Origin: Clostridiaceae bacterium BRH_c20a
Lineage (GTDB): Bacteria; Bacillota; Peptococcia; Peptococcales; BICA1-8
Assembly: GCA_000961765.1 (NCBI GenBank)
Contig: LADT01000040.1
Span: 1-58,845, forward strand
Direction: 5' to 3'
Length of the DNA: 58,845 bases
Part shown: positions 1 through 58,845 of the stretch, in pieces
Layout of the letters: each line of letters begins with the position of its first letter
How positions within the stretch are numbered: position 1 is the first letter of the stretch
Translations under genes and position numbers: made by a program
The notes under the pieces: model-generated
What the model was told of the DNA's origin: nothing
Seen by the model: only the letters and a program-made list of their open reading frames with translations
Database searches by the model: none

Positions 1-288
1 TATTTAAGTCGTGATGATAGGATTAAGGCTCATTTTACTACATGTTTTCTTGCCCTGGTGATATACAGATATCTTGAAAAGTATTTGGGTGAGAAGTTTA
101 CTAGTCATGAAATCATTAGTGGTTTAAGGAATATAAATTTTTATTCTGTTCCGGCTGAAGGTTATATTCCAACCTATACAAGAAATGATTTTACTGATGC
201 TTTACATGATGTATTTGGGTTTAGAACTGATTATCAAATTGTTAGTTTAAAAGAAATGAAAAAAATTTTTAAGGATACAAAAAAATAA
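1..288 (+). mobile_element. IS1634/IS4-type DDE transposase, C-terminal fragment
   Basis: The frame is open from base 1, so only the C-terminal 95 residues lie in the window; the GTG at 58 is internal. The piece begins YLSRDDRIKAHF and continues CFLALVIYRYLEK. This is the conserved C-terminal helix segment of IS1634-type (IS4-like) transposases, which follows the catalytic Glu of the DDE domain. The ending KKIFKDTKK is normal for the family, so the gene is probably cut by the window edge rather than truncated. Assignment is from motif recognition; the left end and the terminal repeats are outside the window. Confidence 0.75.
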
Positions 289-317
289 AAAAAGTACGCA
301 GTTTTTAAAAATCAAAG

Positions 318-357
318 AAACTCCGGAATGTCCTATTTACAAGGCTTCCCGGAGTTT
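318..357 (+). terminator. Hairpin after the transposase
   Basis: AAACTCCGG (318-326) pairs with CCGGAGTTT (349-357), followed by more T residues. It lies 30 nt after the transposase stop and may be its terminator or part of the IS end. Confidence 0.5.
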
Positions 358-542
358 TTGTATCTCACAACTGTCAAATATGGGATTTTACCTTTTTGCA
401 TTATACGACACAATAGGTTATGCCTAATTATTTTAGTAATTTTTTGCCGAAATTTAAGAAATTCCACAAAAAGTAAAGAGGAAATAACTCCACCTATGTC
501 GAAAGAAGGGCATAGATTAAAAGTAAGGGGTGTGTAGAAATA

Positions 543-1679
543 ATGATAAAATCATGCAAATTAATAACTATTTTCTTACTAATTTGCACACTTTCTTTTA
601 GTTCCGTCCTACCTGTAATAGGCTCTGAACTAGATGATATTTATAATAAGCAGGAACAAATTGATAAAAAAATAAAAGAAACTGAAACCGCCATTAAACA
701 AAAGGAACAGCAAAAACAAAAAACCCTTGCTGAGCTACAATCATTAAATAGTAGCATGGAGAAAACCTATAACGAAATAGAAAAATTAGAAAATCAATTA
801 GTTGTTGCAGAACAATATATAAATGATACACAAAAAGATATAAATTTAAAAGAACAAGACCTGACTGAAAGAACAACAGTATTTGAAAACCGTTTGCGGC
901 AAATATACCAACAAGGTGATATAAATGTCCTAGAAGTTCTATTTCAGTCTACAAGTATTACAGACCTTCTCACAAGATTTGAATTCTTAAAACGACTGGC
1001 TAAAAATGATACTGATTTATTAACCGTTTTGGAAACTGAAAGAGCTACATTAGAAGATAAAAAGGTTGTTTTAGAAAATAAAAAGGCCGACCTGCTTGCC
1101 TTAAAAAACTCTCGAGAGACAAAACACCAACAGCTGCAGATTGCTAGTACACGGCAGAAGGATTTAGTAAAACAAATTGAGTTGCAAAAAGAAACTTATG
1201 AAAAAATGCTGGATGATCTAGAAAAACAATCAAAGGTTGTCGCAGAGGCAATTAGAAGACTGCAATCAGCAGGCGGCCAAAGACCGGGCTGGCTGCAATG
1301 GCCTACTCCAGGTCAGTATCGCATAACCTCTGCATATGGCATGCGGTTCCATCCTATTTTGAAAACGCAAAGATTTCATACAGGGGTTGATATAGCTGCG
1401 CCCTATGGTTCTAATGCCATTGCTTCTGCTAATGGTAAAGTCATTTTTACAGGCTGGCAGGGTGGCTATGGCAACACGATAATAGTTGACCACGGTGGTG
1501 GAATGGCAACTATGTACCCTCATCTATCCAAATACTTAGTAAAAGTAGGCGATAATGTTAAACGAAATGAAGCAATAGGTAAGATAGGTACTTCGGGGTG
1601 GAGTACAGGACCCCATATCCATTTTGAAGTAAGAATTAATGGGGATCATGTTAACCCAATGCCATATTTAAGAAAATAA
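543..1679 (+). CDS. Murein hydrolase activator / M23 peptidase with coiled coil (EnvC/NlpD type)
   Basis: Secreted cell-wall enzyme of 378 aa. Residues 1-28 are a signal peptide (MIKSCKLITIFLLICTLSFS). Residues about 30-240 form a long Glu/Lys/Gln-rich coiled coil. Residues about 260-378 are an M23 (LytM) domain with the zinc ligands in RFHTGVDIAAPYG (HxxxD) and GPHIHFEV (HxH). The coiled coil plus LytM arrangement is that of EnvC-like proteins and clostridial peptidoglycan hydrolases involved in cell separation or sporulation. All metal ligands are present, so an active endopeptidase is more likely than a pure activator. It stands alone and is closed by a strong terminator. Confidence 0.85.
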   Translation: MIKSCKLITIFLLICTLSFSSVLPVIGSELDDIYNKQEQIDKKIKETETAIKQKEQQKQKTLAELQSLNSSMEKTYNEIEKLENQLVVAEQYINDTQKDINLKEQDLTERTTVFENRLRQIYQQGDINVLEVLFQSTSITDLLTRFEFLKRLAKNDTDLLTVLETERATLEDKKVVLENKKADLLALKNSRETKHQQLQIASTRQKDLVKQIELQKETYEKMLDDLEKQSKVVAEAIRRLQSAGGQRPGWLQWPTPGQYRITSAYGMRFHPILKTQRFHTGVDIAAPYGSNAIASANGKVIFTGWQGGYGNTIIVDHGGGMATMYPHLSKYLVKVGDNVKRNEAIGKIGTSGWSTGPHIHFEVRINGDHVNPMPYLRK

Positions 1680-1698
1680 AACGCCGTTGAGGCGTTTT
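1678..1698 (+). terminator. Rho-independent terminator of the M23 gene
   Basis: AAAACGCC-gttga-GGCGTTTT is a perfect 8-bp stem overlapping the stop codon and ending in a T run. Confidence 0.85.
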
Positions 1699-1775
1699 AT
1701 TTATGTAAAATTAGGAAGGGATTTTTAGTTAGATAGAGAAGTAAATAAAAGAAATTTATTTAGGAGGCTCAATAA

Positions 1776-2630
1776 ATGGCATTTGGTACTATATTCAAGC
1801 AAACCCTACTGAGAGTACAAGGGAAAAAACTATCTGTGGAAAACCTGGCTTCCAGCTATGATAGGATTAGTACCAATTATACTAGTATTTTTAACAGCCA
1901 GTATCAAGATAATTATTTTGACTTATTCAAACGATTGGGAGAAGTAAATAATAAAATAATACTAGATTTAGGCTGTGGTACAGCCTGGTTAGGCCAACTA
2001 CTATCCTCAACCTATTCCCCATTACTTTATCATGGTATTGATATTTCTACCGGGATGATTCATGAAGCAAGGAAAACCTTAGCAGAATACTCCAAGGTAA
2101 AGATCGAACATGGAGATTTTCAGGAAATCTTAAAGCAGATACCTGAAGCATCATATGATATTGTTTTTCTAACCTGGTCCCTAAAATTCAATAATATAGA
2201 TAAATTGCTTACTAAGATAATTCGAGTTTTAAAACCTGGTGGAAAATTAGCAATACTTACAGAAACTACTGATAGTGATTTAGAAGTGAATACACCTCTT
2301 CAAAAGTTAATTGCCAATAATATAAATAATGTTGTTCTTGCTCTCCCTAAAACTTATCTGCCTCAAGACTGCCGCCATTTAACATACTTTCTTAATGAGG
2401 CTGGCTTTAAACAAACCATTGTCTGGCAAAAATCAGCAGTACATAATTTTTCCTCTGTAAATCAACTAGCTGCCTGGACAAGAGAAAGCGGTTTGTTGGC
2501 TGCATGGGAGCAAATTATTGATTTTGAGGATATTCAACTAATAAATGAATTTCATACTCTTCTTGGCCAAACATCGCCAGAAAACTTATCAGTCAAAAGG
2601 AAATTTTTAGGATCTATAGCTAGAAAATAG
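1776..2630 (+). CDS. Class I SAM-dependent methyltransferase
   Basis: A 284-aa soluble protein with a Rossmann methyltransferase core. Motif I is ILDLGCGTAWLGQ (about residues 66-78), the acidic ribose-binding loop is GIDIS, and the post-I motif is YDIVFLTWSLKF, followed by RVLKPGGKLAILTE. An AGGAGG site lies 9 nt before the ATG. The C-terminal third (about 190-284) has no recognised domain. The substrate cannot be told from the sequence. It is monocistronic between two terminators and is followed by cobO on the opposite strand. Confidence 0.75.
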   Translation: MAFGTIFKQTLLRVQGKKLSVENLASSYDRISTNYTSIFNSQYQDNYFDLFKRLGEVNNKIILDLGCGTAWLGQLLSSTYSPLLYHGIDISTGMIHEARKTLAEYSKVKIEHGDFQEILKQIPEASYDIVFLTWSLKFNNIDKLLTKIIRVLKPGGKLAILTETTDSDLEVNTPLQKLIANNINNVVLALPKTYLPQDCRHLTYFLNEAGFKQTIVWQKSAVHNFSSVNQLAAWTRESGLLAAWEQIIDFEDIQLINEFHTLLGQTSPENLSVKRKFLGSIARK

Positions 2631-2651
2631 GGACCGAATAATCGGTCCTTT
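2631..2651. terminator. Bidirectional terminator between the methyltransferase and cobO
   Basis: GGACCGA-ataa-TCGGTCC with A residues on the left and T residues on the right, placed between two convergent genes. Confidence 0.75.
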
Positions 2652-3240
2652 AATTTTCAATTCCTATTCGGGCTTCTACCCCTTCTTTATAGTAATGCTT
2701 AATCTCACGCATTTCTGTCACTAAGTTAGCCAAATCCATTACTGCTTGGGGACAATTCCTCCCTGTTAAAACAAGTTCAACCTGTGGTCCTTTCCTTTTA
2801 ATTAACTTCACTACATCATCAACTTTAATAAGTTCGAAATACACAGCCACATTAATTTCATCTAAAACTACTAAATCATATTCCCCACTTATTACTCCAT
2901 CTAGAGCCATATCTAATCCCTGTTTCATCAAGTCTAGATATTCTTGGGGAGGTTTGCCAGGTTCAAAAAATACACACTTCCCCTCCCACCGCTCTAGTGT
3001 TTCAGAGTCCAAATCCTCTTTCCGGGCTACAAAAAAGGGTTTACCTAAAGTATGAAGTTTAAGATTAGGCGATATTTTAGGAAGAATATTATGTTCGCTA
3101 TATGCTTTGTCCTTCATAAACTGTAAAAACAATACCTTCTTTCCAGCACCTAAGGCTCTAACAGCTAGACCTATAGCAGCTGTTGTTTTACCTTTGCCAT
3201 TTCCTGTATAAACCTGAACATATCCCCTACTAAAGACCAT
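2650..3240 (-). CDS. cobO: Cob(I)yrinic acid a,c-diamide adenosyltransferase
   Basis: CobO/BtuR-type corrinoid adenosyltransferase, 196 aa, the usual length. The enzyme transfers the adenosyl group of ATP to cob(I)alamin or its precursors in the cytosol. The diagnostic P-loop is VYTGNGKGKTTAAIGLAVRA near the N-terminus, followed by LVVLDEINVAVYF and LVLTGRNCPQAVMDLANLVTEM, all typical of the family. It starts at ATG after a GGGGG site and is divergent from the metal ABC transporter. No other cobalamin gene is in the window, so it probably serves salvage or a pathway encoded elsewhere. Confidence 0.92.
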   Translation of the reverse strand: MVFSRGYVQVYTGNGKGKTTAAIGLAVRALGAGKKVLFLQFMKDKAYSEHNILPKISPNLKLHTLGKPFFVARKEDLDSETLERWEGKCVFFEPGKPPQEYLDLMKQGLDMALDGVISGEYDLVVLDEINVAVYFELIKVDDVVKLIKRKGPQVELVLTGRNCPQAVMDLANLVTEMREIKHYYKEGVEARIGIEN

Positions 3241-3277
3241 TATATAACCCCCTTATTATTAATACTGCATGAAATGT

Positions 3278-3310
3278 TTGACTATGTGTATAAAAGGTAA
3301 TTATAATTAC
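3278..3310 (+). promoter_or_regulatory. Promoter and palindromic operator of znuCB
   Basis: A -35 box TTGACT (3278-3283) and a -10 box TATAAT (3302-3307) are separated by 18 nt. The -10 lies inside the perfect palindrome GTAATTATAATTAC (3297-3310). The AT-rich GTAAT/ATTAC half sites resemble Zur/Fur-family boxes, although the 4-nt centre differs from the 1-nt centre of the Bacillus Zur box. This placement would give repression by a metal-loaded regulator. Confidence 0.65.
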
Positions 3311-3338
3311 ATAAGAACAATTATCATTGGAGATGGAT

Positions 3339-4001
3339 ATGGATAATTTAGCACTACATCTTAATAATATATCTTTTGGCTATTCGAGGCAAAAAAGGAT
3401 TTTACATAACTTAACATTAAAAATTACTCACGGCCAAATGGTAGGAATAATAGGACCAAATGGAGCAGGGAAAAGTACCCTAATTAAAATTATTTTAGGA
3501 TTATTAAAACCCACCCAAGGCAATGTATTTATTAAAGGAAAAATGTTAAGTCATTTTAGAGAATGGTCAAAAATTGGCTACCTTTCACAAAAAGCGGTTG
3601 CCTTTAATACAAGTTTCCCTGCAAGTGTGGAGGAAGTTATTGCCACTCCTTTGAATTCAAATTCTTTACTACCCTTTACTCCTAAGACCGTTAAAAAGCA
3701 AGTTTTGGAAGCATTAAAATTAGTAGATCTTTCGGATAATCATAATACTCTTATAGGTAATTTATCTGGGGGCCAGCAGCAGAGAGTATTTCTAGCAAGA
3801 ACGCTAGTAAGTCAGCCAGAAATTTTAATACTAGATGAACCCTTTGTTGGAATTGACGAAAATTCACAACAATCAATAATAACTATCTTGAAAAGACTCC
3901 ACCATCAGGGCATAACTATATTGTTTGTTTCCCATGACCTACGGTGGATGAAAGACGATACCGATTTATTATTATGTTTAGATAACGGAACTCTCAATTA
4001 A
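3339..4001 (+). CDS. znuC: Metal (Zn/Mn) ABC transporter ATP-binding protein
   Basis: ATPase of a cluster-9 (ZnuABC/MntABC-type) importer, 220 aa from the chosen start. The ATG at 3339 has GGAG 6 nt upstream; the TTG at 3327 and the ATG at 3333 are less well placed. Walker A is GPNGAGKSTLIK, the signature is LSGGQQQRVFLARTL, Walker B is ILILDEPFVGID, and the H-loop is LFVSHDL. The permease gene follows 27 nt later. Metal specificity cannot be read from the ATPase; zinc is preferred because of the family and the Zur-like operator. Confidence 0.85.
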   Translation: MDNLALHLNNISFGYSRQKRILHNLTLKITHGQMVGIIGPNGAGKSTLIKIILGLLKPTQGNVFIKGKMLSHFREWSKIGYLSQKAVAFNTSFPASVEEVIATPLNSNSLLPFTPKTVKKQVLEALKLVDLSDNHNTLIGNLSGGQQQRVFLARTLVSQPEILILDEPFVGIDENSQQSIITILKRLHHQGITILFVSHDLRWMKDDTDLLLCLDNGTLN

Positions 4002-4028
4002 TTAACACAATTGGTAGCTGGAGGTTTC

Positions 4029-4832
4029 ATGGAATTTTTAGATTATGGTTTTATGCAGAGAGCATTATTAGCTGGGTTTATTATAGCAATAGTTTGTCCA
4101 CTAATAGGGTCCTTTCTCTTTTTGAAACGATTATCAATGATAGGTGATGCTTTGGCTCATATTTCTATGGCCGGCATTGCAACGGGGTTGATTATAGGAG
4201 TTAATCCAATAGTATCTGCCTTAGCAATCACTATGCTAGCTAGTTTGGTTATCGACTATCTTAGAAAACACTTTAAAAAATATGATGAGATCAGTATCGC
4301 CATTATAATGGCCGCCGGTTTAGGAATGGGTATTATCCTAATTACTATAGGCGGTAGTGATACCGCTAATGTAGTTAGCTATTTATTTGGGAGTATTATT
4401 GCAATTTCCCCTTCAGATTTATTTTTAATTGCTATAATATCATCGGTTGTTTTACTAATAACTATTCTTATGTATAATAAACTTTTCTACATTACTTTTG
4501 ATGAAGAATCCGCTAAAATCAGAGGTATCCATGTTGATAGGATCAACATTATCTTTATTTTATTAACAGCTATGACAATTGTTGTCTCTATAAAGGTAAC
4601 AGGCATTTTGCTAGTATCCTCTTTAATTACTATCCCTGTTGCAACAGGTTTTCAGCTTGCTAGGAGTTTTAGACATACCGTGCTTTTTTCAATTTTTTTT
4701 GCCCAACTAAATGTTCTTTTAGGATTAATATGCTCCTTCTACCTTGACTGGCCCCCTGGAGGAACTATAATAATTACCTCTTTAATAATTCTTTTTCTAG
4801 TAATAGGCCTGAAGCAGCTAAGCCGCTGTTAA
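4029..4832 (+). CDS. znuB: Metal (Zn/Mn) ABC transporter permease
   Basis: ABC-3 family integral membrane permease, 267 aa, with about eight hydrophobic segments. The conserved SMIGDALAHISMAGIATG loop near residue 45 is characteristic. The ATG at 4029 has GGAGG 4 nt upstream, so the TTG at 4011 is rejected. It forms an operon with the ATPase. No solute-binding protein (ZnuA) gene is adjacent or elsewhere in the window, so it must be encoded at another locus. The stop codon overlaps the end of the convergent VanW gene by 4 nt. Confidence 0.88.
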   Translation: MEFLDYGFMQRALLAGFIIAIVCPLIGSFLFLKRLSMIGDALAHISMAGIATGLIIGVNPIVSALAITMLASLVIDYLRKHFKKYDEISIAIIMAAGLGMGIILITIGGSDTANVVSYLFGSIIAISPSDLFLIAIISSVVLLITILMYNKLFYITFDEESAKIRGIHVDRINIIFILLTAMTIVVSIKVTGILLVSSLITIPVATGFQLARSFRHTVLFSIFFAQLNVLLGLICSFYLDWPPGGTIIITSLIILFLVIGLKQLSRC

Positions 4833-5860
4833 TGGGGGTGGGACCCATAAATAAACATAGTAAGGTTTTGTCCGGAAATATTATAATCCAATAACAAGTA
4901 TCCGGGAGTATTATTTTTGAACCTAAAATCCTTTAATCCATAAGTTACAGTTGCATCTTTGCCTAATGGTACATAGTCAATTTTTAGACTGTGTGGGTGT
5001 CTTTCAACGACCTCTAGACCTGCTAGCAGTACTGAATTATATAAGGTGCTTGATACTTGACAAATACCTCCTCCTAGTCCTGGTGAAAATTCGCCACCTA
5101 ATATAATCATGGCCATTAAGTATCCCCGTTCTTGCTCGCGAGGACCAACAGTTTCATTAAATGAGAATATTGTTCCCGGAGGCATTAGGAGTTTTTTCAT
5201 ACTTTCACAGGCTAATCTAATATTTTCCGTCCTATTTTCATTTTTCACAAATTTTGTAGTATATTGAGCTAATAATTTATCCGGCTTTAATAAATTTATC
5301 TCTTTTTCACTAACTACAGGTTCCACAACAACAATGGGAATAATATATTCATTTTTTAATGGATTTTCCATGATAATTTTTTTTAACAAATCAATCTCCA
5401 TCTTATTACCCTTTAAACCTGGTTTGGTTACTATTTGACCACTAACTACCTCAAAATACGCATTTTGAGGAGCTATACTTACCCCTTGGCCAATTGCTCT
5501 TAAGGCCTCAGTTATTTTATTTTCATCAATAGCTTTTTCTAAATTAAATTGGCTTTCCTGAAAATTCATTACTACCCTTTGCCAGATCCCTCTACCTTCC
5601 AATTGTTCAAAGGTGCCTTTAAAATCAATGCTAATCCCTAGTTCTTCGGGAGATAATGAACTAACAAAGGTCTTATAGTAAAATTTTATCCTTTTATAAT
5701 GTTCGGCTATTTTTTGCTCAGCCTCTTGGAGTGTTAAACCACCTATATCAATACCTTCAATAGAAACATTGGCAGGTATTGTACCGGAATAAGCATATCC
5801 GGAGATAAACAGAAAAGAAAATAAAAAGATAAATAATAATACAGGGAAATATTTTTTCAT
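4829..5860 (-). CDS. VanW family protein with N-terminal YoaR-like domain
   Basis: Exported or membrane-anchored protein of 343 aa. Residues 1-25 are a signal/anchor helix. Residues about 30-190 match the peptidoglycan-binding-like (YoaR) domain, including VSIEGIDIGGLTLQEAEQ. Residues about 195-320 are the VanW domain, with FSFNETVGPREQERGYL and GGGICQVSSTLYN. VanW proteins are common in Clostridia; a cell-envelope role is assumed but the reaction is not known. A strong AAGGAGG site precedes the ATG. The gene lies head to tail with capA in the same orientation, about 58 nt apart. Confidence 0.85.
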   Translation of the reverse strand: MKKYFPVLLFIFLFSFLFISGYAYSGTIPANVSIEGIDIGGLTLQEAEQKIAEHYKRIKFYYKTFVSSLSPEELGISIDFKGTFEQLEGRGIWQRVVMNFQESQFNLEKAIDENKITEALRAIGQGVSIAPQNAYFEVVSGQIVTKPGLKGNKMEIDLLKKIIMENPLKNEYIIPIVVVEPVVSEKEINLLKPDKLLAQYTTKFVKNENRTENIRLACESMKKLLMPPGTIFSFNETVGPREQERGYLMAMIILGGEFSPGLGGGICQVSSTLYNSVLLAGLEVVERHPHSLKIDYVPLGKDATVTYGLKDFRFKNNTPGYLLLDYNISGQNLTMFIYGSHPH

Positions 5861-5918
5861 AAAAAAATCCTCCTTTGCCTCAGAAAATTCTATGCAAAAG
5901 AGGAATACTAATAGAACC

Positions 5919-7115
5919 TTATTTGAAATTTATTAAGGTAGGTAACCACCATTTAGGGTCAGTTATTGGCAGGAAATTATTAGCCCATATACTTAGGATA
6001 CTATTGAAGCTATTATCATAGATTACTGGCTGCCATATTGCTTTCACATCGTTTTCGACCTCGGCAGCTTTTTTTAATTCAGCAGCACTTAGAAGTACAT
6101 TTAGAGGTATCTCTTCCTTTACGGGTACAACCTCCATTCGCAATCTCCCCATATTTACATAACGCCTAACCCAGATAGGTGTATAATCTATTTTAACGAT
6201 TTTTGGGCGATTATCTAGAATGGATTTTTCAATAACCAATTCCAGGATAGCCCCGCCATCAGTAAATCTTTGTTTCTGACCCGAGACAAAATTACCTAAT
6301 GAATAGACAACAAAACTTTTTTTTCCATCTATATCAATAAATTCAAAGGGCTGCAACACATGGGGATGGCTCCCTAAAATTATATCAGCACCAGCCTTTG
6401 CAATTTCATATGCTACAAGTCTTTGTTCATCACTGGGGCTTTGCCAATATTCATTACCAAAATGAATTCCCACAACAACCATGTCTACTAATGGCTTTAA
6501 ATTAATGATATCCTCGGTAATCTTTTCTAGATTGATATAGTTAACTAAATATTCTTTATCTTTAGGGGCTTTTAATCCATTGGTACCATAGGTATAATTT
6601 AGAAAACCAAAGGAAATGCCCTTGGCTGTTATTATTCGAGGTTTTTCACGATCCTCTTCACTAAGAAAAGTACCGGTATGGGAAATATTGTTTTCTTCAA
6701 TAATTTCAATTGTACGTCTTAGCCCAAATTCGCCTTTATCCAAACTATGGTTATTTGCCGTAAAAAGCATATCAAATCCCAATTTGCTAAGAGTTTCCGC
6801 CAGATTATCAGGGCTGTTAAAACGGGGATAACCTGAATAACCTAATTTAGGACCGCTTAAGGTGGTTTCAAGATTACCTACTAAAACATCTGCATCTAAA
6901 TTTTCCTTAATCAGTTCAAACATTGGTAAAAAATCATAATTTCCTGTTTGCCAGTCATAAGCTGAGCGGTACTGAACATCATGAACCATTATATCTCCAA
7001 CTACTTTAAAATTAACCCGCTGTAAAAGAACTGAACTAAAAGCAGGATTAATAATAACAGATGAAGATAATGAGATAATTATAAAAGTAATTAAAACTAT
7101 TAATCTATTCTTCAT
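5919..7115 (-). CDS. CapA/PgsA-like metallophosphatase family protein
   Basis: A 398-aa protein with an N-terminal signal/anchor (about 1-28) and a CapA domain of the calcineurin-like metallophosphatase fold. Visible motifs are KVVGDIMVHDVQY (first metal-binding strand), VGNLETTL, FTANNHSLDKGEFGL, VVVGIHFGNEY and GSHPHVLQPFEF, then YSLGNFVSGQ. CapA/PgsA proteins take part in poly-gamma-glutamate or capsule synthesis, but no pgsB or pgsC is nearby, so the role here is not settled. It is a single gene upstream of the VanW gene and may be co-transcribed with it. Confidence 0.85.
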   Translation of the reverse strand: MKNRLIVLITFIIISLSSSVIINPAFSSVLLQRVNFKVVGDIMVHDVQYRSAYDWQTGNYDFLPMFELIKENLDADVLVGNLETTLSGPKLGYSGYPRFNSPDNLAETLSKLGFDMLFTANNHSLDKGEFGLRRTIEIIEENNISHTGTFLSEEDREKPRIITAKGISFGFLNYTYGTNGLKAPKDKEYLVNYINLEKITEDIINLKPLVDMVVVGIHFGNEYWQSPSDEQRLVAYEIAKAGADIILGSHPHVLQPFEFIDIDGKKSFVVYSLGNFVSGQKQRFTDGGAILELVIEKSILDNRPKIVKIDYTPIWVRRYVNMGRLRMEVVPVKEEIPLNVLLSAAELKKAAEVENDVKAIWQPVIYDNSFNSILSIWANNFLPITDPKWWLPTLINFK

Positions 7116-7176
7116 TTTCCCTCCTCAAGAATTATCACAAAAAATTCTTTTTCTAAAATTATACCAATACCAGCAC

Positions 7177-7779
7177 CTAACTAAAAGAAATATTTTCCTC
7201 CTCTAGTAACTGGGCAAATCTTTTATGGGGATCAGAAGCTCTTAAAATCATAGCAATTGCTTTCTCCAAGTATAATAATCCCTCTCGGTCATAAACATCT
7301 TTTAGCTCTTGAGCTAGCTGGGGATGACGACCTAATTTTCCGCCTACCATCAATCGCCATTTAACATCCTCCCCTTTAACTGCCGCTACCGGACAGGTCC
7401 TCTTGCAGTCTCCGCAACCCAGACATTTATCTTCATTAATGGCTAGATTTCCCCCTTCTATTTTAAGTGCTTTCTCTTTACAAGCTTCAACACATACACC
7501 GCAAAGATTGCATAAGTCATTATTAAAAATCGGTAGGGCCTTTGCAATTAGTGCAAAATCTTTAATTTGAGGTTGTGAGCAACAGTTTGCACAACCAGCT
7601 AAACCAACCTTAAAGACATTATGCTGCTTAAAATTAGCACCTAATTGTTTTTGACGTTTTTCTACAAAACCCGTTTTTTCAAAAACGTTTATGATTTTTC
7701 CCTCTAATTCGTTGGTATCTCCTACCGCCCGCGGGCACCCCCTACTACCTCTGCATAATTCCACCTTGTATAATTCCAT
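7177..7779 (-). CDS. Siroheme-type nitrite/sulfite reductase half-domain protein with two 4Fe-4S clusters
   Basis: A 200-aa cytosolic redox protein. The siroheme/4Fe-4S ligand pattern is intact: Cx5C in CRGSRGC near residue 9 and Cx3C in GLAGCANCCSQ near residue 60. Between that and the C-terminus lie two ferredoxin motifs, CNLCGVCVEACKE and CLGCGDCKRTCP. The order resembles the C-terminal part of AsrC-type dissimilatory reductases, but at 200 aa it lacks the N-terminal half-domain and is much shorter than a full NirA/AsrC. Such short proteins are common in Clostridia without an assigned reaction. It is divergent from hcp, and the shared intergenic region holds an FNR/HcpR-like operator. Confidence 0.75.
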   Translation of the reverse strand: MELYKVELCRGSRGCPRAVGDTNELEGKIINVFEKTGFVEKRQKQLGANFKQHNVFKVGLAGCANCCSQPQIKDFALIAKALPIFNNDLCNLCGVCVEACKEKALKIEGGNLAINEDKCLGCGDCKRTCPVAAVKGEDVKWRLMVGGKLGRHPQLAQELKDVYDREGLLYLEKAIAMILRASDPHKRFAQLLEEENISFS

Positions 7780-7796
7780 TTTATCTCTCCTATTTC

Positions 7797-7838
7797 GTCT
7801 ATTGTCTATTGACTATGGACTATTGTTTATTGTCTTAC
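7797..7838. repeat. Heptanucleotide repeat tract A
   Basis: Six 7-nt units in phase: GTCTATT, GTCTATT, GACTATG, GACTATT, GTTTATT, GTCTTAC. It is one of four such tracts in this window (see 9470, 45524 and 45766). It lies between divergent genes, just upstream of the siroheme-type gene. Confidence 0.65.
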
Positions 7839-7868
7839 TCAAATTTTAATACAAAATTAATTTAAAAG

Positions 7869-7884
7869 TGTGATTTATGTCACC
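7869..7884 (+). promoter_or_regulatory. FNR/CRP-family (HcpR-like) operator upstream of hcp
   Basis: TGTGA-TTTATG-TCACC matches the TGTGA-N6-TCACA consensus at nine of ten positions. A weak -10 (TAAGAT, 7906-7911) puts the site centre near -41 of the predicted start, the class II activator position. HcpR, a CRP/FNR-family regulator, is known to control hcp genes in anaerobes through such sites; its gene is not in the window. Confidence 0.65.
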
Positions 7885-7945
7885 GCGTCAGTTTAAATAT
7901 TACTCTAAGATGTAAATGTAATCAATAATAAGGAGGAAGATAAAT

Positions 7946-9253
7946 ATGTGTACGATGAAAACAAATATGTTTTGTAATCAATGTGAACAATCCCCAAAAG
8001 GTGGATGTACCCAGGTAGGAGTATGTGGCAAAAATGAAGATTTAGCAAGCCTACAGGACACGATGATTTATGGTTTAAAGGGTGTCGCTGCTTATGCAAC
8101 ACATGCTAGAGAGTTAGGATATACTGATCCTGAGGTTGATAAGATTACCCATGAAGCTTTATATTTTACATTGACCAATGTTAACTTTAATCTAGATGAA
8201 CATATAAAGATGGCTCTAAAAGTTGGTACAGCAACTGTAAAGGTAATGGACCTTTTAGATAAAGCCCATACAGAAAAATTAGGTGTGCCAGTACCAGTAC
8301 AAGTTACTAATGATAAAATTGAAGGTAGAGCCATTATAGTTACCGGACATAACCTATTAGCACTTGAAGAATTACTAAAACAAAGCGAAGGTAAAGGCAT
8401 CAATGTCTATACCCATTCCGAGATGCTACCAGCTCATGGTTATCCTGGATTAAAGAAGTATGCCCACTTAAAAGGTAACATCGGTAAATCCTGGTTTGAC
8501 CAAAGAAAAGTATTTGAGGAATTCCCAGGAGCAATTTTAGCAACAACCAACTGTGTTATGCCAATTAGAGGGTCTTACGCAGATAGAATGTTCTCATATG
8601 ATGTTACAGGCTTAGAAGGAGTACGGAAAATTGAGGACAATGATTTCAGCCCTCTTATAAATAAGGCCCTGGAATTACCAGCAGCAAATATTTCCTCTGA
8701 TAAAGTATTAACAACTGGCTTCCACCACGAAACTGTATTAGGTTTAGCACCGGAAATTATTGAGGCAGTAAAAGCCGGTAAAATTAAAAGATTCTTTGTT
8801 ATTGCAGGTTGTGATGCCCCTGGCAAAGGTAATGATTATTACCGTGAATTAGCTACATCGCTACCAAAAGAGTGTGTCATTTTAACAACTTCCTGCGGAA
8901 AATTCAGATTTAACGATGTTGACTATGGGACTGTACCAGGTACTAATATTCCCCGCTATATTGACCTTGGTCAGTGCAATAACTCTATCTCTGCAGTAAA
9001 AATTGCTTTAGCTTTAGCAGATGCCTTTGAATGTAGTGTAAATGATCTACCAGTTAGCATAGTCCTTTCCTGGTTCGAACAAAAGGCAGTAGCAATTCTC
9101 CTCGGTCTATTCAGTCTAGGAGTGAAGGATATCCGAATCGGAGCAAAAGCGCCTGAATTTATCACACCAGGAGTCTTAAATGTCTTAGTTGACAACTTTG
9201 GCTTAAAACTGATTGGTGATGCAAAAGAGGATATTGCGGAAATACTAGGATAA
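7946..9253 (+). CDS. hcp: Hydroxylamine reductase / hybrid cluster protein, class III
   Basis: Prismane protein of 435 aa. The N-terminal cluster motif is Cx2Cx7Cx5C (CNQC at about 10-13, then C21 and C27). The about 110-residue insertion of class I/II proteins is absent, which defines class III. Hybrid-cluster ligands are seen in TTGFHHETVLG, VIAGCDAPGKG, TTSCGKFRF and LGQCNNSISA, with a late Glu in SWFEQKAVAILLG. Family members reduce NO or hydroxylamine and protect against nitrosative stress. The AGGAGGA site is 8 nt before the ATG, and a strong terminator follows. Its neighbours are Fe-S proteins sharing the same kind of operator. Confidence 0.95.
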   Translation: MCTMKTNMFCNQCEQSPKGGCTQVGVCGKNEDLASLQDTMIYGLKGVAAYATHARELGYTDPEVDKITHEALYFTLTNVNFNLDEHIKMALKVGTATVKVMDLLDKAHTEKLGVPVPVQVTNDKIEGRAIIVTGHNLLALEELLKQSEGKGINVYTHSEMLPAHGYPGLKKYAHLKGNIGKSWFDQRKVFEEFPGAILATTNCVMPIRGSYADRMFSYDVTGLEGVRKIEDNDFSPLINKALELPAANISSDKVLTTGFHHETVLGLAPEIIEAVKAGKIKRFFVIAGCDAPGKGNDYYRELATSLPKECVILTTSCGKFRFNDVDYGTVPGTNIPRYIDLGQCNNSISAVKIALALADAFECSVNDLPVSIVLSWFEQKAVAILLGLFSLGVKDIRIGAKAPEFITPGVLNVLVDNFGLKLIGDAKEDIAEILG

Positions 9254-9258
9254 ATTAT

Positions 9259-9280
9259 AAACCGCCCTTTTGGGCGGTTT
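9259..9280 (+). terminator. Terminator of hcp
   Basis: AAACCGCCC-tttt-GGGCGGTTT is a perfect 9-bp GC-rich stem followed by T residues, directly after the hcp stop. Confidence 0.9.
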
Positions 9281-9409
9281 TATCTTTACGTGAGCACGTG
9301 AACTCGTGGGCGCGGAAAAGCAAAGACAAGTGTTTTTTTGATTGCCTACACATCCACCACCAATAGTTTCATAACGATATTATAGCTATATTTTTTTTCA
9401 TTTATTTAA

Positions 9410-9425
9410 CGTGATTATTATCACC
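9410..9425 (+). promoter_or_regulatory. Second FNR/CRP-family (HcpR-like) operator
   Basis: CGTGA-TTATTA-TCACC repeats the architecture of the site at 7869-7884; both share GTGATT-N4-TCACCG. A -10-like TATAAC lies at 9452-9457, so the site sits near the activator position for the ferredoxin gene that begins at 9548. The same regulator probably controls both transcripts. Confidence 0.6.
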
Positions 9426-9469
9426 GACCTAAATCAATAAACCCTTTACAATATAACTAGAGGTTAAGG

Positions 9470-9511
9470 CTTACTAACCACTAGTCACTAATAACTAGCA
9501 ACTGGACCCTA
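9470..9511. repeat. Heptanucleotide repeat tract B
   Basis: Units of 7 nt with the pattern nnnACTA: cttACTA, accACTA, gtcACTA, ataACTA, gcaACTG, gacCCTA. It lies in the 5' leader of the ferredoxin-type gene, between the operator and the start codon. The rest of the 9281-9409 gap shows no gene. Confidence 0.65.
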
Positions 9512-9547
9512 AAAATTTGCCCAATAGATTATAAGGAGGAAAATACT

Positions 9548-10282
9548 ATGGTTTTGAGAAGAATTGTTAAGATTAATGAAGAAAAGTGTAACGGATGTGG
9601 TTTGTGCGTACCTGCCTGCCATGAAGGGGCAATGGAAATTATTAATGGTAAAGCTAAACTTTTGGCTGAAAAGCTTTGTGATGGGTTAGGTGACTGTTTA
9701 GGTGAATGCCCATTAGGTGCTATTGAGATTATTGAAAGAGAAGCAGATGAATTTGATGAAATAGCTGTTAAAGAAAGACTAAAGGAATTAAACAGGGAAA
9801 CAACGCCTAGCGGTGCATGTCCTGGAACAAAACCACAGTTCTTTGGAGGCTGCCCCGGAAGCAGGGCACAGTCTTTTGAACCAGAAGAAACAGCCTCTGA
9901 AAAAGCAAATATAAATTCAGAGTTGAGACAATGGCCCGTACAACTGCACCTAGTTCCAGTAAATGCACCTTATTTCCAAAATAAAGATTTATTAATTGCT
10001 GCGGACTGTGTACCAATTGCTTATGCTAACTTTCATCAGGAACTATTAAAAGGTAACGGAGTAGCAATAGCATGTCCAAAACTTGATAATACAGTACCCT
10101 ATGTAAAAAAACTAGCTGAAATTATTAAACTAAATAATATTAAAAGTGTTACTATAGCGAGAATGGAAGTTCCATGCTGTGGTGGGTTGAGTATGATTGT
10201 TAAACAGGCAGTCCAAGAAGCAGTGGCTAATGTTACTGTAGTTGAAAAAATAATTGGTGTTAGAGGAAATATTTTAAACTAA
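9548..10282 (+). CDS. 4Fe-4S protein with C-terminal Cys-rich redox-like domain, hcp-linked
   Basis: A 244-aa soluble protein. The N-terminal ferredoxin domain has a complete CNGCGLCVPACHEGA motif and a second motif CDGLGDCLGECP, in which one usual Cys is replaced. A linker about residues 95-125 carries two CPG/SxxxQ(F/S)F repeats. The C-terminal domain (about 140-244) has isolated Cys in AADCVP, AIACPKLDN and MEVPCCGG. The next gene encodes this C-terminal domain alone. The family is often met beside hcp in anaerobes; electron delivery to Hcp is a reasonable guess but not shown. Its promoter carries the same operator as hcp. Confidence 0.75.
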   Translation: MVLRRIVKINEEKCNGCGLCVPACHEGAMEIINGKAKLLAEKLCDGLGDCLGECPLGAIEIIEREADEFDEIAVKERLKELNRETTPSGACPGTKPQFFGGCPGSRAQSFEPEETASEKANINSELRQWPVQLHLVPVNAPYFQNKDLLIAADCVPIAYANFHQELLKGNGVAIACPKLDNTVPYVKKLAEIIKLNNIKSVTIARMEVPCCGGLSMIVKQAVQEAVANVTVVEKIIGVRGNILN

Positions 10283-10312
10283 GGTAGACTAACAAGTCTA
10301 CCTTAGTTTTTT
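10278..10312 (+). terminator. Terminator of the hcp-linked ferredoxin gene
   Basis: ACTAAGGTAGACT-aaca-AGTCTACCTTAGT, a 13-bp perfect stem followed by TTTTT. Confidence 0.9.
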
Positions 10313-10364
10313 ACTTTATCATTCCTTCTTTTTCTTACATATTCTAGAATGAGGAGTGATAAAA

Positions 10365-10733
10365 ATGAGCAATGAAAATTTTTCTAACTGTGGATGGCCC
10401 TTTTATAAAATTACAGCTTCACAAGCAAAAGAAGTAAATGAATTGTTATTAATTGCTGAGTGTGTATCACTAGTATATCTGAACTTTTATCAGGACTTTA
10501 TTAAAGAAAAAAACTCGGATATAATATGTCCAAAAATGGATAATAACAGCCAATGTGTAATTAAGCTGGCAAATATTATTAAAAACAGTAAGATTGATAA
10601 AATTATCATAATTAGAATGGAACAAAAGTGCTGCTGTTATTTATCAAATCTCGTTAAAGACGCACTAAATACAGCAAATAAATCAGTCCCAATCATCGAA
10701 AAAATAGTGAATCAAAAAGGAATAATTAGTTAA
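10365..10733 (+). CDS. Stand-alone paralogue of the C-terminal Cys-rich domain
   Basis: A 122-aa protein that aligns along its length with residues about 140-244 of the preceding gene product. Shared landmarks are LLIAECVSLVYLNFYQDF versus LLIAADCVPIAYANFHQEL, ICPKMDN versus ACPKLDN, and RMEQKCCCYLS versus RMEVPCCGGLS, then EKIVNQKGII versus EKIIGVRGNIL. The Cys-pair site has gained a third Cys (CCC). The ATG at 10365 has GGAG 8 nt upstream, preferred over the GTG at 10356. It has lost the ferredoxin part, so it probably arose by partial gene duplication. Function is unknown; the conserved Cys suggest metal or Fe-S binding. Confidence 0.7.
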   Translation: MSNENFSNCGWPFYKITASQAKEVNELLLIAECVSLVYLNFYQDFIKEKNSDIICPKMDNNSQCVIKLANIIKNSKIDKIIIIRMEQKCCCYLSNLVKDALNTANKSVPIIEKIVNQKGIIS

Positions 10734-10805
10734 TTCTTTTTTGTTGCAACAAAAAGGAAAAATATCTAAACTATAGGTATCGGTTGATTGGGAGGTCATT
10801 TTATT

Positions 10806-11903
10806 ATGGATATTGAAAAAATCGCAGAGCTTTTACAAAACCTGTCCCCAGTTACTATTAGACCTCAGCTATGCAGCAAAGTGATAACACCAAAATCTAC
10901 TTGTACCAATTGCCAAAATATCTGTCCAGTAAATAGTATTACCTTTACCAGTATTGGTCTTAAAGCAGATCAATGTATTTCCTGTGGTCTTTGTATTGAA
11001 GCCTGTCCTAATCACGTTTTTCGCCTCAATGAAAGCAAACTATTAGGTATAAGTACCAAGGAAACCCCGACATTAATAATTACCTGCTCTTTACTTCACC
11101 AAAAATTGGAGAAAAGAAATCAAGGTTATGTCACTCAAATCAGTTGTTTCGGCGAGTTCTATCCTGAATTATTAGTATATTTGCTTACTTCTAATTCTCG
11201 AATTTTGTTAATTCATGACCCAGATAATTGTAAAAATTGTCTAGCAAAAAGCCTAGAGGAGAAAGTGAATATTAATCAATATGCACATATTTTTAATATT
11301 GATTTTACAAGCAAGCTTCAGGTTATCAATAATTTAGATGATCTTAAGCCGTATATAGGTACCCCGGAAATACAACCAGCCCATGATAGGCGATCATTTT
11401 TCAAATCTATCTTTAACGGCTCAAAAAACATGTCTAAACAGATTTTAGATTCTGCTTTAAGCCGGCAGAATAGCAATAAAAAGGACAAGGTACAACCCTT
11501 AAAAAGATACTATTTATTAGAAGCTTTAAAGAAACAAGAAAACCTGGAATTATCGGCTCTCCTGCCTTATCCCCAACTAAATATTAATACTTGCAACTTC
11601 TGTGGTGCTTGCAGTAAATTATGTCCAACAAAAGCCATCGAGATAATACAAGAAGATGAGAAAAAAGTAATCACCTTCACGCCAAACCTATGTACCCACT
11701 GCCATGTCTGTAGTGATGTTTGCTTCTTCCAAGGTCTTTCCTGGGGTCAAAATATTACAGTGGGTGATTTCTTAGATAAAACACCCCTATTGTTAGCATC
11801 AGCAGCTCAAAAAACCTGTGAGAACTGTGAGCAGGAATATTATGACCTAAATGATAAAAATAATTTATGTTTTCTTTGCCGCCCCGTTCAAGATGTATTT
11901 TGA
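10806..11903 (+). CDS. Multi-cluster ferredoxin-type protein (four 4Fe-4S motifs plus Cys4 tail)
   Basis: A 365-aa soluble electron-transfer protein. N-terminal motifs are CTNCQNICPVNSI and CISCGLCIEACPNH (about residues 30-70). The middle (about 85-165) has Cys in TCSLLHQK, SCFGEFYPEL and DPDNCKNC, an arrangement like the MvhD (hydrogenase delta) family. Two more ferredoxin motifs, CNFCGACSKLCPTKA and CTHCHVCSDVCFF, follow at about 255-310. The end carries CENC and CFLC, a zinc-ribbon-like pair. The start at ATG 10806 follows a GGGAGG site. It is the last gene of the hcp block; the partner enzyme is not evident. Confidence 0.7.
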   Translation: MDIEKIAELLQNLSPVTIRPQLCSKVITPKSTCTNCQNICPVNSITFTSIGLKADQCISCGLCIEACPNHVFRLNESKLLGISTKETPTLIITCSLLHQKLEKRNQGYVTQISCFGEFYPELLVYLLTSNSRILLIHDPDNCKNCLAKSLEEKVNINQYAHIFNIDFTSKLQVINNLDDLKPYIGTPEIQPAHDRRSFFKSIFNGSKNMSKQILDSALSRQNSNKKDKVQPLKRYYLLEALKKQENLELSALLPYPQLNINTCNFCGACSKLCPTKAIEIIQEDEKKVITFTPNLCTHCHVCSDVCFFQGLSWGQNITVGDFLDKTPLLLASAAQKTCENCEQEYYDLNDKNNLCFLCRPVQDVF

Positions 11904-11929
11904 GTCAATAGATTAATCTTTTAGACTTG

Positions 11930-12194
11930 TTACCTTAATAAATATTTATAATAAGCAATGAACTCTCGAACCAAAGAATAAATATCTCTATACTCAAATA
12001 TCTTAGCATGTGCTGAATATACCTTTTTAACCCCAATTTTTTTAAACGCCAATTTCGTCCTTGTAATATGATGGTAACACAGCGGTATCTGTTATTTCAA
12101 GTTCATCATTTAATCCGTCAAAAACTATTATTGAAGTGTGTATTCCAAACCATAAAAATGTTGCAAATATTAAAATCACCAAATATCTTTTCAA
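11930..12194 (-). pseudogene. YdcF/SanA-type (DUF218) membrane protein, internally deleted and frameshifted
   Basis: Nothing intact is encoded in the 11904-12478 gap, but the minus strand holds two matching ends of one gene. The first runs from TTG 12194 with an upstream GGGG site and reads KRYLVILIFATFLWFGIHTS then DGLNDELEITDTAVLPSYY. This is the N-terminal helix and start of a DUF218 domain, which normally continues VVLG. After a stop and a frame change, the second reads FKKIGVKKVYSAHAKIFEYR and DIYSLVREFIAYYKYLL, typical of the DUF218 C-terminus. The central 100 or so residues are missing. This is a decayed gene; the family assignment is by recognition. Confidence 0.6.
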
Positions 12195-12427
12195 TTTATT
12201 TACCCCAATCCTAAACTTAAAGAATATCTACCCTATCGTCTGTCCTAAACAAAGACAGGGGAAATTTGAATTCCCATAAGTATGTGCCTTCTGAAAAAAC
12301 GGTTCAGTACAACACGAGTAATTCATGCCCAATACACCAAAAAACGTGTTTTATCTTTACCCCTTAATTTAAAGTAAATCGAAAGGGCCCTTGAAGATAA
12401 ATTAACACAGAAGATAAATTAATGCAT

Positions 12428-12456
12428 TTGCAAAATTACGTAATTACGGATATACT
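12428..12456 (+). promoter_or_regulatory. Promoter with embedded palindrome for the toxin-antitoxin operon
   Basis: TTGCAA (12428-12433), 17 nt, TATACT (12451-12456). The spacer contains the perfect palindrome AATTACGTAATT (12434-12445), well placed for autorepression by the AbrB-type antitoxin. A 13-nt direct repeat GAAGATAAATTAA lies just upstream. Confidence 0.6.
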
Positions 12457-12487
12457 ATGATTACAAAATATAATAGGAGTGATCCTC

Positions 12488-12772
12488 ATGTCAGGTGCCT
12501 CCCATAAGATCTTCGTTCAAAAACGAAATCTCATAAGCCTTCCCAGAGACATTAGAGAACAACTTAATATTAATGAAGGAGATGTACTCAATGTTCGGAT
12601 GGATAACAATAAAATTATCATTGAACCGATGAAGCTTATTCCTGCTAGTCAGGCATACTTTTGGTCCGAAACTGCTCAAAATGATATGTTTGAGGCCAAA
12701 AAAGATGTTGATGCCGGAGATGTTCGTGAGTTTAAAAATATTAGTGAATTTCTTGATGGCAATAAACAATGA
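12488..12772 (+). CDS. AbrB/MazE/SpoVT-type antitoxin
   Basis: A 94-aa protein. Residues about 5-45 form a swapped-hairpin AbrB DNA-binding domain: FVQKRNLISLPRDIREQLNI then EGDVLNVRMDNNKIIIEPM. The C-terminal part, rich in acidic residues and ending in FLDGNKQ, is likely the toxin-neutralising tail. GGAG lies 8 nt before the ATG at 12488, so the GTG at 12479 is not used. The gene overlaps the toxin start by 4 nt (ATGA), giving translational coupling. It probably binds the palindrome in its own promoter. Confidence 0.8.
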   Translation: MSGASHKIFVQKRNLISLPRDIREQLNINEGDVLNVRMDNNKIIIEPMKLIPASQAYFWSETAQNDMFEAKKDVDAGDVREFKNISEFLDGNKQ

Positions 12773-13035
12773 CCAGACGATTTAGATCTACTCGGAAATT
12801 CGATAAGCAGTTTAAACAGCTAGATTCAAAATCTTCGAAACAAGCAGCGAAAGCTATTGAACTATTCATCTCCGACCCCAGCCACCCCTCCTTAAGATTC
12901 AAAAAAATCCAAGGAACAAACAACTTCTATGAAATTAGCGTTAATATGTCAATTAGAATTGTCGTAGAAGTAACTACTAAAGAAAACGACCAGATTATCA
13001 TTTTCTATATTATCGGAACCCATGACCTTTGGTGA
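12769..13035 (+). CDS. RelE/ParE-superfamily toxin (YafQ/cytotoxin type)
   Basis: An 88-aa basic protein of the RelE fold: RRFRSTRKFDKQFKQLD at the N-terminus, then PSHPSLRFKKIQGTNNFYEI, MSIRIVVEV and the C-terminal IFYIIGTHDLW. These are typical of small mRNA-interferase-like toxins. Its start codon overlaps the antitoxin stop. AbrB-type antitoxins paired with RelE-type toxins are a known type II combination. The pair lies on the plus strand next to a minus-strand cassette-like region, a position common for stabilising toxin-antitoxin modules. Confidence 0.75.
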   Translation: MTRRFRSTRKFDKQFKQLDSKSSKQAAKAIELFISDPSHPSLRFKKIQGTNNFYEISVNMSIRIVVEVTTKENDQIIIFYIIGTHDLW

Positions 13036-13091
13036 TTTAAATGCTCCCCTTACTTTATCAAGCATATTATGTTCATTTGTCCATGTTGACT

Positions 13092-13175
13092 TTATATGCC
13101 TACATATAACTTGCCAAGATAGCCAAGTAAGGCAACACCGACTCCACTAAAAGCCAATTCTATCCATTTTTCCAT
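13092..13175 (-). CDS. Small hydrophobic peptide, hypothetical
   Basis: A 27-residue ORF, MEKWIELAFSGVGVALLGYL then GKLYVGI, with a GGAG site 6 nt before the ATG. It is one predicted membrane helix. It could be a genuine small membrane peptide, or the N-terminal stub of a longer cassette protein, since proteins with a similar IFSGxG start are common in accessory regions. Nothing confirms expression. The rest of the 13036-13373 gap holds only an ORF remnant and an attC-like half-site. Confidence 0.3.
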   Translation of the reverse strand: MEKWIELAFSGVGVALLGYLGKLYVGI

Positions 13176-13215
13176 GTTTTACTCCACTCTTCCAAGTGAA
13201 ACTACAGCATTTTAG

Positions 13216-13348
13216 CTAACGTACCATCGTACCAAGTTTCTCGTTCTTAGTAACTATAATATATTCTCCTGTCGGATTTAATTGCATGTTAACATACTCT
13301 TTGTCTTGGTAATCACACACTATCCCGGACCCGTTAGTGGGAATGGAA
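13216..13348 (-). pseudogene. Unidentified ORF remnant joined to an attC-like half-site
   Basis: The minus frame reads SIPTNGSGIVCDYQDKEYVN then MQLNPTGEYIIVTKNEKL to a TAG stop. Its first codons are the attC-like half element itself, so this looks like a deletion junction that fused the repeat to the 3' end of another gene. The protein family is not recognised. Confidence 0.3.
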
Positions 13349-13359
13349 GTGTTATGCGT
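13318..13359 (-). repeat. attC-like element C (one arm only)
   Basis: Contains CCGGACCCGTTAGTGGGAAT and then GGAAGTG before TTATGCGTC. It matches the arms of elements A (13891-14007) and B (16299-16426) at most positions. Read on the minus strand it starts with GACGCATAAC, complementary to the first bases of the cassette that ends here (TTATGCGTC at 13896-13888). The distal arm is missing. Confidence 0.55.
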
Positions 13360-13373
13360 CGTCCACTAAACTG

Positions 13374-13847
13374 TTAACCGAGCCTTTCCAACGTTCCGAT
13401 ATAGCCCTCTAAATCCTTATTGGCTATAATCTCATAATTTGCTGTTCCCGGCATTGAACGTTTTGTCATAAATTTCATTGCAAATGATTTTGAATACTTT
13501 TGGGCACTCAAAAGACTATTCCATTCATACATCCCCTGAAAATATCCATCCTTTTCGTCTATCATCCATAGCTTAGCCTTAAATCCTGGCAAACCTATGA
13601 AAAAGGGAATTGGAATAAGCGAGAAAACTTTATTACGTTCTGGAGTCATATTAGCTAATAGAAATCTCACCTTAAAAATCGCGGGAGATGGCGAAATCGA
13701 TTCTGACTTTACAATTGCATGTCTAAAAATTGAAAATTCTCTTCCGTCTTCCATTCTATAGGTTTCACCAATTCGCTCTTTAGGAAAAATAAGATTACCC
13801 GTCATAAAATAACTTAATGATTTTAAAAAAGACCTAAAAGGATTCAC
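13374..13847 (-). CDS. Hypothetical protein, cassette-borne
   Basis: A 157-aa protein starting at GTG. A hydrophobic stretch lies near residues 70-95 (LIPIPFFIGLPGFKA). The sequence KLWMIDEKDGYFQGMYEWNS is reminiscent of dimeric alpha/beta-barrel monooxygenase-like proteins, but this is weak. The stop is 20 nt from an attC-like element, and the start is about 50 nt from the boundary of the next one. Both boundaries carry complementary 13-mers (GGATGACGCATAA versus GGACGACGCATAA on the same strand, 12 of 13 identical). This is the layout of an integron gene cassette. Function unknown. Confidence 0.6.
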   Translation of the reverse strand: MNPFRSFLKSLSYFMTGNLIFPKERIGETYRMEDGREFSIFRHAIVKSESISPSPAIFKVRFLLANMTPERNKVFSLIPIPFFIGLPGFKAKLWMIDEKDGYFQGMYEWNSLLSAQKYSKSFAMKFMTKRSMPGTANYEIIANKDLEGYIGTLERLG

Positions 13848-13890
13848 TCTTTTCCCTTCTTCCTAATATTAATCTTTATATATGGATGAC

Positions 13891-14007
13891 GCATAACATT
13901 CCCGACGCTCACCGACCCCAACGCCTGACCCCATAGGGTGAGTGTGGTCCGGCATGCTACCTGACTATATTAACCCGGACCCGTAAGTGGGAATGGACGT
14001 GTTAAAT
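13891..14007 (-). repeat. attC-like element A (117 bp)
   Basis: Read on the minus strand it begins ATTTAAC, a perfect RYYYAAC core, and ends GTTATGC. The outer stem is ATTCCC/GGGAAT. Inside are a GGTCCGG...CCGGACC hairpin and a CTCACC/GGTGAG hairpin. It is highly similar to element B. An 8-nt piece near the GTT end that is present in B is missing here. Confidence 0.6.
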
Positions 14008-14069
14008 GAAGTCAGAATCTTGTATAATCATGCTATAAAAAAATAAAAGGCTAACTAAGTTTGTCAGCC

Positions 14070-14366
14070 TCAAGTTGCTAAATTCATATTTACTTTAGGT
14101 TCTTTAACTTCTGGACATGAATTATAGAGTTCTTCAGGATCTAAATCTAAACAATTAGAGGGATCAAACTTACCCGTTAAATCCCAAGCCAAAGTATCGT
14201 TTAAAACAGTACAAGAATTTTTAAATAAATCAAGATTTTGAAGTTGCCGAAAAACTCCCTTTTTTATAATTTCAGAAGCATCAAAAAGTTTAATCTTACC
14301 ATCAGCGAAATAAATATATACTTTGTAATCATCGGTTGGTACTACTTGTAAGACTTTATGAAACAT
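14070..14366 (-). CDS. DUF2442 family protein
   Basis: A 98-aa protein that matches DUF2442: VVPTDDYKVYIYFADGKIKL, FDASEIIKKGVF, then TLAWDLTGKFDPSNCLDLDP. The gene follows the DUF4160 gene by 11 nt. The two families are repeatedly found as an adjacent pair and have been proposed to act as a toxin-antitoxin-like or regulatory couple; the biochemical role is not established. An attC-like element lies 60 nt after its stop, so the pair may be an integron-type cassette. Confidence 0.8.
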   Translation of the reverse strand: MFHKVLQVVPTDDYKVYIYFADGKIKLFDASEIIKKGVFRQLQNLDLFKNSCTVLNDTLAWDLTGKFDPSNCLDLDPEELYNSCPEVKEPKVNMNLAT

Positions 14367-14377
14367 ATAGCACCTCC

Positions 14378-14638
14378 TTAAATTAATGGGTTAATCTTGA
14401 TAAATTCATTATTTTCTCGACCATTCTCCCAATTAACCATTAATTCATCCCTATGAATTTCACACCAAGCTAATACAAGTTTGAGTTGTTTTGATGGGAA
14501 AACCCCTTTTAAGACTGTAGCATTCTGAATATCTACCAATATTTTGTTTTCCCCATACTCAGCGTGAAAATGAGGAGGATAATGCTCATTCCAGAACATC
14601 ATTATCTTTATTCCATAGAATTCACTTATTATTGGCAT
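14378..14638 (-). CDS. DUF4160 family protein
   Basis: An 86-aa protein: MPIISEFYGIKIMMFWNEHY, PPHFHAEYGENK and KLVLAWCEIHRDEL are the hallmark segments of DUF4160. The chosen ATG at 14638 has GAGGAG about 8 nt upstream; a TTG three codons earlier is less likely. It is translationally close to the DUF2442 gene. The paired PPHFHA motif could bind metal. Function unknown. Confidence 0.8.
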   Translation of the reverse strand: MPIISEFYGIKIMMFWNEHYPPHFHAEYGENKILVDIQNATVLKGVFPSKQLKLVLAWCEIHRDELMVNWENGRENNEFIKINPLI

Positions 14639-14740
14639 GCACAACACTCCTCAACAATAATTATAACCCAAATCGCGGTAAATTTGAAATAATACCATAC
14701 ATTTTTACTTTTTTAAAATCCAAGTTCCGTTGAATAGTAG

Positions 14741-14788
14741 ACTCCGTCCGGCTTTAGCAATTTTTTACAGTGAAAAACACCACGGAGT
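14741..14788. repeat. Stem-loop between DUF4160 and GNAT genes
   Basis: ACTCCGT (14741-14747) pairs with ACGGAGT (14782-14788). It sits where an attC element would be expected between two cassettes, but no RYYYAAC or GTTRRRY core remains. It may be an eroded attC or a simple terminator. Confidence 0.35.
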
Positions 14789-14804
14789 GTGGCTCCTAAA
14801 AAAA

Positions 14805-15305
14805 TTATAAAACTTTTTCATAACAATTAAACGGAAGCTCCCTCCATGGAAAGCATAATTCACCTGTCTTTTTATAATCTCTTTTTTCATAAAAGCTTAA
14901 AGCTCTTAAATTTCCGGTATATGCGTCTAATCTAATTGCCTTATAGTTGTGTTCTCTTGCATATTCCTCAGCATAATACATTAATTTTCTAGCATATCCT
15001 TGACTTTGATATTTTGGATTTATAGCTAATCTATGTATAACCAAAACTCTTTCATCTTTTGAAATCCAATCAATTTTACTATATTCTGGAGATTGGTTCT
15101 CGTCTAAAACAATTATACCTAATATTCCATCCTCATTTCTAATCAGAAATAATGAATTATTAAGAATATCATTTTCAAATACTACTGTAGTCGGGTAATA
15201 TTCATTCCATAGAAAAATATTCTGATTTTCCATATCTTGAATAACTGATTGTATTAGGTCCATAATTGAACTTAAATCTTCTAAAATTCCTTTTTCTATT
15301 TTCAT
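14805..15305 (-). CDS. GNAT family N-acetyltransferase
   Basis: A 166-aa acetyltransferase. The acetyl-CoA binding motif is visible as VIHRLAINPKYQSQGYARKL (Q/RxxGxG/A type), followed by YAEEYAREHNYKAIRLDAYT and NLRALSFYEKRDYKKTGEL. GGAGG lies 5 nt before the ATG at 15305, so the upstream GTG is not needed. GNAT genes are among the commonest integron cassette cargo. The substrate is unknown. Confidence 0.85.
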   Translation of the reverse strand: MKIEKGILEDLSSIMDLIQSVIQDMENQNIFLWNEYYPTTVVFENDILNNSLFLIRNEDGILGIIVLDENQSPEYSKIDWISKDERVLVIHRLAINPKYQSQGYARKLMYYAEEYAREHNYKAIRLDAYTGNLRALSFYEKRDYKKTGELCFPWRELPFNCYEKVL

Positions 15306-15399
15306 ATTATCCTCCACAAGTATCGCTTCATTTTTTTCTCCAGAGACCTACCATAAGTCACTCACGCCATGAATGGCGCGGAAAAATGTGTTCAATTTC

Positions 15400-15523
15400 A
15401 ACTAACGTTTTGCACTCGCAGCGCCGAGAGCCTTAGCTAGCTCTTAGCTTAGGATCACAGGTGTGGTGCTGAATTGCTTATAATATTCGCTTCTGCACCC
15501 TTGTGCTGAGTGCTGTGTTATCT
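15400..15523 (-). repeat. attC-like element D (124 bp)
   Basis: Read on the minus strand it starts AGATAAC and ends GTTAGTT. The inner arms are GCACTC-AGC and GCT-GC-GAGTGC, so two bases bulge out, as in attC sites with extrahelical bases. The sequence differs from A to C, but the boundary logic is the same: GCTACAACAGATAAC here matches the reverse complement of the start of the upstream cassette in 12 of 14 positions. Confidence 0.5.
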
Positions 15524-15553
15524 GTTGTAGCAACATAAATTCATATCTTGCAA

Positions 15554-16234
15554 CTATTCTATATTCAACATTTTTCTCATAAGTTCTTTATCAATCATTC
15601 CACTTTGATTTAATTGTTTAAACTGATTAAAAACATCCTCACTAATATTTGCTCTACCCCAAAACATTTTTTTCTTATCTTCGGACATAATCGGTATAAT
15701 CAAATATTTGTTTCTATCTACAATAAAATATCTGAAATATTTTTCATATTCATTACCGCTTATACCCATATCTGCATTATCTATTAAATCATATGAAAAC
15801 ACCATTTCTTGACTTGGTTTAGGTAACTTATCATGTTCAATTAATTCAGCATCTAATACGCTAATAGTTTTAAAGAGCTTGGATATTGCATTTTTATCGG
15901 CAATTATTTTTCTTCTCAACATTAACTCTTGGACTTGCTTTTCAATTTCATCTAGTTCTCTTTGGTCCTCATCACTTATTTCTCCTTTTTCTCTAATTCT
16001 TGTTCTAATAACATTTGCTGGTTGAGATACCTCTTCTAATTCACTTATTGATTCTGGAGTATTTATTATCATTAAATCAGGAACCTTGATAAAATTTAGT
16101 TTAATTATTTTGTTTCCAACACCAGTTAAATTATCTTTATTTGAATTTTGAGGATTATCTATAACTTTTGAACAGGCAGCAAATACAAAAAGTGTACTTA
16201 ACATGAAAATACATATAAAAATTTTTTTACCCAT
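15554..16234 (-). CDS. Lipoprotein, hypothetical, cassette-borne
   Basis: A 226-aa predicted lipoprotein. Residues 1-20 are a type II signal peptide with lipobox FAAC. The mature part is charged, with no recognised domain; it contains a helical stretch rich in Glu/Arg (REKGEISDEDQRELDEIEKQ). GGAGG precedes the ATG. The gene is flanked by attC-like elements B and D whose outer bases are complementary, so it appears to form one complete cassette of about 0.8 kb. Confidence 0.6.
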   Translation of the reverse strand: MGKKIFICIFMLSTLFVFAACSKVIDNPQNSNKDNLTGVGNKIIKLNFIKVPDLMIINTPESISELEEVSQPANVIRTRIREKGEISDEDQRELDEIEKQVQELMLRRKIIADKNAISKLFKTISVLDAELIEHDKLPKPSQEMVFSYDLIDNADMGISGNEYEKYFRYFIVDRNKYLIIPIMSEDKKKMFWGRANISEDVFNQFKQLNQSGMIDKELMRKMLNIE

Positions 16235-16298
16235 ATATCCTCCAAATTTTATTTTTAAAACTGCTTTTATATTTAAAAACTATAAAGCGAGCTATGAC

Positions 16299-16426
16299 AG
16301 ATAACGTCCCCGCCATTCCCGACGCTCAATCAACTTCAACGCCTTACTCAATAATGGTGATTGTGGTCCGGCATGCTCCCTGATTACACTATACCGGACC
16401 CGTAAGTTGGAATGGACGTGTTATCC
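16299..16426 (-). repeat. attC-like element B (128 bp)
   Basis: Minus-strand reading: starts GGATAAC, ends GTTATCT. Nested pairs are AAC/GTT, GTCC/GGAC and ATTCC/GGAAT, then an internal GGTCCGG...CCGGACC hairpin and a CAATCA...TGATTG hairpin. In element A the last pair is CTCACC/GGTGAG at the same place, so pairing is kept although sequence differs. Confidence 0.6.
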
Positions 16427-16490
16427 GTAGCTACGACAGATAGATTCTTGCAAAATTATATTCATATTTCGTTTACCTCAATACGATGGC

Positions 16491-16691
16491 TTAATTAAGT
16501 TTATTATTTATCAACCAGGACATCATGTAAAAAAACAATATTAAACCTACTCCCCAAGAAAGGGTTTTAATGACTTTTTCTTCCCACAGTTTCTTCTTCA
16601 TTTGATTTGAACTATCTAATTTATCATTGAGCATTGCTTTTGCGGAATCCTCATTACGAGTCCAGTCCCATGGTTCTCTCCCCATACCCAT
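16491..16691 (-). CDS. Small single-pass membrane protein, hypothetical
   Basis: A 66-aa protein. The N-terminal half is charged (REPWDWTRNEDSAKAMLNDK); one membrane helix lies at about residues 43-62 (LSWGVGLILFFYMMSWLI). It ends 64 nt from attC-like element B, so it may be the next cassette of the same array. Its upstream boundary cannot be found and is probably lost beside the IS3 remnant. No family recognised. Confidence 0.5.
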   Translation of the reverse strand: MGMGREPWDWTRNEDSAKAMLNDKLDSSNQMKKKLWEEKVIKTLSWGVGLILFFYMMSWLINNKLN

Positions 16692-16786
16692 AAAAAAACA
16701 TCTCTAAATCAGAATTAAAAATTGGATAGTGTAAAAACTTATCACCAATATTTGCACATTTCTTTACTTAAATCTTACCTTCGTAA

Positions 16787-16915
16787 TTATTTGTACCGAA
16801 GCTCTTTGGTAATTCTATCGCCCATGGCATAGCCTACAACATCTTTAGTGCATATATCCTTGACTATTGCTGTATAAAGCCAGCCTTCTCCATTGTACTA
16901 TCTTTAGCCTCAACT
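16787..16915 (-). pseudogene. IS3-family transposase (OrfB) remnant
   Basis: In the 16692-17119 gap the minus strand reads EGWLYTAIVKDICTKDVVGY and AMGDRITKELRYK. These match the rve integrase core of IS3/IS150-type OrfB around the second catalytic Asp. It is bounded by stops and frame changes, and no terminal repeats were found. Remaining traces may extend to about 16980. It marks an old insertion at the edge of the cassette region. Confidence 0.6.
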
Positions 16916-17119
16916 ATTTAGTCATTCCCAAGCATCTTTTAATAATAACCATTTTCTCCAAGCAAAACATTACATTTTATGTTAAAATTCCCCTTAAATT
17001 CCTATTTTCCTGCCTTAGAATACAAATAATTTGGTGTTTATAAAGGTTTTGATAAAAGAGCCTTGCTTTAATGCAAAAATTAAAGAGGATATTCGATAAA
17101 AACCGTTTATCCCCTTCAA

Positions 17120-17791
17120 TCAAAGCATATTAAACATCCTCATGCCAATGATTATTATTGCACTGTCCGCCAAGATGTGTACGAGCCATGAGTTTATAAA
17201 GTTCTCGGTCTTTGTATCAAGCCAGTTGAAGATAATACCTACGCTTATCAATCCAAAAAGGGCAAGCCCTATGAGGATTGGATTGAACCATGTCTTGAAA
17301 ATTGATATGTGATACACACCGAACAATAATGATGAATAAATATACGCGAGTTTTTTAGAGCCTAGATTAAAAAGATTGAGGAAAATAAATCCTCTGAAGA
17401 AATATTCCTCTAAAAATGAATTACCAAAGGTTATATAAAGTCCGACAAAAATAAAGTTTGAAGGGGTGACTTTAGACTTGGACTGGAGCTCTTGTGCGAT
17501 TCTATTGAAATCAATATATCCTCTAAGTACGAAATACGATGCTATTATCACTAAAAAGGACCATGCACCAAAAATCAACCCAAGCTTAAACGTAGATGGT
17601 TCAATCCTTCTGTTACTCAAAATATCCTTAATACTGGATTTTTTAACAAATTTTAAATATATCCAGGGTATAACTGTAAACAATATCAACTTTGCAATGG
17701 TTTTGGTTATATAGTCAACAGCAAGGACCTGCTCGATTATATACAGTATTATGCAGGCTGCAAGGGAAACTCCAATTATATATGCTTTCAT
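17120..17791 (-). CDS. CPBP family intramembrane glutamic endopeptidase
   Basis: A 223-aa membrane protein with about seven hydrophobic segments and the CPBP (Abi/CAAX protease) motifs: LEEYFFRGF (EExxxR, about 128-134), LLFGVYHISIF (FxxxH) and WLVHILADS (His near the C-terminus). Family members cleave within the membrane and are linked to bacteriocin self-immunity and protein processing. GGAGG precedes the ATG. It is a single gene with no bacteriocin peptide recognised beside it. Confidence 0.85.
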   Translation of the reverse strand: MKAYIIGVSLAACIILYIIEQVLAVDYITKTIAKLILFTVIPWIYLKFVKKSSIKDILSNRRIEPSTFKLGLIFGAWSFLVIIASYFVLRGYIDFNRIAQELQSKSKVTPSNFIFVGLYITFGNSFLEEYFFRGFIFLNLFNLGSKKLAYIYSSLLFGVYHISIFKTWFNPILIGLALFGLISVGIIFNWLDTKTENFINSWLVHILADSAIIIIGMRMFNML

Positions 17792-18003
17792 AAGTTATTT
17801 CCTCCAATAAAGTTCCTGTCATTCTTTTATGAACAAATACTGCACCTCTATACAAATTGTACAATAAAGCTCTGAGATTTCTCAACTTTTACTTATATAA
17901 ACATCTTCGTTACTGACTTCATACTGTGCATATCCAATTTTGAAGGGACAAGAAGCCAGATTATCGTCCCAATATAAAGAAGTCCAGGAATTTCCCGGAC
18001 TTC

Positions 18004-18481
18004 TTATGTTACATTAATACCCTGCCTTACCATTAAATTATTTGGATTAACACTAGGATTAGCCATGATTAGTTCATTTGTGGGATATCTAGCTTTTTTG
18101 TATTGGAAGTGTTCTCTTTCTCTTTTCACAGACATTTGATGCATATTTTTAAAAGTCTCCGGGCCCTCATATTTTCCCTTAGGTCTTATAAGCTTAAAGT
18201 TATTTGCATTGACTTCTCCTGATACAAGCTGTTCTCCTAATCCATATACATAATTACCGGTCATACTTACATGACTGCCTGTAATAGGATAAGCGGTAAA
18301 TAATACACCTGGAAATTTCAGAGTGGACCATAAGCTGTATGACTACCGCTATCTGATGAGTATGAATCATACCTTGAACAGAGCTGTAAGCCTTTACTCT
18401 CTCTGACTCTCTTGATCTCATAAAAACGATCAGTAAACTTCCAATTATATGGAAGTCCATTGATTGTTTTTATTAGTTTGG
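18004..18481 (-). pseudogene. Frameshifted hypothetical gene
   Basis: Two overlapping minus frames read as one protein. The upstream frame gives KLIKTINGLPYNWKFTDRFY and later YDSYSSDSGSHTAYGPL to a stop near 18320. The downstream frame continues GVLFTAYPITGSHVSMTGNY, LVSGEVNANNFKLIRPKGKY and so on to TAA. The joint needs a frameshift at about 18310-18330, and the N-terminus has no start codon after an in-frame stop. The family is not recognised. Confidence 0.45.
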
Positions 18482-18502
18482 CATTACATTAACAAAGCTT
18501 TT

Positions 18503-18805
18503 CTAATTAAAAAATAAAGGGAAAGTAAATGTTACGAAAGCTGCCCAAAATCCGTAGACCGGCAAATACTTAGTAACGGCATCTTGGATTGTTGAAGGTC
18601 CGGTTTTGTTTTGTAGAAAACCCATATAGGAGAGCATAATCCAAATTAGATTTGCCCAGATAAGTATGTTTACGCCTAAAACAGCAAGTCTGTTGGGCGT
18701 AATCCCATAAGAAGAGAGCCTGAACACTATGGCTGATAAAGCCACACTGTCAATGATAAGAGCAAGAACAATTAGGGCAAAATTTATATAATCAGAAATG
18801 TTCAC
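18503..18805 (-). CDS. Small membrane protein, possibly the C-terminal part of a DUF4153-like protein
   Basis: A 100-aa protein with three hydrophobic helices. The segment RLSSYGITPNRLAVLGVNIL resembles the conserved YGxTxNR region of DUF4153-type membrane proteins, which are several times longer, so this is probably a truncated copy. It starts at ATG but no strong ribosome binding site is present. It lies in the decayed stretch between the cassettes and the arsenic cluster. Confidence 0.45.
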   Translation of the reverse strand: MNISDYINFALIVLALIIDSVALSAIVFRLSSYGITPNRLAVLGVNILIWANLIWIMLSYMGFLQNKTGPSTIQDAVTKYLPVYGFWAAFVTFTFPLFFN

Positions 18806-18924
18806 TTATTTATTGTTGATTTGATTTTAACACACATTTTATTGCCTTACAATAAATTATTATTATTTTACATTATTTTATTGTTGTTATTGTTATAGAA
18901 ATGTCCTTTTATTTTAGACAAAGA

Positions 18925-18955
18925 TAAAAAGCATTCCTCCTTACAAAGAAATGCT
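18925..18955 (-). terminator. Terminator of the ars operon
   Basis: On the minus strand AGCATT...AATGCT is followed by TTTTT. It is about 160 nt after arsC. The rest of the 18806-19117 gap holds one more hairpin and no gene. Confidence 0.55.
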
Positions 18956-18985
18956 CTATAACTTTAAACTATTCAATTTATAACT

Positions 18986-19012
18986 TTCAACTAACCTGCC
19001 TCGTTAGTTGAA
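18986..19012. repeat. Perfect 10-bp hairpin
   Basis: TTCAACTAAC-ctgcctc-GTTAGTTGAA. It has no T run typical of a terminator on either strand. The arm TTTCAACTAAC is identical to the outer bases at the D boundary (15396-15406) of the cassette region. Confidence 0.5.
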
Positions 19013-19117
19013 TAAAAAACGATGTTTATTTCGTGATAATCAGACTTATTTAATCTAAATGTTTTTTTTAGTCTAAAAGAATATTTTCTTTTAGAACAAG
19101 AGAAAAGGAAACCCGCT

Positions 19118-19528
19118 CTATAGCTCACCATTTTTTACCCTTTTAATCAAATTCTCTACTTTCTCCTTGATAAGTTCCCTTGTGTTTCTATATCCTTCAA
19201 TGGGTCCCCCAGAGGGGTCCTCTAATCCCCAATCTTCACGGTGCTTTGAGGGAACATAGGGACATTCTACATTACAACCCATAGTTATAATAATATCTAA
19301 TTCTGGTGGTATATCAGTTAATAGCTTCGGTCGATGACCACTCATATCAATACCCATTTCTTCCATCACCTGTACTGCTCCTGGTTTAACTTCGGGGTAA
19401 TTTTCAGTTCCAGCCGAATAAGCTTCTAAATGATCACTTCCTAAATACTTTGCCCAAGCTTCCGCCATTTGTGAACGGCAAGAATTATGAACACAAACAA
19501 AAGCAACCTTTCTTTTTATAATAAACAC
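19118..19528 (-). CDS. arsC: Arsenate reductase, thioredoxin-coupled (LMW-PTP fold)
   Basis: A 136-aa cytosolic enzyme reducing arsenate to arsenite. The P-loop CVHNSCRSQMAEA holds the nucleophilic Cys and Arg (CX5R). The redox Cys pair is in MGCNVECPYVP, and DWGLEDPSGG supplies the catalytic Asp. The start is uncertain: the GTG at 19528 overlaps the AAGGGGG site, and the conserved part begins five codons later. It follows arsR by 18 nt. Confidence 0.92.
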   Translation of the reverse strand: MFIIKRKVAFVCVHNSCRSQMAEAWAKYLGSDHLEAYSAGTENYPEVKPGAVQVMEEMGIDMSGHRPKLLTDIPPELDIIITMGCNVECPYVPSKHREDWGLEDPSGGPIEGYRNTRELIKEKVENLIKRVKNGEL

Positions 19529-19546
19529 CCCCTTTATATTTTTATA

Positions 19547-19915
19547 TTATTTTTTTAATTTTTCTTTTTTATCCTTAATTCTTTCATTGGAATCTATATT
19601 TAATAATCTTTGAAATTCTTCTTCATATCCTTCTAAACCTTTTAAATCTGCATCAAGGAATGCTAGGAACTGATTCCATAACCGATGAAGTCTTTCTTTA
19701 TCTAAGGAATAATATACCCAGTATCCTTCTTTACTTTCTTTCACCAGTTCAGCGTCCTTAAGTATTTTTAGGTGCTGGGATACTCTAGGCTGCAGCATAT
19801 CTAATATTTCACTTAATTCACATACGCACATACTTTGCACTGAAAGCATTTTAATAATTTTTAATCTTGTTGGTTCTCCTAGGGCCTTAAATGCTTTATA
19901 TATGTTTTTTTCCAC
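19547..19915 (-). CDS. arsR: ArsR-family repressor
   Basis: A 122-aa winged-helix metalloregulator. The As(III)-binding CxC is in SMCVCELSEIL at the start of the recognition region, next to LQPRVSQHLKILKDAELV. It starts at GTG with GGGAGGG upstream. It represses its own operon until arsenite binds. The palindrome upstream is the likely operator. Confidence 0.92.
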   Translation of the reverse strand: MEKNIYKAFKALGEPTRLKIIKMLSVQSMCVCELSEILDMLQPRVSQHLKILKDAELVKESKEGYWVYYSLDKERLHRLWNQFLAFLDADLKGLEGYEEEFQRLLNIDSNERIKDKKEKLKK

Positions 19916-19948
19916 ATTTCACCCTCCCTAAATACAAAAACCATTTTA

Positions 19949-19981
19949 CTATATAATAATATTATTTTTATTATTGTTCAA
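19949..19981 (-). promoter_or_regulatory. arsR promoter and operator
   Basis: Minus strand: TTGAAC, 17 nt, TATTAT, with the perfect palindrome AATAATATTATT (19955-19966) overlapping the -10 region. ArsR-family operators are AT-rich imperfect palindromes of this sort. Confidence 0.55.
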
Positions 19982-20009
19982 GTTTTATACTTAAAAGCCC
20001 TTTTTTACC

Positions 20010-21179
20010 TTATCCGACAATACTACCAAAAATCATACCGCTGATTGTTGCCATAATTACGACTAGTGTAACATAAGTTACTGTCTTCTTCGTACCCATG
20101 ACACTTCTAATTACTAACATGTTAGGTAAGCTCAATGCGGGTCCTGCTAGTAACAATGCTAATACTGGTCCCTTGCCCATACCGGCCCCCATCAAGCCTT
20201 GAATAATAGGTACTTCTGTCAATGTGGCAAAATACATAAAGGCTCCTACAATTGAGGCAGTGAAATTTGCTGCTAAGGAATTGCCACCTACAATAGATGA
20301 TATCCAGGCTGCTGGTATTATGCCACCATTTGTATTTGGACGACCCATTAAGAACCCGGCCACTAATACACCAACTAAAAGTAGCGGGAGAATTTTTTGA
20401 GCAAAATCCCAGGAAGATTCAACCCATAGCCTTAATTCCTCTGTAGTAAACCAGCGAATAAGCATATAAGCGAGAATTGCCAATAAGGCAAAGGTTATAG
20501 GCCAGTGGACCTTATATACCGCATACCAAAAGCCTTCTGGAGATTGGGGCATAGCCCAGGCAGCAAAAATCAGAATGAATACGAGATTTGCAAAGTATAA
20601 TAAGTTTTGCCAGCCGCTTCTTCTTTCTTCTTCTTCAAAGCCGCCAAACTCTACGCCTTCTCTTTCAGCATCTTCCTTGCCATAAATTAAAGCCATTATT
20701 AACCCAATAATTATCGCAAATACTACTGCACCAATGGCTCGGGCTACACCTAATTCCCAGCCAAGAACACGAGCGGTAAGAATTATAGCTAAAACATTTA
20801 TTGCCGGTCCAGAATAGAGAAAAGCAACAGCAGGACCTATACCGGCACCTCTTTTATATATACCGGCAAAAAGGGGCAGAACTGTACAGGAGCAAACCGC
20901 TAAAACTGTTCCTGATACAGAAGCTACTGAATAAGACAACCACTTTTTTGCACTTGATCCGAAATATTTTAATACGGCATTTTGAGAAACAAAGATAGCA
21001 ATAGCTCCAGCGATAAAAAAAGCTGGTATTAAGCAAAACAAGACATGCTCTCGTGCATAATCTCCTAACATTTTAAAAGCTTCTAAAGTAGCTACTTCTA
21101 CCCGTGGATTGCTAAAAGGTATTAAATAAGCGGCTAGAAAAACGCTTAAGTACAAAACAAATTTTTGCCACTCTTTCAC
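20010..21179 (-). CDS. Permease of the DUF318/ArsP-like family
   Basis: A 389-aa membrane protein with about ten helices. A cysteine cluster CSCTVLPLFAGIYKRGAGIG and the conserved FLYSGPAINVLAI match the YraQ/ArsP permease family, some of which export organoarsenicals or arsenite. The start is taken at GTG 21179, 6 nt after GGAGGAG; the TTG at 21194 overlaps that site. A 7-bp hairpin (GGAACGG/CCGTTCC, 21202-21223) lies in its leader. It is the first gene of the permease-arsR-arsC run. Confidence 0.8.
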   Translation of the reverse strand: MKEWQKFVLYLSVFLAAYLIPFSNPRVEVATLEAFKMLGDYAREHVLFCLIPAFFIAGAIAIFVSQNAVLKYFGSSAKKWLSYSVASVSGTVLAVCSCTVLPLFAGIYKRGAGIGPAVAFLYSGPAINVLAIILTARVLGWELGVARAIGAVVFAIIIGLIMALIYGKEDAEREGVEFGGFEEEERRSGWQNLLYFANLVFILIFAAWAMPQSPEGFWYAVYKVHWPITFALLAILAYMLIRWFTTEELRLWVESSWDFAQKILPLLLVGVLVAGFLMGRPNTNGGIIPAAWISSIVGGNSLAANFTASIVGAFMYFATLTEVPIIQGLMGAGMGKGPVLALLLAGPALSLPNMLVIRSVMGTKKTVTYVTLVVIMATISGMIFGSIVG

Positions 21180-21260
21180 TTTAATCTCCTCCAATTTTTG
21201 CGGAACGGCGAGAGCACCGTTCCCTACTATATAATTATATACTTATATGGTATTGTTTTA

Positions 21261-21284
21261 AAAACATCCTATCACGGATGTTTT
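21261..21284 (-). terminator. Terminator after the small thioredoxin gene
   Basis: AAAACATCC-tatcac-GGATGTTTT, 9-bp stem, with T residues on either side; it separates the thioredoxin transcript from the permease gene. Confidence 0.8.
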
Positions 21285-21292
21285 TAAAACAA

Positions 21293-21532
21293 TTACATAG
21301 AAGCTGTGATAATTTTTGTTACTTCTGCTTTAGATGGCACTTTTCCAGTCGATTTTACTTTTCCATCAATTATTAATCCAGGTGTCATCAAAATCCCTGT
21401 TTTAGCAATTTCATTGATATCACTCATTTTTTTGATAACTGCATCCACCTTAATATCACCTACAGCTTCTCTGGCAATTTCCTCAAGCTTTTTACACTTG
21501 GCACAACCTGTGCCAACGATTGTTATTTCCAT
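21293..21532 (-). CDS. Small thioredoxin-like protein
   Basis: A 79-aa redox protein of the archaeal-type thioredoxin family (MTH895-like): GTGCAKCKKLEEIAREA holds the CxxC, and MTPGLIIDGKVKSTGKVPS supplies the cis-Pro loop. In arsenic clusters such proteins sit next to a CcdA homologue and a DUF318 permease, as here. It probably passes electrons from CcdA to ArsC or another partner. AAGGAG precedes the ATG. Confidence 0.85.
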   Translation of the reverse strand: MEITIVGTGCAKCKKLEEIAREAVGDIKVDAVIKKMSDINEIAKTGILMTPGLIIDGKVKSTGKVPSKAEVTKIITASM

Positions 21533-21660
21533 GATTTCAAAACTCCTTTTTAAAAATTATATAACAGGAAGTACAGCCAAATATCCATATAATTAAATAC
21601 TTATGTAGTAATGGTAGCACTTTGATTTAATATATGCAAGATATAAAATATTCGGCCACC

Positions 21661-22353
21661 TTAAAATCCCAAATAAAACATATAAAATGCTAGCATTAAA
21701 ATTGCTCCGCCCATTGCATATTTTAAAACTTCACTAAATGCTCCGTACTTATTACTTGACGTAAGTTTCTTTACAAAACCAATTGATGTTCCTGCTATAA
21801 TTACTAGAACACTATGACCAATTGAATAAAGTAACAAAAGCAATATACCCCATGCAACATTACCACTTTTGGCAACGATTCCAAGTAATATAACAAGTAC
21901 CGGTGTTGCACATGGAGAAGAAAATACCCCGCCTAAAATTCCTGCAATAAATGCCCCAATGTAGCCTTTTTTGGTATTTTTACTTGATAGATATGTGGAA
22001 GGGATAAAATTATACACCTCCCATATTTGCAGTGCCATTAGGACCATTAGAACGCCTAATGCAATATACCACCAACTGCTGGATGTGCCCATAAGCTTAC
22101 CTAGCATTGAAGCAATTGTCCCAAGGGCGGTAAATGTTACTGCCATTCCCATAGCGAATGTTAATGATAAACGAAACGCCCTTCTGGGGTCATTGTTTCC
22201 AGTACCTCCTACATAACCGATAACAAGGGGTACACTAGATAAGGCGCAAGGTGTAACAGAGGTTAGGACCCCCGCAAGCAATGCAATGAGGGGTGCAAGC
22301 CAAATGCTCTGTGAAATGAGCTGTGATAATATTTCCAGCCACTGATCTATCAT
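21661..22353 (-). CDS. CcdA/DsbD-type transmembrane thiol-disulfide carrier
   Basis: A 230-aa membrane protein with six helices. One redox Cys is in GVLTSVTPCALSSVPLV and the other in GVFSSPCATPVLVILLG, the standard CcdA pair. It transfers reducing equivalents across the membrane, probably to the small thioredoxin encoded next. Its ATG overlaps the TGA of a short upstream reading frame (ATGA), a sign of former translational coupling. Confidence 0.85.
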   Translation of the reverse strand: MIDQWLEILSQLISQSIWLAPLIALLAGVLTSVTPCALSSVPLVIGYVGGTGNNDPRRAFRLSLTFAMGMAVTFTALGTIASMLGKLMGTSSSWWYIALGVLMVLMALQIWEVYNFIPSTYLSSKNTKKGYIGAFIAGILGGVFSSPCATPVLVILLGIVAKSGNVAWGILLLLLYSIGHSVLVIIAGTSIGFVKKLTSSNKYGAFSEVLKYAMGGAILMLAFYMFYLGF

Positions 22354-22466
22354 TCCTCCAACCCCATTTCTCTAAATACGTCAAGTATCATTTTCTCAGT
22401 CATGCCACCATTTTTTAAATTATCATAACTAAATTGTAATGTACTTATTTCTGAGGCGCAAGCCTT
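22350..22466 (-). pseudogene. 3' remnant of an unidentified gene coupled to ccdA
   Basis: The minus frame reads KACASEISTLQFSYDNLKNG then MTEKMILDVFREMGLEE and stops inside the ccdA start (ATGA). No start codon with a good site precedes the fragment before an in-frame TAA. It is likely the 3' end of a former upstream gene, or a 17-residue leader peptide from the internal ATG. Confidence 0.35.
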
Positions 22467-22676
22467 TTATACTTTATTTTCCAAATGCATATTATAAAAA
22501 ACGTACCTTATTAATAAATAAGGAATTTATTCTTGAAGAGAAAGCTCATGAATTAATGACTTCTACAAATAGTTTTTTGTACTTGTATTGCCAAAAGCCG
22601 TTTTTCGGAATAATATATTAATGGGTAATGCATAGAGCATATTCATATATGTCATTTTATGAAGGGGTAATAAACT

Positions 22677-23588
22677 ATGGATAATCTGGAAGCAACTTTT
22701 TATGTTTTTATTTATATTGCGGGAGAGTTGGCCCTTTTATTTATCGTCATTTCTTTTTTAATAGGTCTCCTGCAAGAGTATATTCCACCAGATAAAATAC
22801 AAAAAGTATTAGGTGGACAGCGCTATCCTATCGTTAACAATATTTTCGGTACTATTTTTGGTGCTTTGACACCCTTTTGTTCTTGTTCAACAATACCAAT
22901 TACTGTCGGACTATTAAACGGAGGAGCCCCCTTTGGAGCAGCTATGTCTTTTTTAATTGCCTCCCCTTTGTTAAACCCCGTTATTATTGCCCTTTTGCTT
23001 TCGTTGTTAGGTTTAAAAATTACAATTATCTACTTTTCTATTGTTTTTCTAGCTTCTGTTCTTACTGGAGTAATCTGGCAAAAAATGAACTTACAGCAGG
23101 AAATAAAAGAAGGTATTATTCAAAGCACTAGCTGCTGTGATTGTTCCCCTGTTGGCATTGCAGAAACAACAACAAATAAACAGAAAATTTCCAAAGCCTT
23201 TAAAGGAGCATGGAAATTATTTGCACAAATGCTGCCTTGGCTATTAGTTGGCGCCGCAATAGGAGCTGTGATTTATAGTTATATTCCCGAAGAATTAATT
23301 GTTAAAGTTGCAGGTCCAAATAATCCTTTCTCCGTTCCTATAGCAGCCGTTGTAGGTATACCAATGTACATAAGAGCTTCTACAATGCTACCCATTAGTA
23401 CAGTATTACTGGCAAAAGGTATGAATATAGGGGCTATCATGGCATTAATTATTGGAGGCTCCGGTGCCAGCCTACCGGAAGTTTCTCTTTTAAGCGCCAT
23501 ATTTAAGAAAAAATTTATTATAATTTTTGTTCTCACTATCTTCTTCTGGGCAACCTTTGCCGGGATATTATTTAATATTTTAATTTAA
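22677..23588 (+). CDS. Permease, DUF318/YraQ family
   Basis: A 303-aa membrane protein with about eight helices. PFCSCSTIPITVGLLNGGAP carries the family's CSC motif, followed by FLIASPLLNPVIIALLL. A loop about residues 150-160 carries CCDCS, a possible metal- or arsenic-binding site. It is a second, diverged relative of the permease at 20010. It is divergent from the ccdA-thioredoxin genes and forms an operon with the PadR regulator 39 nt downstream. Confidence 0.8.
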   Translation: MDNLEATFYVFIYIAGELALLFIVISFLIGLLQEYIPPDKIQKVLGGQRYPIVNNIFGTIFGALTPFCSCSTIPITVGLLNGGAPFGAAMSFLIASPLLNPVIIALLLSLLGLKITIIYFSIVFLASVLTGVIWQKMNLQQEIKEGIIQSTSCCDCSPVGIAETTTNKQKISKAFKGAWKLFAQMLPWLLVGAAIGAVIYSYIPEELIVKVAGPNNPFSVPIAAVVGIPMYIRASTMLPISTVLLAKGMNIGAIMALIIGGSGASLPEVSLLSAIFKKKFIIIFVLTIFFWATFAGILFNILI

Positions 23589-23627
23589 ATTTTATTTATC
23601 AAAAATATATAGAGAGGTATTTTTATA

Positions 23628-23981
23628 ATGGATGAGTATCTGAAAAAAGAATACTGGAATGGCTTGATAAAAATGAGCCTTTCAAAATTATTTATATTAA
23701 AGGTCCTTTTTGAAGAACCTTTGCACGGATATGAAATCAGCAAAAGAATTGGATCAATAACTAACGGTTGCTGCGCTCCTACTGAAGGAGCCCTTTATCC
23801 CGTCCTTCGGGAATTTGAAAAATATCAATATTTAGTATGTAAAAATGAAACAGTAAATGGACGGCAAAGGAAAACATATACCATAACCCCTAAAGGAAAA
23901 GAAGCATATAGTATTGGTATTGCAGCTTGGCAGGAAACAGCCCAAGTTTTAATGAATTCCCATGAAAAATTGACTCAATAA
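23628..23981 (+). CDS. PadR-family transcriptional regulator with vicinal cysteines
   Basis: A 117-aa winged-helix protein. The DNA-binding domain runs ILKVLFEEPLHGYEISKRI, then GALYPVLREFEKYQYL and RKTYTITPKGKEAY. Between helix 2 and the recognition helix it has ITNGCCAPTEG; the adjacent Cys pair is not part of the usual PadR consensus, which has an SPGTIYP-type segment here. With a CSC-bearing permease beside it, thiol-reactive metalloid sensing is a plausible inference. Confidence 0.8.
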   Translation: MDEYLKKEYWNGLIKMSLSKLFILKVLFEEPLHGYEISKRIGSITNGCCAPTEGALYPVLREFEKYQYLVCKNETVNGRQRKTYTITPKGKEAYSIGIAAWQETAQVLMNSHEKLTQ

Positions 23982-24003
23982 CAAAACTACTTATTTGGAA
24001 GAT

Positions 24004-24636
24004 TCATTTAGTACAAATAGCCACTACTAGATAATATTGTTTACCTGCTTTAGGTTTTTCGATTATATTATTTATCTGTAGAAAAATATCAACATGAGAA
24101 AAACTTATTTTTAAAAGGGATTCAAATTCTTCTAATGTATATTGAAAAAAATGAAAAGGATTGGAGCAAGGGTGCTTTCTACCTCGACCCAAAGGAGTTG
24201 AAATAATTAAGATACCTTCATCCAAAAGCAAGCTCTTTAAATTCTTAATAAAGAATTCATCCTCTTGTAAGTGTTCAATAGTTTCAAAACTCACAATACT
24301 ATTGAATTTACCAATTTTGTCCACTAGCTTTTCATCTAGGGCATCTTCAACCAAATATTTTGTTTTTGGGGAAGAATAATATTTTTTTGCGTATTTTATT
24401 GCAGAAAGGTCATTATCTACACCTATAATTTCATTAATAAGCCATTTGCCGGGACCCCGTAACATTATCTCGCAACCATATCCAACTCCGCAGGCTAAGT
24501 CTAAGGTTCTACCCCACACATATTTGCCGGCAAATTTGTATCGAGCAATATGTTCCCTCAATAAACCATTTTTAGGACTTGTCATCAAGGGAATAACCCT
24601 TTCACCAGTATTGGAATTTAACCCATCGTTAGCCAT
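24004..24636 (-). CDS. Class I SAM-dependent methyltransferase
   Basis: A 210-aa methyltransferase. Motif I is LDLACGVGYGCEIML (about 47-61), followed by IIGVDNDLSAIKYAKKYY, SIVSFETIEHL and LLLDEGILIISTPLGRG. The N-terminus, NSNTGERVIPLMT, is like that of methyltransferases linked to glycan modification. Substrate unknown. It ends a two-gene unit with the isochorismatase-like gene 14 nt upstream. Confidence 0.8.
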   Translation of the reverse strand: MANDGLNSNTGERVIPLMTSPKNGLLREHIARYKFAGKYVWGRTLDLACGVGYGCEIMLRGPGKWLINEIIGVDNDLSAIKYAKKYYSSPKTKYLVEDALDEKLVDKIGKFNSIVSFETIEHLQEDEFFIKNLKSLLLDEGILIISTPLGRGRKHPCSNPFHFFQYTLEEFESLLKISFSHVDIFLQINNIIEKPKAGKQYYLVVAICTK

Positions 24637-24650
24637 CTTCGCCTTCCCTT

Positions 24651-25145
24651 CTAGAATATTTCAATTAAATATTTTTCCTTCATTTCATTAATAAAAACTG
24701 CATGGGCAATCTTATCATCGGTAATAGTACAGTCCTCAAAAACTATGACATTAAAGCCCCTAATTTTAGCTTCTACTGCCGTAAAGAATATAGAACTATT
24801 TGTGAAAGCACCCGTAATTACAAGTTCATTAATTTTAAGGCTATTAATAACACTTTCTAAAGAAGTATTATTGAAACTATTGGGATGCTCCTTAAGGATA
24901 GTAATTTCATCTTTTAAGGGAGTTAATTCCTCAATAAGGGAATTGTTAAACCTTTCTTTTTTACTATCGGGATTTTCACTATTACTATCATTAATAAATA
25001 TTACCGGTCTCTGTGCTTTGCGAGCTAATGCCAGCTTTTCTAAAGTTGAATTAACAACCTTACGACTATGTTCACCCAGATATTCACTACCGTTAACATC
25101 AAAATATCTATTTACCATGTTAATAATTAATAATGCTGATTTAAT
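24651..25145 (-). CDS. Isochorismatase-fold protein, probable ATT start, altered catalytic residues
   Basis: The first ATG (25118) lacks a ribosome binding site and would cut the first beta strand. A GGAGGG site (25157-25152) is 6 nt from an in-frame ATT at 25145, which gives IKSALLIINMVNRYFDV, the expected N-terminus of the fold; total 164 aa. The catalytic triad is altered: Asp of the IDMQNDF motif is Asn (LLIINMVNRYF), and the nucleophilic Cys position reads TNSSIFFTA, while the Lys (LKEHPNSF) is kept. It is therefore probably not a hydrolase. Downstream is a methyltransferase. Confidence 0.7.
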   Translation of the reverse strand: MKSALLIINMVNRYFDVNGSEYLGEHSRKVVNSTLEKLALARKAQRPVIFINDSNSENPDSKKERFNNSLIEELTPLKDEITILKEHPNSFNNTSLESVINSLKINELVITGAFTNSSIFFTAVEAKIRGFNVIVFEDCTITDDKIAHAVFINEMKEKYLIEIF

Positions 25146-25196
25146 GTTTATCCCTCCATTCCCTTGATTGATATGAATTTTGTTTAAATAGCAGTT

Positions 25197-25237
25197 AAAA
25201 AGCTTAAGTTTGAATAAAAATCAGACTTAAGCTTTTT
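25197..25237 (-). terminator. Terminator of the mobA-mobB operon
   Basis: AAAAAGCTTAAGT (25197-25209) pairs with ACTTAAGCTTTTT (25225-25237), a 13-bp stem with T residues at its minus-strand 3' end. Confidence 0.85.
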
Positions 25238-25245
25238 ATTATATT

Positions 25246-25746
25246 TTAGCATTTAATGAAATTTTCTTCTAAAAAGTCCGCAATCCTGTTAATATCCTGA
25301 AAACCAAAAATAGGTTTATTTATCTCCACAGGAGGCTCATCATCTGTAATTAATGCTGCTAGCTCATCTTCATTGCACAGGATATAGTTTTTATCGTTAT
25401 CCCGTCGGAATAGCTCTAATTTGGGCTTGTTTTCCCTCTTAAATCCCTCAGTTAATACTAAATCCATCTCACCAAAAAAGGTCATGTAATGGTCAAGACT
25501 TTTCTTTTCTTCGTGTTTTTCTATAAAGGCCATTTTATCCGGCCCGCAAATCATGACATTGTCAGCTCCTGCCTCCCGAAAACGCCAGGTTGATTTTCCA
25601 GGCTGATCAATTTCAAAGCCATGAACATCATTTTTGATAATACCTACCTTCCAGCCCCTTCTTTTTAACTCTTTGATAAGCTGTTCTAAAAAGGTAGTTT
25701 TACCCGATCCTGTGGTTCCAACTACAGAAATTACCGGTGGTAGCAT
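25246..25746 (-). CDS. mobB: Molybdopterin-guanine dinucleotide biosynthesis protein B
   Basis: A 166-aa GTP-binding protein aiding attachment of GMP to the cofactor. The P-loop is VVGTTGSGKTTFLEQLI; GIIKNDVHGFEIDQPGKSTW and LVLTEGFKRENKPKLELFR are MobB hallmarks. The gene overlaps moeA by 16 nt and is the last gene of the riboswitch-controlled operon. A second MobB domain is fused to MoaC at 40329. Confidence 0.92.
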   Translation of the reverse strand: MLPPVISVVGTTGSGKTTFLEQLIKELKRRGWKVGIIKNDVHGFEIDQPGKSTWRFREAGADNVMICGPDKMAFIEKHEEKKSLDHYMTFFGEMDLVLTEGFKRENKPKLELFRRDNDKNYILCNEDELAALITDDEPPVEINKPIFGFQDINRIADFLEENFIKC

Positions 25747-26975
25747 ATATGATCCTCCTCTAACAATAATGCTCTAACCTTTGTATTAGGGGCAATTTGA
25801 CCTGACCCACGGGGAATATCAATTAAAGCATTACAACCAACCATAGATCTCAAAATGCCCGATTCTTGTTTACCAGTTAGATATGCAATCCATTTTCCAT
25901 CCGCCCATAGAACTCTGACTCGCAAAAATCTCCTCTGTGGACTTTTCTTAGAAAAACCATCTAATAATTCAACTTCAAGATATTTATCCTTTACATCCTT
26001 AATACCTATCATTTTTTTCAATAAGGGTCTCACTAATAGTTCAAAGCTAATCAATGCGGCAGCCGGATTACCAGATAAGCCAATTACTAACTTACCCTCC
26101 CATAGCCCACATATTACTGGTGAACCTGGCTTAATCTCAACTCTATTAAATAATATTTCTGCGTTATTTTCCTTTAAGACCCTTTCAATTAAATCATAGT
26201 CACCAACAGATGCACCACCAGTAGTTATAATTAAATCATAATATCTCAATGCATCTTTAAGGGTATTTGATATAATTTCTTTGTTATCAGGAACAATGCC
26301 TAAGTTGTAAGCCTGTCCCCCGCTTCTATTAATCAAAGCCTGGAGACTAAACATATTACTGTTATAGATTTGACCATATTCCAGATGCTCGCCGGGGTTC
26401 TTCAATTCGTCACCTGTACTAATTAAACCGATCTTGGGTGTTTTATAAACTGAAACTTTTTTTAATCCTAAGGCGGCTAGTACTCCAATATGATATGGTG
26501 TAATAATTTCACCTTGAGAAAAAATTTTTTCCCCCTCTTTGATATCAGAACCGGCATAAACTACATTGCTATTCTTTTCTAATTCTTTAATAATTTTTAT
26601 CTCTCCATTGAAAAAATCAATATCTTCTTTTCTAATAACTACATCGGCTTCTAAAGGCAGAGGAGCACCCGTCAATATTTTCACTGCACAACCTAAGGGC
26701 AGTTTATCAATTTGGCGTGTATCTCCGGCTTGTACTTCATCGATAACCCTAAAATTCAAGGGCATGTTTAGCAATGCACCACTAGTATCTGCTGCCCTTA
26801 AAGCGAAGCCATCTAAGGGTGACCGGCGAAAATCCGGAACATTAATAGGGGCATTAATATCTTCAGCTAAAACCTTCAAAAGCGAATTTTCTAACATTTC
26901 CCTTGAAATATCTAATTTTCTTACAGAACTTAATAATATCTCCTGCGCTTTTTCTAGTTCATACTCTATAAACAT
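25731..26975 (-). CDS. moeA: Molybdopterin molybdenumtransferase
   Basis: A 414-aa MoeA protein, full length, with domains I-IV. FRRSPLDGFALRAADT in the N-terminal part, the central molybdopterin-binding (MoCF) motif TTGGASVGDYDLIERVL, and VIGLSGNPAAALISFELLV are visible. It inserts molybdate (or tungstate) into adenylylated molybdopterin. It is one of four MoeA-type proteins in the window, here in the Moco-riboswitch operon. Confidence 0.92.
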   Translation of the reverse strand: MFIEYELEKAQEILLSSVRKLDISREMLENSLLKVLAEDINAPINVPDFRRSPLDGFALRAADTSGALLNMPLNFRVIDEVQAGDTRQIDKLPLGCAVKILTGAPLPLEADVVIRKEDIDFFNGEIKIIKELEKNSNVVYAGSDIKEGEKIFSQGEIITPYHIGVLAALGLKKVSVYKTPKIGLISTGDELKNPGEHLEYGQIYNSNMFSLQALINRSGGQAYNLGIVPDNKEIISNTLKDALRYYDLIITTGGASVGDYDLIERVLKENNAEILFNRVEIKPGSPVICGLWEGKLVIGLSGNPAAALISFELLVRPLLKKMIGIKDVKDKYLEVELLDGFSKKSPQRRFLRVRVLWADGKWIAYLTGKQESGILRSMVGCNALIDIPRGSGQIAPNTKVRALLLEEDHICYHR

Positions 26976-26977
26976 TA

Positions 26978-28000
26978 TTAGTCTCCTTTACCAAAACTGC
27001 AGTTTGGATATCTGCAGGGATTACATTCAAGACACAGTCCCCCATGACCCAGGTTAATTATATCCATTTTGGTGATTACCTCGCCTGCTAACACCCGAGG
27101 TAAAATTAAATCAAATACTGTAATTTTATTATACATTACACAACCAGGCAATCCCATAATAGGAATATCCCCTAGATAGCCCATTAGAAACATTGCTCCT
27201 GGGAGAGCAGGAGCTCCATAAGAAATTATTTTTGTCCCCAATTCTCTAATAGCTGATGGAGTAACATCATCTGGGTCAACAGACATACCACCTGTAGCCA
27301 GGATCATATTAGCTCCTTTCTCAATTAAAGAAAAAACTGCCTCTCTTATTGCTTCTTTACTATCAGGAACAATTTTCTGTTCGATAACCTCAGTAGCGAA
27401 AGGACTTACCTTTACTCGTAAAACAGGACCAAAAGCATCTTGAATCCTGCCATAAAATACCTCATTTCCAGTAGTTACTATACCTACTTTAAATTCTTTA
27501 TAAGGTTTTATTTCTATTAGATTTTCTTGGGCACAGATTTCTTCAATATACTTTATAGATTTTTCATCAATAACTAAGGGAATTATTCTAGTACCTGCGA
27601 CAATCTGGTTCTCACTTACAGGAGTATTATTATGGATAGATGCAAAGATAATATCTTCAACGGAATTTATTTTCCTTAATAATTCTTTATTAACCTTTAA
27701 TAGTCCCGAAGAATCAGCAAGTAAATTTACTTTACCCTCCTTAGGCTCCGTGAAATTCACCCCTACTTTACCACCAGCACTAGCTATTCTTAATGCAGCT
27801 TCATTTTCATGGAGTAAATCTTTATTTGTTGGCATAATAAAAATATGCTCTTTCCCTAGCTTTAATAGCTCAGGAATATCATTGACAGAGATGATATGTC
27901 CCTTTTTAAAGGCTCTACCTTTAAATTCATTAGGTACTATTTTTGTAATATCATGCCCTAGTACCATACCTACAGCATCCTGCACTCTAACCTTATTCAT
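26978..28000 (-). CDS. MoeA-like molybdopterin-binding protein with Cys-rich tail
   Basis: A 340-aa protein with a MoCF-type domain (LATGGMSVDPDDVTPSAIRE) and an N-terminal region unlike standard MoeA: KVRVQDAVGMVLGHDITKIV. The C-terminus CLECNPCRYPNCSFGKGD contains four Cys. Such proteins are common in Mo/W-using Clostridia, near moeA and mobA; the role in metal insertion or sensing is not known. The gene overlaps the mobA end by 8 nt and precedes moeA by 2 nt, so it is certainly in the operon. Confidence 0.8.
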   Translation of the reverse strand: MNKVRVQDAVGMVLGHDITKIVPNEFKGRAFKKGHIISVNDIPELLKLGKEHIFIMPTNKDLLHENEAALRIASAGGKVGVNFTEPKEGKVNLLADSSGLLKVNKELLRKINSVEDIIFASIHNNTPVSENQIVAGTRIIPLVIDEKSIKYIEEICAQENLIEIKPYKEFKVGIVTTGNEVFYGRIQDAFGPVLRVKVSPFATEVIEQKIVPDSKEAIREAVFSLIEKGANMILATGGMSVDPDDVTPSAIRELGTKIISYGAPALPGAMFLMGYLGDIPIMGLPGCVMYNKITVFDLILPRVLAGEVITKMDIINLGHGGLCLECNPCRYPNCSFGKGD

Positions 28001-28592
28001 CTCTACTATCCTCCTTTATATAGCGCTTTGCCAGTAAATAGTCATTAGGAGTATTTATATTAAAAAAGCTAGCGTCATCTTTTAATTCAACATAACAGGT
28101 TTTCACAAGGTCATATAATTTGATAACCTTACTTATATTTTCTTTTAAGAGCTGCTCAATAAAAGGAATACAATCTCTGGTATAAATAGCTGTTAAAGGC
28201 TGGTATTTTCCGTCCATCATTGGTACAACTACCTGACAGTCAGACTGATCTAATAATAACTTATTTATAATATCTGTAGTTACAAAAGGCATATCACAAG
28301 GAATTACAAAGTTATTTAAGTACTTTGAGTGGATTAAACCGGAATGAATTCCCGCCAGAGGCCCCATCCCAGGATAGTAATCTTCAACTACCTTAACATC
28401 TAAAAATTCATAATTTTTCACTTCATTTGTTACCAAAATCATCTCATTAATTCCCGCTCCTTTTCCCATTTTAATTATGTGTTCAACTAATGTAAGTTCA
28501 CCCAAAGCTAAAAATGCTTTATTTTTACCCATTCTACTACTTTTACCACCGGCTAGAATAATAATGCCTGTATTTTTTATATCAACTGCCAT
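27993..28592 (-). CDS. mobA: Molybdenum cofactor guanylyltransferase
   Basis: A 199-aa nucleotidyltransferase linking GMP to the cofactor to make the bis-MGD form used by DMSO-reductase-family enzymes. IIILAGGKSSRMGKNKAFLAL is the GTP-binding start and FVIPCDMPFVT the Asp-containing metal site. GGAGG precedes the ATG. It is the first gene after the riboswitch terminator. Its presence fits the psrA and formate dehydrogenase genes nearby. Confidence 0.92.
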   Translation of the reverse strand: MAVDIKNTGIIILAGGKSSRMGKNKAFLALGELTLVEHIIKMGKGAGINEMILVTNEVKNYEFLDVKVVEDYYPGMGPLAGIHSGLIHSKYLNNFVIPCDMPFVTTDIINKLLLDQSDCQVVVPMMDGKYQPLTAIYTRDCIPFIEQLLKENISKVIKLYDLVKTCYVELKDDASFFNINTPNDYLLAKRYIKEDSRDE

Positions 28593-28643
28593 TTGCTGTG
28601 CCTCCGCTTTTAAAATTGCAAAATCATTCTTTTAACACAAAAA

Positions 28644-28668
28644 ATCCTTGCCTCAAGGAGACAAGGAT
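28644..28668 (-). terminator. Attenuator terminator between the Moco riboswitch and mobA
   Basis: On the minus strand ATCCTTG...CAAGGAT followed by TTTTTT, 19 nt downstream of the aptamer and about 50 nt before mobA. This is the probable expression platform. Confidence 0.85.
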
Positions 28669-28688
28669 ATACTACATCCTTATTTTTT

Positions 28689-28795
28689 CTCCTTTCCAAA
28701 ATGTGGAGGCACAGCCGTTTCCAACCATACCCCGTGAGTACGTTACTCAGTTCTTTATTCCTTAGACTTAACCGTAGGAATAAAGACTCGGAGAA
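28689..28795 (-). promoter_or_regulatory. Moco-family riboswitch (with P3)
   Basis: Read on the minus strand: P1 TCTCC/GGAGA closes the aptamer. P2 is CTTTATTCC/GGAATAAAG. P3 is GAGT-aacgt-ACTC. Then come GGTTGGAAACGGCTGTGCC and TCC, the conserved end of the Moco RNA motif (RF01055). A terminator follows and then mobA, an expected target. Variants with P3 are the ones proposed to sense molybdenum cofactor. Part of the leader lies in the gap after tatA, only 30 nt away. Confidence 0.85.
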
Positions 28796-28825
28796 TCAAA
28801 TTTAGTTTTTTATTTTTTTAGAAAC

Positions 28826-29017
28826 CTAGCTTTTCTTTTCTTCTTGTGGTATATCATCCTTATCATCGTCTATAGAAGTTGCTTTTTTAAACTCTTTTAG
28901 ACTCTTTCCTATTGCCCGCCCTACTTCAGGTAGTTTTCCGGGACCGAAAATAATAAGTGCTAATGCAAGAATCAAAATTAGCTCTGGAAAACCAACATTA
29001 GGTAGAAATCCAAACAT
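28826..29017 (-). CDS. tatA: Sec-independent protein translocase subunit TatA
   Basis: A 63-aa protein with the TatA pattern: one membrane helix ([20 protein letters not shown]), the conserved FGPGKLPE hinge, an amphipathic helix ([15 protein letters not shown]), and an acidic tail. It exports folded, cofactor-loaded proteins with twin-arginine signals, such as PsrA at 34984. TatC is not in the window. AAAGGAG precedes the ATG. It is downstream of the rhodanese lipoprotein and may be read from the reductase operon. Confidence 0.9.
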
Positions 29018-29128
29018 ATTTATGCACTCCTTTTATCTTAGTCACCAAAGCATACTGGGGACTTTCCTTAATCGGTATGCCCCCATATTACCACTAAATT
29101 GCGGGCTTATCAATAGGGTTTTATTAAA

Positions 29129-30382
29129 CTAGAAACTAAATTTACCCTCTTTATCAATTACTATTCTATTGTTTAGATAAAAAGCGTTCTGGTAACCTAG
29201 ACCAACTACTTTATCAATTACACTAGCAGCTCTTGCCCCAGCGGCACAGTGGATTAAGATTGGTGTATTTTTATCAGCAGGCAGTTGAGATGCTATTGCT
29301 TGAGGGTCTGCAATAATATCTACACTAGAAATATTCAAGGAGTCCTTAATTGCACCACTTTCTCTTTCTCCAGCAGTCCTTACGTCAAGAACAACATAAT
29401 TACCTGTCATTTTGGCCTGCCATTCACCGGGGGTTAAACCGCGGTTTACTGTCCCTTTTGCAGCAACATCAAAGCTAGCACCACTTGATTTGCTTCCAAA
29501 CACAGGTAAATTTGCCCCACTCCAAGAAGGCATACCACCAGCAAACACTTTAACGTTTAGATATCCATTGCTTGTAAGAATATTTGCAACAGCATGACTT
29601 TTCCCACAGAAAAATCCACCACAATAAGCAATAATCTCTACATTTTTATCTGCAGGCATAGAAGGTAAGAATTTTTCAGTAAAATTATCATCAGGTGCTG
29701 GGATAGAATTGGGAACATGACCTTCAAAGTAGGATACATACGGACGTGTATCTAATATTAAGTATGGCTTTTTCTCTTTGTTATTTATGTGATCTGCAGT
29801 TAATAAACCCTTGACATAATCTTCAGTAGTAACGAGATAGTTACCTGCTTCCTTCCAAGCCGGTTCTCCCTCTTGATAGTTGTAAACATTTTTAAAGCCC
29901 ATTTCTTGTGCTTTATTGGCAGAATTAGGACTTAGGGCACAGGCTAAACCACCACAGTAAAAGTATAATGGCTTTTCTTTATCAAGGGGTAGTAAATTAC
30001 TGTACTTATCCCATTCATCAAAGGGGATGTTAATTGCACCGGGTATATGACCCTCATCATATTTAGACTTAGGTCTAGAATCCACTAAGACAAAATCCCA
30101 CTCAGGATGGGGCTGGTTATAAGCAGTTCTTTGACTGACTACCTTGGCATCCTTGATAAGCTTAACCATAAATTCAGTCTCAACATATTGTAGATTGGGA
30201 TCTATGGGTACAGGTTTAGGTCCTTCAGCCTTTGGTGCTTCTACTACTGCATTTGCATCAGCCTTTACATCCTCCACTTTTGCATTCGGTTCAGGAGCCT
30301 GTTTGTCATTTGCAGCACATCCGGAAAGAACCAGCATAACAACAAGCAATCCAATTAATAATACTTTTAAATAATTCTTCAT
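29129..30382 (-). CDS. Lipoprotein with three rhodanese domains
   Basis: A 417-aa exported sulfurtransferase-like protein. The lipobox is LVLSGC near residue 20, followed by an Ala/Pro-rich linker. Domain 1 (about 70-180) has YFYCGGLACALS at the active loop; domain 2 (about 190-300) has AYCGGFFCGKSH; domain 3 (about 310-417) has LIHCAAGARAAS. All three keep the catalytic Cys; the first two loops have an extra Cys. The ATG at 30382 is preferred to the GTG at 30391. It sits just after the TorD gene of the reductase operon, so it probably carries sulfane sulfur outside the membrane. Confidence 0.85.
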   Translation of the reverse strand: MKNYLKVLLIGLLVVMLVLSGCAANDKQAPEPNAKVEDVKADANAVVEAPKAEGPKPVPIDPNLQYVETEFMVKLIKDAKVVSQRTAYNQPHPEWDFVLVDSRPKSKYDEGHIPGAINIPFDEWDKYSNLLPLDKEKPLYFYCGGLACALSPNSANKAQEMGFKNVYNYQEGEPAWKEAGNYLVTTEDYVKGLLTADHINNKEKKPYLILDTRPYVSYFEGHVPNSIPAPDDNFTEKFLPSMPADKNVEIIAYCGGFFCGKSHAVANILTSNGYLNVKVFAGGMPSWSGANLPVFGSKSSGASFDVAAKGTVNRGLTPGEWQAKMTGNYVVLDVRTAGERESGAIKDSLNISSVDIIADPQAIASQLPADKNTPILIHCAAGARAASVIDKVVGLGYQNAFYLNNRIVIDKEGKFSF

Positions 30383-30406
30383 TAAATACACCTCTCCCTT
30401 AATTAA

Positions 30407-31036
30407 TTATAGTTTTTCCAGGTATTTTTTTTCTTCCCTAATAACCTTCTTAAGAACATCTACAACATAGATGTAAAATTTACTTTTATCTACTTTCTTC
30501 AACACCTCCTCAAAATCGCCTAACCAATCAAAATGATCCTTAAGAAAAACCTTGCATTGCTGCAAAGACCTTTCTTTGATAATGAATCCATATAATTCTA
30601 GAAGTATTGTCAAATGATCTGGCATCTGAGCATACTCTTCTGGTATTTGGAGCTGAAAATGCTCAAATAAATGCATAATATGTAGGGCAGAGTCTCCCAT
30701 AACATATCCTTTACTATTAGCTATCGGAATCTGAAAAGAAGTGTCATTTGTCCATACCTTATAAGCTGACTCTACCGGAACAGCAAAAGGTGCAGTGATC
30801 CCCAAGAATGAACTGCTGTATTCTGCTCGTAATCCCTTAAAGTCCCTAACCCAAAAAGAAAATTGAGGAGTTTCCAATTCATAGTTAACAGCTTTGAAAA
30901 GCTCTGCTAATTGTTTATCAACATCACCGTTAATAATATTGTTATAAAAATCTTCTGTTGGATACTTATAAAACTCCGCCAAAATTAAAAATATTTCTGC
31001 TACTACTTCCTGCCTTTTCAAAACCGAAGCTTCCAC
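30407..31036 (-). CDS. TorD/DmsD-family redox enzyme maturation chaperone
   Basis: A 209-aa all-helical cytosolic protein. LRAEYSSSFLGITAPFAVPV and the E/DHxxxxLEL-type stretch YAQMPDHLTILLELYGFI are TorD-family features. It should guard the Tat signal and assist cofactor insertion of the molybdoenzyme encoded upstream in the same operon. It starts at GTG with GGAGG 7 nt upstream. Confidence 0.85.
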   Translation of the reverse strand: MEASVLKRQEVVAEIFLILAEFYKYPTEDFYNNIINGDVDKQLAELFKAVNYELETPQFSFWVRDFKGLRAEYSSSFLGITAPFAVPVESAYKVWTNDTSFQIPIANSKGYVMGDSALHIMHLFEHFQLQIPEEYAQMPDHLTILLELYGFIIKERSLQQCKVFLKDHFDWLGDFEEVLKKVDKSKFYIYVVDVLKKVIREEKKYLEKL

Positions 31037-31050
31037 TGTAAATCCTCCTG

Positions 31051-32229
31051 TTACGCTTCCACTTTAACCAGAGTAGTCTTAGTAGATGCTAGATTTTCTT
31101 GGTGTTCATGATTATCCACAATGACATCCAAATTAAATTTTTTCTCACCCAACATATATAAGAAAATTGTTGCACCTATTGCTCCTACTATTAAAGCCCA
31201 TTCTGACCATCCAGGTACATAAGGGTTATATCCTGTAATTTGTAGTCCTTCAATTAGTTCCAGGGGAATAATTTGACCGCTTAATACAAAATCCAGGCGC
31301 ATAAACAGAACACCTAGCATTGTAAGAATAGAAGCGAACATAACCTTTTGGGGCTGAAAACTATATTTTATTAATATAAACAAGGGTAAAAATATTCCCA
31401 AAATAATTTCCATTACCCAGAATTTTAATCCAAGGGGTCCAACTAACAAAGCAATTGCTGCTTCAGATTTGCCGGGTATTCCCCCATAAAGACTGGTCAA
31501 TATCTTCCAGAAGGTAAAAATTGCTGTTATAAAAAGTGCACCAGCTAAAATTTTCCCTAGATTTATTAAGATATTTTCTCCCTGGTAGACCACCTGTCTA
31601 CCCTTTTGGCCAACAAAGTAAAAGGCGATAGATAGAATAGCCGCCCCAGACAATATCGCAGTCAAAATCATATATAAAGAATAATACGGTCCCTGCCAAA
31701 AAGGACGGGAGTGCAGCATTCCAAATATTACCCCTAGATTACTTACCGCTGCCAGCTTTGTTATCAAGGCAATATTAGCAATAGGTTTAACTTTTTTATG
31801 GTCTTCTTTCAGGCTGTAATAAAATTCAGCAAAAAGCAATAATAAATACAGACCATATAATGCACCCATCCACCAGATAGGGGATTTAATATTAGGTGAT
31901 AATAAAATATAAATCATATTTAGTGGGTTAGCCAATTCTAGGGCTAATACTCCAAATCCACAAAGCAGAAGGATTATGGAAATCAGAAGGGCTCTTTTCC
32001 CCAATAATTCAAATCGTTTAATACCAAAGACATGTCCTAAGGAGGAAATAAGCCCAACCCCGGTACTTGATGCAGCGAAAAATACATATCCTGCAATAAG
32101 GATACCCCAAGGCACCTGATTAGTGTTGCCCATAACGTGTTCGCCATTTAATAGGATATTAATTGCCCCTACGGCACCAATACAGACTAAAATTAATGAT
32201 ATCGTCAACCATTGTTTCCTAGTAAACAT
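31051..32229 (-). CDS. psrC: NrfD/PsrC-type membrane quinol-interacting subunit
   Basis: A 392-aa membrane protein with about ten helices, of the NrfD/PsrC family. It begins RKQWLTISLILVCIGAVGAI and has conserved LLISIILLLCGFGVLALEL. It would anchor the catalytic and iron-sulfur subunits and exchange electrons with menaquinone. It is between psrB and torD, spaced 14 nt. AGGAGGG precedes the ATG. Confidence 0.85.
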   Translation of the reverse strand: MFTRKQWLTISLILVCIGAVGAINILLNGEHVMGNTNQVPWGILIAGYVFFAASSTGVGLISSLGHVFGIKRFELLGKRALLISIILLLCGFGVLALELANPLNMIYILLSPNIKSPIWWMGALYGLYLLLLFAEFYYSLKEDHKKVKPIANIALITKLAAVSNLGVIFGMLHSRPFWQGPYYSLYMILTAILSGAAILSIAFYFVGQKGRQVVYQGENILINLGKILAGALFITAIFTFWKILTSLYGGIPGKSEAAIALLVGPLGLKFWVMEIILGIFLPLFILIKYSFQPQKVMFASILTMLGVLFMRLDFVLSGQIIPLELIEGLQITGYNPYVPGWSEWALIVGAIGATIFLYMLGEKKFNLDVIVDNHEHQENLASTKTTLVKVEA

Positions 32230-32243
32230 ACATTCCCTCCTTT

Positions 32244-32783
32244 CTATTTTCTAACATAAAATATCCGAGGTCTGGTCCCTTTCTCCGGCAGTAGTTGGTA
32301 AACTGCTTTTCTAGCCATTAATTTACTTATCTTACTTTCAGGATCATCTAAATCACCAAATATCCTTACTTCATTCATACAGGTACTGACACAAGGAGGC
32401 ATTTTACCCTCAATAATATATTCAGCACAAAATCTGCATTTTTCTGGTATTCCGTCATCATTAATTTGCCTCACACCATAGGGACAGGCAACCATACAAT
32501 ATTTACAGCCAATACATTTTTTGCCGTCTATTAAAACCAATCCGTCAGTCCGTTTATAGGTAGCACCAGTAGGGCATACATCTCTACAGGGAGGATTATC
32601 ACAGTGCATACATTGTATTGGTGTAATCTCCCATTTGGTATTAGGATATGTTCCCTTCTCGTTATGCTCTAACCGGTTATAATACCTTGCCGGAGGAAGC
32701 TGCCACTGCATCTGACAAGCAATACGGCAGGCATTACATCCCGTACAGCGGGAAGCATCTATCAGCATTGCAAATCTGGCCAC
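32244..32783 (-). CDS. psrB: PsrB-type four-cluster ferredoxin subunit
   Basis: A 179-aa DmsB/PsrB/PhsB-type electron-transfer protein with four [4Fe-4S] motifs: CTGCNACRIACQM, CMHCDNPPCRDVCPTG, CIGCKYCMVACPYG, and CRFC...CVSTC. It lies between the molybdopterin subunit and the membrane subunit. The GTG start overlaps the psrA stop (TAGTG), giving tight coupling. It has no Tat signal and is probably exported with PsrA. Confidence 0.9.
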   Translation of the reverse strand: MARFAMLIDASRCTGCNACRIACQMQWQLPPARYYNRLEHNEKGTYPNTKWEITPIQCMHCDNPPCRDVCPTGATYKRTDGLVLIDGKKCIGCKYCMVACPYGVRQINDDGIPEKCRFCAEYIIEGKMPPCVSTCMNEVRIFGDLDDPESKISKLMARKAVYQLLPEKGTRPRIFYVRK

Positions 32784-34984
32784 TAGCTAATCCCCCCTTT
32801 ACTAACCTTGACAACTACTTCCTGCCCCATTACAGTTCCCGATAAAGGTTCTACCCGGGCGGGAATAAAATCGTTATAGTTTATACCTTGTTGGTATGCT
32901 GTTTTTAGTCTTTCTGAGAACCCACCGTAGGCAGAAGGTATCCATACACAATCTGGATGCAATAATTCTGTTACTTTTACATTAACTGTTTTTACAGCTT
33001 TTTCAGAAGATATAGTGACCAGATCACCGTTTTTAATCCCTAGTTTTTCAGCTCGCCCTTTATTCATCCATGCCCAAGTACCGTTATACATATCTGAAAT
33101 TGCCATAAGATATGGATTATTACTGGTAATATGATGCGAATGCCAGGGTTGTTTACCATGAATTAATCTAAATTCATCCTCACCTTGAGGCATAACTAAT
33201 GGAGGTACCCAGGTAGCTACTCCCGGACTGCCGTATAGCTTAAAAGCACCTATGGAGAACTCAATTTTACCAGTAAAGGTATTTACAGCAGGCTTTCCAT
33301 CTTTAATGGGAAACCCGGGCTTAACATTAGCAGGGAATTCAATACAGCCGGTTTCCATTAAAACATGTGGGGATATTCCTAAAGGCTTAACACTAGCCTT
33401 TATTTCATCCTCAACTGTAAAGGGATATAAATTATAATAACCGGCTGCGGCAGTTATTCCCTTAAGCATATCTAAAAGAGGAAGCGTATTGTGTACTGGT
33501 TTAATTGCCTGCCTTCTGAGAGAGATTTGTGGATTATCATGGGCGATAAATCCCGAAACAACTTTAGGCGGTTCAGTTCTCTCCAGATAATAGCTTTCCG
33601 GTAGTATATAATGGGCTGTATGCAAGGATGTTTCATTCCAATCAACGGGAATACTAACAACAAGCTCCGCATCTTTTAATCCTTTTTGATATTCTGGGTC
33701 AGGAGCAGTTCGTAGAGGATTATAATGGTAGATAAATAGTGCTTTAACCCTGCCCTTTTTAATTAAATCAGGTACTATCTGAGGTATACCCCTACCTGGT
33801 TCTACTGTGGGATACTCCTCCTCCACACCTGCTCCATCTGCCCTTGGCCCCTTTTCTGGTGTTTCTCTCAGAGGTGTTTCTACATGCCCTAAAGAAATGC
33901 TAGCACCAGGCATCAATCCACCCACCTTGAACATATTCCCCAGTAAAGCATTTACAACTACATTCAGCATAGCTATTTGAGTACTATTAGCATAATGAGC
34001 ATGTAAACCATGATAGCCGGAATCCAAAAAGGCTTTAGGTGCATTATGAGCCATATCACGGGCAATCTCCCGTATTTTATCTGCAGGAATACCAGTAATT
34101 TCTGCGGCTTTATCAGCAGTAAAATCTTTATTGGCACTCCAAAATTCCTCAAAGCCGTATACATAATTAGCAATAAATGACCTATCAAAAAGTTTTTCGG
34201 AAATCAAAGTATGGGCAATACCTAAGAAAAAGGCTAAATCTGTACCAGGGCGGATAGGTACCCATTCATCGGCAATAATAGCTAATTCACAATATCTAGG
34301 ATCAACAACAACGATCTTTGCTCCCCGCTCTTTTGCTTTGGTAATACGATTCATTGCACCTGGAATTATTCCACCGGCAAAATTACGACCTACAAATAAC
34401 ATGTAGTTTGCATTATCAAAATCAGAGTTAAGGGTTGTTCCTACCATACGATCCCATACATTTGTTTTTGAAGAGAAGCAAGTAGCATAGTGAGTAACAT
34501 AATTAGAAGAACCTATCTCATCTAAAAATGTGCTGGCATAATGTTCTTTGCCACCATGCCCTAACCACATAACTGAATTGCCACCATGTTCATCAATGAT
34601 CTTATATAGCTTATCACCTATCTCCTCTAAAGCTTGACCCCAACTAATAGGTTCAAAAGTATTATCATCTCCCCTTTTCATGGGTTGAGTCACCCGGCCT
34701 AAGCCATAAACATCTGCTGCCATTCCATGACCGCGAGCACACAACCTTCCAGAGGATTTTAAATCTATGGGATTACCTTCAACCTTCCAAACTCGCCCAT
34801 TTTTGATATAAACATATTTGCTGCAAGTGCTAGAGCAGCCATTACACATAGTTGGTATTCGTGTTACCGGTAACAATTCTGCAGCTTTAGTAAAATCTCC
34901 AAAATTCATTATCAATGGTAAGGAGCTTGCTAAACCTGCTAAAGCTGAAGCTTTTAAAAAGGTTCGTCTACTTATTTTGACCAC
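32783..34984 (-). CDS. psrA: Molybdopterin oxidoreductase, polysulfide/thiosulfate reductase catalytic subunit
   Basis: A 733-aa member of the DMSO reductase family. The N-terminus MVKISRRTFLKASALAGLAS is a twin-arginine signal. The [4Fe-4S] motif is MCNGCSSTCSKY...RLCARG (about 46-85). The metal ligand region HYATCFSSKTN supplies a Cys ligand, as in PsrA/PhsA. The C-terminal MGD-binding domain is intact. With psrB, psrC, torD and rhodanese lipoproteins it most resembles a polysulfide, sulfur or thiosulfate reductase. Arsenate or tetrathionate reductase cannot be fully excluded without phylogeny. GTG start with GGAGGAAA upstream. Confidence 0.82.
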   Translation of the reverse strand: MVKISRRTFLKASALAGLASSLPLIMNFGDFTKAAELLPVTRIPTMCNGCSSTCSKYVYIKNGRVWKVEGNPIDLKSSGRLCARGHGMAADVYGLGRVTQPMKRGDDNTFEPISWGQALEEIGDKLYKIIDEHGGNSVMWLGHGGKEHYASTFLDEIGSSNYVTHYATCFSSKTNVWDRMVGTTLNSDFDNANYMLFVGRNFAGGIIPGAMNRITKAKERGAKIVVVDPRYCELAIIADEWVPIRPGTDLAFFLGIAHTLISEKLFDRSFIANYVYGFEEFWSANKDFTADKAAEITGIPADKIREIARDMAHNAPKAFLDSGYHGLHAHYANSTQIAMLNVVVNALLGNMFKVGGLMPGASISLGHVETPLRETPEKGPRADGAGVEEEYPTVEPGRGIPQIVPDLIKKGRVKALFIYHYNPLRTAPDPEYQKGLKDAELVVSIPVDWNETSLHTAHYILPESYYLERTEPPKVVSGFIAHDNPQISLRRQAIKPVHNTLPLLDMLKGITAAAGYYNLYPFTVEDEIKASVKPLGISPHVLMETGCIEFPANVKPGFPIKDGKPAVNTFTGKIEFSIGAFKLYGSPGVATWVPPLVMPQGEDEFRLIHGKQPWHSHHITSNNPYLMAISDMYNGTWAWMNKGRAEKLGIKNGDLVTISSEKAVKTVNVKVTELLHPDCVWIPSAYGGFSERLKTAYQQGINYNDFIPARVEPLSGTVMGQEVVVKVSKGGIS

Positions 34985-35001
34985 TTAATTTCCTCCTTTC
35001 A

Positions 35002-36096
35002 CTAACCGCTACAGGTTGCTGGTGCACTGTTATCTTTAGGCTGATAATTTAATTGTTCTGTAGGAAGATTTTTAACGTTCTCACAACTAATTCCTTGAAT
35101 ACCGGTTATTTCTTCATTACCATTCCAGACTCTAATACCGTCCTTTAAAGCCGTAGCGCTATACCCTAATTGAACAAGTAATCGTACAGCTTGACTGGCA
35201 TCATGACCGTCATAACCTATAACAATTATTTTTCTATCGTTGGGGAGCTTTTTTAAATTTTCGACCTGAACTAGTTGTTGTAAAGGGATATTAATACTTT
35301 GAGCAATATACCCTTTTTGATAATGCTGGTTTGTACGAATATCCACAAGAAAATAATTATTGGCTTCAGCTCCTTCTAGGATTTTTTCCTTGACCTCTGA
35401 AGCTAAGATGACCGGAGCATAGCTACCTTTAAGGTATTTCTCGGAAACTTTAAGTAAAAGGCTGGTTTCCTCTGTAATTCCTTCATTGATAGTAGGCAGA
35501 GAGTTTTCCATAATTTCATTATTATTCTCGGTTACTAACGGATAATCGAAGGTTTCGCAGGCCAAAGAAGTACTCCCAATTATACTTTCGTATGTAGACC
35601 AGCCTGCCATCCCATTCTCTAAAGCAACTACATCAAGTCCTAACATTCCCCAAAAAGCAGCTGTTTGACTAGAGGTATGTCCTGAATAGCAAATTAAAAC
35701 AATCTTTTTATCCTTTGGTAATAACTCTACTTTTAATTGTTTCCAAGTGTCAGCATAAGGGATGTTAATCGAACTGGTGATATGGGCAGCGGCAAAGTGA
35801 CTGCCTCCTCTGATATCAACCAGATAATAACTTGGGTCATTACCTAATATGGCTTTTTCATACAGTTCTTGAGCAGAAATACTGATAGGTTTATTCTTTT
35901 TAAGGAATTCGTCTGATTTTTCTCGGATTTTCTCAAATTCACTATATGTTTTATCATTGTCTTCTATTGTTTCATTTTGCAGATTACCTTCAGATTCATT
36001 GTTTTGGTCTGGTAGATTAGCCGCACAGCCAACTGCAAGAAAAACAAGCATAATTAATAACAAATAAGTTAATGACCTGAACTTACACTTCCTCAT
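35002..36096 (-). CDS. Lipoprotein with two rhodanese domains, the second lacking Cys
   Basis: A 364-aa lipoprotein with lipobox LAVGCAA near residue 24. Domain 1 (about 75-190) has the active loop VLICYSGHTSSQ. Domain 2 (about 235-345) has VIGYDGHDASQA at the same place, so Cys is replaced by Gly and it cannot form a persulfide there. It is the first gene of the reductase operon. In Wolinella a rhodanese-like Sud protein delivers polysulfide sulfur to Psr; this protein may play that part outside the membrane. AAAGGAGGG precedes the ATG. Confidence 0.82.
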   Translation of the reverse strand: MRKCKFRSLTYLLLIMLVFLAVGCAANLPDQNNESEGNLQNETIEDNDKTYSEFEKIREKSDEFLKKNKPISISAQELYEKAILGNDPSYYLVDIRGGSHFAAAHITSSINIPYADTWKQLKVELLPKDKKIVLICYSGHTSSQTAAFWGMLGLDVVALENGMAGWSTYESIIGSTSLACETFDYPLVTENNNEIMENSLPTINEGITEETSLLLKVSEKYLKGSYAPVILASEVKEKILEGAEANNYFLVDIRTNQHYQKGYIAQSINIPLQQLVQVENLKKLPNDRKIIVIGYDGHDASQAVRLLVQLGYSATALKDGIRVWNGNEEITGIQGISCENVKNLPTEQLNYQPKDNSAPATCSG

Positions 36097-36130
36097 GATT
36101 TCCCTCCTTTGTGAAAGTAATTGTTTTCAG

Positions 36131-36150
36131 TTATTGTTATATAACAATAA
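36131..36150. promoter_or_regulatory. Perfect 20-bp palindrome upstream of the rhodanese-psr operon
   Basis: TTATTGTTATATAACAATAA, 35 nt before the first start codon of the operon, in the promoter region on the minus strand. It is a candidate operator. It does not fit the Rex consensus (which needs a 4-nt centre after TTGTTAA) or the TGTGA-N6-TCACA type seen at hcp. Confidence 0.55.
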
Positions 36151-36352
36151 GTTAATGTTAAAAGTAAAAGTTTATCAACCCCTTTGAAACCATAAAGTTT
36201 TTGTCAACATATCAATTATATGCAATATATTATTTTAACAATATATATTCTATGTAATGCCTAATTATCCTTCAAACATATTAATTTTTTTTATGTTTAT
36301 TAAAAGTTTTCTTAAAAGAAAACCTATCAAAATACACTGAATTAAAACAAAA

Positions 36353-36382
36353 AAGAGAGTGATAATCAATAATCACCCTCTT
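36353..36382 (-). terminator. Terminator of the formate dehydrogenase gene
   Basis: AAGAG-a-GTGAT...ATCAC-c-CTCTT, an 11-bp stem with one mismatch, followed on the minus strand by a T run. Confidence 0.8.
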
Positions 36383-36391
36383 AAGCTTAAC

Positions 36392-39061
36392 TTATATTTT
36401 TTCAATTTTTACCGCACAAACTTTTAATTCCGGTATTTTACAGTGTTCATCTAAAGCCTTATTAGTTAGAATATTAGCAGCACCCTCGGCATAGTGGAAA
36501 GGCATAAATACTACTTGGTCATTGACAATATCCACGACTTTAGCTTTAGTTTTGATATTACCTCTACGTGATACTATTCGTATCATTTCACCATCATTTA
36601 TACTTTGAGCATCGGCTGTTTTAGGACTAATTTCAATATAGCTTTCCGGTGCTTTTTGATTCAATCCTTCTTCCCTGCCTGTCATCGTCCTAGTATGGTA
36701 TTGATATAATATTCTACCGGTCGTTAAAATCAATGGGTATTCAGCATCAGTTATTTCTGCAGACTCCCGGTAATTAATAGGCATAAATAAACCTTTTCCT
36801 CGGGTAAAATGCTTCTGATGGAGATATTTTGTCCCAGGATGATCCGTATTTGGACAAGGCCACTGCAGCCCTTCTTCACTGATACGATAGTAATTAATAC
36901 CACCATATTGGGGAGTCAATTTAGCTATCTCTTCCATTATTTCCTGGGGATGTTGATAATTTGCTTGATAACCTAGTCTATTCATAAGTTCCATAATGAT
37001 TACCCAGTCAGGTTTAGCATTATTTTTGGGCTCTATAGCTTTTTTAACCAATTGGACCCGCCGTTCTGTATTTGTAAAGGTCCCATCTTTTTCAGCAAAG
37101 CTTACCGCCGGCAAAATAACGTCAGCGAACTGAGCGGTCTCAGTTAAGAAGATATCCTGAACAACCAAAAAATCTAAACTTTCTAAGGCTTTTTGAACAT
37201 GATTAATATCTGGGTCAGATATCATGGGGTTTTCACCCATAATGTATAGTAGTTTAATCCCACCTGCTTGATCTAATATATCGGATAATGTTAGACCTAC
37301 ATTGGGGGAAAGTTCTACACCCCATGCTTTTTCAAACTTTTCCTGGTTAACAGGGTCATTTACCCTCTGATAGCCTGGATACACATTAGGCAATGCACCT
37401 ACATCACATGCACCCTGCACATTGTTCTGTCCCCTTAGTGGATTGACTCCTGCCCCTTCTTTACCTATGTTGCCGCATAATAAGGCCAGATTAGAAATAC
37501 TCATTACATGCTCAGTCCCTGAACTATGCTGAGTAATGCCCATAGCATAGTAAATAGCCCCTCTTTTCCCACTCGCATAAATACGGGCAGCTTTTTTCAT
37601 GTCTTCAACACTAACTTCACAAATTTGGGCTGCTTGTTCAACTGAAAAATCTTTTATTACATCTTTAAGCTTATTAAAGTCTTCCGTTCTAGAATTAACA
37701 AATTCCTCATCATAAAGACCTTCATCTAAAATTACCCTAATTAACCCATTCATAAGAGCTACATTTGTCCCAGGCTTTATTTGCAGAAATACATCGGCAT
37801 CATTTGCCAAATCAATTCTCCTAGGCTCAGCCACAATAAGTTTAGCTCCATTTTTCCGAATGGCCTGGCGGATTTTTGCTCCGATTACAGGATGGGTTTC
37901 CGTTGTATTAGAACCGGTTACAAAGATTACATCAGCCAATAATGCCTCTGCAATGCTATTGGTCATTGCACCACTACCCAAAGTGTTAGCCAAACCAGCA
38001 ACTGTTGAGGCATGGCAAAGACGGGCGCAATGATCTATATTATTTGTTCCGATTACTGCTCTAAATAACTTTTGCATTAAATAATTTTCTTCGTTTGTGC
38101 ATCTTGCTGATGATAAGCCGGCTAAAGCATCACTACCGAACTTTTCTCTAGTTTCAATTATTTTTTCAGCAATTAACTGGTAAGCTTCATCCCAGGTTGC
38201 TTCTTCAAAAACCCCGTTTTTCTTAATCAGTGGATTTTTAAGCCTATCTGGATGATTTATAAAATTAAAACCAAAACGACCTTTGACACAGAGTAAGCCA
38301 TCATTAGGTACCGCAAAGGCTGGATTTATCTCTACCACTTTATTTCCTTTTACCAAAAGCTCCATTTGACAGCCTACCCCACAATATGGACAGGTGGTTT
38401 GAACAGTTTTAAGATCACCATAACTAAATTTTTCTTTTCTCTTAGGTACTAAGGCTCCAGTGGGACATACCGCTACACAGTTACCGCAGGAGACACAAGT
38501 TGATTCTTCAATATTTTTATCAAAGGGCGGAGTAACATGGGAAGCAAATCCCCTTTCTGCTACACCTATGGCATCTGCACACTGCAGCTCGGAACAGACT
38601 AGCACACATTTCCTGCATAAAATACATTTATTTAAATCTACACTATAAAACGGATTGGAATTATCTATCTCATAAGTACTTTTCTCACCTACATAAGTGC
38701 TGCCGGTAATATTATATTTTTGGCATAAATACTGTAAAGTACATTTGCCTGATTTATCACATGTTAAACAATCCAAAGGATGGTTAGAGAGCAGTAAATT
38801 AATAATTTCTTTTCTGGCCTCAACGACTAAATCACTCTCAGTCCAAACATTCATCCCTTCGAAAACAGGAGTAGAACAGGCAGTCTGAAGGCTTCTCGCC
38901 TTTTCAACCTCTACTACACATATTCTGCAAGTACCATGAGGCTTTAACCGAGGGTCATGACAAAATGTAGGAATTTCTATTTCCAGCATGCGAGCAGCTT
39001 CTAATATTGTTGTCTCTTCCGGCACATTAACAATCTGCCCATTTATTTTCAAAGAAACCAT
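36392..39061 (-). CDS. fdhA: Formate dehydrogenase alpha subunit-type molybdopterin enzyme
   Basis: An 889-aa protein. The N-terminal 2Fe-2S domain has CHDPRLKPHGTCRIC; next come the His-Cys cluster region (HPLDCLTCDKSGKC) and two 4Fe-4S motifs (CILCRKCVLVC, CVSCGNCVAVCP). The catalytic domain starts with CPYCGVGC. The metal site reads HCARLCHASTV, so the ligand is Cys, not selenocysteine. This is the layout of NAD- or ferredoxin-linked cytosolic formate dehydrogenases. No NuoE/NuoF-like partners are adjacent, so the electron partner is encoded elsewhere or it uses ferredoxin. It is a single gene between terminators. Confidence 0.85.
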   Translation of the reverse strand: MVSLKINGQIVNVPEETTILEAARMLEIEIPTFCHDPRLKPHGTCRICVVEVEKARSLQTACSTPVFEGMNVWTESDLVVEARKEIINLLLSNHPLDCLTCDKSGKCTLQYLCQKYNITGSTYVGEKSTYEIDNSNPFYSVDLNKCILCRKCVLVCSELQCADAIGVAERGFASHVTPPFDKNIEESTCVSCGNCVAVCPTGALVPKRKEKFSYGDLKTVQTTCPYCGVGCQMELLVKGNKVVEINPAFAVPNDGLLCVKGRFGFNFINHPDRLKNPLIKKNGVFEEATWDEAYQLIAEKIIETREKFGSDALAGLSSARCTNEENYLMQKLFRAVIGTNNIDHCARLCHASTVAGLANTLGSGAMTNSIAEALLADVIFVTGSNTTETHPVIGAKIRQAIRKNGAKLIVAEPRRIDLANDADVFLQIKPGTNVALMNGLIRVILDEGLYDEEFVNSRTEDFNKLKDVIKDFSVEQAAQICEVSVEDMKKAARIYASGKRGAIYYAMGITQHSSGTEHVMSISNLALLCGNIGKEGAGVNPLRGQNNVQGACDVGALPNVYPGYQRVNDPVNQEKFEKAWGVELSPNVGLTLSDILDQAGGIKLLYIMGENPMISDPDINHVQKALESLDFLVVQDIFLTETAQFADVILPAVSFAEKDGTFTNTERRVQLVKKAIEPKNNAKPDWVIIMELMNRLGYQANYQHPQEIMEEIAKLTPQYGGINYYRISEEGLQWPCPNTDHPGTKYLHQKHFTRGKGLFMPINYRESAEITDAEYPLILTTGRILYQYHTRTMTGREEGLNQKAPESYIEISPKTADAQSINDGEMIRIVSRRGNIKTKAKVVDIVNDQVVFMPFHYAEGAANILTNKALDEHCKIPELKVCAVKIEKI

Positions 39062-39089
39062 TGTATCCCTCCTATGTTGAAATATTTAT

Positions 39090-39108
39090 AATTATTCTAA
39101 GAATAATT
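39090..39108. promoter_or_regulatory. 19-bp palindrome upstream of fdhA
   Basis: AATTATTCT-A-AGAATAATT, perfect 9-bp arms around a single A, about 30 nt before the fdhA start. It is a candidate operator, of Fur/PerR-like shape but not their exact consensus. Confidence 0.5.
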
Positions 39109-39164
39109 TTTAATCCTAATTTTTCAAATATACTTTATATTATAACTTATTAAGCCAAATATAA

Positions 39165-39200
39165 AAAGACCGTTTAAAAAAAGCATTTAGACGGTCTTTT
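39165..39200 (-). terminator. Terminator downstream of the moeA-mog operon
   Basis: AAAAGACCGT (39165-39174) pairs with ACGGTCTTTT (39191-39200); T residues on both strands. On the minus strand it closes the cofactor operon after the structured element at 39227-39409. Confidence 0.75.
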
Positions 39201-39226
39201 TATTATGAATATTTAGGATATTATTT

Positions 39227-39409
39227 GGGCTGGTCAAAAGTAGTGATTAGCTAGGCGCAGTAAGAGGCTAAAACCGGAGGCGTACAAAGGTACGTTGAGG
39301 ATTTTAGCCCCTATTAGTTGGGGACATTCCTCTGCCATTGAGAAATTCTCCATTGGAGGTGTGTCCCCGTTCCTATTTCACGACGATAGGCGCTGCTTTT
39401 CACCAGCCC
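39227..39409. other. Structured intergenic element, nested stems, possible RNA
   Basis: The 39062-39413 gap has no gene but is highly ordered. GGGCTGGT (39227-39234) pairs with ACCAGCCC (39402-39409) and encloses the rest. Inside, GGCTAAAA/TTTTAGCC (39266-39309) holds a small hairpin CGTAC-aaag-GTACG (39281-39294), with purine-rich internal loops on both sides. Then GGGGACA/TGTCCCC (39320-39368) closes a second arm with CCTC/GAGG and GAGAA-a-TTCTC inside. A direct copy of TAGGCGC occurs at both flanks. It could be a non-coding RNA, a 3'-UTR structure of the mog gene, or a mobile palindromic repeat. Confidence 0.5.
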
Positions 39410-39413
39410 CTTC

Positions 39414-40328
39414 TCATCTGGCGCATTCGCCGCCTCTACCACTAAGTATCTCCAACCCATGATCCAGCACCGGCAAAATAACATCCAAACATTCTGAAAC
39501 CGCCTTCGGACTTCCCGGCAGGTTAATTATTAAGGTATTACCCCTAATTCCCGCTGTTCCTCTAGATAGCATAGCTTTTGGTGTAATTTGATAGCTTTGC
39601 CACCTTATAGCTTCCGGAATACCCGGCACCTGTTTTTCAATCACGTCCATTGTAGCTTCAGGGGTCACATCCCGCGGACTAAAACCTGTACCACCGGTTG
39701 TTAAAATTAAATCCACCTTTTCTATATCGGCAAGCTCAATAAAAGCCTTTTTCAACACTTCTTTTTCATCAGGTACAACTCTGTAATCAACTACATCTGC
39801 TAAGGGACGAAGTTTAGCCATAATTACCTCGCCGCTTTTATCTTCCCGTTCCCCTTTAGCACCCTTGTCACTTGCAGTAATAACAGCTAATTTATAAGAA
39901 GGCAGCAGTTCGATGGTATCCTCCACCTTAACTTCACCGCCTTTTAATACCTCGGCAAAAATCCCTTCCTTCGGCATAACACAATCCCCAGCCTGGTAAT
40001 AAATGGCACAACGATTGTGACACTCTTTACCAATTTGTGTAACTTTTAAAACTGCTTCCCCCATTTTAAAGCGGGTTCCTATTGGCAGATTAACAAGATC
40101 AATCCCTTGGGTAGTTATATTCTCAGCAAAATCACCTGGCCCTACATCTAATCCCATATTTACCATTTTTTCGATACTTTCTATGGCCAACAAGCTTACC
40201 TGTCTATGAGCAAAACCAGCATGGGCATCACCTTCTAAGCCTAAGTTAACTAATAAGTTGCTTTGACCTACATTTTTTTTACGCATTCCTTTTTGGGGGC
40301 TAGTACAAACTGCAATTATTTTAGCCAT
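39414..40328 (-). CDS. MOSC domain fused to MogA/MoaB domain
   Basis: A 304-aa fusion. Residues about 1-145 are a MOSC domain (GLEGDAHAGFAHRQVSLLA, ECHNRCAIYYQAGDC) with its conserved Cys, a sulfur/metal carrier fold. Residues about 148-304 are a MogA/MoaB-type molybdopterin adenylyltransferase (ILTTGGTGFSPRDVTPEAT, TLIINLPGSPKAV). Mog adenylylates molybdopterin before MoeA inserts the metal. It is the last gene of the operon, contiguous with the mobB-moaC fusion. Confidence 0.9.
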   Translation of the reverse strand: MAKIIAVCTSPQKGMRKKNVGQSNLLVNLGLEGDAHAGFAHRQVSLLAIESIEKMVNMGLDVGPGDFAENITTQGIDLVNLPIGTRFKMGEAVLKVTQIGKECHNRCAIYYQAGDCVMPKEGIFAEVLKGGEVKVEDTIELLPSYKLAVITASDKGAKGEREDKSGEVIMAKLRPLADVVDYRVVPDEKEVLKKAFIELADIEKVDLILTTGGTGFSPRDVTPEATMDVIEKQVPGIPEAIRWQSYQITPKAMLSRGTAGIRGNTLIINLPGSPKAVSECLDVILPVLDHGLEILSGRGGECAR

Positions 40329-41327
40329 TTATTCTCCCTCCCTCTCATAGATACCACTTTTGCCGCCTGTCTTTTTGACTAGGCGAATATTATTAATAAC
40401 CATGTTTTTGTCTATTGCTTTACACATATCATAAATTGTCAGGGCCGCCACATTTACACCAGTAAGAGCTTCCATTTCCACACCTGTCTGACCCTTTATT
40501 TTCACCCGACATTCAATATTAACCTTACTATTTTCTTGGTCTAAACTAAATTCAATATTAACTGAACCAATATTTAAAGGATGACACATAGGAATTAAGC
40601 GACTGGTTTCTTTAACACCCATTATTGCGGCAACCCTGGCTACAGCTAAAACGTCCCCTTTAGCCATTTTTCCCTGTGCTACCAGCCCAAAGGTCTCCTT
40701 TTCCATCCACACTTCCCCACAGGCAATAGCTTCTCTAGTTGTTTCAACCTTATGGGTTACATCAACCATACGGGCTTGGCCATCTTGATCAAAATGGGTT
40801 AATTCCAATATATCGCTGTCTTGAAAACTTTTATTTATAAATTTTTTCTCCAGCAAATCAGCTATTCCTTCTACGTCATTTAGGTCATAGCAGGGCACTG
40901 AGGCTTTTAGATTGGCGACATCTGTCACAACAGCAATTAAATCCTTTAATGAAGAACAAATTTCCGTCCCTTTTTCTCCTCGGACTATCTCAATCTTAGG
41001 CTGATTTCCTCTCTTGTTGCCTTCAACTAAGATAATATCTACTTCTTCAAAGATACTTACTACCTTCTCTAAATCTTGACGTTTATTTGTTTTATGGATT
41101 ACAGCATACTTATCTGGGCCGATAAGTGCTGTGACCCTGGCCCCGGCTTGGGCATGCCTCCAGCTATCTTTTCCCGGCTTATCGATTTCAAAGCCATGGG
41201 CATCATTCTTAATAGTACCCACTCGTATTTCCTTTTCTACCAGCCTTCTAATAAGTTTTTCCAAAAAAGTAGTTTTACCTGTACCGGAGCAAGCTGCAAC
41301 TATCGAAACTATAGGAACACTTCCCAT
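40329..41327 (-). CDS. Bifunctional MobB-MoaC fusion
   Basis: A 332-aa protein. Residues about 1-165 are a MobB domain with P-loop ACSGTGKTTFLEKLI and GTIKNDAHGFEIDKPGKDSW. Residues about 175-332 are MoaC, cyclic pyranopterin monophosphate synthase, with MVDVTHKVETTREAIA, IPMCHPLNI, MEALTGVNVAALTIYDMCK and IRLVKKTGGKSG. It joins the first committed step of cofactor synthesis with a late nucleotide-related step. It abuts the MOSC-mog gene with no spacer and follows moaA by 3 nt. Confidence 0.92.
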   Translation of the reverse strand: MGSVPIVSIVAACSGTGKTTFLEKLIRRLVEKEIRVGTIKNDAHGFEIDKPGKDSWRHAQAGARVTALIGPDKYAVIHKTNKRQDLEKVVSIFEEVDIILVEGNKRGNQPKIEIVRGEKGTEICSSLKDLIAVVTDVANLKASVPCYDLNDVEGIADLLEKKFINKSFQDSDILELTHFDQDGQARMVDVTHKVETTREAIACGEVWMEKETFGLVAQGKMAKGDVLAVARVAAIMGVKETSRLIPMCHPLNIGSVNIEFSLDQENSKVNIECRVKIKGQTGVEMEALTGVNVAALTIYDMCKAIDKNMVINNIRLVKKTGGKSGIYEREGE

Positions 41328-41330
41328 ATC

Positions 41331-42320
41331 CTAACCTCCAATCTGAGCCATTGATCTAACATAACCTTGCTCATTACCTTGTGTTTGAGCATTCATTTGA
41401 TGTTTTTCATGCTTCAGACTCAAGCCCTGTTTAATTAAGCTTTGTAACACAAGAGGGTTCTTAAGAGCCTTCCTAACATTAATCTCTTCTTGCCAATAGA
41501 GACAAGGCTTAAATTTTCCGTCAGCTGTTAAACGGAGTCTGGTACAAGAAGAACAAAAATGGCAGCTGACTGGGTTAATAAAACCTATTGTACCTTGGGC
41601 TCCATGAATCCGCCATGTTTCAGCAGTGCCATTACCGACAAGACCCTCCTCAGGATTTAACCTAAATCCTAAACCAGCCGCTTTTTCTTTAACAGCATTT
41701 AAAGGCAGATACCTCTTCGACCACATTTGATCATGGCCATCTAAAGGCATATATTCGATAAACCGAACATGAATTGGATCATCTAGGGTCAATTTTAGAA
41801 ACTCATATATTTCTTGATCATTTACTCCTGCCATAAGAACAACATTAATTTTTATAGGTGTTAAGCCCTTTCTTAAGGCACTATTAATACCTTTTAAAAC
41901 TTTATCTAAATTACCCACACGAGTAATCTTTTTATATAAATCCGGTTTTAGTGAATCTAAGCTTATGTTTACCCTTTTTAAGCCATTATCCATTAATTTA
42001 TCTAGCATAGGTTCTAATAATTCCCCATTGGTGGTAAGGGCAATATCTTCAATTCCAGCTATCCCACTTAAACTGCCAATGAGATTCTCAACTCCCTTTC
42101 TAACTAAGGGTTCACCACCGGTTATTCGCAGCCGCCTCAATCCTAGGGGAGAGAGTACCTTTACAAAGCCGACAATTTCCTCATAGGTGAGAATTTCATT
42201 ATGGTTTAGAAGCTTTATTCCATCTTCACCCATACAATAAATACAGCGTAAATTACATCTGTCAGTAATGGATATTCGTAAATAGTCGTGCTTTCTACCA
42301 TAATTATCTTCTAAATTCAT
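41331..42320 (-). CDS. moaA: GTP 3',8-cyclase
   Basis: A 329-aa radical SAM enzyme, first step of molybdopterin synthesis. The N-terminal SAM cluster motif is CNLRCIYCMG, the GGEP-like TGGEPLVRKGV follows, and the C-terminal cluster motif is CHFCSSCTRLRLTADGKFKP. The C-terminus ends in GG, as MoaA requires. The ATG at 42320 has GGAGGG upstream; an earlier in-frame start at 42368 would overlap the preceding gene. It is in the second (P3-less riboswitch) operon. Confidence 0.95.
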   Translation of the reverse strand: MNLEDNYGRKHDYLRISITDRCNLRCIYCMGEDGIKLLNHNEILTYEEIVGFVKVLSPLGLRRLRITGGEPLVRKGVENLIGSLSGIAGIEDIALTTNGELLEPMLDKLMDNGLKRVNISLDSLKPDLYKKITRVGNLDKVLKGINSALRKGLTPIKINVVLMAGVNDQEIYEFLKLTLDDPIHVRFIEYMPLDGHDQMWSKRYLPLNAVKEKAAGLGFRLNPEEGLVGNGTAETWRIHGAQGTIGFINPVSCHFCSSCTRLRLTADGKFKPCLYWQEEINVRKALKNPLVLQSLIKQGLSLKHEKHQMNAQTQGNEQGYVRSMAQIGG

Positions 42321-42331
42321 TTTTCTCCCTC

Positions 42332-44260
42332 CTAGTTTTGAGCATCCCTTGGTGAAACTTCTTCCCAAATAATTTGGCCCGCATTTCTAGTACTATAGCC
42401 ACCTAAAGCTTCTACCTGCTTTTCGAAACTAGATGATTGAATAATATTTAATAATATTTGACCCTCATAAGAATCCAGGAAATCTTTACGCATTAGAAGG
42501 TCATAGCGTTCTTCTCCAATTGGTACAAAGTCTAAATTATAAACAAGTGCCGCCGATTTAATCCCTATACCCACATCAGCTGTACCACTTTTTACGGCAG
42601 CCGCTACTCCCAAATGGGAAAATTCTTCCCGGGTATAACCTCTGATAGAATTAGGATTTATTTCTTTAGTCCGTAAAAGATGATCAAAAAGTATCCGTGT
42701 TCCAGCTCCTTTTTGGCGGTTAATCATTAACAAATTTCCACTGACTATATCTTCAACCTTTTGTATATTTTTAGGATTACTTGGAGGTAATATAAAACCC
42801 TGTTCCCGATAGAGTAAATTAACCAATACCAAATCAATATCTTTTAAAAGCTTTTTAATATAGGGAATATTATATTCTCCGGTTTCAACATCCAAAAGGT
42901 GTATCCCTGCTGCATGGGCTTCGCCTTTTTGGATAGCCAGTAGGCCTCCCATACTACCAACATGGGAGGAGGATAAAAATAAGCCTTGTGATAATTTCCT
43001 GATTTCTGTAGCGAGTATATCCAAAGTAAGGTCATGACTGCCTACCATAACGATTGTATTTTTAACTTCTTCCTTAGGACGATAAAGCTCTAGCTCTACT
43101 TGCTCTCCCTGTTCATATCCCAGGCTAGCTGCAGGTATGCGAAGTAAACCATGGGCTTTGACCAGAGACATAGTTACACCCGCCCCCCTATTCAAGGGAT
43201 TAGCAATATATTTACCATTCACATATCCTACCGTCATTCGGACAAATTCTTCTTTGCCAAGTGCAGAAACCACTCGCCGTCCTAGTGTTACATCAACCTT
43301 TTGCCTCTCAGGTTGAGAAATACCAAAATAATTATAAATTAGAGGCTTGACAAACCATTCCATGGCTAAATATGCAGAAACAGGGTAGCCTGGAATACCT
43401 ATTACCGGTTTATTATTTATCATACCAATGATTACAGGTTTTCCCGGCTTTGTTGCAATACCATGGACAAAAACCTGTCCTAATTCCCGAATAATTTCAG
43501 CTGTAAAATCTTCCCGACCTGCCGAAGACCCCGCATTAATAACTAAAATATCACAGCACTTTAGTGCGTTTTTAATACCTTCTTTTAATAAATCTCTGTC
43601 ATCCTTGATGATAGGATAAATCTGAGGTAATCCACCCCACTGAGTTACATAAGCAGCCAAAACTGCACTGTTAAAGTCTACTATCGATCCTATAGTTACA
43701 TCTTCTTCAGGTTTAATTAATTCTGACCCTGTAGGAATAATACCTACCCTTGGGGGTATGATCACTTCAACTTCTAGAATTCCCCCTGCCAGTAAAACAC
43801 CTAAATCAGGAGGAGTTAATTTATGGTGAGCTGATACTATTATTTCTCCTGCCACTACATCTTCACCAACAGGTCTAATATGCTGCCATGGTGTAGCAGG
43901 AGCTAAAATTTCCACTTCCTTTTCATTAAGCCATTGGATATCTTCAATCATAATAACAGCATCAAATTGAGCTGGTATAGGATCACCGGTATCAACCTGA
44001 ATAAAATCCTTCTCTGTTTTCAAAATCACAGGTCGTTGTTCATCAGCACCACTGGTTTTTTTGGAGTCTACAGCAATCCCATCCATTGCCGATGCATGAA
44101 AGGCGGGCATGGAACGTTTTGCAAAAACTGAAGATGCAAGCACTCTGCCTAAAGCATCTTGTGTTTTAATTACTTCAGTATAGCGGGCAAGGCTAGTTTT
44201 TGCCAATAAGATATTTTGAGCGTCCTCTAAGGGAATATTATCTAAATAAACCTGCTGCAT
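42332..44260 (-). CDS. MoeA fused to a periplasmic-binding-protein-like domain
   Basis: A 642-aa fusion. Residues about 1-400 are a MoeA protein (PAFHASAMDGIAVDSKKT; VINAGSSAGREDFTAEII; VIGIPGYPVSAYLAMEWFV). Residues about 410-642 resemble the PBP-like (LysR-substrate/MoeA-associated) domain: IVMVGSHDLTLDILATEIRK, MINRQKGAGTRILFDHLLR and VAAAVKSGTADVGIGIK. The domain may bind molybdate, tungstate or a pterin ligand. The ATG at 44260 has AAGGAGG 6 nt upstream, so the TTG at 44281 is rejected. It lies between moeA and moaA. Confidence 0.88.
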   Translation of the reverse strand: MQQVYLDNIPLEDAQNILLAKTSLARYTEVIKTQDALGRVLASSVFAKRSMPAFHASAMDGIAVDSKKTSGADEQRPVILKTEKDFIQVDTGDPIPAQFDAVIMIEDIQWLNEKEVEILAPATPWQHIRPVGEDVVAGEIIVSAHHKLTPPDLGVLLAGGILEVEVIIPPRVGIIPTGSELIKPEEDVTIGSIVDFNSAVLAAYVTQWGGLPQIYPIIKDDRDLLKEGIKNALKCCDILVINAGSSAGREDFTAEIIRELGQVFVHGIATKPGKPVIIGMINNKPVIGIPGYPVSAYLAMEWFVKPLIYNYFGISQPERQKVDVTLGRRVVSALGKEEFVRMTVGYVNGKYIANPLNRGAGVTMSLVKAHGLLRIPAASLGYEQGEQVELELYRPKEEVKNTIVMVGSHDLTLDILATEIRKLSQGLFLSSSHVGSMGGLLAIQKGEAHAAGIHLLDVETGEYNIPYIKKLLKDIDLVLVNLLYREQGFILPPSNPKNIQKVEDIVSGNLLMINRQKGAGTRILFDHLLRTKEINPNSIRGYTREEFSHLGVAAAVKSGTADVGIGIKSAALVYNLDFVPIGEERYDLLMRKDFLDSYEGQILLNIIQSSSFEKQVEALGGYSTRNAGQIIWEEVSPRDAQN

Positions 44261-44271
44261 AAATTTCCTCC

Positions 44272-45501
44272 TTAACTCCAAAATACAACCTCAACTGTAC
44301 TTCCTCCTTCTAATCCTTCCTTATGAGGGGGGATTTCTATATAACCTTGCGTACCTATCAGGGTTGTGATAAGCCCTGATTTACCGAAAACTGGGGTGGC
44401 TTTATAGCTATTATTATCAAATTCTAATTTAACCCTTACCCAATCAGTACGTCCGGCACTGCTGGGAATATTTCTAGTGAGAAGGGCTGTACAGATTTTT
44501 TTAACTTTTATATCTTTACTTCCTCTTAAGATGTCAATAAGGATTTCTCCAAAATAACTAAATATCATCATGGCTGAAACAGGATGACCGGGAAGTCCTA
44601 AAATTGCTTTATTTTTAATTTTTGCTAATAATGTTGGCTTACCTGGCTTGATTGCAATACCTTCGACCAACACGTTTTTATTACTAAGCTTTTCCAGAAC
44701 TTGAGAGGTAAAATCTAAAGTTCCCACCGAACTGCCACCGGAAAGTAATAATATATCTACTTCTGGCAAAAGTCGGCTTGCTTTTTCATATATTTGGTCA
44801 TATTTATCATTAGTAATACCATATTCAATAACATCAGCACCTAATTTTTTAGCAATACTGCTTAAAATTATGGTATTTATATCTCTTATTTGACCTTTTT
44901 GGAGTTCCCCTGTATTCCGCGGGACTAACTCATTACCCGTAGAAATGATGCCGACAACAGGTTTCTTAAATACTGAAACGGAATTAATCCCTAAAGCTGC
45001 TAATGATCCAAGTTCCGCCTCTTTTAAGACAACTCCCTTACTTATAAGAAAATCTCCGTTATTAACATCATCCCCGGCTTTAATCACATTTTCTCCGGGT
45101 CCTACCTGCCGATAAAGCATTACCTGGTCAGCTAATTTTTCTGTAAACTCAACCATAACAACAGCATCTGCCCCCGGTGGAAGCATACCACCCGTTGGAA
45201 TATAACGGGTTTGACCAAACTTTATAAGCTCTGCTTTTGTCCCCATTGTAATTTCCCCGGTAAACTCTAGGAATGCCGGCAGGCTCTCACTGGCACCATA
45301 GGTATCAGAAGCATTTACTGCATAACCATCAACACTTGAACGACTAAAGGGAGGTAATGTTTCCGGGGCATAAATATCTTGGCCCAAAACCCTTGATAAA
45401 CAATCATCGAGCTCTAACTCCTCATACTTCTCTATACTTTGGAAATTATCTATTATAATTTTTTTAACCTCTTCAACTGTTTTTACAGTGAGCAGTTTCA
45501 T
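44272..45501 (-). CDS. moeA: Molybdopterin molybdenumtransferase (second copy)
   Basis: A 409-aa MoeA. LPPFSRSSVDGYAVNASDTY, LLSGGSSVGTLDFTSQVL and ILGLPGHPVSAMMIFSYFG are the key motifs. It is the first gene of the operon preceded by the short riboswitch. Having this copy, the fused copy at 42332 and the copy at 25731 together suggests that different MoeA proteins serve molybdenum and tungsten. Which one inserts tungsten cannot be told from the sequence. Confidence 0.92.
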   Translation of the reverse strand: MKLLTVKTVEEVKKIIIDNFQSIEKYEELELDDCLSRVLGQDIYAPETLPPFSRSSVDGYAVNASDTYGASESLPAFLEFTGEITMGTKAELIKFGQTRYIPTGGMLPPGADAVVMVEFTEKLADQVMLYRQVGPGENVIKAGDDVNNGDFLISKGVVLKEAELGSLAALGINSVSVFKKPVVGIISTGNELVPRNTGELQKGQIRDINTIILSSIAKKLGADVIEYGITNDKYDQIYEKASRLLPEVDILLLSGGSSVGTLDFTSQVLEKLSNKNVLVEGIAIKPGKPTLLAKIKNKAILGLPGHPVSAMMIFSYFGEILIDILRGSKDIKVKKICTALLTRNIPSSAGRTDWVRVKLEFDNNSYKATPVFGKSGLITTLIGTQGYIEIPPHKEGLEGGSTVEVVFWS

Positions 45502-45523
45502 GTTTTCCTCCTCAAAGAAAGTT

Positions 45524-45579
45524 ACTGGTGACTGGTGACTAGTAATACGTCAATTTAGTCTATCGTCTATCGTCATGGC
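45524..45579. repeat. Heptanucleotide repeat tract C
   Basis: Units in 7-nt phase: ACTGGTG, ACTGGTG, ACTAGTA, ATACGTC, AATTTAG, TCTATCG, TCTATCG, TCATGGC. It lies in the leader between the riboswitch terminator and moeA. Confidence 0.6.
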
Positions 45580-45614
45580 TTACTATAGTTAATAGTCCTC
45601 TGGTCATAGAAAAA

Positions 45615-45642
45615 TCCAGCATCCTTGTTTAGAGTAGCTGGA
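45615..45642 (-). terminator. Attenuator terminator after the P3-less riboswitch
   Basis: On the minus strand TCCAGC...GCTGGA followed by TTTTT, 13 nt after the aptamer. This is the likely expression platform for the moeA-mog operon. Confidence 0.8.
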
Positions 45643-45654
45643 CATAACTTGATG

Positions 45655-45745
45655 TCTCCTTTCCAAACATGGGAGGCAAAAGCATTTCTACTTTTACCCA
45701 GATCTAAAATCCATAGTCTAGCCCTTAGGATTTTAAATTCGGAGA
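45655..45745 (-). promoter_or_regulatory. Moco-family riboswitch lacking P3 (proposed tungsten-cofactor type)
   Basis: Minus strand: P1 TCTCC/GGAGA, then GA, P2 TAAAATCC/GGATTTTA, then directly GGGTAAAAG...CTTTTGCCTCCC and a GGAAAGGAGA close. It shares the CTCCGA start, the GCCTCC and the GGAAAGGAGA end with the riboswitch at 28689 but has no P3 hairpin. P3-less members of this class have been proposed to sense tungsten cofactor. It heads the moeA-moaA operon, and an AOR-type tungsten enzyme gene is 5 kb away. A false ORF on the minus strand covers this region. Confidence 0.75.
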
Positions 45746-45765
45746 AATATTCAATTTTAAAATAC

Positions 45766-45839
45766 AATGGTCGATGGTCCATTGTCCATTGTCTTAGCCT
45801 TACCTAGCGCAGCGAAATCTTAATCTTAATCTTAATCTT
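45766..45839. repeat. Heptanucleotide tract D and (AATCTT)4 tandem repeat
   Basis: AATGGTC, GATGGTC, CATTGTC, CATTGTC in 7-nt phase (45766-45793), followed after a short gap by four perfect copies of AATCTT (45816-45839). They lie upstream of the riboswitch, at the far end of the 45502-45883 gap. Confidence 0.65.
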
Positions 45840-45883
45840 ATAAAAGATACTTCTCTATAAAATCTATTTTTCCTTTTTTTGTT

Positions 45884-46615
45884 TTAATTATTGTTACTGC
45901 AAACAGGGCATTGGTCATTAACCTTGACCTTAATTTCAGTTACAGCAGAATTAAACCCATCTATTAAGAGCATTCTATCTGTTAAGAGCGCCCCTGTGCC
46001 TAATACAAATTTTATTACCTCCATAGCCTGAAAGGAACCCACAAGTCCTACAATAGGACCAATTACCCCTGGTACGCGAGGAGTTATTTTTACTTCAGGA
46101 TATAAACAATTATAACACGGTCCCTGTCCTTTGATAATAGTATGAACCGTTCCATCCCAATTAAAAACTCCCCCTTCAACAAGGGCAATATCCTTTTCAA
46201 TACAAACTCTATTTAATAAATATCTTGTTTCTAGATTATCCACAGCTGCTATAACTATATCAAATTTTTCAATTATTTGTCCAATGTTCTTATCATTTAA
46301 TTGCAATTCATAGGTAATAATATTAATTCCTGGGTTTAAATCCTTTAAGACATACTCTCCTGATTTTACTTTAGCGGTTCCTACCCGGCTTGTACTATGT
46401 AAAATTTGTCTTTGCAAATTAGATATATCTATAATATCTTTATCCAAAAGTCCAATCGTACCGATACCTGCTGCTGCTAAGTAAAATGCTACAGGAGAAC
46501 CTAAACCTCCTACCCCAACAATTAAGGCCTTTGCATTAGATAATTTTTCCTGACCCTCTTCGCCAATCTCAGGAATTATCAACTGCCTATGATATCTCTC
46601 TTTATCTTTATCCAT
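45884..46615 (-). CDS. MoeB/ThiF/HesA-family adenylyltransferase
   Basis: A 243-aa E1-like enzyme. The nucleotide-binding motif is ALIVGVGGLGSPVAFYLAAA; RYHRQLIIPEIGEEGQ and SNLQRQILH are also conserved, and the zinc site is CYNC...CPVC. It would adenylylate the C-terminal Gly-Gly of MoaD (48386) or ThiS. Because it lies between the cofactor operon and the AOR genes, MoeB function is likelier. The ATG at 46615 is preferred, after AGGGGTGATC. Confidence 0.85.
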   Translation of the reverse strand: MDKDKERYHRQLIIPEIGEEGQEKLSNAKALIVGVGGLGSPVAFYLAAAGIGTIGLLDKDIIDISNLQRQILHSTSRVGTAKVKSGEYVLKDLNPGINIITYELQLNDKNIGQIIEKFDIVIAAVDNLETRYLLNRVCIEKDIALVEGGVFNWDGTVHTIIKGQGPCYNCLYPEVKITPRVPGVIGPIVGLVGSFQAMEVIKFVLGTGALLTDRMLLIDGFNSAVTEIKVKVNDQCPVCSNNN

Positions 46616-46716
46616 GGTGATCACCCCTATTTATATTTATAATATTTTTAAAAAAGCAGGAAAAACACTCTATCTATGTTTAATACTTATTCTAATGATA
46701 TCAGGGGGTGTTTTCT

Positions 46717-48321
46717 ATGACAAATTCAGAAAAATATACTCAAGTTGCCACAGCCTGGCAAAAATTTGTCACAAATGGTGAAATAGATATTTTTTTAGCC
46801 CCCGAGGTAGTAAAATCCTGGTTAAGATGTAAAAATTTTCTGAATCCTTTAGAAAAGGCTCCACTGGATAAGTTAGAACAATACCGCATAAAGGACCTGC
46901 TTGAAAAGTATGAACTGCTTCTTGAAGTTGCAATTCCTATAATGGAAGACCTTTATTTATCAATAAAAGGGTCCGGGTTTTCTGTAATCCTGACTGATAG
47001 CGATGGTTATATCCTAAAGGTCATTGGTGACCCCATCTTCCTAAAACATTCTAATAGGGTTCATCTCTCAGAAGGTGTAAATTGGAATGAAAAGGTAAAG
47101 GGTACTAATGCTATTGCTCTGGCGCTTAAAGAACAACGGCCTATTACAATCTTTGCTCAGGAGCATTTTCACCAGGAAAACCATTTTTTAACCTGTTCTG
47201 CAGCACCGATTTTTGACATAAATTATAACCTCACAGGTATTCTCGATATTTCCGGTAATTTTCAAAAAGCACACCCCCACAATTTAGGTTTAGCTTTAGC
47301 AGCCGCCAAAGCAATTCAAAACAAGATGATTATGAAAAGCACCTCCACTGATAGAGAAGTACCTCCCTATTATCATTCCACTAAATATAACTTTGATTAT
47401 ATTATTGGTGAAAGCCAGAAAATTAAAGATGCCATAAAATTAGCTAAAAAAGCAGCTCAAGGTGAAAGTATCGTTCTTTTGCAAGGTGAGAGTGGTACTG
47501 GCAAAGAGCTTTTTGCCCACGCAGTGCATAATTATAGTCACCGCAAATACGGCCCTTTCATTGCTGTAAATTGCGGGGCTATACCTGAAACACTTGTAGA
47601 AAGTGAATTTTTTGGATATGATACTGGTGCTTTTACAGGAGCTAAATCCCAGGGACAAATCGGGAAATTTGAATTAGCTAACGGCGGAACTTTATTTTTA
47701 GATGAGATAAGTGAACTACCGTTAAAATCCCAGGCTAGTCTATTAAGATTATTACAGGACCGCACCTTGACTCGAATCGGTGGTATAAAGCCTATACCTA
47801 TCGATGTGCGCATTATAGCGGCTACTAATAAAGATTTGCATGAAGAAGTACAAAAAGGGAAATTCCGTCTGGATTTATTTTATCGCATTAATGTTATTAG
47901 TATTGATATTGCACCTTTGCGTGAACGTCCCGAAGATATCGAAGTATTAACCTCCCACTATTTAGGGAAATTAGGGGGTAGGCTACACCACTCGTTTGTT
48001 AAGTTATCTCCCGAAGTAAAACAAATATTCCATCAGTACTGGTGGCCAGGTAATACCCGGGAGTTAATAAATATTTTAGAGCGAGCCCTTCATTTAATTG
48101 ATGAAGACCTCATTTTACCTGAACATTTGCCCCTACAAATTAAAAATACATTACAGCAAAACAAGGATGGGTTACTTTTAGAAAATGCAGAAGCAAAACT
48201 AATAAAAACAGTTTTAGCTCAGTGTGATAATAATATATCCAAGGCTGCAGAGCTCATAGGCATCGGCCGCACAACCTTGTATAGAAAGCTAGGAAAATAT
48301 AATATTAAAGCAGAAAGGTGA
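46717..48321 (+). CDS. Sigma-54-dependent transcriptional activator (AcoR-like, GAF-AAA-Fis)
   Basis: A 534-aa enhancer-binding protein. Residues about 75-195 are a GAF-type sensor domain as in AcoR/DhaR. The AAA+ domain (about 225-450) has LLQGESGTGKELFAHAVH (Walker A), GAFTGAKSQGQIG (sigma-54 contact loop) and GGTLFLDEISELP (Walker B). The C-terminal Fis helix-turn-helix is ISKAAELIGIGRTTLYRKLG. The ATG at 46717 has AGGGGG 8 nt upstream. It is convergent with the moaD-AOR operon, whose promoter is of the sigma-54 type, so it is the natural candidate regulator of AOR. Confidence 0.9.
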   Translation: MTNSEKYTQVATAWQKFVTNGEIDIFLAPEVVKSWLRCKNFLNPLEKAPLDKLEQYRIKDLLEKYELLLEVAIPIMEDLYLSIKGSGFSVILTDSDGYILKVIGDPIFLKHSNRVHLSEGVNWNEKVKGTNAIALALKEQRPITIFAQEHFHQENHFLTCSAAPIFDINYNLTGILDISGNFQKAHPHNLGLALAAAKAIQNKMIMKSTSTDREVPPYYHSTKYNFDYIIGESQKIKDAIKLAKKAAQGESIVLLQGESGTGKELFAHAVHNYSHRKYGPFIAVNCGAIPETLVESEFFGYDTGAFTGAKSQGQIGKFELANGGTLFLDEISELPLKSQASLLRLLQDRTLTRIGGIKPIPIDVRIIAATNKDLHEEVQKGKFRLDLFYRINVISIDIAPLRERPEDIEVLTSHYLGKLGGRLHHSFVKLSPEVKQIFHQYWWPGNTRELINILERALHLIDEDLILPEHLPLQIKNTLQQNKDGLLLENAEAKLIKTVLAQCDNNISKAAELIGIGRTTLYRKLGKYNIKAER

Positions 48322-48350
48322 CAGTTCTACCTGTCACCTCTTGATTTTTT
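48317..48350 (+). terminator. Terminator of the sigma-54 activator gene
   Basis: GGTGACAG-ttctac-CTGTCACC, 8-bp stem overlapping the stop codon, followed by TTGATTTTTT. Confidence 0.8.
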
Positions 48351-48385
48351 ACCCTTGGCTAACCAGCCACTAGACTCCCACCGTT

Positions 48386-48613
48386 TTACCCTCCACCTAC
48401 AGGGGGAAATATACCTATACGGTCACCATCCTGCAAAACTGTAGTTGTCTCTTCTCTACGTCCATTCACCATTATGATTAGGGATTTTTCTTCTGTCAAT
48501 TCCAGGATATTTATTATATCTTCAATAGTACTCTCCTCGGCAAGCTCAATGTCATGGAACCCGCCGGGCGAGAGCTTTCTTAAGTAAGCAAATAGCCGTA
48601 CTTCAACCCGCAC
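48386..48613 (-). CDS. moaD: MoaD/ThiS-family sulfur carrier
   Basis: A 75-aa ubiquitin-fold protein ending VGGG, with VRLFAYLRKLSPGGFHDIEL and GDRIGIFPPVGGG. The C-terminal Gly-Gly is adenylylated and thiocarboxylated, then donates sulfur to the pterin. It follows the AOR gene by 17 nt, an arrangement common for AOR operons, where a dedicated MoaD-like protein accompanies the tungstopterin enzyme. MoaE was not found in the window. Starts at GTG. Confidence 0.88.
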   Translation of the reverse strand: MRVEVRLFAYLRKLSPGGFHDIELAEESTIEDIINILELTEEKSLIIMVNGRREETTTVLQDGDRIGIFPPVGGG

Positions 48614-48630
48614 TTATCTCACACCTCAAA

Positions 48631-50412
48631 CTATTCTTTACTAGCTGCCGCTTGGTCCATAGCAACGTCTTCAATAACAGAAAATACACTATCCAACTGT
48701 TCGCCGGTAAAATCAAAAGTTGTATTATGTGGTGGGCAGCCTTCTTCAACAATAAACTCCGGCATCCTGTCATGAGCATTTGTAAAGCCTGCTTTTTTAT
48801 TGAATTCTCTTTCCCATTTTAGTACAGTTTTGCCCAGCTCTGTAACGTCATCAAGGGTAAGAGTTAAGCCATATTGAGCATTAAGCATATCTACAACTTT
48901 AGGTAAGGCCTCAGGCACGTCTAACACTGCAAAAGCAACAAACAAGCATAATCCGGTACTATCGACGGCCGCAGTAGCTATCTGCAGATTACGGGATAGG
49001 TCAATCTGACCGTCATTTTTCAAAGGATCCACAAATCCGCCAACCTTTAATATATTGGCTGTAACACTATACCCAGCAGTATGATCCGCACCCATAGTAG
49101 TTGTTGCATAAGTTACTCCCACACCTTTAACTGCCCGGGGGTCATAGGCTGGCATAGCTTGACGCTTAACGGTAGGTATTCTTGTTACGCCATAAGCAGT
49201 TCCTGTAAACTCAGCACCTTGACCTAATATTCTACCTAAGGGAGTAGCGTTAGCTACATCTTCACTAAATAGTTTTAATGCGCCTTCATAGTCGCCAAAG
49301 GGTAAAACACCGCCCTCCATAGCGACTCCCAAGGTTACACCCATTTCAATAGTATCTAAGCCTAAGTCATCACAATATCTATCAAGCTTAGCTAATGCGT
49401 CTAAATTATCAATTTTGCAGTTAGCCCCAAAAGCCCAAATTGTTTCATATTCAAAGCCTGCTGTCAAATATTCACCTTTTTCATCATGGTAAACCTGTGA
49501 ACAACGCATTACACAGCCAGGATGGCAAGCATGAGTTGGTTTACCACCTCTAGCATTTATGGTATCATACATTGTTTCGCCACTAATTTTGTCTGCCCCA
49601 TCAAATCTCCCTGTTTTAAAGTTTTCGGTTGGCAAGCCACCAGCCTCATTTAATACATTTATTAAAACAGCGGTACCATAGGTAGGTAGCCCTTGACCAC
49701 ACACCGGATGAGCTAGCAGCATTTTACTAAAGGCCTGTGCCGCTTCTTTAAATGCTTCTTTATCTTTAACCTCTACACCAGGAGCACCTTGGTCATCAAT
49801 TACCATAGCTTTTACCTTTTTAGAGCCAAGAACAGCACCTAAACCTCCCCGACCAGCATGTCTCACCGGTCTGCCTTCCATATCAGCCACAGCAATAGAA
49901 GCAGAAGACATTTTATGTTCTCCGGCAGGCCCAATTGAGATTACACCAGCTTTTTCACCAAATTTACCCCTAAGAACATCCCCTGTCTCATAGTTGCCTT
50001 TACCAACTACATCTAAAGCATCTAATAATTCAACACCATCTTTGGATATTTTTAATACCTGCCACTCATCAGCTATTCCTTCGAGAATAAGCGCTTTTAT
50101 CCCTAAACGGGCCAGCTTTTGAGAAGCAACACCACCAGCATTAGATTCCTTTATTGTGCCTGTAAGAGGGCTTTTCCCACCAACAGACAAACGTCCGGAA
50201 CTAGGTGCGCTTGTGCCTGATAATAAACCGGGAGCAAAAACCAGTTTATTCTTTTTGCCTAGTGGATTACAGTTAGGATCAACTTCATCAAGAATTATTT
50301 TGGAAGTTAAAGCTCTTCCACCTAGTGCTGCGTATGCTTGAGGAACTTCTTGAATTTTAACCTTTTTGTTAGTTAAATCAACTCTAAATAATTTCAGGAC
50401 CTCCACCTCCAA
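48631..50412 (-). CDS. aor: Aldehyde:ferredoxin oxidoreductase (tungsten type)
   Basis: A 593-aa AOR-family enzyme oxidising aldehydes to acids with ferredoxin as acceptor, using a bis-tungstopterin and one [4Fe-4S] cluster. The Cys motif is HACHPGCVMRCSQVY, with the fourth Cys in TGLCLFVAF. ATTTMGADHTAG and the N-terminal LFRVDLTNKKVK are family hallmarks. The start is uncertain: TTG 50412 is listed, but the family N-terminus suggests CTG near 50397, after GGAGGTGG. It is transcribed with moaD from a sigma-54 promoter. Confidence 0.92.
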   Translation of the reverse strand: MEVEVLKLFRVDLTNKKVKIQEVPQAYAALGGRALTSKIILDEVDPNCNPLGKKNKLVFAPGLLSGTSAPSSGRLSVGGKSPLTGTIKESNAGGVASQKLARLGIKALILEGIADEWQVLKISKDGVELLDALDVVGKGNYETGDVLRGKFGEKAGVISIGPAGEHKMSSASIAVADMEGRPVRHAGRGGLGAVLGSKKVKAMVIDDQGAPGVEVKDKEAFKEAAQAFSKMLLAHPVCGQGLPTYGTAVLINVLNEAGGLPTENFKTGRFDGADKISGETMYDTINARGGKPTHACHPGCVMRCSQVYHDEKGEYLTAGFEYETIWAFGANCKIDNLDALAKLDRYCDDLGLDTIEMGVTLGVAMEGGVLPFGDYEGALKLFSEDVANATPLGRILGQGAEFTGTAYGVTRIPTVKRQAMPAYDPRAVKGVGVTYATTTMGADHTAGYSVTANILKVGGFVDPLKNDGQIDLSRNLQIATAAVDSTGLCLFVAFAVLDVPEALPKVVDMLNAQYGLTLTLDDVTELGKTVLKWEREFNKKAGFTNAHDRMPEFIVEEGCPPHNTTFDFTGEQLDSVFSVIEDVAMDQAAASKE

Positions 50413-50440
50413 TGAATATTTTGAATTCTCACTATATTAT

Positions 50441-50456
50441 TGCAATAATCATGCCA
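50441..50456 (-). promoter_or_regulatory. Sigma-54 (-24/-12) promoter of the AOR operon
   Basis: On the minus strand TGGCATG-ATTA-TTGCA matches the TGGCAYR-N4-TTGCW consensus at every defined position. Transcription should start about 12 nt downstream, near 50430, just before the gene. Confidence 0.8.
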
Positions 50457-50481
50457 CAATAGTAATAACATTTTGTGCATG

Positions 50482-50506
50482 CTGGTGTTTCAAAACGAAA
50501 CAGCAG
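50482..50506. promoter_or_regulatory. Candidate upstream activator site for the AOR operon
   Basis: CTGGTGTTTC-aaaac-GAAACAGCAG, 10-bp arms with one mismatch and a perfect TGTTTC-N5-GAAACA core, 26 nt upstream of the -24 box. This is the form and place expected of an enhancer site bound by a Fis-type sigma-54 activator. It overlaps the hairpin at 50503-50529. Confidence 0.6.
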
Positions 50507-50529
50507 TTGTATCACGTCAGAACAACTGC
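50503..50529 (-). terminator. Hairpin downstream of the NUDIX gene
   Basis: GCAGTTGT...ACAACTGC, an 8-bp perfect stem 14 nt after the NUDIX stop. The following T content is moderate. Confidence 0.55.
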
Positions 50530-50542
50530 TTTCTCTTAACTA

Positions 50543-50995
50543 TTATTCTTTACTAGTATTCTTATTATTTACATCCAAAACAGCCTTCAGGGAATATGTT
50601 CCTTGCATAAAAAGTGTATCAATGATTTCTTTGGAAGGCTGAAATATTGGTTCAGGAAAATTGCCCATGCTAAACCAGTTCCATTCCACGATTTCATTAG
50701 GGGCACTAATAGCGGGCTCCCCTTGCCAGCTAGTTGCTAGAAATCCTAAGGTAAGGTAATGTGATTCCGGTAAAATAACATTAGCCAAAACTATAGGTTC
50801 TACCTCTTGCACCTCAATTCCAGATTCTTCTTTAACTTCCCTCCTAGCACATTCCAATAATGTCTCATGCCATTCTAACTTACCCATAGGTAAACACCAA
50901 TAGTTACCTCCTGTTATCTTAGGATGGCGCCTGCCTAGAAGATACTTATTATTTTTTTTTATTACTACACCTATAGATATTCCGGGTCTATTCAA
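50543..50995 (-). CDS. NUDIX hydrolase
   Basis: A 150-aa protein with the NUDIX box GKLEWHETLLECARREVKEE followed by SGIEV, that is Gx5Ex7REVxEESG. Family members hydrolyse nucleoside diphosphates linked to another group; the substrate cannot be told. The start is TTG with GGGGGT upstream. It is downstream of the HD-GYP gene in the same orientation, 23 nt apart, so probably co-transcribed. Confidence 0.88.
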   Translation of the reverse strand: MNRPGISIGVVIKKNNKYLLGRRHPKITGGNYWCLPMGKLEWHETLLECARREVKEESGIEVQEVEPIVLANVILPESHYLTLGFLATSWQGEPAISAPNEIVEWNWFSMGNFPEPIFQPSKEIIDTLFMQGTYSLKAVLDVNNKNTSKE

Positions 50996-51018
50996 TAGGT
51001 CTTACCCCCAGACATGTT

Positions 51019-52488
51019 TTAAGCCAGGTTCATTTTTTCCAATTCATCAATAACAATTGTTTTTGCTATTTCTGTTACCAATGGGTCAAACTGACTCCCA
51101 TTACATCGTTCTAGCTCATTTATAACAAAAAGAGCATTCTGAGCTGACCGGTATGGTCTTTTTGTCATCATAGCATCAATAGCATCAGCTACACCTATAA
51201 TTTTTGCTAAAAAATCCATCTGTCTCCCTTTAATCCCTTGGGGATATCCAGTACCATCAATTCTTTCATGATGTTCTTCAATAATTCTTTTAATCCGCTC
51301 TAAAAAAGGAATATCACCAATCATATTTGCCCCAATAGTAGGATGGGACTTAATAACCTCAAATTCTAGCGGTGTTAAAAGCCCCGGTTTATAAAGAATA
51401 GCTTCAGGCAACCCAATTTTACCAATATCATGTAAAAGGGCAGCAAATTCTAGCTCTTCTAAGTCCCTAGGGTCCAAACTTAATTTTCTCCCAATTTGCA
51501 GACTAATATCCTTTACTCTTTCACAATGCCCGTGTGTATAAGGGTCTTTTGCATCAATGGCTTTTGCTAGAGCCTTTATTATACTGACATAGGAATTTTT
51601 TAATTCTGTATATGTAGAGGAATTATGTAATACCATGGCAGTAAAATTTCCGAAGAGAACTAAAATATCTGAAATGTTCTCATGATAATCCGACCAGGCA
51701 AAAGGCTTTGTATCCTGAATATCAAAAATCCCTAAAAGCTCACCTTGATAAATAAGAGGAAGGGCAACTTCTGCTTGAGTATCATCTATCTCTTTAATAT
51801 ATCTCGGATCATTTAAGACATCTTCGACAATTATTATCTCCTGATTTAGGGCCGCAATCCCAGTTATACCCTCACCTATTTTAACTTTAGACACTTCTGT
51901 CATATTTTTGTCATATCCATAGCAGCATTTAATTGTTAAATATCCATTTTCAGGCAGTAATATTCTTCCTGTTTTAAAATCTACCAATTTATTTGCCAAC
52001 TCCATAATTCTCGGTAGAACTTGCTCTAAGTCCCAGGAAGAAGCAATCAATTGACTAGCTTCAAAAAGTATTGCAAATTTTTCTCTTTCTTGTGATACTT
52101 TCTCTTGTGCATTTTGTAATTTTAAATTTTGCTCCAACAATTTATTTGATAACTCAGTTGTTTCTTTCAACATTTTTTGAATCTCTTTACGTTGCTTTAT
52201 CAGATTATTGGTAAAAAGCTTTAGTTCCTGCATATGTTGCTTAGTGTTTTCTTCTAATAAGGCTTCATTTCTAATAAAAATTTGAAAGGTCATAAATAAT
52301 CTTAAAAATAAGTACAGGGAGACGCCCAAGTAAAAAAGTAAAAATATCAGCTGATGATAAATAAAATCACTGCTTTTAAAGAGGATTAAATTTATCACTA
52401 CAAAAGCTATTGTTAGTAACACCATGGCAATTATTAATCTGGTGAAATGGATTTTAGCTTTCTTAGATTGCTGATTTCTCTCTTCCAT
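51019..52488 (-). CDS. Membrane HD-GYP domain protein with GAF sensor
   Basis: A 489-aa protein. Two membrane helices at about 15-70, a coiled coil about 75-140, a GAF domain about 145-285, and an HD-GYP domain about 295-480. The catalytic motifs are intact: AALLHDIGKIGLPEAIL (HD) and EEHHERIDGTGYPQGIKG (HHExxDGTGYP). HD-GYP proteins degrade cyclic di-GMP to pGpG or GMP. This gives a c-di-GMP turnover enzyme 3 kb from a c-di-GMP riboswitch. GGGAG precedes the ATG. Confidence 0.9.
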   Translation of the reverse strand: MEERNQQSKKAKIHFTRLIIAMVLLTIAFVVINLILFKSSDFIYHQLIFLLFYLGVSLYLFLRLFMTFQIFIRNEALLEENTKQHMQELKLFTNNLIKQRKEIQKMLKETTELSNKLLEQNLKLQNAQEKVSQEREKFAILFEASQLIASSWDLEQVLPRIMELANKLVDFKTGRILLPENGYLTIKCCYGYDKNMTEVSKVKIGEGITGIAALNQEIIIVEDVLNDPRYIKEIDDTQAEVALPLIYQGELLGIFDIQDTKPFAWSDYHENISDILVLFGNFTAMVLHNSSTYTELKNSYVSIIKALAKAIDAKDPYTHGHCERVKDISLQIGRKLSLDPRDLEELEFAALLHDIGKIGLPEAILYKPGLLTPLEFEVIKSHPTIGANMIGDIPFLERIKRIIEEHHERIDGTGYPQGIKGRQMDFLAKIIGVADAIDAMMTKRPYRSAQNALFVINELERCNGSQFDPLVTEIAKTIVIDELEKMNLA

Positions 52489-52577
52489 TTATTAACTCCC
52501 TTCACCAAACTAACATTTCCAACATAAATATTTTTCTACACATACCATAATTTACCCTGCAAAAATTTTTAAAAAAA

Positions 52578-52620
52578 GAACAAAATCTTCCTTTTTATTG
52601 AAAAAGGCCCAATTTTGTTC
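52578..52620 (-). terminator. Terminator of the yqhV-like gene
   Basis: GAACAAAAT/ATTTTGTTC with an inner CCTTTTT/AAAAAGG stem; on the minus strand it is followed by a long T run. Located 15 nt after the stop. Confidence 0.85.
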
Positions 52621-52634
52621 ATATATTTCACCAT

Positions 52635-52901
52635 TTACTTGGTTGTACCATATAAAACTAGTAAAACACCGATAATAGTAATAATCAATTTAGTAAAAGA
52701 CACCTTTCCTGCCATATTGGCAATACCTATGGCACTAATACTGATAAAAATTAATGGAGCTACAAGTCCGACAAAAGCATTAATCCTTAAAGCATCCGTT
52801 ATTGTCTTATATTTAAACATTAATAAGGCAGCAATTAAAGAAATGACTGCTAAAAGAAGTCGCAAAAGAAACATAGCTTTTACTACATTATCTTCACCCA
52901 T
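52635..52901 (-). CDS. YqhV/DUF2619 family membrane protein
   Basis: An 88-aa membrane protein with three helices. LLRLLLAVISLIAALLMFKY, then ALRINAFVGLVAPLIFISIS, match the YqhV (DUF2619) family of spore-forming Firmicutes, usually linked to the spoIIIA region but here alone. The ATG at 52901 follows GGAGGTGAG. Function unknown; it supports a sporulating host. Confidence 0.75.
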   Translation of the reverse strand: MGEDNVVKAMFLLRLLLAVISLIAALLMFKYKTITDALRINAFVGLVAPLIFISISAIGIANMAGKVSFTKLIITIIGVLLVLYGTTK

Positions 52902-52994
52902 AACTTTACTCACCTCCGCTTTTAGTCTTTCTTCGCACTGTCATAGCATACTGCTTTTATAATTATATATTTTTTTATATTTATTAAACAATAA

Positions 52995-53672
52995 TCATTT
53001 ATAATAACCCTTATACTTTTCTGGCAGTAATTGAGCTATTCTAAGCATCATTAAGTCAATTACCTCTCCCTCTTCGGATAAACTTGCCAGAGAAAAGGGT
53101 TTGCCAATATTTATGTAAACATCTGCTCTCGAAAACCATTCCCTACTCATTTTCCCTTTAGCATTGATAGGTAAAAGCTTTTCTGTACCCCAAATTCCTA
53201 TAGGCACGATCAAAGAATTAGTATTTCTAGCTATTAACACCACACCAGAGCGGCCTTTTAGTAATTCACCCGCTCTACTCCTTGTTCCTTCCGGAAAAAT
53301 AAAAAGGGAGTTTGAATTCTTTACTACTTCAATTGCTTCTCGCAAAGCCTTTCTATCTGGTTTGTTGGGATGAATTTGAATATGGGGAATTAGTTCAAGT
53401 ACCATACTGGTTATCAACTCATCCTGAAGCTTGACACCGGCTAAAAAGGTAACTGCTTTTGCTTTTTCTAGCACATATTGCATTATCAACCCGTCGGCAT
53501 TAGACAAATGGTTTGCTATAAAGATTACGTTTTCTACTTTAGGAATATTTTCTAATCCGTTAGCATCAATAACAGCATACTTTTGGATAAAATAACGTGC
53601 TAAACGTTTAGAAACTTTTTTTCTTATTGTTTTTGGAATTACTGCCAGCAAATAAAATAAGTATTTGTACAT
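52995..53672 (-). CDS. plsC: 1-acyl-sn-glycerol-3-phosphate acyltransferase
   Basis: A 225-aa membrane-associated acyltransferase. IANHLSNADGLIMQYVL contains the catalytic Hx4D; LFIFPEGTRSRAGELL is the acyl-acceptor motif; VVLIARNTNSLIVPIGIWG follows. It makes phosphatidic acid from lysophosphatidic acid. GGAGG precedes the ATG. Single gene. Confidence 0.88.
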   Translation of the reverse strand: MYKYLFYLLAVIPKTIRKKVSKRLARYFIQKYAVIDANGLENIPKVENVIFIANHLSNADGLIMQYVLEKAKAVTFLAGVKLQDELITSMVLELIPHIQIHPNKPDRKALREAIEVVKNSNSLFIFPEGTRSRAGELLKGRSGVVLIARNTNSLIVPIGIWGTEKLLPINAKGKMSREWFSRADVYINIGKPFSLASLSEEGEVIDLMMLRIAQLLPEKYKGYYK

Positions 53673-53751
53673 CCAAAAATCCTCCCTCCTTTATCAAAAA
53701 ATAAGCTTCTGCTCTCCTTATTAAGTGGAAATAATTCTTTCTACGTAAACA

Positions 53752-53782
53752 TTAACACTACTATCTTATATAGTAGTGTTAA
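53752..53782. terminator. 13-bp perfect hairpin at the end of the 53779 gene
   Basis: TTAACACTACTAT-cttat-ATAGTAGTGTTAA, overlapping the stop codon of the small membrane protein gene; likely a terminator or a transcript-end stabiliser, without a long T run. Confidence 0.6.
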
Positions 53783-54033
53783 TAAATAGCTATATATTTA
53801 ATCACCAGCATTATCCCTAAAATTATAAATCCTACCCTAATAGGGACTATCAGCTTGTTTTCTTCCTGATAAGTTACTTTTAACCTTTTACCCCAAAATA
53901 AAAATATGGCTAAGTTAATTAGGGTAAAATTAACTATACTCCAGAAAATAAAATAATCATATATAGAGGAGATTATTCCTCCTAGAATAATGGATAAAAA
54001 AAATACAATTAGTAAAATATGTCTGCTTTTCAT
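53779..54033 (-). CDS. Small membrane protein, hypothetical
   Basis: An 84-aa protein of three predicted helices (about 5-25, 29-47, 63-82) with a short charged loop KRLKVTYQEENK. No family recognised. It lies between plsC and the YgbA-like gene, in the same orientation. A GGGG-rich site precedes the ATG. Confidence 0.55.
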   Translation of the reverse strand: MKSRHILLIVFFLSIILGGIISSIYDYFIFWSIVNFTLINLAIFLFWGKRLKVTYQEENKLIVPIRVGFIILGIMLVIKYIAIY

Positions 54034-54107
54034 TAATGTCCCCCTAAATTTTTTCTCTTTTTATTTTAACTTCAATTTTACAAAATGTCTTCTTCTAATG
54101 AGTGAAA

Positions 54108-54425
54108 TTAAAATAAATAATGATAAAGATAATCTAACCTTCCCCTTTTCATTAAAAATATACCAGAAAATTTCATAACTTGTCTGATTTTCTCTTTGTA
54201 CTTAGGAGCATAGCAGGGTGTATCACAATTCTTGCAAGCTGGTTTCGGATCTTTAGGACATACCTGTCTCCGCTTTACAGCATATAAAGCTAGGTCTTGA
54301 CATTCACTACATAATTGGGCCTGTAAATCCTGGTCAAACTGTTTTTCAATATTATTATGATTTTCCCGACAGAAAACTTTAATAAACTCTAAAACAACCT
54401 TAATATCTTTATCTTTTTTATTCAT
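54108..54425 (-). CDS. Nitrous oxide-stimulated promoter family (YgbA-like) protein
   Basis: A 105-aa Cys-rich protein. FCRENHNN, LCSECQDLALYAVKRRQVCP, KPACKNCDTPCYAPKYKEKI and MKFSGIFLMKRGRLDYLYHY are the hallmarks of the YgbA_NO family, with at least six conserved Cys. In Enterobacteria the family is induced by NO; the role is not known. The ATG at 54425 has GGAGG 8 nt upstream. No FNR/HcpR-like site was seen in front of it. Confidence 0.8.
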   Translation of the reverse strand: MNKKDKDIKVVLEFIKVFCRENHNNIEKQFDQDLQAQLCSECQDLALYAVKRRQVCPKDPKPACKNCDTPCYAPKYKEKIRQVMKFSGIFLMKRGRLDYLYHYLF

Positions 54426-54576
54426 TTGGAATACCTCCACAAAAGTTTTTTAATCTACTACACACTGACATTTCCACATAAACTCAGGATATTATAAAGC
54501 GATCCCTAAAACCATATGCTTTAATATAGATTTATTGTATATTTATATTATCATGAATATACAGGAGATTAAAATT

Positions 54577-55440
54577 ATGGAAAAAGAAAAACTAGGTTTT
54601 TTAGTAACACTAATTTCTGCAGCAGGTTTCGGTTCAATGGCTATTTTTGCAAAAATAGCTTATAGCTATGGCCTGAATATAACTACTATCTTAGTCTTTA
54701 GATTTTGTATAGCAGTACTGATCCTATGGCTTTACATATGGTTTAAAAAGGAATATGTACCCGTGGAAAGAAAAACACTTTGGAAATTAATATTAGTTGG
54801 CACATTAGGTTATGGCCTAGTTTCGGTGTTTTATTTTAATTCTGTTAAGTTTGCATCAGCTTCACTGGCAGGTATCCTTTTATATTTACACCCCCTTTTA
54901 GTCTATTTAGTACTAATATTTTTAAAAAGGGATTTCTTTGCATGGAACAAGGCAGCTGCCTTAGTAGTATCTTTCTTGGGACTGTTGTTTGTATTGGGTT
55001 CATCTTTTAGTATAACTAATTATTTAGGACTTCTGGCAGGTTTGGGCTCTGCTTTTGCATATACATTCTATATTGTAGCAGGTGATAAAGTTATTAGAGA
55101 AATGAAACCTATACAAGGAACTGCTATTGTTATTACATCTTCAGCAGTTGCATATCTGATTTTTGGTTTATTGAGCCAAAATATCATCTTGCCAGAACAA
55201 AACATTGCCTACCTTTGGATGACAATAATTGCAGTATTTTCAACTGTAATTGCCATAGCACTATTCTGGGTAGGGGTATCCCTAATTGGCCCCACCAATG
55301 CTTCTATAGTTAGCACGTTTGAACCCTTTGTAACAGTGATTTTAGCCTTTGTATTTATAGGCGAAAAATTAACAACCTTTCAAAGCTTTGGTGGATTACT
55401 AATTATTGGTGGTGTTGTAATTTTAAAAAGTGTGAAATAA
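54577..55440 (+). CDS. EamA/DMT-family transporter
   Basis: A 287-aa membrane protein with ten helices in two EamA repeats: AGFGSMAIFAKIAYSYGLNI in the first and LGLLAGLGSAFAYTFYIVAG in the second, ending with IGEKLTTFQSFGGLLIIGGV. It is a metabolite exporter of unknown substrate. The ATG at 54577 has GGAG 9 nt upstream; earlier starts lack a site. Confidence 0.88.
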   Translation: MEKEKLGFLVTLISAAGFGSMAIFAKIAYSYGLNITTILVFRFCIAVLILWLYIWFKKEYVPVERKTLWKLILVGTLGYGLVSVFYFNSVKFASASLAGILLYLHPLLVYLVLIFLKRDFFAWNKAAALVVSFLGLLFVLGSSFSITNYLGLLAGLGSAFAYTFYIVAGDKVIREMKPIQGTAIVITSSAVAYLIFGLLSQNIILPEQNIAYLWMTIIAVFSTVIAIALFWVGVSLIGPTNASIVSTFEPFVTVILAFVFIGEKLTTFQSFGGLLIIGGVVILKSVK

Positions 55441-55493
55441 ACTTTAAGATATTTATTGATATTTCAGCTCTATGTAATTATAATACAGCCTAA

Positions 55494-55519
55494 AAAATCG
55501 CCTTTTTAAGGGCGATTTT
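55494..55519 (+). terminator. Terminator of the DMT transporter gene
   Basis: AAAATCGCC-tttttaag-GGCGATTTT, 9-bp stem with T residues. Confidence 0.88.
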
Positions 55520-55574
55520 ATTAACTAAAATTATTTTAACAGAAACTGCTTCTTTTGTTCAAACTCCTCATCAC

Positions 55575-55736
55575 CTAAATAGTTCTTTGCTTTCGTTCTT
55601 TTAAATATCTTAATATAAGTTCATCCAGTTCTCTGCTCCTTTGTATTGCTTCTTCATAATTAGCTTTCTTGTTTAGTAGCATTTTCTCAATTTGTATTTT
55701 TTCAGTATGAATTTTATAAGCAAATAATGGATCCAT
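55575..55736 (-). CDS. Spo0E-like sporulation regulatory phosphatase
   Basis: A 53-aa protein in the 55441-56133 gap: a short two-helix protein with IEKMLLNKKANYEEAIQ and the signature SRELDELILRYL (SxxLDxLI). Spo0E-family phosphatases remove phosphate from Spo0A~P and so hold back sporulation. The ATG at 55736 has GGAGG 6 nt upstream. It is the only gene behind the cyclic di-GMP riboswitch and terminator at 55773-55897. Family assignment rests on size and motif. Confidence 0.7.
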   Translation of the reverse strand: MDPLFAYKIHTEKIQIEKMLLNKKANYEEAIQRSRELDELILRYLKERKQRTI

Positions 55737-55772
55737 TGAAATCCTCCATAGTTATTATTAAAAAAATGAAAA

Positions 55773-55794
55773 GGCAGTCTAATACAAGACTGCC
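55773..55794 (-). terminator. Terminator between the c-di-GMP riboswitch and the spo0E-like gene
   Basis: GGCAGTCT-aataca-AGACTGCC; on the minus strand followed by TTTTCATTTTTTT. It lies 20 nt after the aptamer core, so it is the probable expression platform. Confidence 0.85.
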
Positions 55795-55808
55795 AAAAAT
55801 AACAATTA

Positions 55809-55897
55809 TGCTTGGCAACCTGGCAATCATAGCTTTCGCTTTAGACCCATAGCTTTGCGTCCCACCCTTTCAGATGGTTTGCCTTTATCTGCTGTTT
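55809..55897 (-). promoter_or_regulatory. Cyclic di-GMP-I (GEMM) riboswitch
   Basis: Minus strand: GGCAAACC, ATC-TGAAA-GGGTGG, GACGCAAAGC, then GGTCTAAAGC-GAAA-GC and GCCAGGTTGCC. These are the conserved blocks of the GEMM-I aptamer (GCAAACC, GGGACGCAAAGC and the tetraloop/receptor stems). It precedes a terminator and the spo0E-like gene by about 75 nt. Confidence 0.88.
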
Positions 55898-56062
55898 TTG
55901 GAAACATAATTATTATATATGATTTTTTTGATAATCTGTGTCGAAATTTGTAAGTTAAAATTTTTTAGAGTTTATTGTATTCGAAGTTTTTGTTCTGGTA
56001 ATTTTATCGTTCACTATACTATTAAGCACATTCATCTAGTATGCTTACACAAAAAAAAAGCT

Positions 56063-56104
56063 TTGACCAACTGCCTATCATAGGATATAATGCTGTCATG
56101 ACAG
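56063..56104 (+). promoter_or_regulatory. Promoter and palindromic operator of the ECF S-component gene
   Basis: TTGACC (56063-56068), 17 nt, TATAAT (56086-56091), then the perfect palindrome CTGTCATGACAG (56093-56104) over the start point. The TGTC-NN-GACA core is like that of the niacin repressor NiaR as I recall it. This would fit a niacin-type S component. Confidence 0.65.
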
Positions 56105-56133
56105 ATGTAAAGACAGTAAGGAGGAGTTGTTTT

Positions 56134-56628
56134 ATGAAAATTAGAGACCTTGTTTTAGGGGCATTATTAACAGCGTTAGCTCTAATGATTCCATTGGCTT
56201 TTGGCGGTTTTTTGGGGGTTACCATCCCACCCTTTAGTGCAACACTAGCCTCCCATGTTCCTGTTATGTTGGCGATGACAGTAAATCCTTTAGTTGCTTT
56301 TGTTGTAGGTGCAGGATCAGCTTTTGGGTTTTTAATTAAATTGGGACCTGTTATTGGTGCCAGAGCTTTTATGCACACTATTTTCGCAGTCATCGGGGCA
56401 ATACTGATTAAGAAGGGCTATGGTTTACGAAATGCCTTATTCTTGACCTTACCCATCCATGCTGTGAGCGAAGCCTTGATTGTTATTCCTTTTGGCTTTT
56501 CCTTATATAAAGCAGGAGTTGTCATTGGCATCGGTACAGCCCTCCATCATGGAGTAGATGCAATTATTACTTTAGCAGTTTATGGATTACTTACAGCCAG
56601 CGCAGGATTCACATTAAGGAAGAATTAA
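56134..56628 (+). CDS. ECF transporter S component (possibly niacin type)
   Basis: A 164-aa membrane protein with about five or six helices: KIRDLVLGALLTALALMIPL at the start, then SATLASHVPVMLAMTVNPLV, GSAFGFLIKLGPVIGARAFM and ALHHGVDAIITLAVYGLL. These match vitamin-specific S subunits of energy-coupling factor transporters, which dock to a shared AT module encoded elsewhere. AAGGAGGAG precedes the ATG at 56134; the in-frame ATG at 56041 is upstream of the promoter. Substrate is uncertain. Confidence 0.75.
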   Translation: MKIRDLVLGALLTALALMIPLAFGGFLGVTIPPFSATLASHVPVMLAMTVNPLVAFVVGAGSAFGFLIKLGPVIGARAFMHTIFAVIGAILIKKGYGLRNALFLTLPIHAVSEALIVIPFGFSLYKAGVVIGIGTALHHGVDAIITLAVYGLLTASAGFTLRKN

Positions 56629-56650
56629 GACGCCTTGTGACAGGCGTCTT
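56627..56650. terminator. Bidirectional terminator after the S component
   Basis: AAGACGCC-ttgtgaca-GGCGTCTT, 8-bp stem between two convergent genes. Confidence 0.8.
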
Positions 56651-57143
56651 AGAGCATTTTTTGCATTATAATTATATCCAGCCACCTGCCAAATTTAAAA
56701 CCGACCTCTTTTAAATACCCTACTTTTTGGAAGCCAAATTTGCAATGCAGTTTGATACTAGATTGGTTATCATCAACAATGATACCTAACAGGGCATGCA
56801 ATTTGTTTTCTTTAGCTAATATAATTAACTCTTGCAGGAGCAGCGTGCCAATTCCATGACCATACTTATCATTACGCACATAGATAGATGTCTCTCCTGA
56901 AAATCTGTAGGCTGCCCTTGGTCGAAATGGTGATATGGAACCCCATCCTACAACCTCACCATTATCCTCCGCAACGACTAAAGGGTATCTGGGGTCATGG
57001 TGAGTTTCAAACCATTCTTGTCTCTCCTCGAATTTTCTTATCTCCTCATCAAAAGTAGCTGTTAAATTTAAAATTGCATGATTATAAATTTCGTTAATAG
57101 CGGGCAAATCTTTAAAATGTGCTTTTCTAATTAACATTTTCAT
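56649..57143 (-). CDS. GNAT N-acetyltransferase, phosphinothricin acetyltransferase-like
   Basis: A 164-aa enzyme of the Pat/YncA subgroup: IRKAHFKDLPAINEIYNHAI, ETSIYVRNDKYGHGIGTLLL (acetyl-CoA loop) and HCKFGFQKVGYLKEVGFKFG. The subgroup acetylates amino-acid analogues such as phosphinothricin or methionine sulfone; the substrate here is unknown. It follows the TPR gene by 6 nt and may be co-transcribed. Confidence 0.85.
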   Translation of the reverse strand: MKMLIRKAHFKDLPAINEIYNHAILNLTATFDEEIRKFEERQEWFETHHDPRYPLVVAEDNGEVVGWGSISPFRPRAAYRFSGETSIYVRNDKYGHGIGTLLLQELIILAKENKLHALLGIIVDDNQSSIKLHCKFGFQKVGYLKEVGFKFGRWLDIIIMQKML

Positions 57144-57149
57144 CCCTAC

Positions 57150-57821
57150 TTATCTGCTAAATAATTTAAGTCTAGCTAAGAAGGCCCAGCGCCTATGTAA
57201 TTTACGAAAATTACCCGGCATTGCTTTGTAATTACTTACTGCCTCCTGCAACAATTCTCTGCCTTTAATTGAATCATACTTTAAGAGAATAGAACCACAT
57301 TTATACAGAATTTCCGGTGTTCCAAACTGCCATATTTTTTTGAGAAACTCATTAACCTTTTCCGGTATTGGATTATTGTCTAATTGGTATTCTAATAAGT
57401 ATATATAAGGTTCACCATAAGCTATTTTAGGACTAATACTTAATGCTTTGGTAATTTCCTTACAGCCTTCTTCTTTTTGTCCCATTAAATATAACCCTTT
57501 TCCTAAATAAAAATGAATATCCGCATATTCAGCCATTTTTTCTAAACACTTTTCAAAGTACTCTACAGCCTGGGTATATTTCTTGCCTTCTAAATACAAT
57601 TGACCCAGCTCTTTATATCCGTCAACATTTGCAGGATTTAATTTCACTAGCTCTTTAAGAGCCTTAATACGGCTGGAACGTTTAAAGGGCTTTAAAAAAT
57701 CGGGAAAAAGCCCAATAAACTGGCGATCTATAATTAGATACAAAAAGAAAATGATAAATAATGCTAAAAGGGGACTGCCAAGGAAAATCCTAAATATAAA
57801 ATAATATAAGAAAAATCGCAC
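57150..57821 (-). CDS. Membrane-anchored TPR protein
   Basis: A 223-aa protein with an N-terminal hydrophobic segment (about 2-32) and TPR units at about 65-130: DGYKELGQLYLEGKKYTQAV, EYFEKCLEKM and DIHFYLGKGLYLMGQKEEGC. It probably serves as a protein-protein interaction scaffold facing the cytosol. Starts at GTG. It is downstream of the threonine dehydratase gene in the same orientation. Confidence 0.7.
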   Translation of the reverse strand: MRFFLYYFIFRIFLGSPLLALFIIFFLYLIIDRQFIGLFPDFLKPFKRSSRIKALKELVKLNPANVDGYKELGQLYLEGKKYTQAVEYFEKCLEKMAEYADIHFYLGKGLYLMGQKEEGCKEITKALSISPKIAYGEPYIYLLEYQLDNNPIPEKVNEFLKKIWQFGTPEILYKCGSILLKYDSIKGRELLQEAVSNYKAMPGNFRKLHRRWAFLARLKLFSR

Positions 57822-57841
57822 TCAAATCCCTCCAAAATATA

Positions 57842-58780
57842 CTACCCTAATAATTCTTGTATTTTCATTATGTCTAAGTTACCGCCACTTATTACGCTGA
57901 CCAAATTGAGCCCTTTGCCTTCTTCCTTTAACATTGCTGCAAAAGATACAGCACCACTAGGTTCGATAATAAGTTTCATTCTTTCCATAATCATTTTCAT
58001 TGCATTCTTTATTTCAAATTCATCCACTAAAACCAGCTCATCCACATATTTCTGTACAATAGGAAAGGTTAATTCTCCGGGTATTACTGTTCGAAGACCA
58101 TCAGCTATGGTATCAGGGGATATTTCTCTGCGTTCCCTAGCCTTACTAGAGGTATACATACATGAGCTTCCCTTAGGCTCAACTCCAATCACCTTAATTT
58201 TAGGGTTGAAGGCCTTGATACAGCTTGCGATTCCTGAAAGGAGTCCCCCGCCCCCAATTGGTACAAAAACTTTATCTATGGGATGATTCCAATCTATTAG
58301 TTCTAATCCTATAGTGCCCTGACCTCGAAGAACTTCATAGTCATCATATGGCGGAATGTACACGTATTCCATTTCCTGGGAAATCCTTTGGGCTGTTTCT
58401 ATTCTCTCGCTTGACTTGGGACCCACCATGATTATTTCAGCACCATAAGCTCTTATTGCTTTTATTTTTGCTTGAGGTGCAGTATTTGGAATGACAATTG
58501 TTGCCTTGATATTATAGGCCTTAGCCATAAATGCTACCGCCTGACCATGGTTACCAGAAGAAGCAGTGACTAAACCGTTAATTTCCTGTTTACCTAAAGA
58601 CGTTACTTTACTTGCCGCACCTCTAATTTTAAAGGAACCTGTCTTTTGCAAAGACTCTGGTTTAATAAAAAGCTTATTACCTAGATTATCACTTAAGCTT
58701 TGAGAAAACATTACACTTGTTTCATGAATAAATGGCTTTATTCGTGATTGTATCTGCCTAAAATCTTCTTTTTCGAACAT
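57842..58780 (-). CDS. Threonine/serine dehydratase, PLP-dependent
   Basis: A 312-aa fold-type II PLP enzyme. The cofactor Lys is in KTGSFKIRGAASKV (about 46-59), TASSGNHGQAVAF follows, and the phosphate-binding loop is VPIGGGGLLSGIA. It lacks the C-terminal ACT domain of biosynthetic IlvA, so it is closer to the catabolic (TdcB-type) or short form that converts threonine to 2-oxobutyrate. GGAGG precedes the ATG. The last 65 bases of the window hold no gene. Confidence 0.88.
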   Translation of the reverse strand: MFEKEDFRQIQSRIKPFIHETSVMFSQSLSDNLGNKLFIKPESLQKTGSFKIRGAASKVTSLGKQEINGLVTASSGNHGQAVAFMAKAYNIKATIVIPNTAPQAKIKAIRAYGAEIIMVGPKSSERIETAQRISQEMEYVYIPPYDDYEVLRGQGTIGLELIDWNHPIDKVFVPIGGGGLLSGIASCIKAFNPKIKVIGVEPKGSSCMYTSSKARERREISPDTIADGLRTVIPGELTFPIVQKYVDELVLVDEFEIKNAMKMIMERMKLIIEPSGAVSFAAMLKEEGKGLNLVSVISGGNLDIMKIQELLG

Positions 58781-58845
58781 AAAACCTCCACCTCTATTTG
58801 TTTTTTCTTTAGTATTCTCTAAAAGGTACTGTTAAACCTTTCAAA

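Follow-up and report, generated by a model that had tools for sequence, protein, structure and literature searches.

Cassette cluster and attC sites

Contig C76 of Clostridiaceae bacterium BRH_c20a, whose genome comprises 92 contigs and 4.51 Mb, is the window analysed here, a stretch of DNA taken at its full length of 58,845 nucleotides. Region 13318-16691 of the window carries three complete attC-like sites and one truncated site, all on the minus strand. The truncated site T (13318-13359, minus strand) keeps its R'' box (13351-13357) and L'' and has lost its 3' half; it forms the 3' end of cassette 1 and scores 28 bits. Sites A (13891-14007, minus strand; R'' 14001-14007, R' 13891-13897) and C (16299-16426, minus strand; R'' 16420-16426, R' 16299-16305) belong to family 1, of which C is the most complete copy. 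They are 84% identical, the right spacer of A being shorter than that of C by about 9 nt, and T is related to both. Site B (15400-15523, minus strand; R'' 15517-15523, R' 15400-15406) belongs to family 2, another subfamily, with relatives on contigs C70 and C74 of the same genome and in genomes G123 and G292.

In the window sites, the R'' and R' boxes carry AAC/GTT and enclose an L''/L' stem. Their bottom-strand folding energy is modest (z -1.5 to -3.8); because single-strand folding is modest by itself, the case for attC leans on boundaries, homology, and covariation. An Rfam search over 10-20 kb of the window gave no match above threshold, and the window contains neither a recombinase nor an attI. 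The window thus satisfies the CALIN criterion of two or more attC sites without a nearby integrase. A reading made from the sequence alone had described four minus-strand attC-like elements at these places, with integron-type cassettes and no integrase nearby; it held on each count, three elements being complete and T truncated.

Sites were sought with a home-made attC finder and with two covariance models of our own. Model R1 was trained on five sites of the window's genome, including three from the window itself. Model R2 was built from Firmicute arrays of other genomes and includes no sequence of the window's genome.

Cassettes and their ends

Cassette 1 (13352-13896, minus strand) contains an ORF of 157 aa (13374-13847) with a weak YdhR-like match. 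Its start, GTTATGCGTCATCCA, is complementary to its end, TGGACGACGCATAAC, at 14 of 15 positions (arm of site T against the start at 13897). Cassette 3 (15518-16304, minus strand) encodes a lipoprotein-like ORF (15554-16234), and its start, GTTATCTGTCATAGC, and end, GCTACAACAGATAAC, are complementary at 13 of 15 positions (arm of site B against the start at 16305). Each pairing is the top match in the 3.5 kb upstream that was searched and falls precisely at an R' box. The arms score 12.5 and 10.0 against their own starts and 5 or less against the other two window starts. The sequence-only reading had proposed such complementarity beyond the core, at 12 of 13 and 12 of 14 positions, and this claim held. 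When the window's 527 GTTA sites are ranked by their fit to the extended start motif seen in arrays led by the recombinase, the cassette starts at A, C, and B surpass 97.3, 97.9, and 99.8% of them, respectively.

The unit between sites A and B (13999-15405, "cassette 2"), which had been read as a single cassette, is a fusion of two. Positions 13999-14671 (minus strand) are the 3' part of a cassette that has lost its 5' end and encodes a DUF4160 (DhiT-like) ORF (14378-14647) and a DUF2442 ORF (14070-14366). Positions 14672-15405 (minus strand) are the 5' part of another cassette, which begins at the R' box of site B, encodes a GNAT ORF (14805-15317), and has lost its own attC. Homology to a cassette of genome G292 spans 13999-14671 only. 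The 3' part of cassette 4 (16427-16750, minus strand) contains a small ORF (16491-16691); the end-complementarity search did not find the start of this cassette or that of the cassette on contig C70. The extent of the cluster, initially placed at 13318-16691, is likewise corrected, as an AbrB/MazE-like and RelE/ParE-like pair (12426-13035, plus strand) also belongs to it. The cluster therefore reaches a toxin-antitoxin cassette that is reversed relative to the others.

Shared cassettes, further copies, and recombinase remnants

Two ORF sets of the window recur as cassettes in the arrays of genomes from other families, where their neighbours are different. The DUF4160/DUF2442 unit is 82% identical in nucleotide sequence to a cassette of the G292 array; this homology runs precisely up to the R'' box, past which the two have different attC sites. 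The toxin-antitoxin pair is 75% identical in nucleotide sequence to a cassette within the G417 array, where it is likewise reversed, and is homologous to a whole cassette on contig C74 of its own genome. Recurrence of the same cassettes beside other neighbours in G292, G417, and C74 is indirect evidence that window cassettes move as units. It contradicts a fixed order of ORFs and elements without sign of movement, the outcome that the sequence-only reading had said would refute it. A comparison with G002 as a possible empty site found a single flanking gene in common, and phage records gave one partial match. The family 1 pattern had no match in the viral or genome contigs searched, from which near relatives were possibly left out.

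The remainder of the genome was searched by models only. R1 finds further copies on contigs C70 (16246-16375, minus strand), C29 (4564-4663, minus strand), and C74 (27915-28038, plus strand, truncated), as the sequence-only reading had suggested looking for. R2 adds a site on C29 (5580-5656, minus strand) at 45.5 bits and does not match window sites A, B, and C, whose variable stem is longer. Contig C74 keeps a whole AbrB/RelE-like cassette with ends complementary at 15 of 20 positions. A search for intI, also suggested by that reading, found no IntI above the TIGR02249 cut-off in this genome, only fragments (best 82 bits; cut-off 265).

The genome does retain two decayed pieces of the C-terminus of another tyrosine recombinase, one lacking the additional domain of IntI and termed patch-less here. 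They lie at C70:17136-17273 and C58:91804-91959, the former preceding attC D by 0.8 kb. These remnants, and the non-IntI recombinase that heads matching arrays elsewhere, go beyond the sequence-only reading.

Arrays in other Firmicutes

R1 finds sites in G123, G292, G245, G310, G166, G379, and G417; G123 carries a Thoeris defence-system cassette. The array of G417 contains at least 14 sites, and the cassette start matches the R'' of its own cassette at 7 of 7 positions in 12 of 13 successive pairs. End pairing there mostly extends to 13-18 matching bases, against mostly 7-11 in the IntI control G344. Similar sites are present in G292, G166, and G245, and this array anatomy is shown. Across 33 array sites, which come from the phylum's genomes and from a further array-bearing locus (L118), 95.6% of cells are paired, compared with 26-44% when the partner is slid, and 10 of 11 stem pairs are compensated. 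Only G344 and G165, among the 398 genomes searched in the phylum, contain an IntI above the cut-off, and neither bears arrays with these sites. None was found above the cut-off in array-bearing G245, G292, G310, G166, and G417.

A patch-less recombinase with a HARP-like domain

In these same five genomes, the array is immediately preceded on its 5' side by a tyrosine recombinase or its remnant that points the same way, a position that is observed rather than inferred. The recombinase is broken in frame in G417 (851719-852803), broken in G310 (2137230-2138347), and cut off by the contig end in G292 (C11); remnants are found in G166 (411262-411462) and G245 (1720261-1720739). An intact copy is present in G035 (C70), with one candidate site 5 kb further on. 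A second G166 recombinase, at 666806, was considered as an array head and rejected, as an IS91 transposase follows it.

The recombinase is about 340-385 aa in length and contains SAM-like and catalytic domains. The region of the IntI profile that corresponds to the additional domain (about 180-232) is unaligned in it. The Pfam HARP model matches 18 of 35 members at E 0.1 or better, below the Pfam cut-off. A profile of the N-terminal domain has as its best PDB match the HARP domain of SMARCAL1 (4o66, E 4e-4), and the predicted fold of this domain also matches 4o66 best in Foldseek (probability 0.98, E 0.04). The whole predicted structure is nearest in the PDB to IntI4 (2a3v). In a phylogenetic tree, the family groups with IntI and IS91-type recombinases, away from XerC/D. 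Against NCBIfam model NF040815, these recombinases score about 210-237 bits, with a cut-off of 220.

Recombinase-array association across phyla

A total of 84,980 species genomes were scanned with the recombinase, and the best 80 loci were kept. They belong to Bacillota (including Paenibacillus, Saccharibacillus, and Halonatronum), Bacteroidota, Nitrospirota, other bacteria, and some archaea. R1 matches in recombinase-led loci amount to 19 sites, every one on the array strand. R2 gives 54 matches at E 1 or better over the 80 loci: 48 downstream on the recombinase strand, 5 downstream on the opposite strand (all in L116), and 1 upstream. Locus L118 supplies four of the 48, and these either belong to the R2 training set or lie next to it. 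The home-made finder detects 52 sites downstream on the same strand, 7 downstream on the opposite strand, 4 upstream, and none in Markov-shuffled sequence.

Of the 80 loci, 41 retain 1.5 kb or more downstream; sites are present in 33 of these, and none was found in the other 8. The contig ends less than 1.5 kb downstream of the recombinase in 39 of 80 loci, compared with 5 of 80 upstream, the pattern expected of repeat-rich arrays. The complete Chryseobacterium plasmid NZ_CP041688.1 carries recombinase and array in the same arrangement. A Chryseobacterium oryzae plasmid has the recombinase, and the home-made finder detects no site on it.

When the first attC is used to predict where the first cassette begins, the predicted start adjoins the recombinase and in most loci lies 70-270 bp beyond its stop, often preceded by a short dyad. 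First-cassette starts reach a score of 11 or more with their own arms in 17 of 24 loci and with foreign arms in 0 of 552 comparisons. The junction of the first cassette next to the recombinase is inferred to be an attI-like site.

Interpretation and proposed mechanism

The region is likely an eroding, CALIN-like integron cassette cluster and the relic of a second, patch-less integron lineage. Its cassettes would come from the pool of an integron-like system seen in other Firmicutes. That system would consist of a patch-less recombinase with a HARP-like N-terminal domain, an attI-like site following the 3' end of the recombinase, and attC-bounded cassettes arrayed in the same orientation. The bottom strand of attC is predicted to fold by pairing of R'' with R' and L'' with L', and the recombinase would cut ahead of TT in G^TTANNNG. 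Cassettes would be excised as circles by attC x attC recombination and inserted at the attI-like site. HARP-type domains bind branched DNA or single/double-strand junctions, as is established for SMARCAL1. The HARP-like domain may replace the IntI patch in recognising the folded site. Catalysis, recognition of the single bottom strand, and the part played by the HARP-like domain are all inferred.

A bolder reading, toward which the evidence leans without deciding the matter, is that this second integron lineage exists in Bacillota, Bacteroidota, Nitrospirota, and several other bacterial and archaeal groups. Its integrase would lack the domain considered necessary in IntI and would recognise folded attC through the HARP-like domain instead. 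Many "integrase-less" clusters and the scarcity of Firmicute integrons would then result from searching for IntI only. Several observations count against the preferred reading. The window itself lacks a recombinase and an attI, R2 misses its sites A, B, and C, and 8 of the 41 loci with enough downstream sequence yielded no site. The array-heading recombinases are broken in several Firmicutes (G417, G310, G245, and the window's genome), the HARP matches fall short of the Pfam cut-off, and patch-less relatives of the recombinase are carried by IS91-type elements. The attC evidence also depends in part on a home-made finder and on R1 with its five training sites.

Alternative explanations

The region could be an ordinary CALIN of classical IntI cassettes, with IntI lost or acting in trans and the patch-less recombinase an unrelated passenger. 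In its favour, Firmicutes are known to have CALINs and, in Limnochorda, a complete IntI integron (PMC9024848), and IntI does occur in the phylum (G344 and G165). This explanation is nonetheless unlikely: those two are the only genomes among the 398 with IntI above the cut-off and neither has these arrays, which are headed by a patch-less recombinase with an attI-like junction. The cassette ends of G417 also pair over more bases than those of the IntI control, and the decayed recombinase copies of the window's genome are of the patch-less kind. There is still less to recommend mimicry of attC by dispersed palindromic repeats (MITE, REP-like) or by the terminal inverted repeats of transposons. 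Several palindromic near-copies do exist in the genome, and a near-repeat, TATCTGTCRTAGCT, flanks site C. Against this, the ends vary from unit to unit and pair solely with the other end of their own unit, the units lack a transposase, and intergenomic homology ends at the R'' box.

A closer rival accepts the lineage as described and holds that the recombinase is Xer-like and acts on double-stranded sites, the HARP-like domain being irrelevant to recognition of a folded site. It is compatible with the anatomy of the preferred reading and denies one step of the mechanism. In its favour, attI-like sites often resemble double-stranded Xer-type dyads, and the recombinase core is also near archaeal XerA. 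Against it, attC stems covary strongly though their sequence varies, a pattern expected of recognition by structure rather than by sequence. The rival cannot be set aside, and we consider it the less likely case.

Significance

Integrons are described as extremely rare in Firmicutes, a scarcity termed "intriguing", with Limnochorda pilosa as the only complete Firmicute integron; CALINs are known there in few genera (PMC9024848). Surveys take IntI with its additional domain as the defining mark of an integron. One of them selected on this domain (PMC2426708), and it has been termed necessary and is retained in archaeal IntI (PMC9668308). If a patch-less recombinase heads Firmicute attC arrays, the absence of integrons there is partly an effect of detection. 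Many CALINs would then have an integrase, attC recognition would have more than one solution, and searches may have missed the integrons of entire microbial groups. The findings also give a concrete candidate enzyme and site for cassette exchange in Gram-positive bacteria, including that of defence systems (Thoeris, in G123). No prior description of the patch-less lineage was found in the open-access literature searched, which did not include preprints, and an earlier account is not excluded.

Comparison with known systems

Like a CALIN, the cluster consists of small ORFs in a common orientation that are flanked by several attC sites, with no integrase nearby. The difference lies in the intact matching arrays, whose recombinase goes uncounted by IntI-based tools and which are not truly integrase-less. 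Classical IntI integrons (class 1, Limnochorda, cyanobacterial, and archaeal) share the attC fold, G^TT boundaries, cassette ends complementary to their own R'', and a single insertion point adjoining the recombinase, for which IntI4 is the nearest solved structure. Unlike IntI, the new recombinase has no additional domain and carries a HARP-like N-terminus. It also lies upstream of the array in the same orientation, and its cassette ends pair over a longer stretch.

A close existing annotation is NF040815 (recomb_XerA_Arch, "site-specific tyrosine recombinase/integron integrase"), a name borne by an annotated Chryseobacterium plasmid protein. That model spans the core only, and its name is silent on attC arrays, the HARP-like domain, and the missing patch. 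IS91-family tyrosine recombinases share the patch-less core and the same branch of the tree, but no HARP-like domain is seen in them, and what follows them is an IS91 transposase instead of an array. The HARP domain of SMARCAL1 is the top PDB match of the recombinase N-terminal domain in both sequence profile and fold. It is part of a relative of fork-remodelling helicases rather than of a recombinase, and the similarity is weak.

Recombinase-Led Arrays in Draft Genomes

The array-heading recombinase is a tyrosine recombinase that lacks the IntI additional domain, carries a HARP-like N-terminal domain, and lies 5′ of attC arrays. Draft genomes probably miss most arrays located behind it, because the contig ends within 1.5 kb 3′ of the recombinase in 39 of the 80 best loci of the genome scan (L115-L194).

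Cassette Contents and Surroundings

In the window, the DUF4160 ORF (14378-14647) scores 75.6 bits against the NCBIfam toxin DhiT, under the cut-off of 100, and may form a toxin-antitoxin pair with the DUF2442 ORF (14070-14366). The family 1 site attC C (16299-16426, minus strand) is flanked on both sides by a 14-base near-repeat, TATCTGTCRTAGCT (16427-16442 and 16291-16304). Close to the cassettes, arsenate reductase-like, ArsR-like, thioredoxin/CcdA-like, and two permease-like ORFs cluster by eye at 19118-23588.

Elsewhere, a single-attC cassette (L058, G123:C21, 778-2446) encloses a Thoeris-type pair identified by PADLOC (ThsB TIR-like, E 1e-73; ThsA macro, E 5e-98). Its attC belongs to family 2, and its ends are complementary at 17 of 19 positions by eye.

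Mobile and Mobile-Like Elements

At L069 (G245, 5114-6475 and 9624-10970) and L231 (15732-17048), ORFs for reverse transcriptases of group II introns are found amid or beside attC sites, a placement known from group IIC-attC introns. An IS91-type transposase adjoins a small patch-less tyrosine recombinase, kin of the array-heading family, at L036, L084 (789-2797), and L232 (10918-12860), and such pairs at times adjoin arrays. At L001, L005, L006, and L012 (own-genome contig C41:3719-7110), three to four neighbouring tyrosine recombinase genes lie in a row on one strand, resembling a recombinase-in-trio element.

Follow-up and report, generated by a model that had tools for sequence, protein, structure and literature searches.

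A candidate c-di-GMP-I riboswitch upstream of a small Spo0E-like gene in Clostridiaceae bacterium BRH_c20a

Results

A c-di-GMP-I (GEMM-I) riboswitch aptamer stands directly in front of a gene for a 53-aa Spo0E-like protein in Clostridiaceae bacterium BRH_c20a. The stretch of 58,845 nucleotides that was analysed (the window) is the entire contig C76; the genome comprises 4.5 Mb in 92 contigs. On its minus strand we found, in this order, a 0A box with a TATAAT element, the aptamer, a terminator, a ribosome-binding site and the 53-aa ORF. We consider it likely, with a probability of about 0.72, that transcription of a small Spo0E-type phosphatase gene is here under a c-di-GMP-I riboswitch acting as an OFF switch. 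The features on which this proposal is built can be read in the DNA, namely the aptamer, the terminator, a pairing that competes with it, an ORF under selection, the SxxxD signature, the 0A box and the recurrence of the arrangement; an effect on sporulation would be their predicted consequence. The assignment of a c-di-GMP-I riboswitch controlling a Spo0E-type gene was supported by every sequence test that we ran, and the sequences make a strong case that a riboswitch of known class has a new target here, and that the combination recurs in lineages separate from each other. A riboswitch directly before the gene of a Spo0A phosphatase would be the shortest possible wire from c-di-GMP to sporulation, and would link the biofilm and motility messenger to the spore decision.

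Organization of the locus

The aptamer (55893-55811, minus strand) scored 79.8 bits with the RF01051 covariance model, for which the gathering threshold is 35 bits (E 4.2e-14 for the window), and covered the model over its full length, positions 1-87. It is thereby a member of the family and is predicted to bind c-di-GMP. An intrinsic terminator stem-loop with its T tract (55794-55773) and the ORF (55736-55575) follow on the same strand. Aptamer and ORF have no other gene between them, and these coordinates bear out the claim of the first-pass annotation that aptamer, terminator and small gene are consecutive. Because the downstream neighbour, an EamA gene (54535-55440), is on the opposite strand and nothing intervenes, the unit is monocistronic and the 53-aa ORF is the sole gene that the leader can control. 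The HD-GYP gene that had been pointed out 3 kb away does exist (51019-52488, minus strand, with GAF and HD_5 domains), but it belongs to a unit separate from the aptamer cassette and is no evidence by itself. The contig also carries two Moco/tungsten riboswitches (RF01055, minus strand), at 28673-28805 and 45640-45756, with 82.9 and 72.6 bits.

The Spo0E-like protein

The ORF has a GGAGG ribosome-binding site six bases 5' of its ATG. Its product scored 20.4 bits with PF09388 (E 5.1e-4), under the curated cut-off of 23, and none of the NCBIfam profiles matched it; we file it as Spo0E-like, short of a confirmed PF09388 member. Because of this low score, the SxxxD motif, a paralogue, dN/dS and the predicted fold were examined. 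SxxxD is the signature motif of Spo0E proteins (PMC11115286), and the window protein carries it as S34-R-E-L-D38 (SRELD), with S, L and D invariant across seven aligned proteins, the window's and six other Spo0E. AlphaFold2 predicted an antiparallel two-helix hairpin with helices at 3-21 and 27-51 (pLDDT 92.3). The best TM-score in Foldseek was to 2c0s, an aspartyl-phosphate phosphatase of B. anthracis (TM 0.73, E 2.9, not significant), which is only consistent with this kind of fold and does not establish homology. In its length, hairpin and SxxxD the window protein resembles the Spo0E-type phosphatases (PF09388), such as Spo0E and YnzD, which are about 53 aa long. YisI is another aspartyl-phosphate phosphatase of this type. 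Spo0E of C. difficile has the same length as the window protein, 53 aa (PMC11115286).

The nearest relative of the window ORF is a paralogue in the same genome, on contig C65, with 56% identity. Over 50 codons the two gave a dS of 1.39 and a dN of 0.28 (dN/dS about 0.2), with changes at the codon positions of 16/8/22, indicating that the protein is under purifying selection. The paralogue also scored low with PF09388 (only 12.2 bits), and the two therefore represent a divergent branch; the window's protein is the most divergent of the genome's eight, the seven others matching better. When a peptide pattern made from both paralogues was scanned against 84,980 genomes, none of the 49 pattern matches was confirmed, which suggests that the sub-family is restricted to this species. 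The earlier description of the gene as Spo0E-type is thus upheld by motif, hairpin and selection, but weakened by the divergence and by the profile results. We predict that the protein acts as a phosphatase on Spo0A~P.

A probable second cassette on contigs C29 and C65

The genome contains 13 RF01051 aptamers, 20 GGDEF hits and 8 Pfam Spo0E hits, and encodes Spo0A (C65:46631-46942, 154.7 bits). On contig C29 we found an aptamer (83.6 bits) and a terminator that both resemble those of the window. A group II intron (RF02001, 63.3 bits) starts in the T tract of that terminator, and the contig ends within the intron. Contig C65 in turn starts with a T-rich stretch and a ribosome-binding site, followed by the spo0E-like paralogue. 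We infer that the two contigs join into one second cassette, probably split by the intron and unbridged in the assembly. None of the seven remaining Spo0E loci of the genome has an aptamer, and neither have two weak homologues in G001 and G078.

The intron itself was present in two copies (C29:1-530, locus L026; C71, from about 1495, locus L035), each directly 3' of a terminator stem. A large serine recombinase-like gene, identified by eye (L026, from 880, plus strand), starts about 245 bases 5' of the C29 aptamer, so that the second cassette may be flanked by a mobile element on this contig.

Promoter and Spo0A box

Upstream of the aptamer there is a perfect -10 element, TATAAT (55912-55917, minus strand), which would place the transcription start near 55905; by eye, the window promoter lacks a good -35 hexamer at a distance of 17 bases. 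An exact TGTCGAA (55939-55945, plus strand; TTCGACA on the transcribed strand), the core motif of the 0A box (PMC3485338), was found 21 bases upstream of the TATAAT. The paralogous C29 aptamer has the same arrangement of 0A core and TATAAT, and these two are the only ones of the 13 aptamers in the genome with a 0A core within 150 bases upstream. The spo0A gene of the genome also has a 0A core, TTTTTGTCGAAATTG, about 47 bases 5' of its ATG. In Spo0A-activated promoters such as spoIIG the spacing is about 22 bp.

By itself, the core is at least as frequent in the window as expected by chance (3 against 2.5), and it occurs 10 times in 128,542 bases of the genome, or about 0.01 times per 150 bases. 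The case for a 0A box rests on its position and on the cores of both cassettes and of spo0A, the two cassettes being paralogues and their boxes not independent. Genome-wide, the promoter pattern TCGACA-N19-22-TATAAT was not enriched, with three matches against 13 in a reversed control; the third match, on C51, was rejected, having no clear target downstream. Upstream of the cassettes of other genomes described below (G083 and the HD-GYP::Spo0E fusions), no 0A core was seen by eye. From the promoter sequence, Spo0A~P probably also regulates the window's spo0E-like gene as a feedback. We expect activation, and hence negative feedback, repression being possible.

Expression platform and sign of the switch

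The terminator consists of GGCAGTCT-TGTATT-AGACTGCC and a T tract, and was the one terminator-like site found in 55400-56200, against 0.2 expected. The expression platform (55773-55822, minus strand) reaches from the aptamer into this terminator. In it, the 3' strand of the aptamer closing stem, AGGUUGCCAAG, can form 11 pairs with the terminator 5' arm, UUUGGCAGUCU, giving an antiterminator that is mutually exclusive with the terminator in the thermodynamic model. When the leader was folded up to the terminator 5' arm, the MFE was -32.2 kcal/mol, compared with -25.1 kcal/mol with the arm unpaired. The antiterminator duplex of the window had -10.2 kcal/mol, a value matched by 4 of 2000 arm shuffles; the C29 leader gave -10.6 kcal/mol, matched by 52 of 2000. 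Pairings of this kind with the aptamer 3' strand were found in C29, in both G083 leaders and in two fusion leaders, and the two fusion leaders retained the antiterminator even in the full-length fold.

Since the terminator 5' arm pairs with the aptamer closing strand, a transcriptional OFF switch is predicted. In the energy model, the full-length window leader including the terminator (-39.4 kcal/mol) folds into aptamer and terminator even without ligand. This counts against the OFF explanation, and the sign thus depends on co-transcriptional logic.

Recurrence in other genomes

A search for GEMM-I aptamers next to PF09388 genes, proposed along with the first-pass annotation, found the pairing again in the same genome, in a genome of another family (G083) and before HD-GYP::Spo0E fusion genes, and this recurrence argues that the window's aptamer is not a chance neighbour. 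G083 has two tandem cassettes, each with aptamer, terminator and Spo0E. Their aptamers scored 59.7 and 58.5 bits, and their proteins 45.2 and 44.6 bits with PF09388, over the Pfam cut-off. Because these Spo0E proteins are canonical (SQELD), the doubt about the window ORF does not apply to them.

Within the class of the window, 46 genomes were surveyed, with the aptamer in 24 and Spo0E in 26. Three Spo0E hits (the window, G037 and G044; by eye) had a same-strand aptamer within 600 nt upstream, where chance would give 0.020 (Poisson P 1.4e-6), G037 and G044 being of the same genus and hence not independent of each other. Each of these two genomes has tandem aptamers upstream of a disrupted gene that retains remnants of HD-GYP and a Spo0E tail. 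The tail, searched in 197 relatives of G037, gave seven matches. Intact HD-GYP::Spo0E fusions with an upstream aptamer were found in G153, G154 and G118 (RF01051 41.5 bits; RF03167 72.1 and 71.8 bits), with PF09388 scores of 30.9-31.4 bits, while G130 has an aptamer with a relic of the fusion gene and G079 (L051) a fusion without aptamer. The aptamer is thus upstream of the fusion in six of seven genomes, some of the genes being broken. The fusion tails are 77-94% identical across families (45% for the G130 relic), and for this reason we counted these loci as one spread lineage and not as independent events. At the fusion loci, the HD-GYP part could be enough to account for the riboswitch.

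The fusions at L047, L048, L049, L051, L036 and L037 are 238-262 aa long, with decay in L036 and L037. At several fusion loci a HATPase_c gene follows, and then, by eye, STAS- and PP2C-like genes, in what looks like an operon that connects c-di-GMP and Spo0E with partner switching.

Across the phylum, PF09388 occurs in 244 of 398 genomes and RF01051 in 298 of 398, and the pairing is rare. Outside the window's class, a same-strand aptamer was found at one of 140 sampled Spo0E genes (that of G083), the sample being 80 plus 60 of the matches listed for PF09388 with up to 1 kb upstream (L091, L099 and L171 short; entries from the window's class and a few that overlapped excluded) and made up of the best-scoring Spo0E proteins, so that divergent ones like the window's are under-sampled. 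The spo0E gene at L162 (G048:C38) has a c-di-GMP-I aptamer of 46.6 bits no more than 1 kb away, but the two are on opposite strands and the case was excluded from the count. A pattern of the aptamer core, 180-240 nt and codons for E/K-L-D-x-L-I/V gave two hits in 84,980 genomes, both real aptamers with no Spo0E frame, which we rejected as chance; the same pattern gave none in viral contigs. This pattern is strict, and its outcome is no general negative.

Discussion

We propose that, at low c-di-GMP, the 3' strand of the closing stem would pair with the terminator 5' arm and form the antiterminator, RNA polymerase would read through, and the Spo0E produced would dephosphorylate Spo0A~P and hold sporulation back. 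At high c-di-GMP the closing stem would be held, freeing the arm, so that the terminator would form and transcription stop; with Spo0E off, Spo0A~P would accumulate.

The riboswitch might also control a Spo0E-like protein whose main partner is another response regulator or a motility regulator, in a motility or biofilm circuit. C. difficile Spo0E represses sporulation and binds both Spo0A and RstA, and it alters motility; motility is also impaired in a spo0E mutant of B. subtilis (PMC11115286). The genome also has seven better-matching Spo0E proteins, the window's being the most divergent. We nevertheless hold this alternative to be somewhat unlikely, since SxxxD and the two-helix hairpin are kept in the window protein and the promoter's 0A box suggests a link to Spo0A. 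A decidedly less probable alternative is an ON switch, by which c-di-GMP would raise Spo0E and block sporulation. It would fit C. difficile, where c-di-GMP lowers sporulation by a route reported in 2021 as unknown (PMC8653836), but the pairing logic suggests OFF in six folded leaders, and OFF control of transcription is what is reported for the class I riboswitches of C. difficile (PMC11477304).

The aptamer could finally be a stray one that does not control the ORF, or the ORF a relic no longer made, as its small size and divergence and the decayed fusion genes of G037, G044 and G130 would allow. The duplicate cassette in the same genome, the separate duplicates in G083, the dN/dS of about 0.2 and the 0.02 pairs expected by chance make this very improbable. 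The OFF switch for a Spo0E-type phosphatase acting on Spo0A~P is thus the reading that we prefer. More tentatively, at somewhat under even odds, it may be one instance of a circuit that evolved repeatedly among anaerobic endospore formers (two origins with stand-alone spo0E, both in duplicate; one with the HD-GYP::Spo0E fusion, which then spread) and couples c-di-GMP positively to Spo0A~P. In the window's species the Spo0A box of the promoter would close the loop, and high c-di-GMP (biofilm) would license sporulation whereas low c-di-GMP (motility) would veto it. The predicted sign, with high c-di-GMP favouring sporulation, is opposite to that of C. difficile.

Streptomyces forms exospores, has no Spo0A, and uses the protein effectors BldD and WhiG, with no riboswitch. 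In PMC8653836, Streptomyces is named as the only case known by then in which c-di-GMP acts directly on a sporulation programme. The same paper states that no riboswitch appears to affect sporulation genes in C. difficile. The C. difficile c-di-GMP-I riboswitches, for example the one before the early flagellar operon, share aptamer class and transcription terminator with the cassette in the window, and have the OFF logic that is predicted for it. Their targets listed in the accessible part of PMC11477304 are flagella, an adhesin, a protease, small unknown proteins and antitoxin RNAs, with no Spo0E, unlike the window. The first-pass annotation knew of no described riboswitch with a Spo0E target, in agreement with the open-access full text searched (including the available parts of PMC10210984, PMC5640608 and PMC11477304), where we found no c-di-GMP riboswitch with such a target. 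A metabolite riboswitch on a spo0E-type gene was likewise not described in the literature searched, a sigma-B promoter being cited for B. subtilis (PMC10210984).

Two further arrangements were observed in the genome. At L027 (G000:C81:258500-263000; 1222-2499, minus strand) a spo0E gene (PF09388 46.7 bits) lies 12 bases before a same-strand gene for a PAS-GGDEF diguanylate cyclase, a second and different link between Spo0E and c-di-GMP. Another duplicated unit of aptamer and small gene occurs at L003 and L004 (contigs C46 and C36), where similar aptamers stand upstream of two 62-aa ORFs that are nearly identical.
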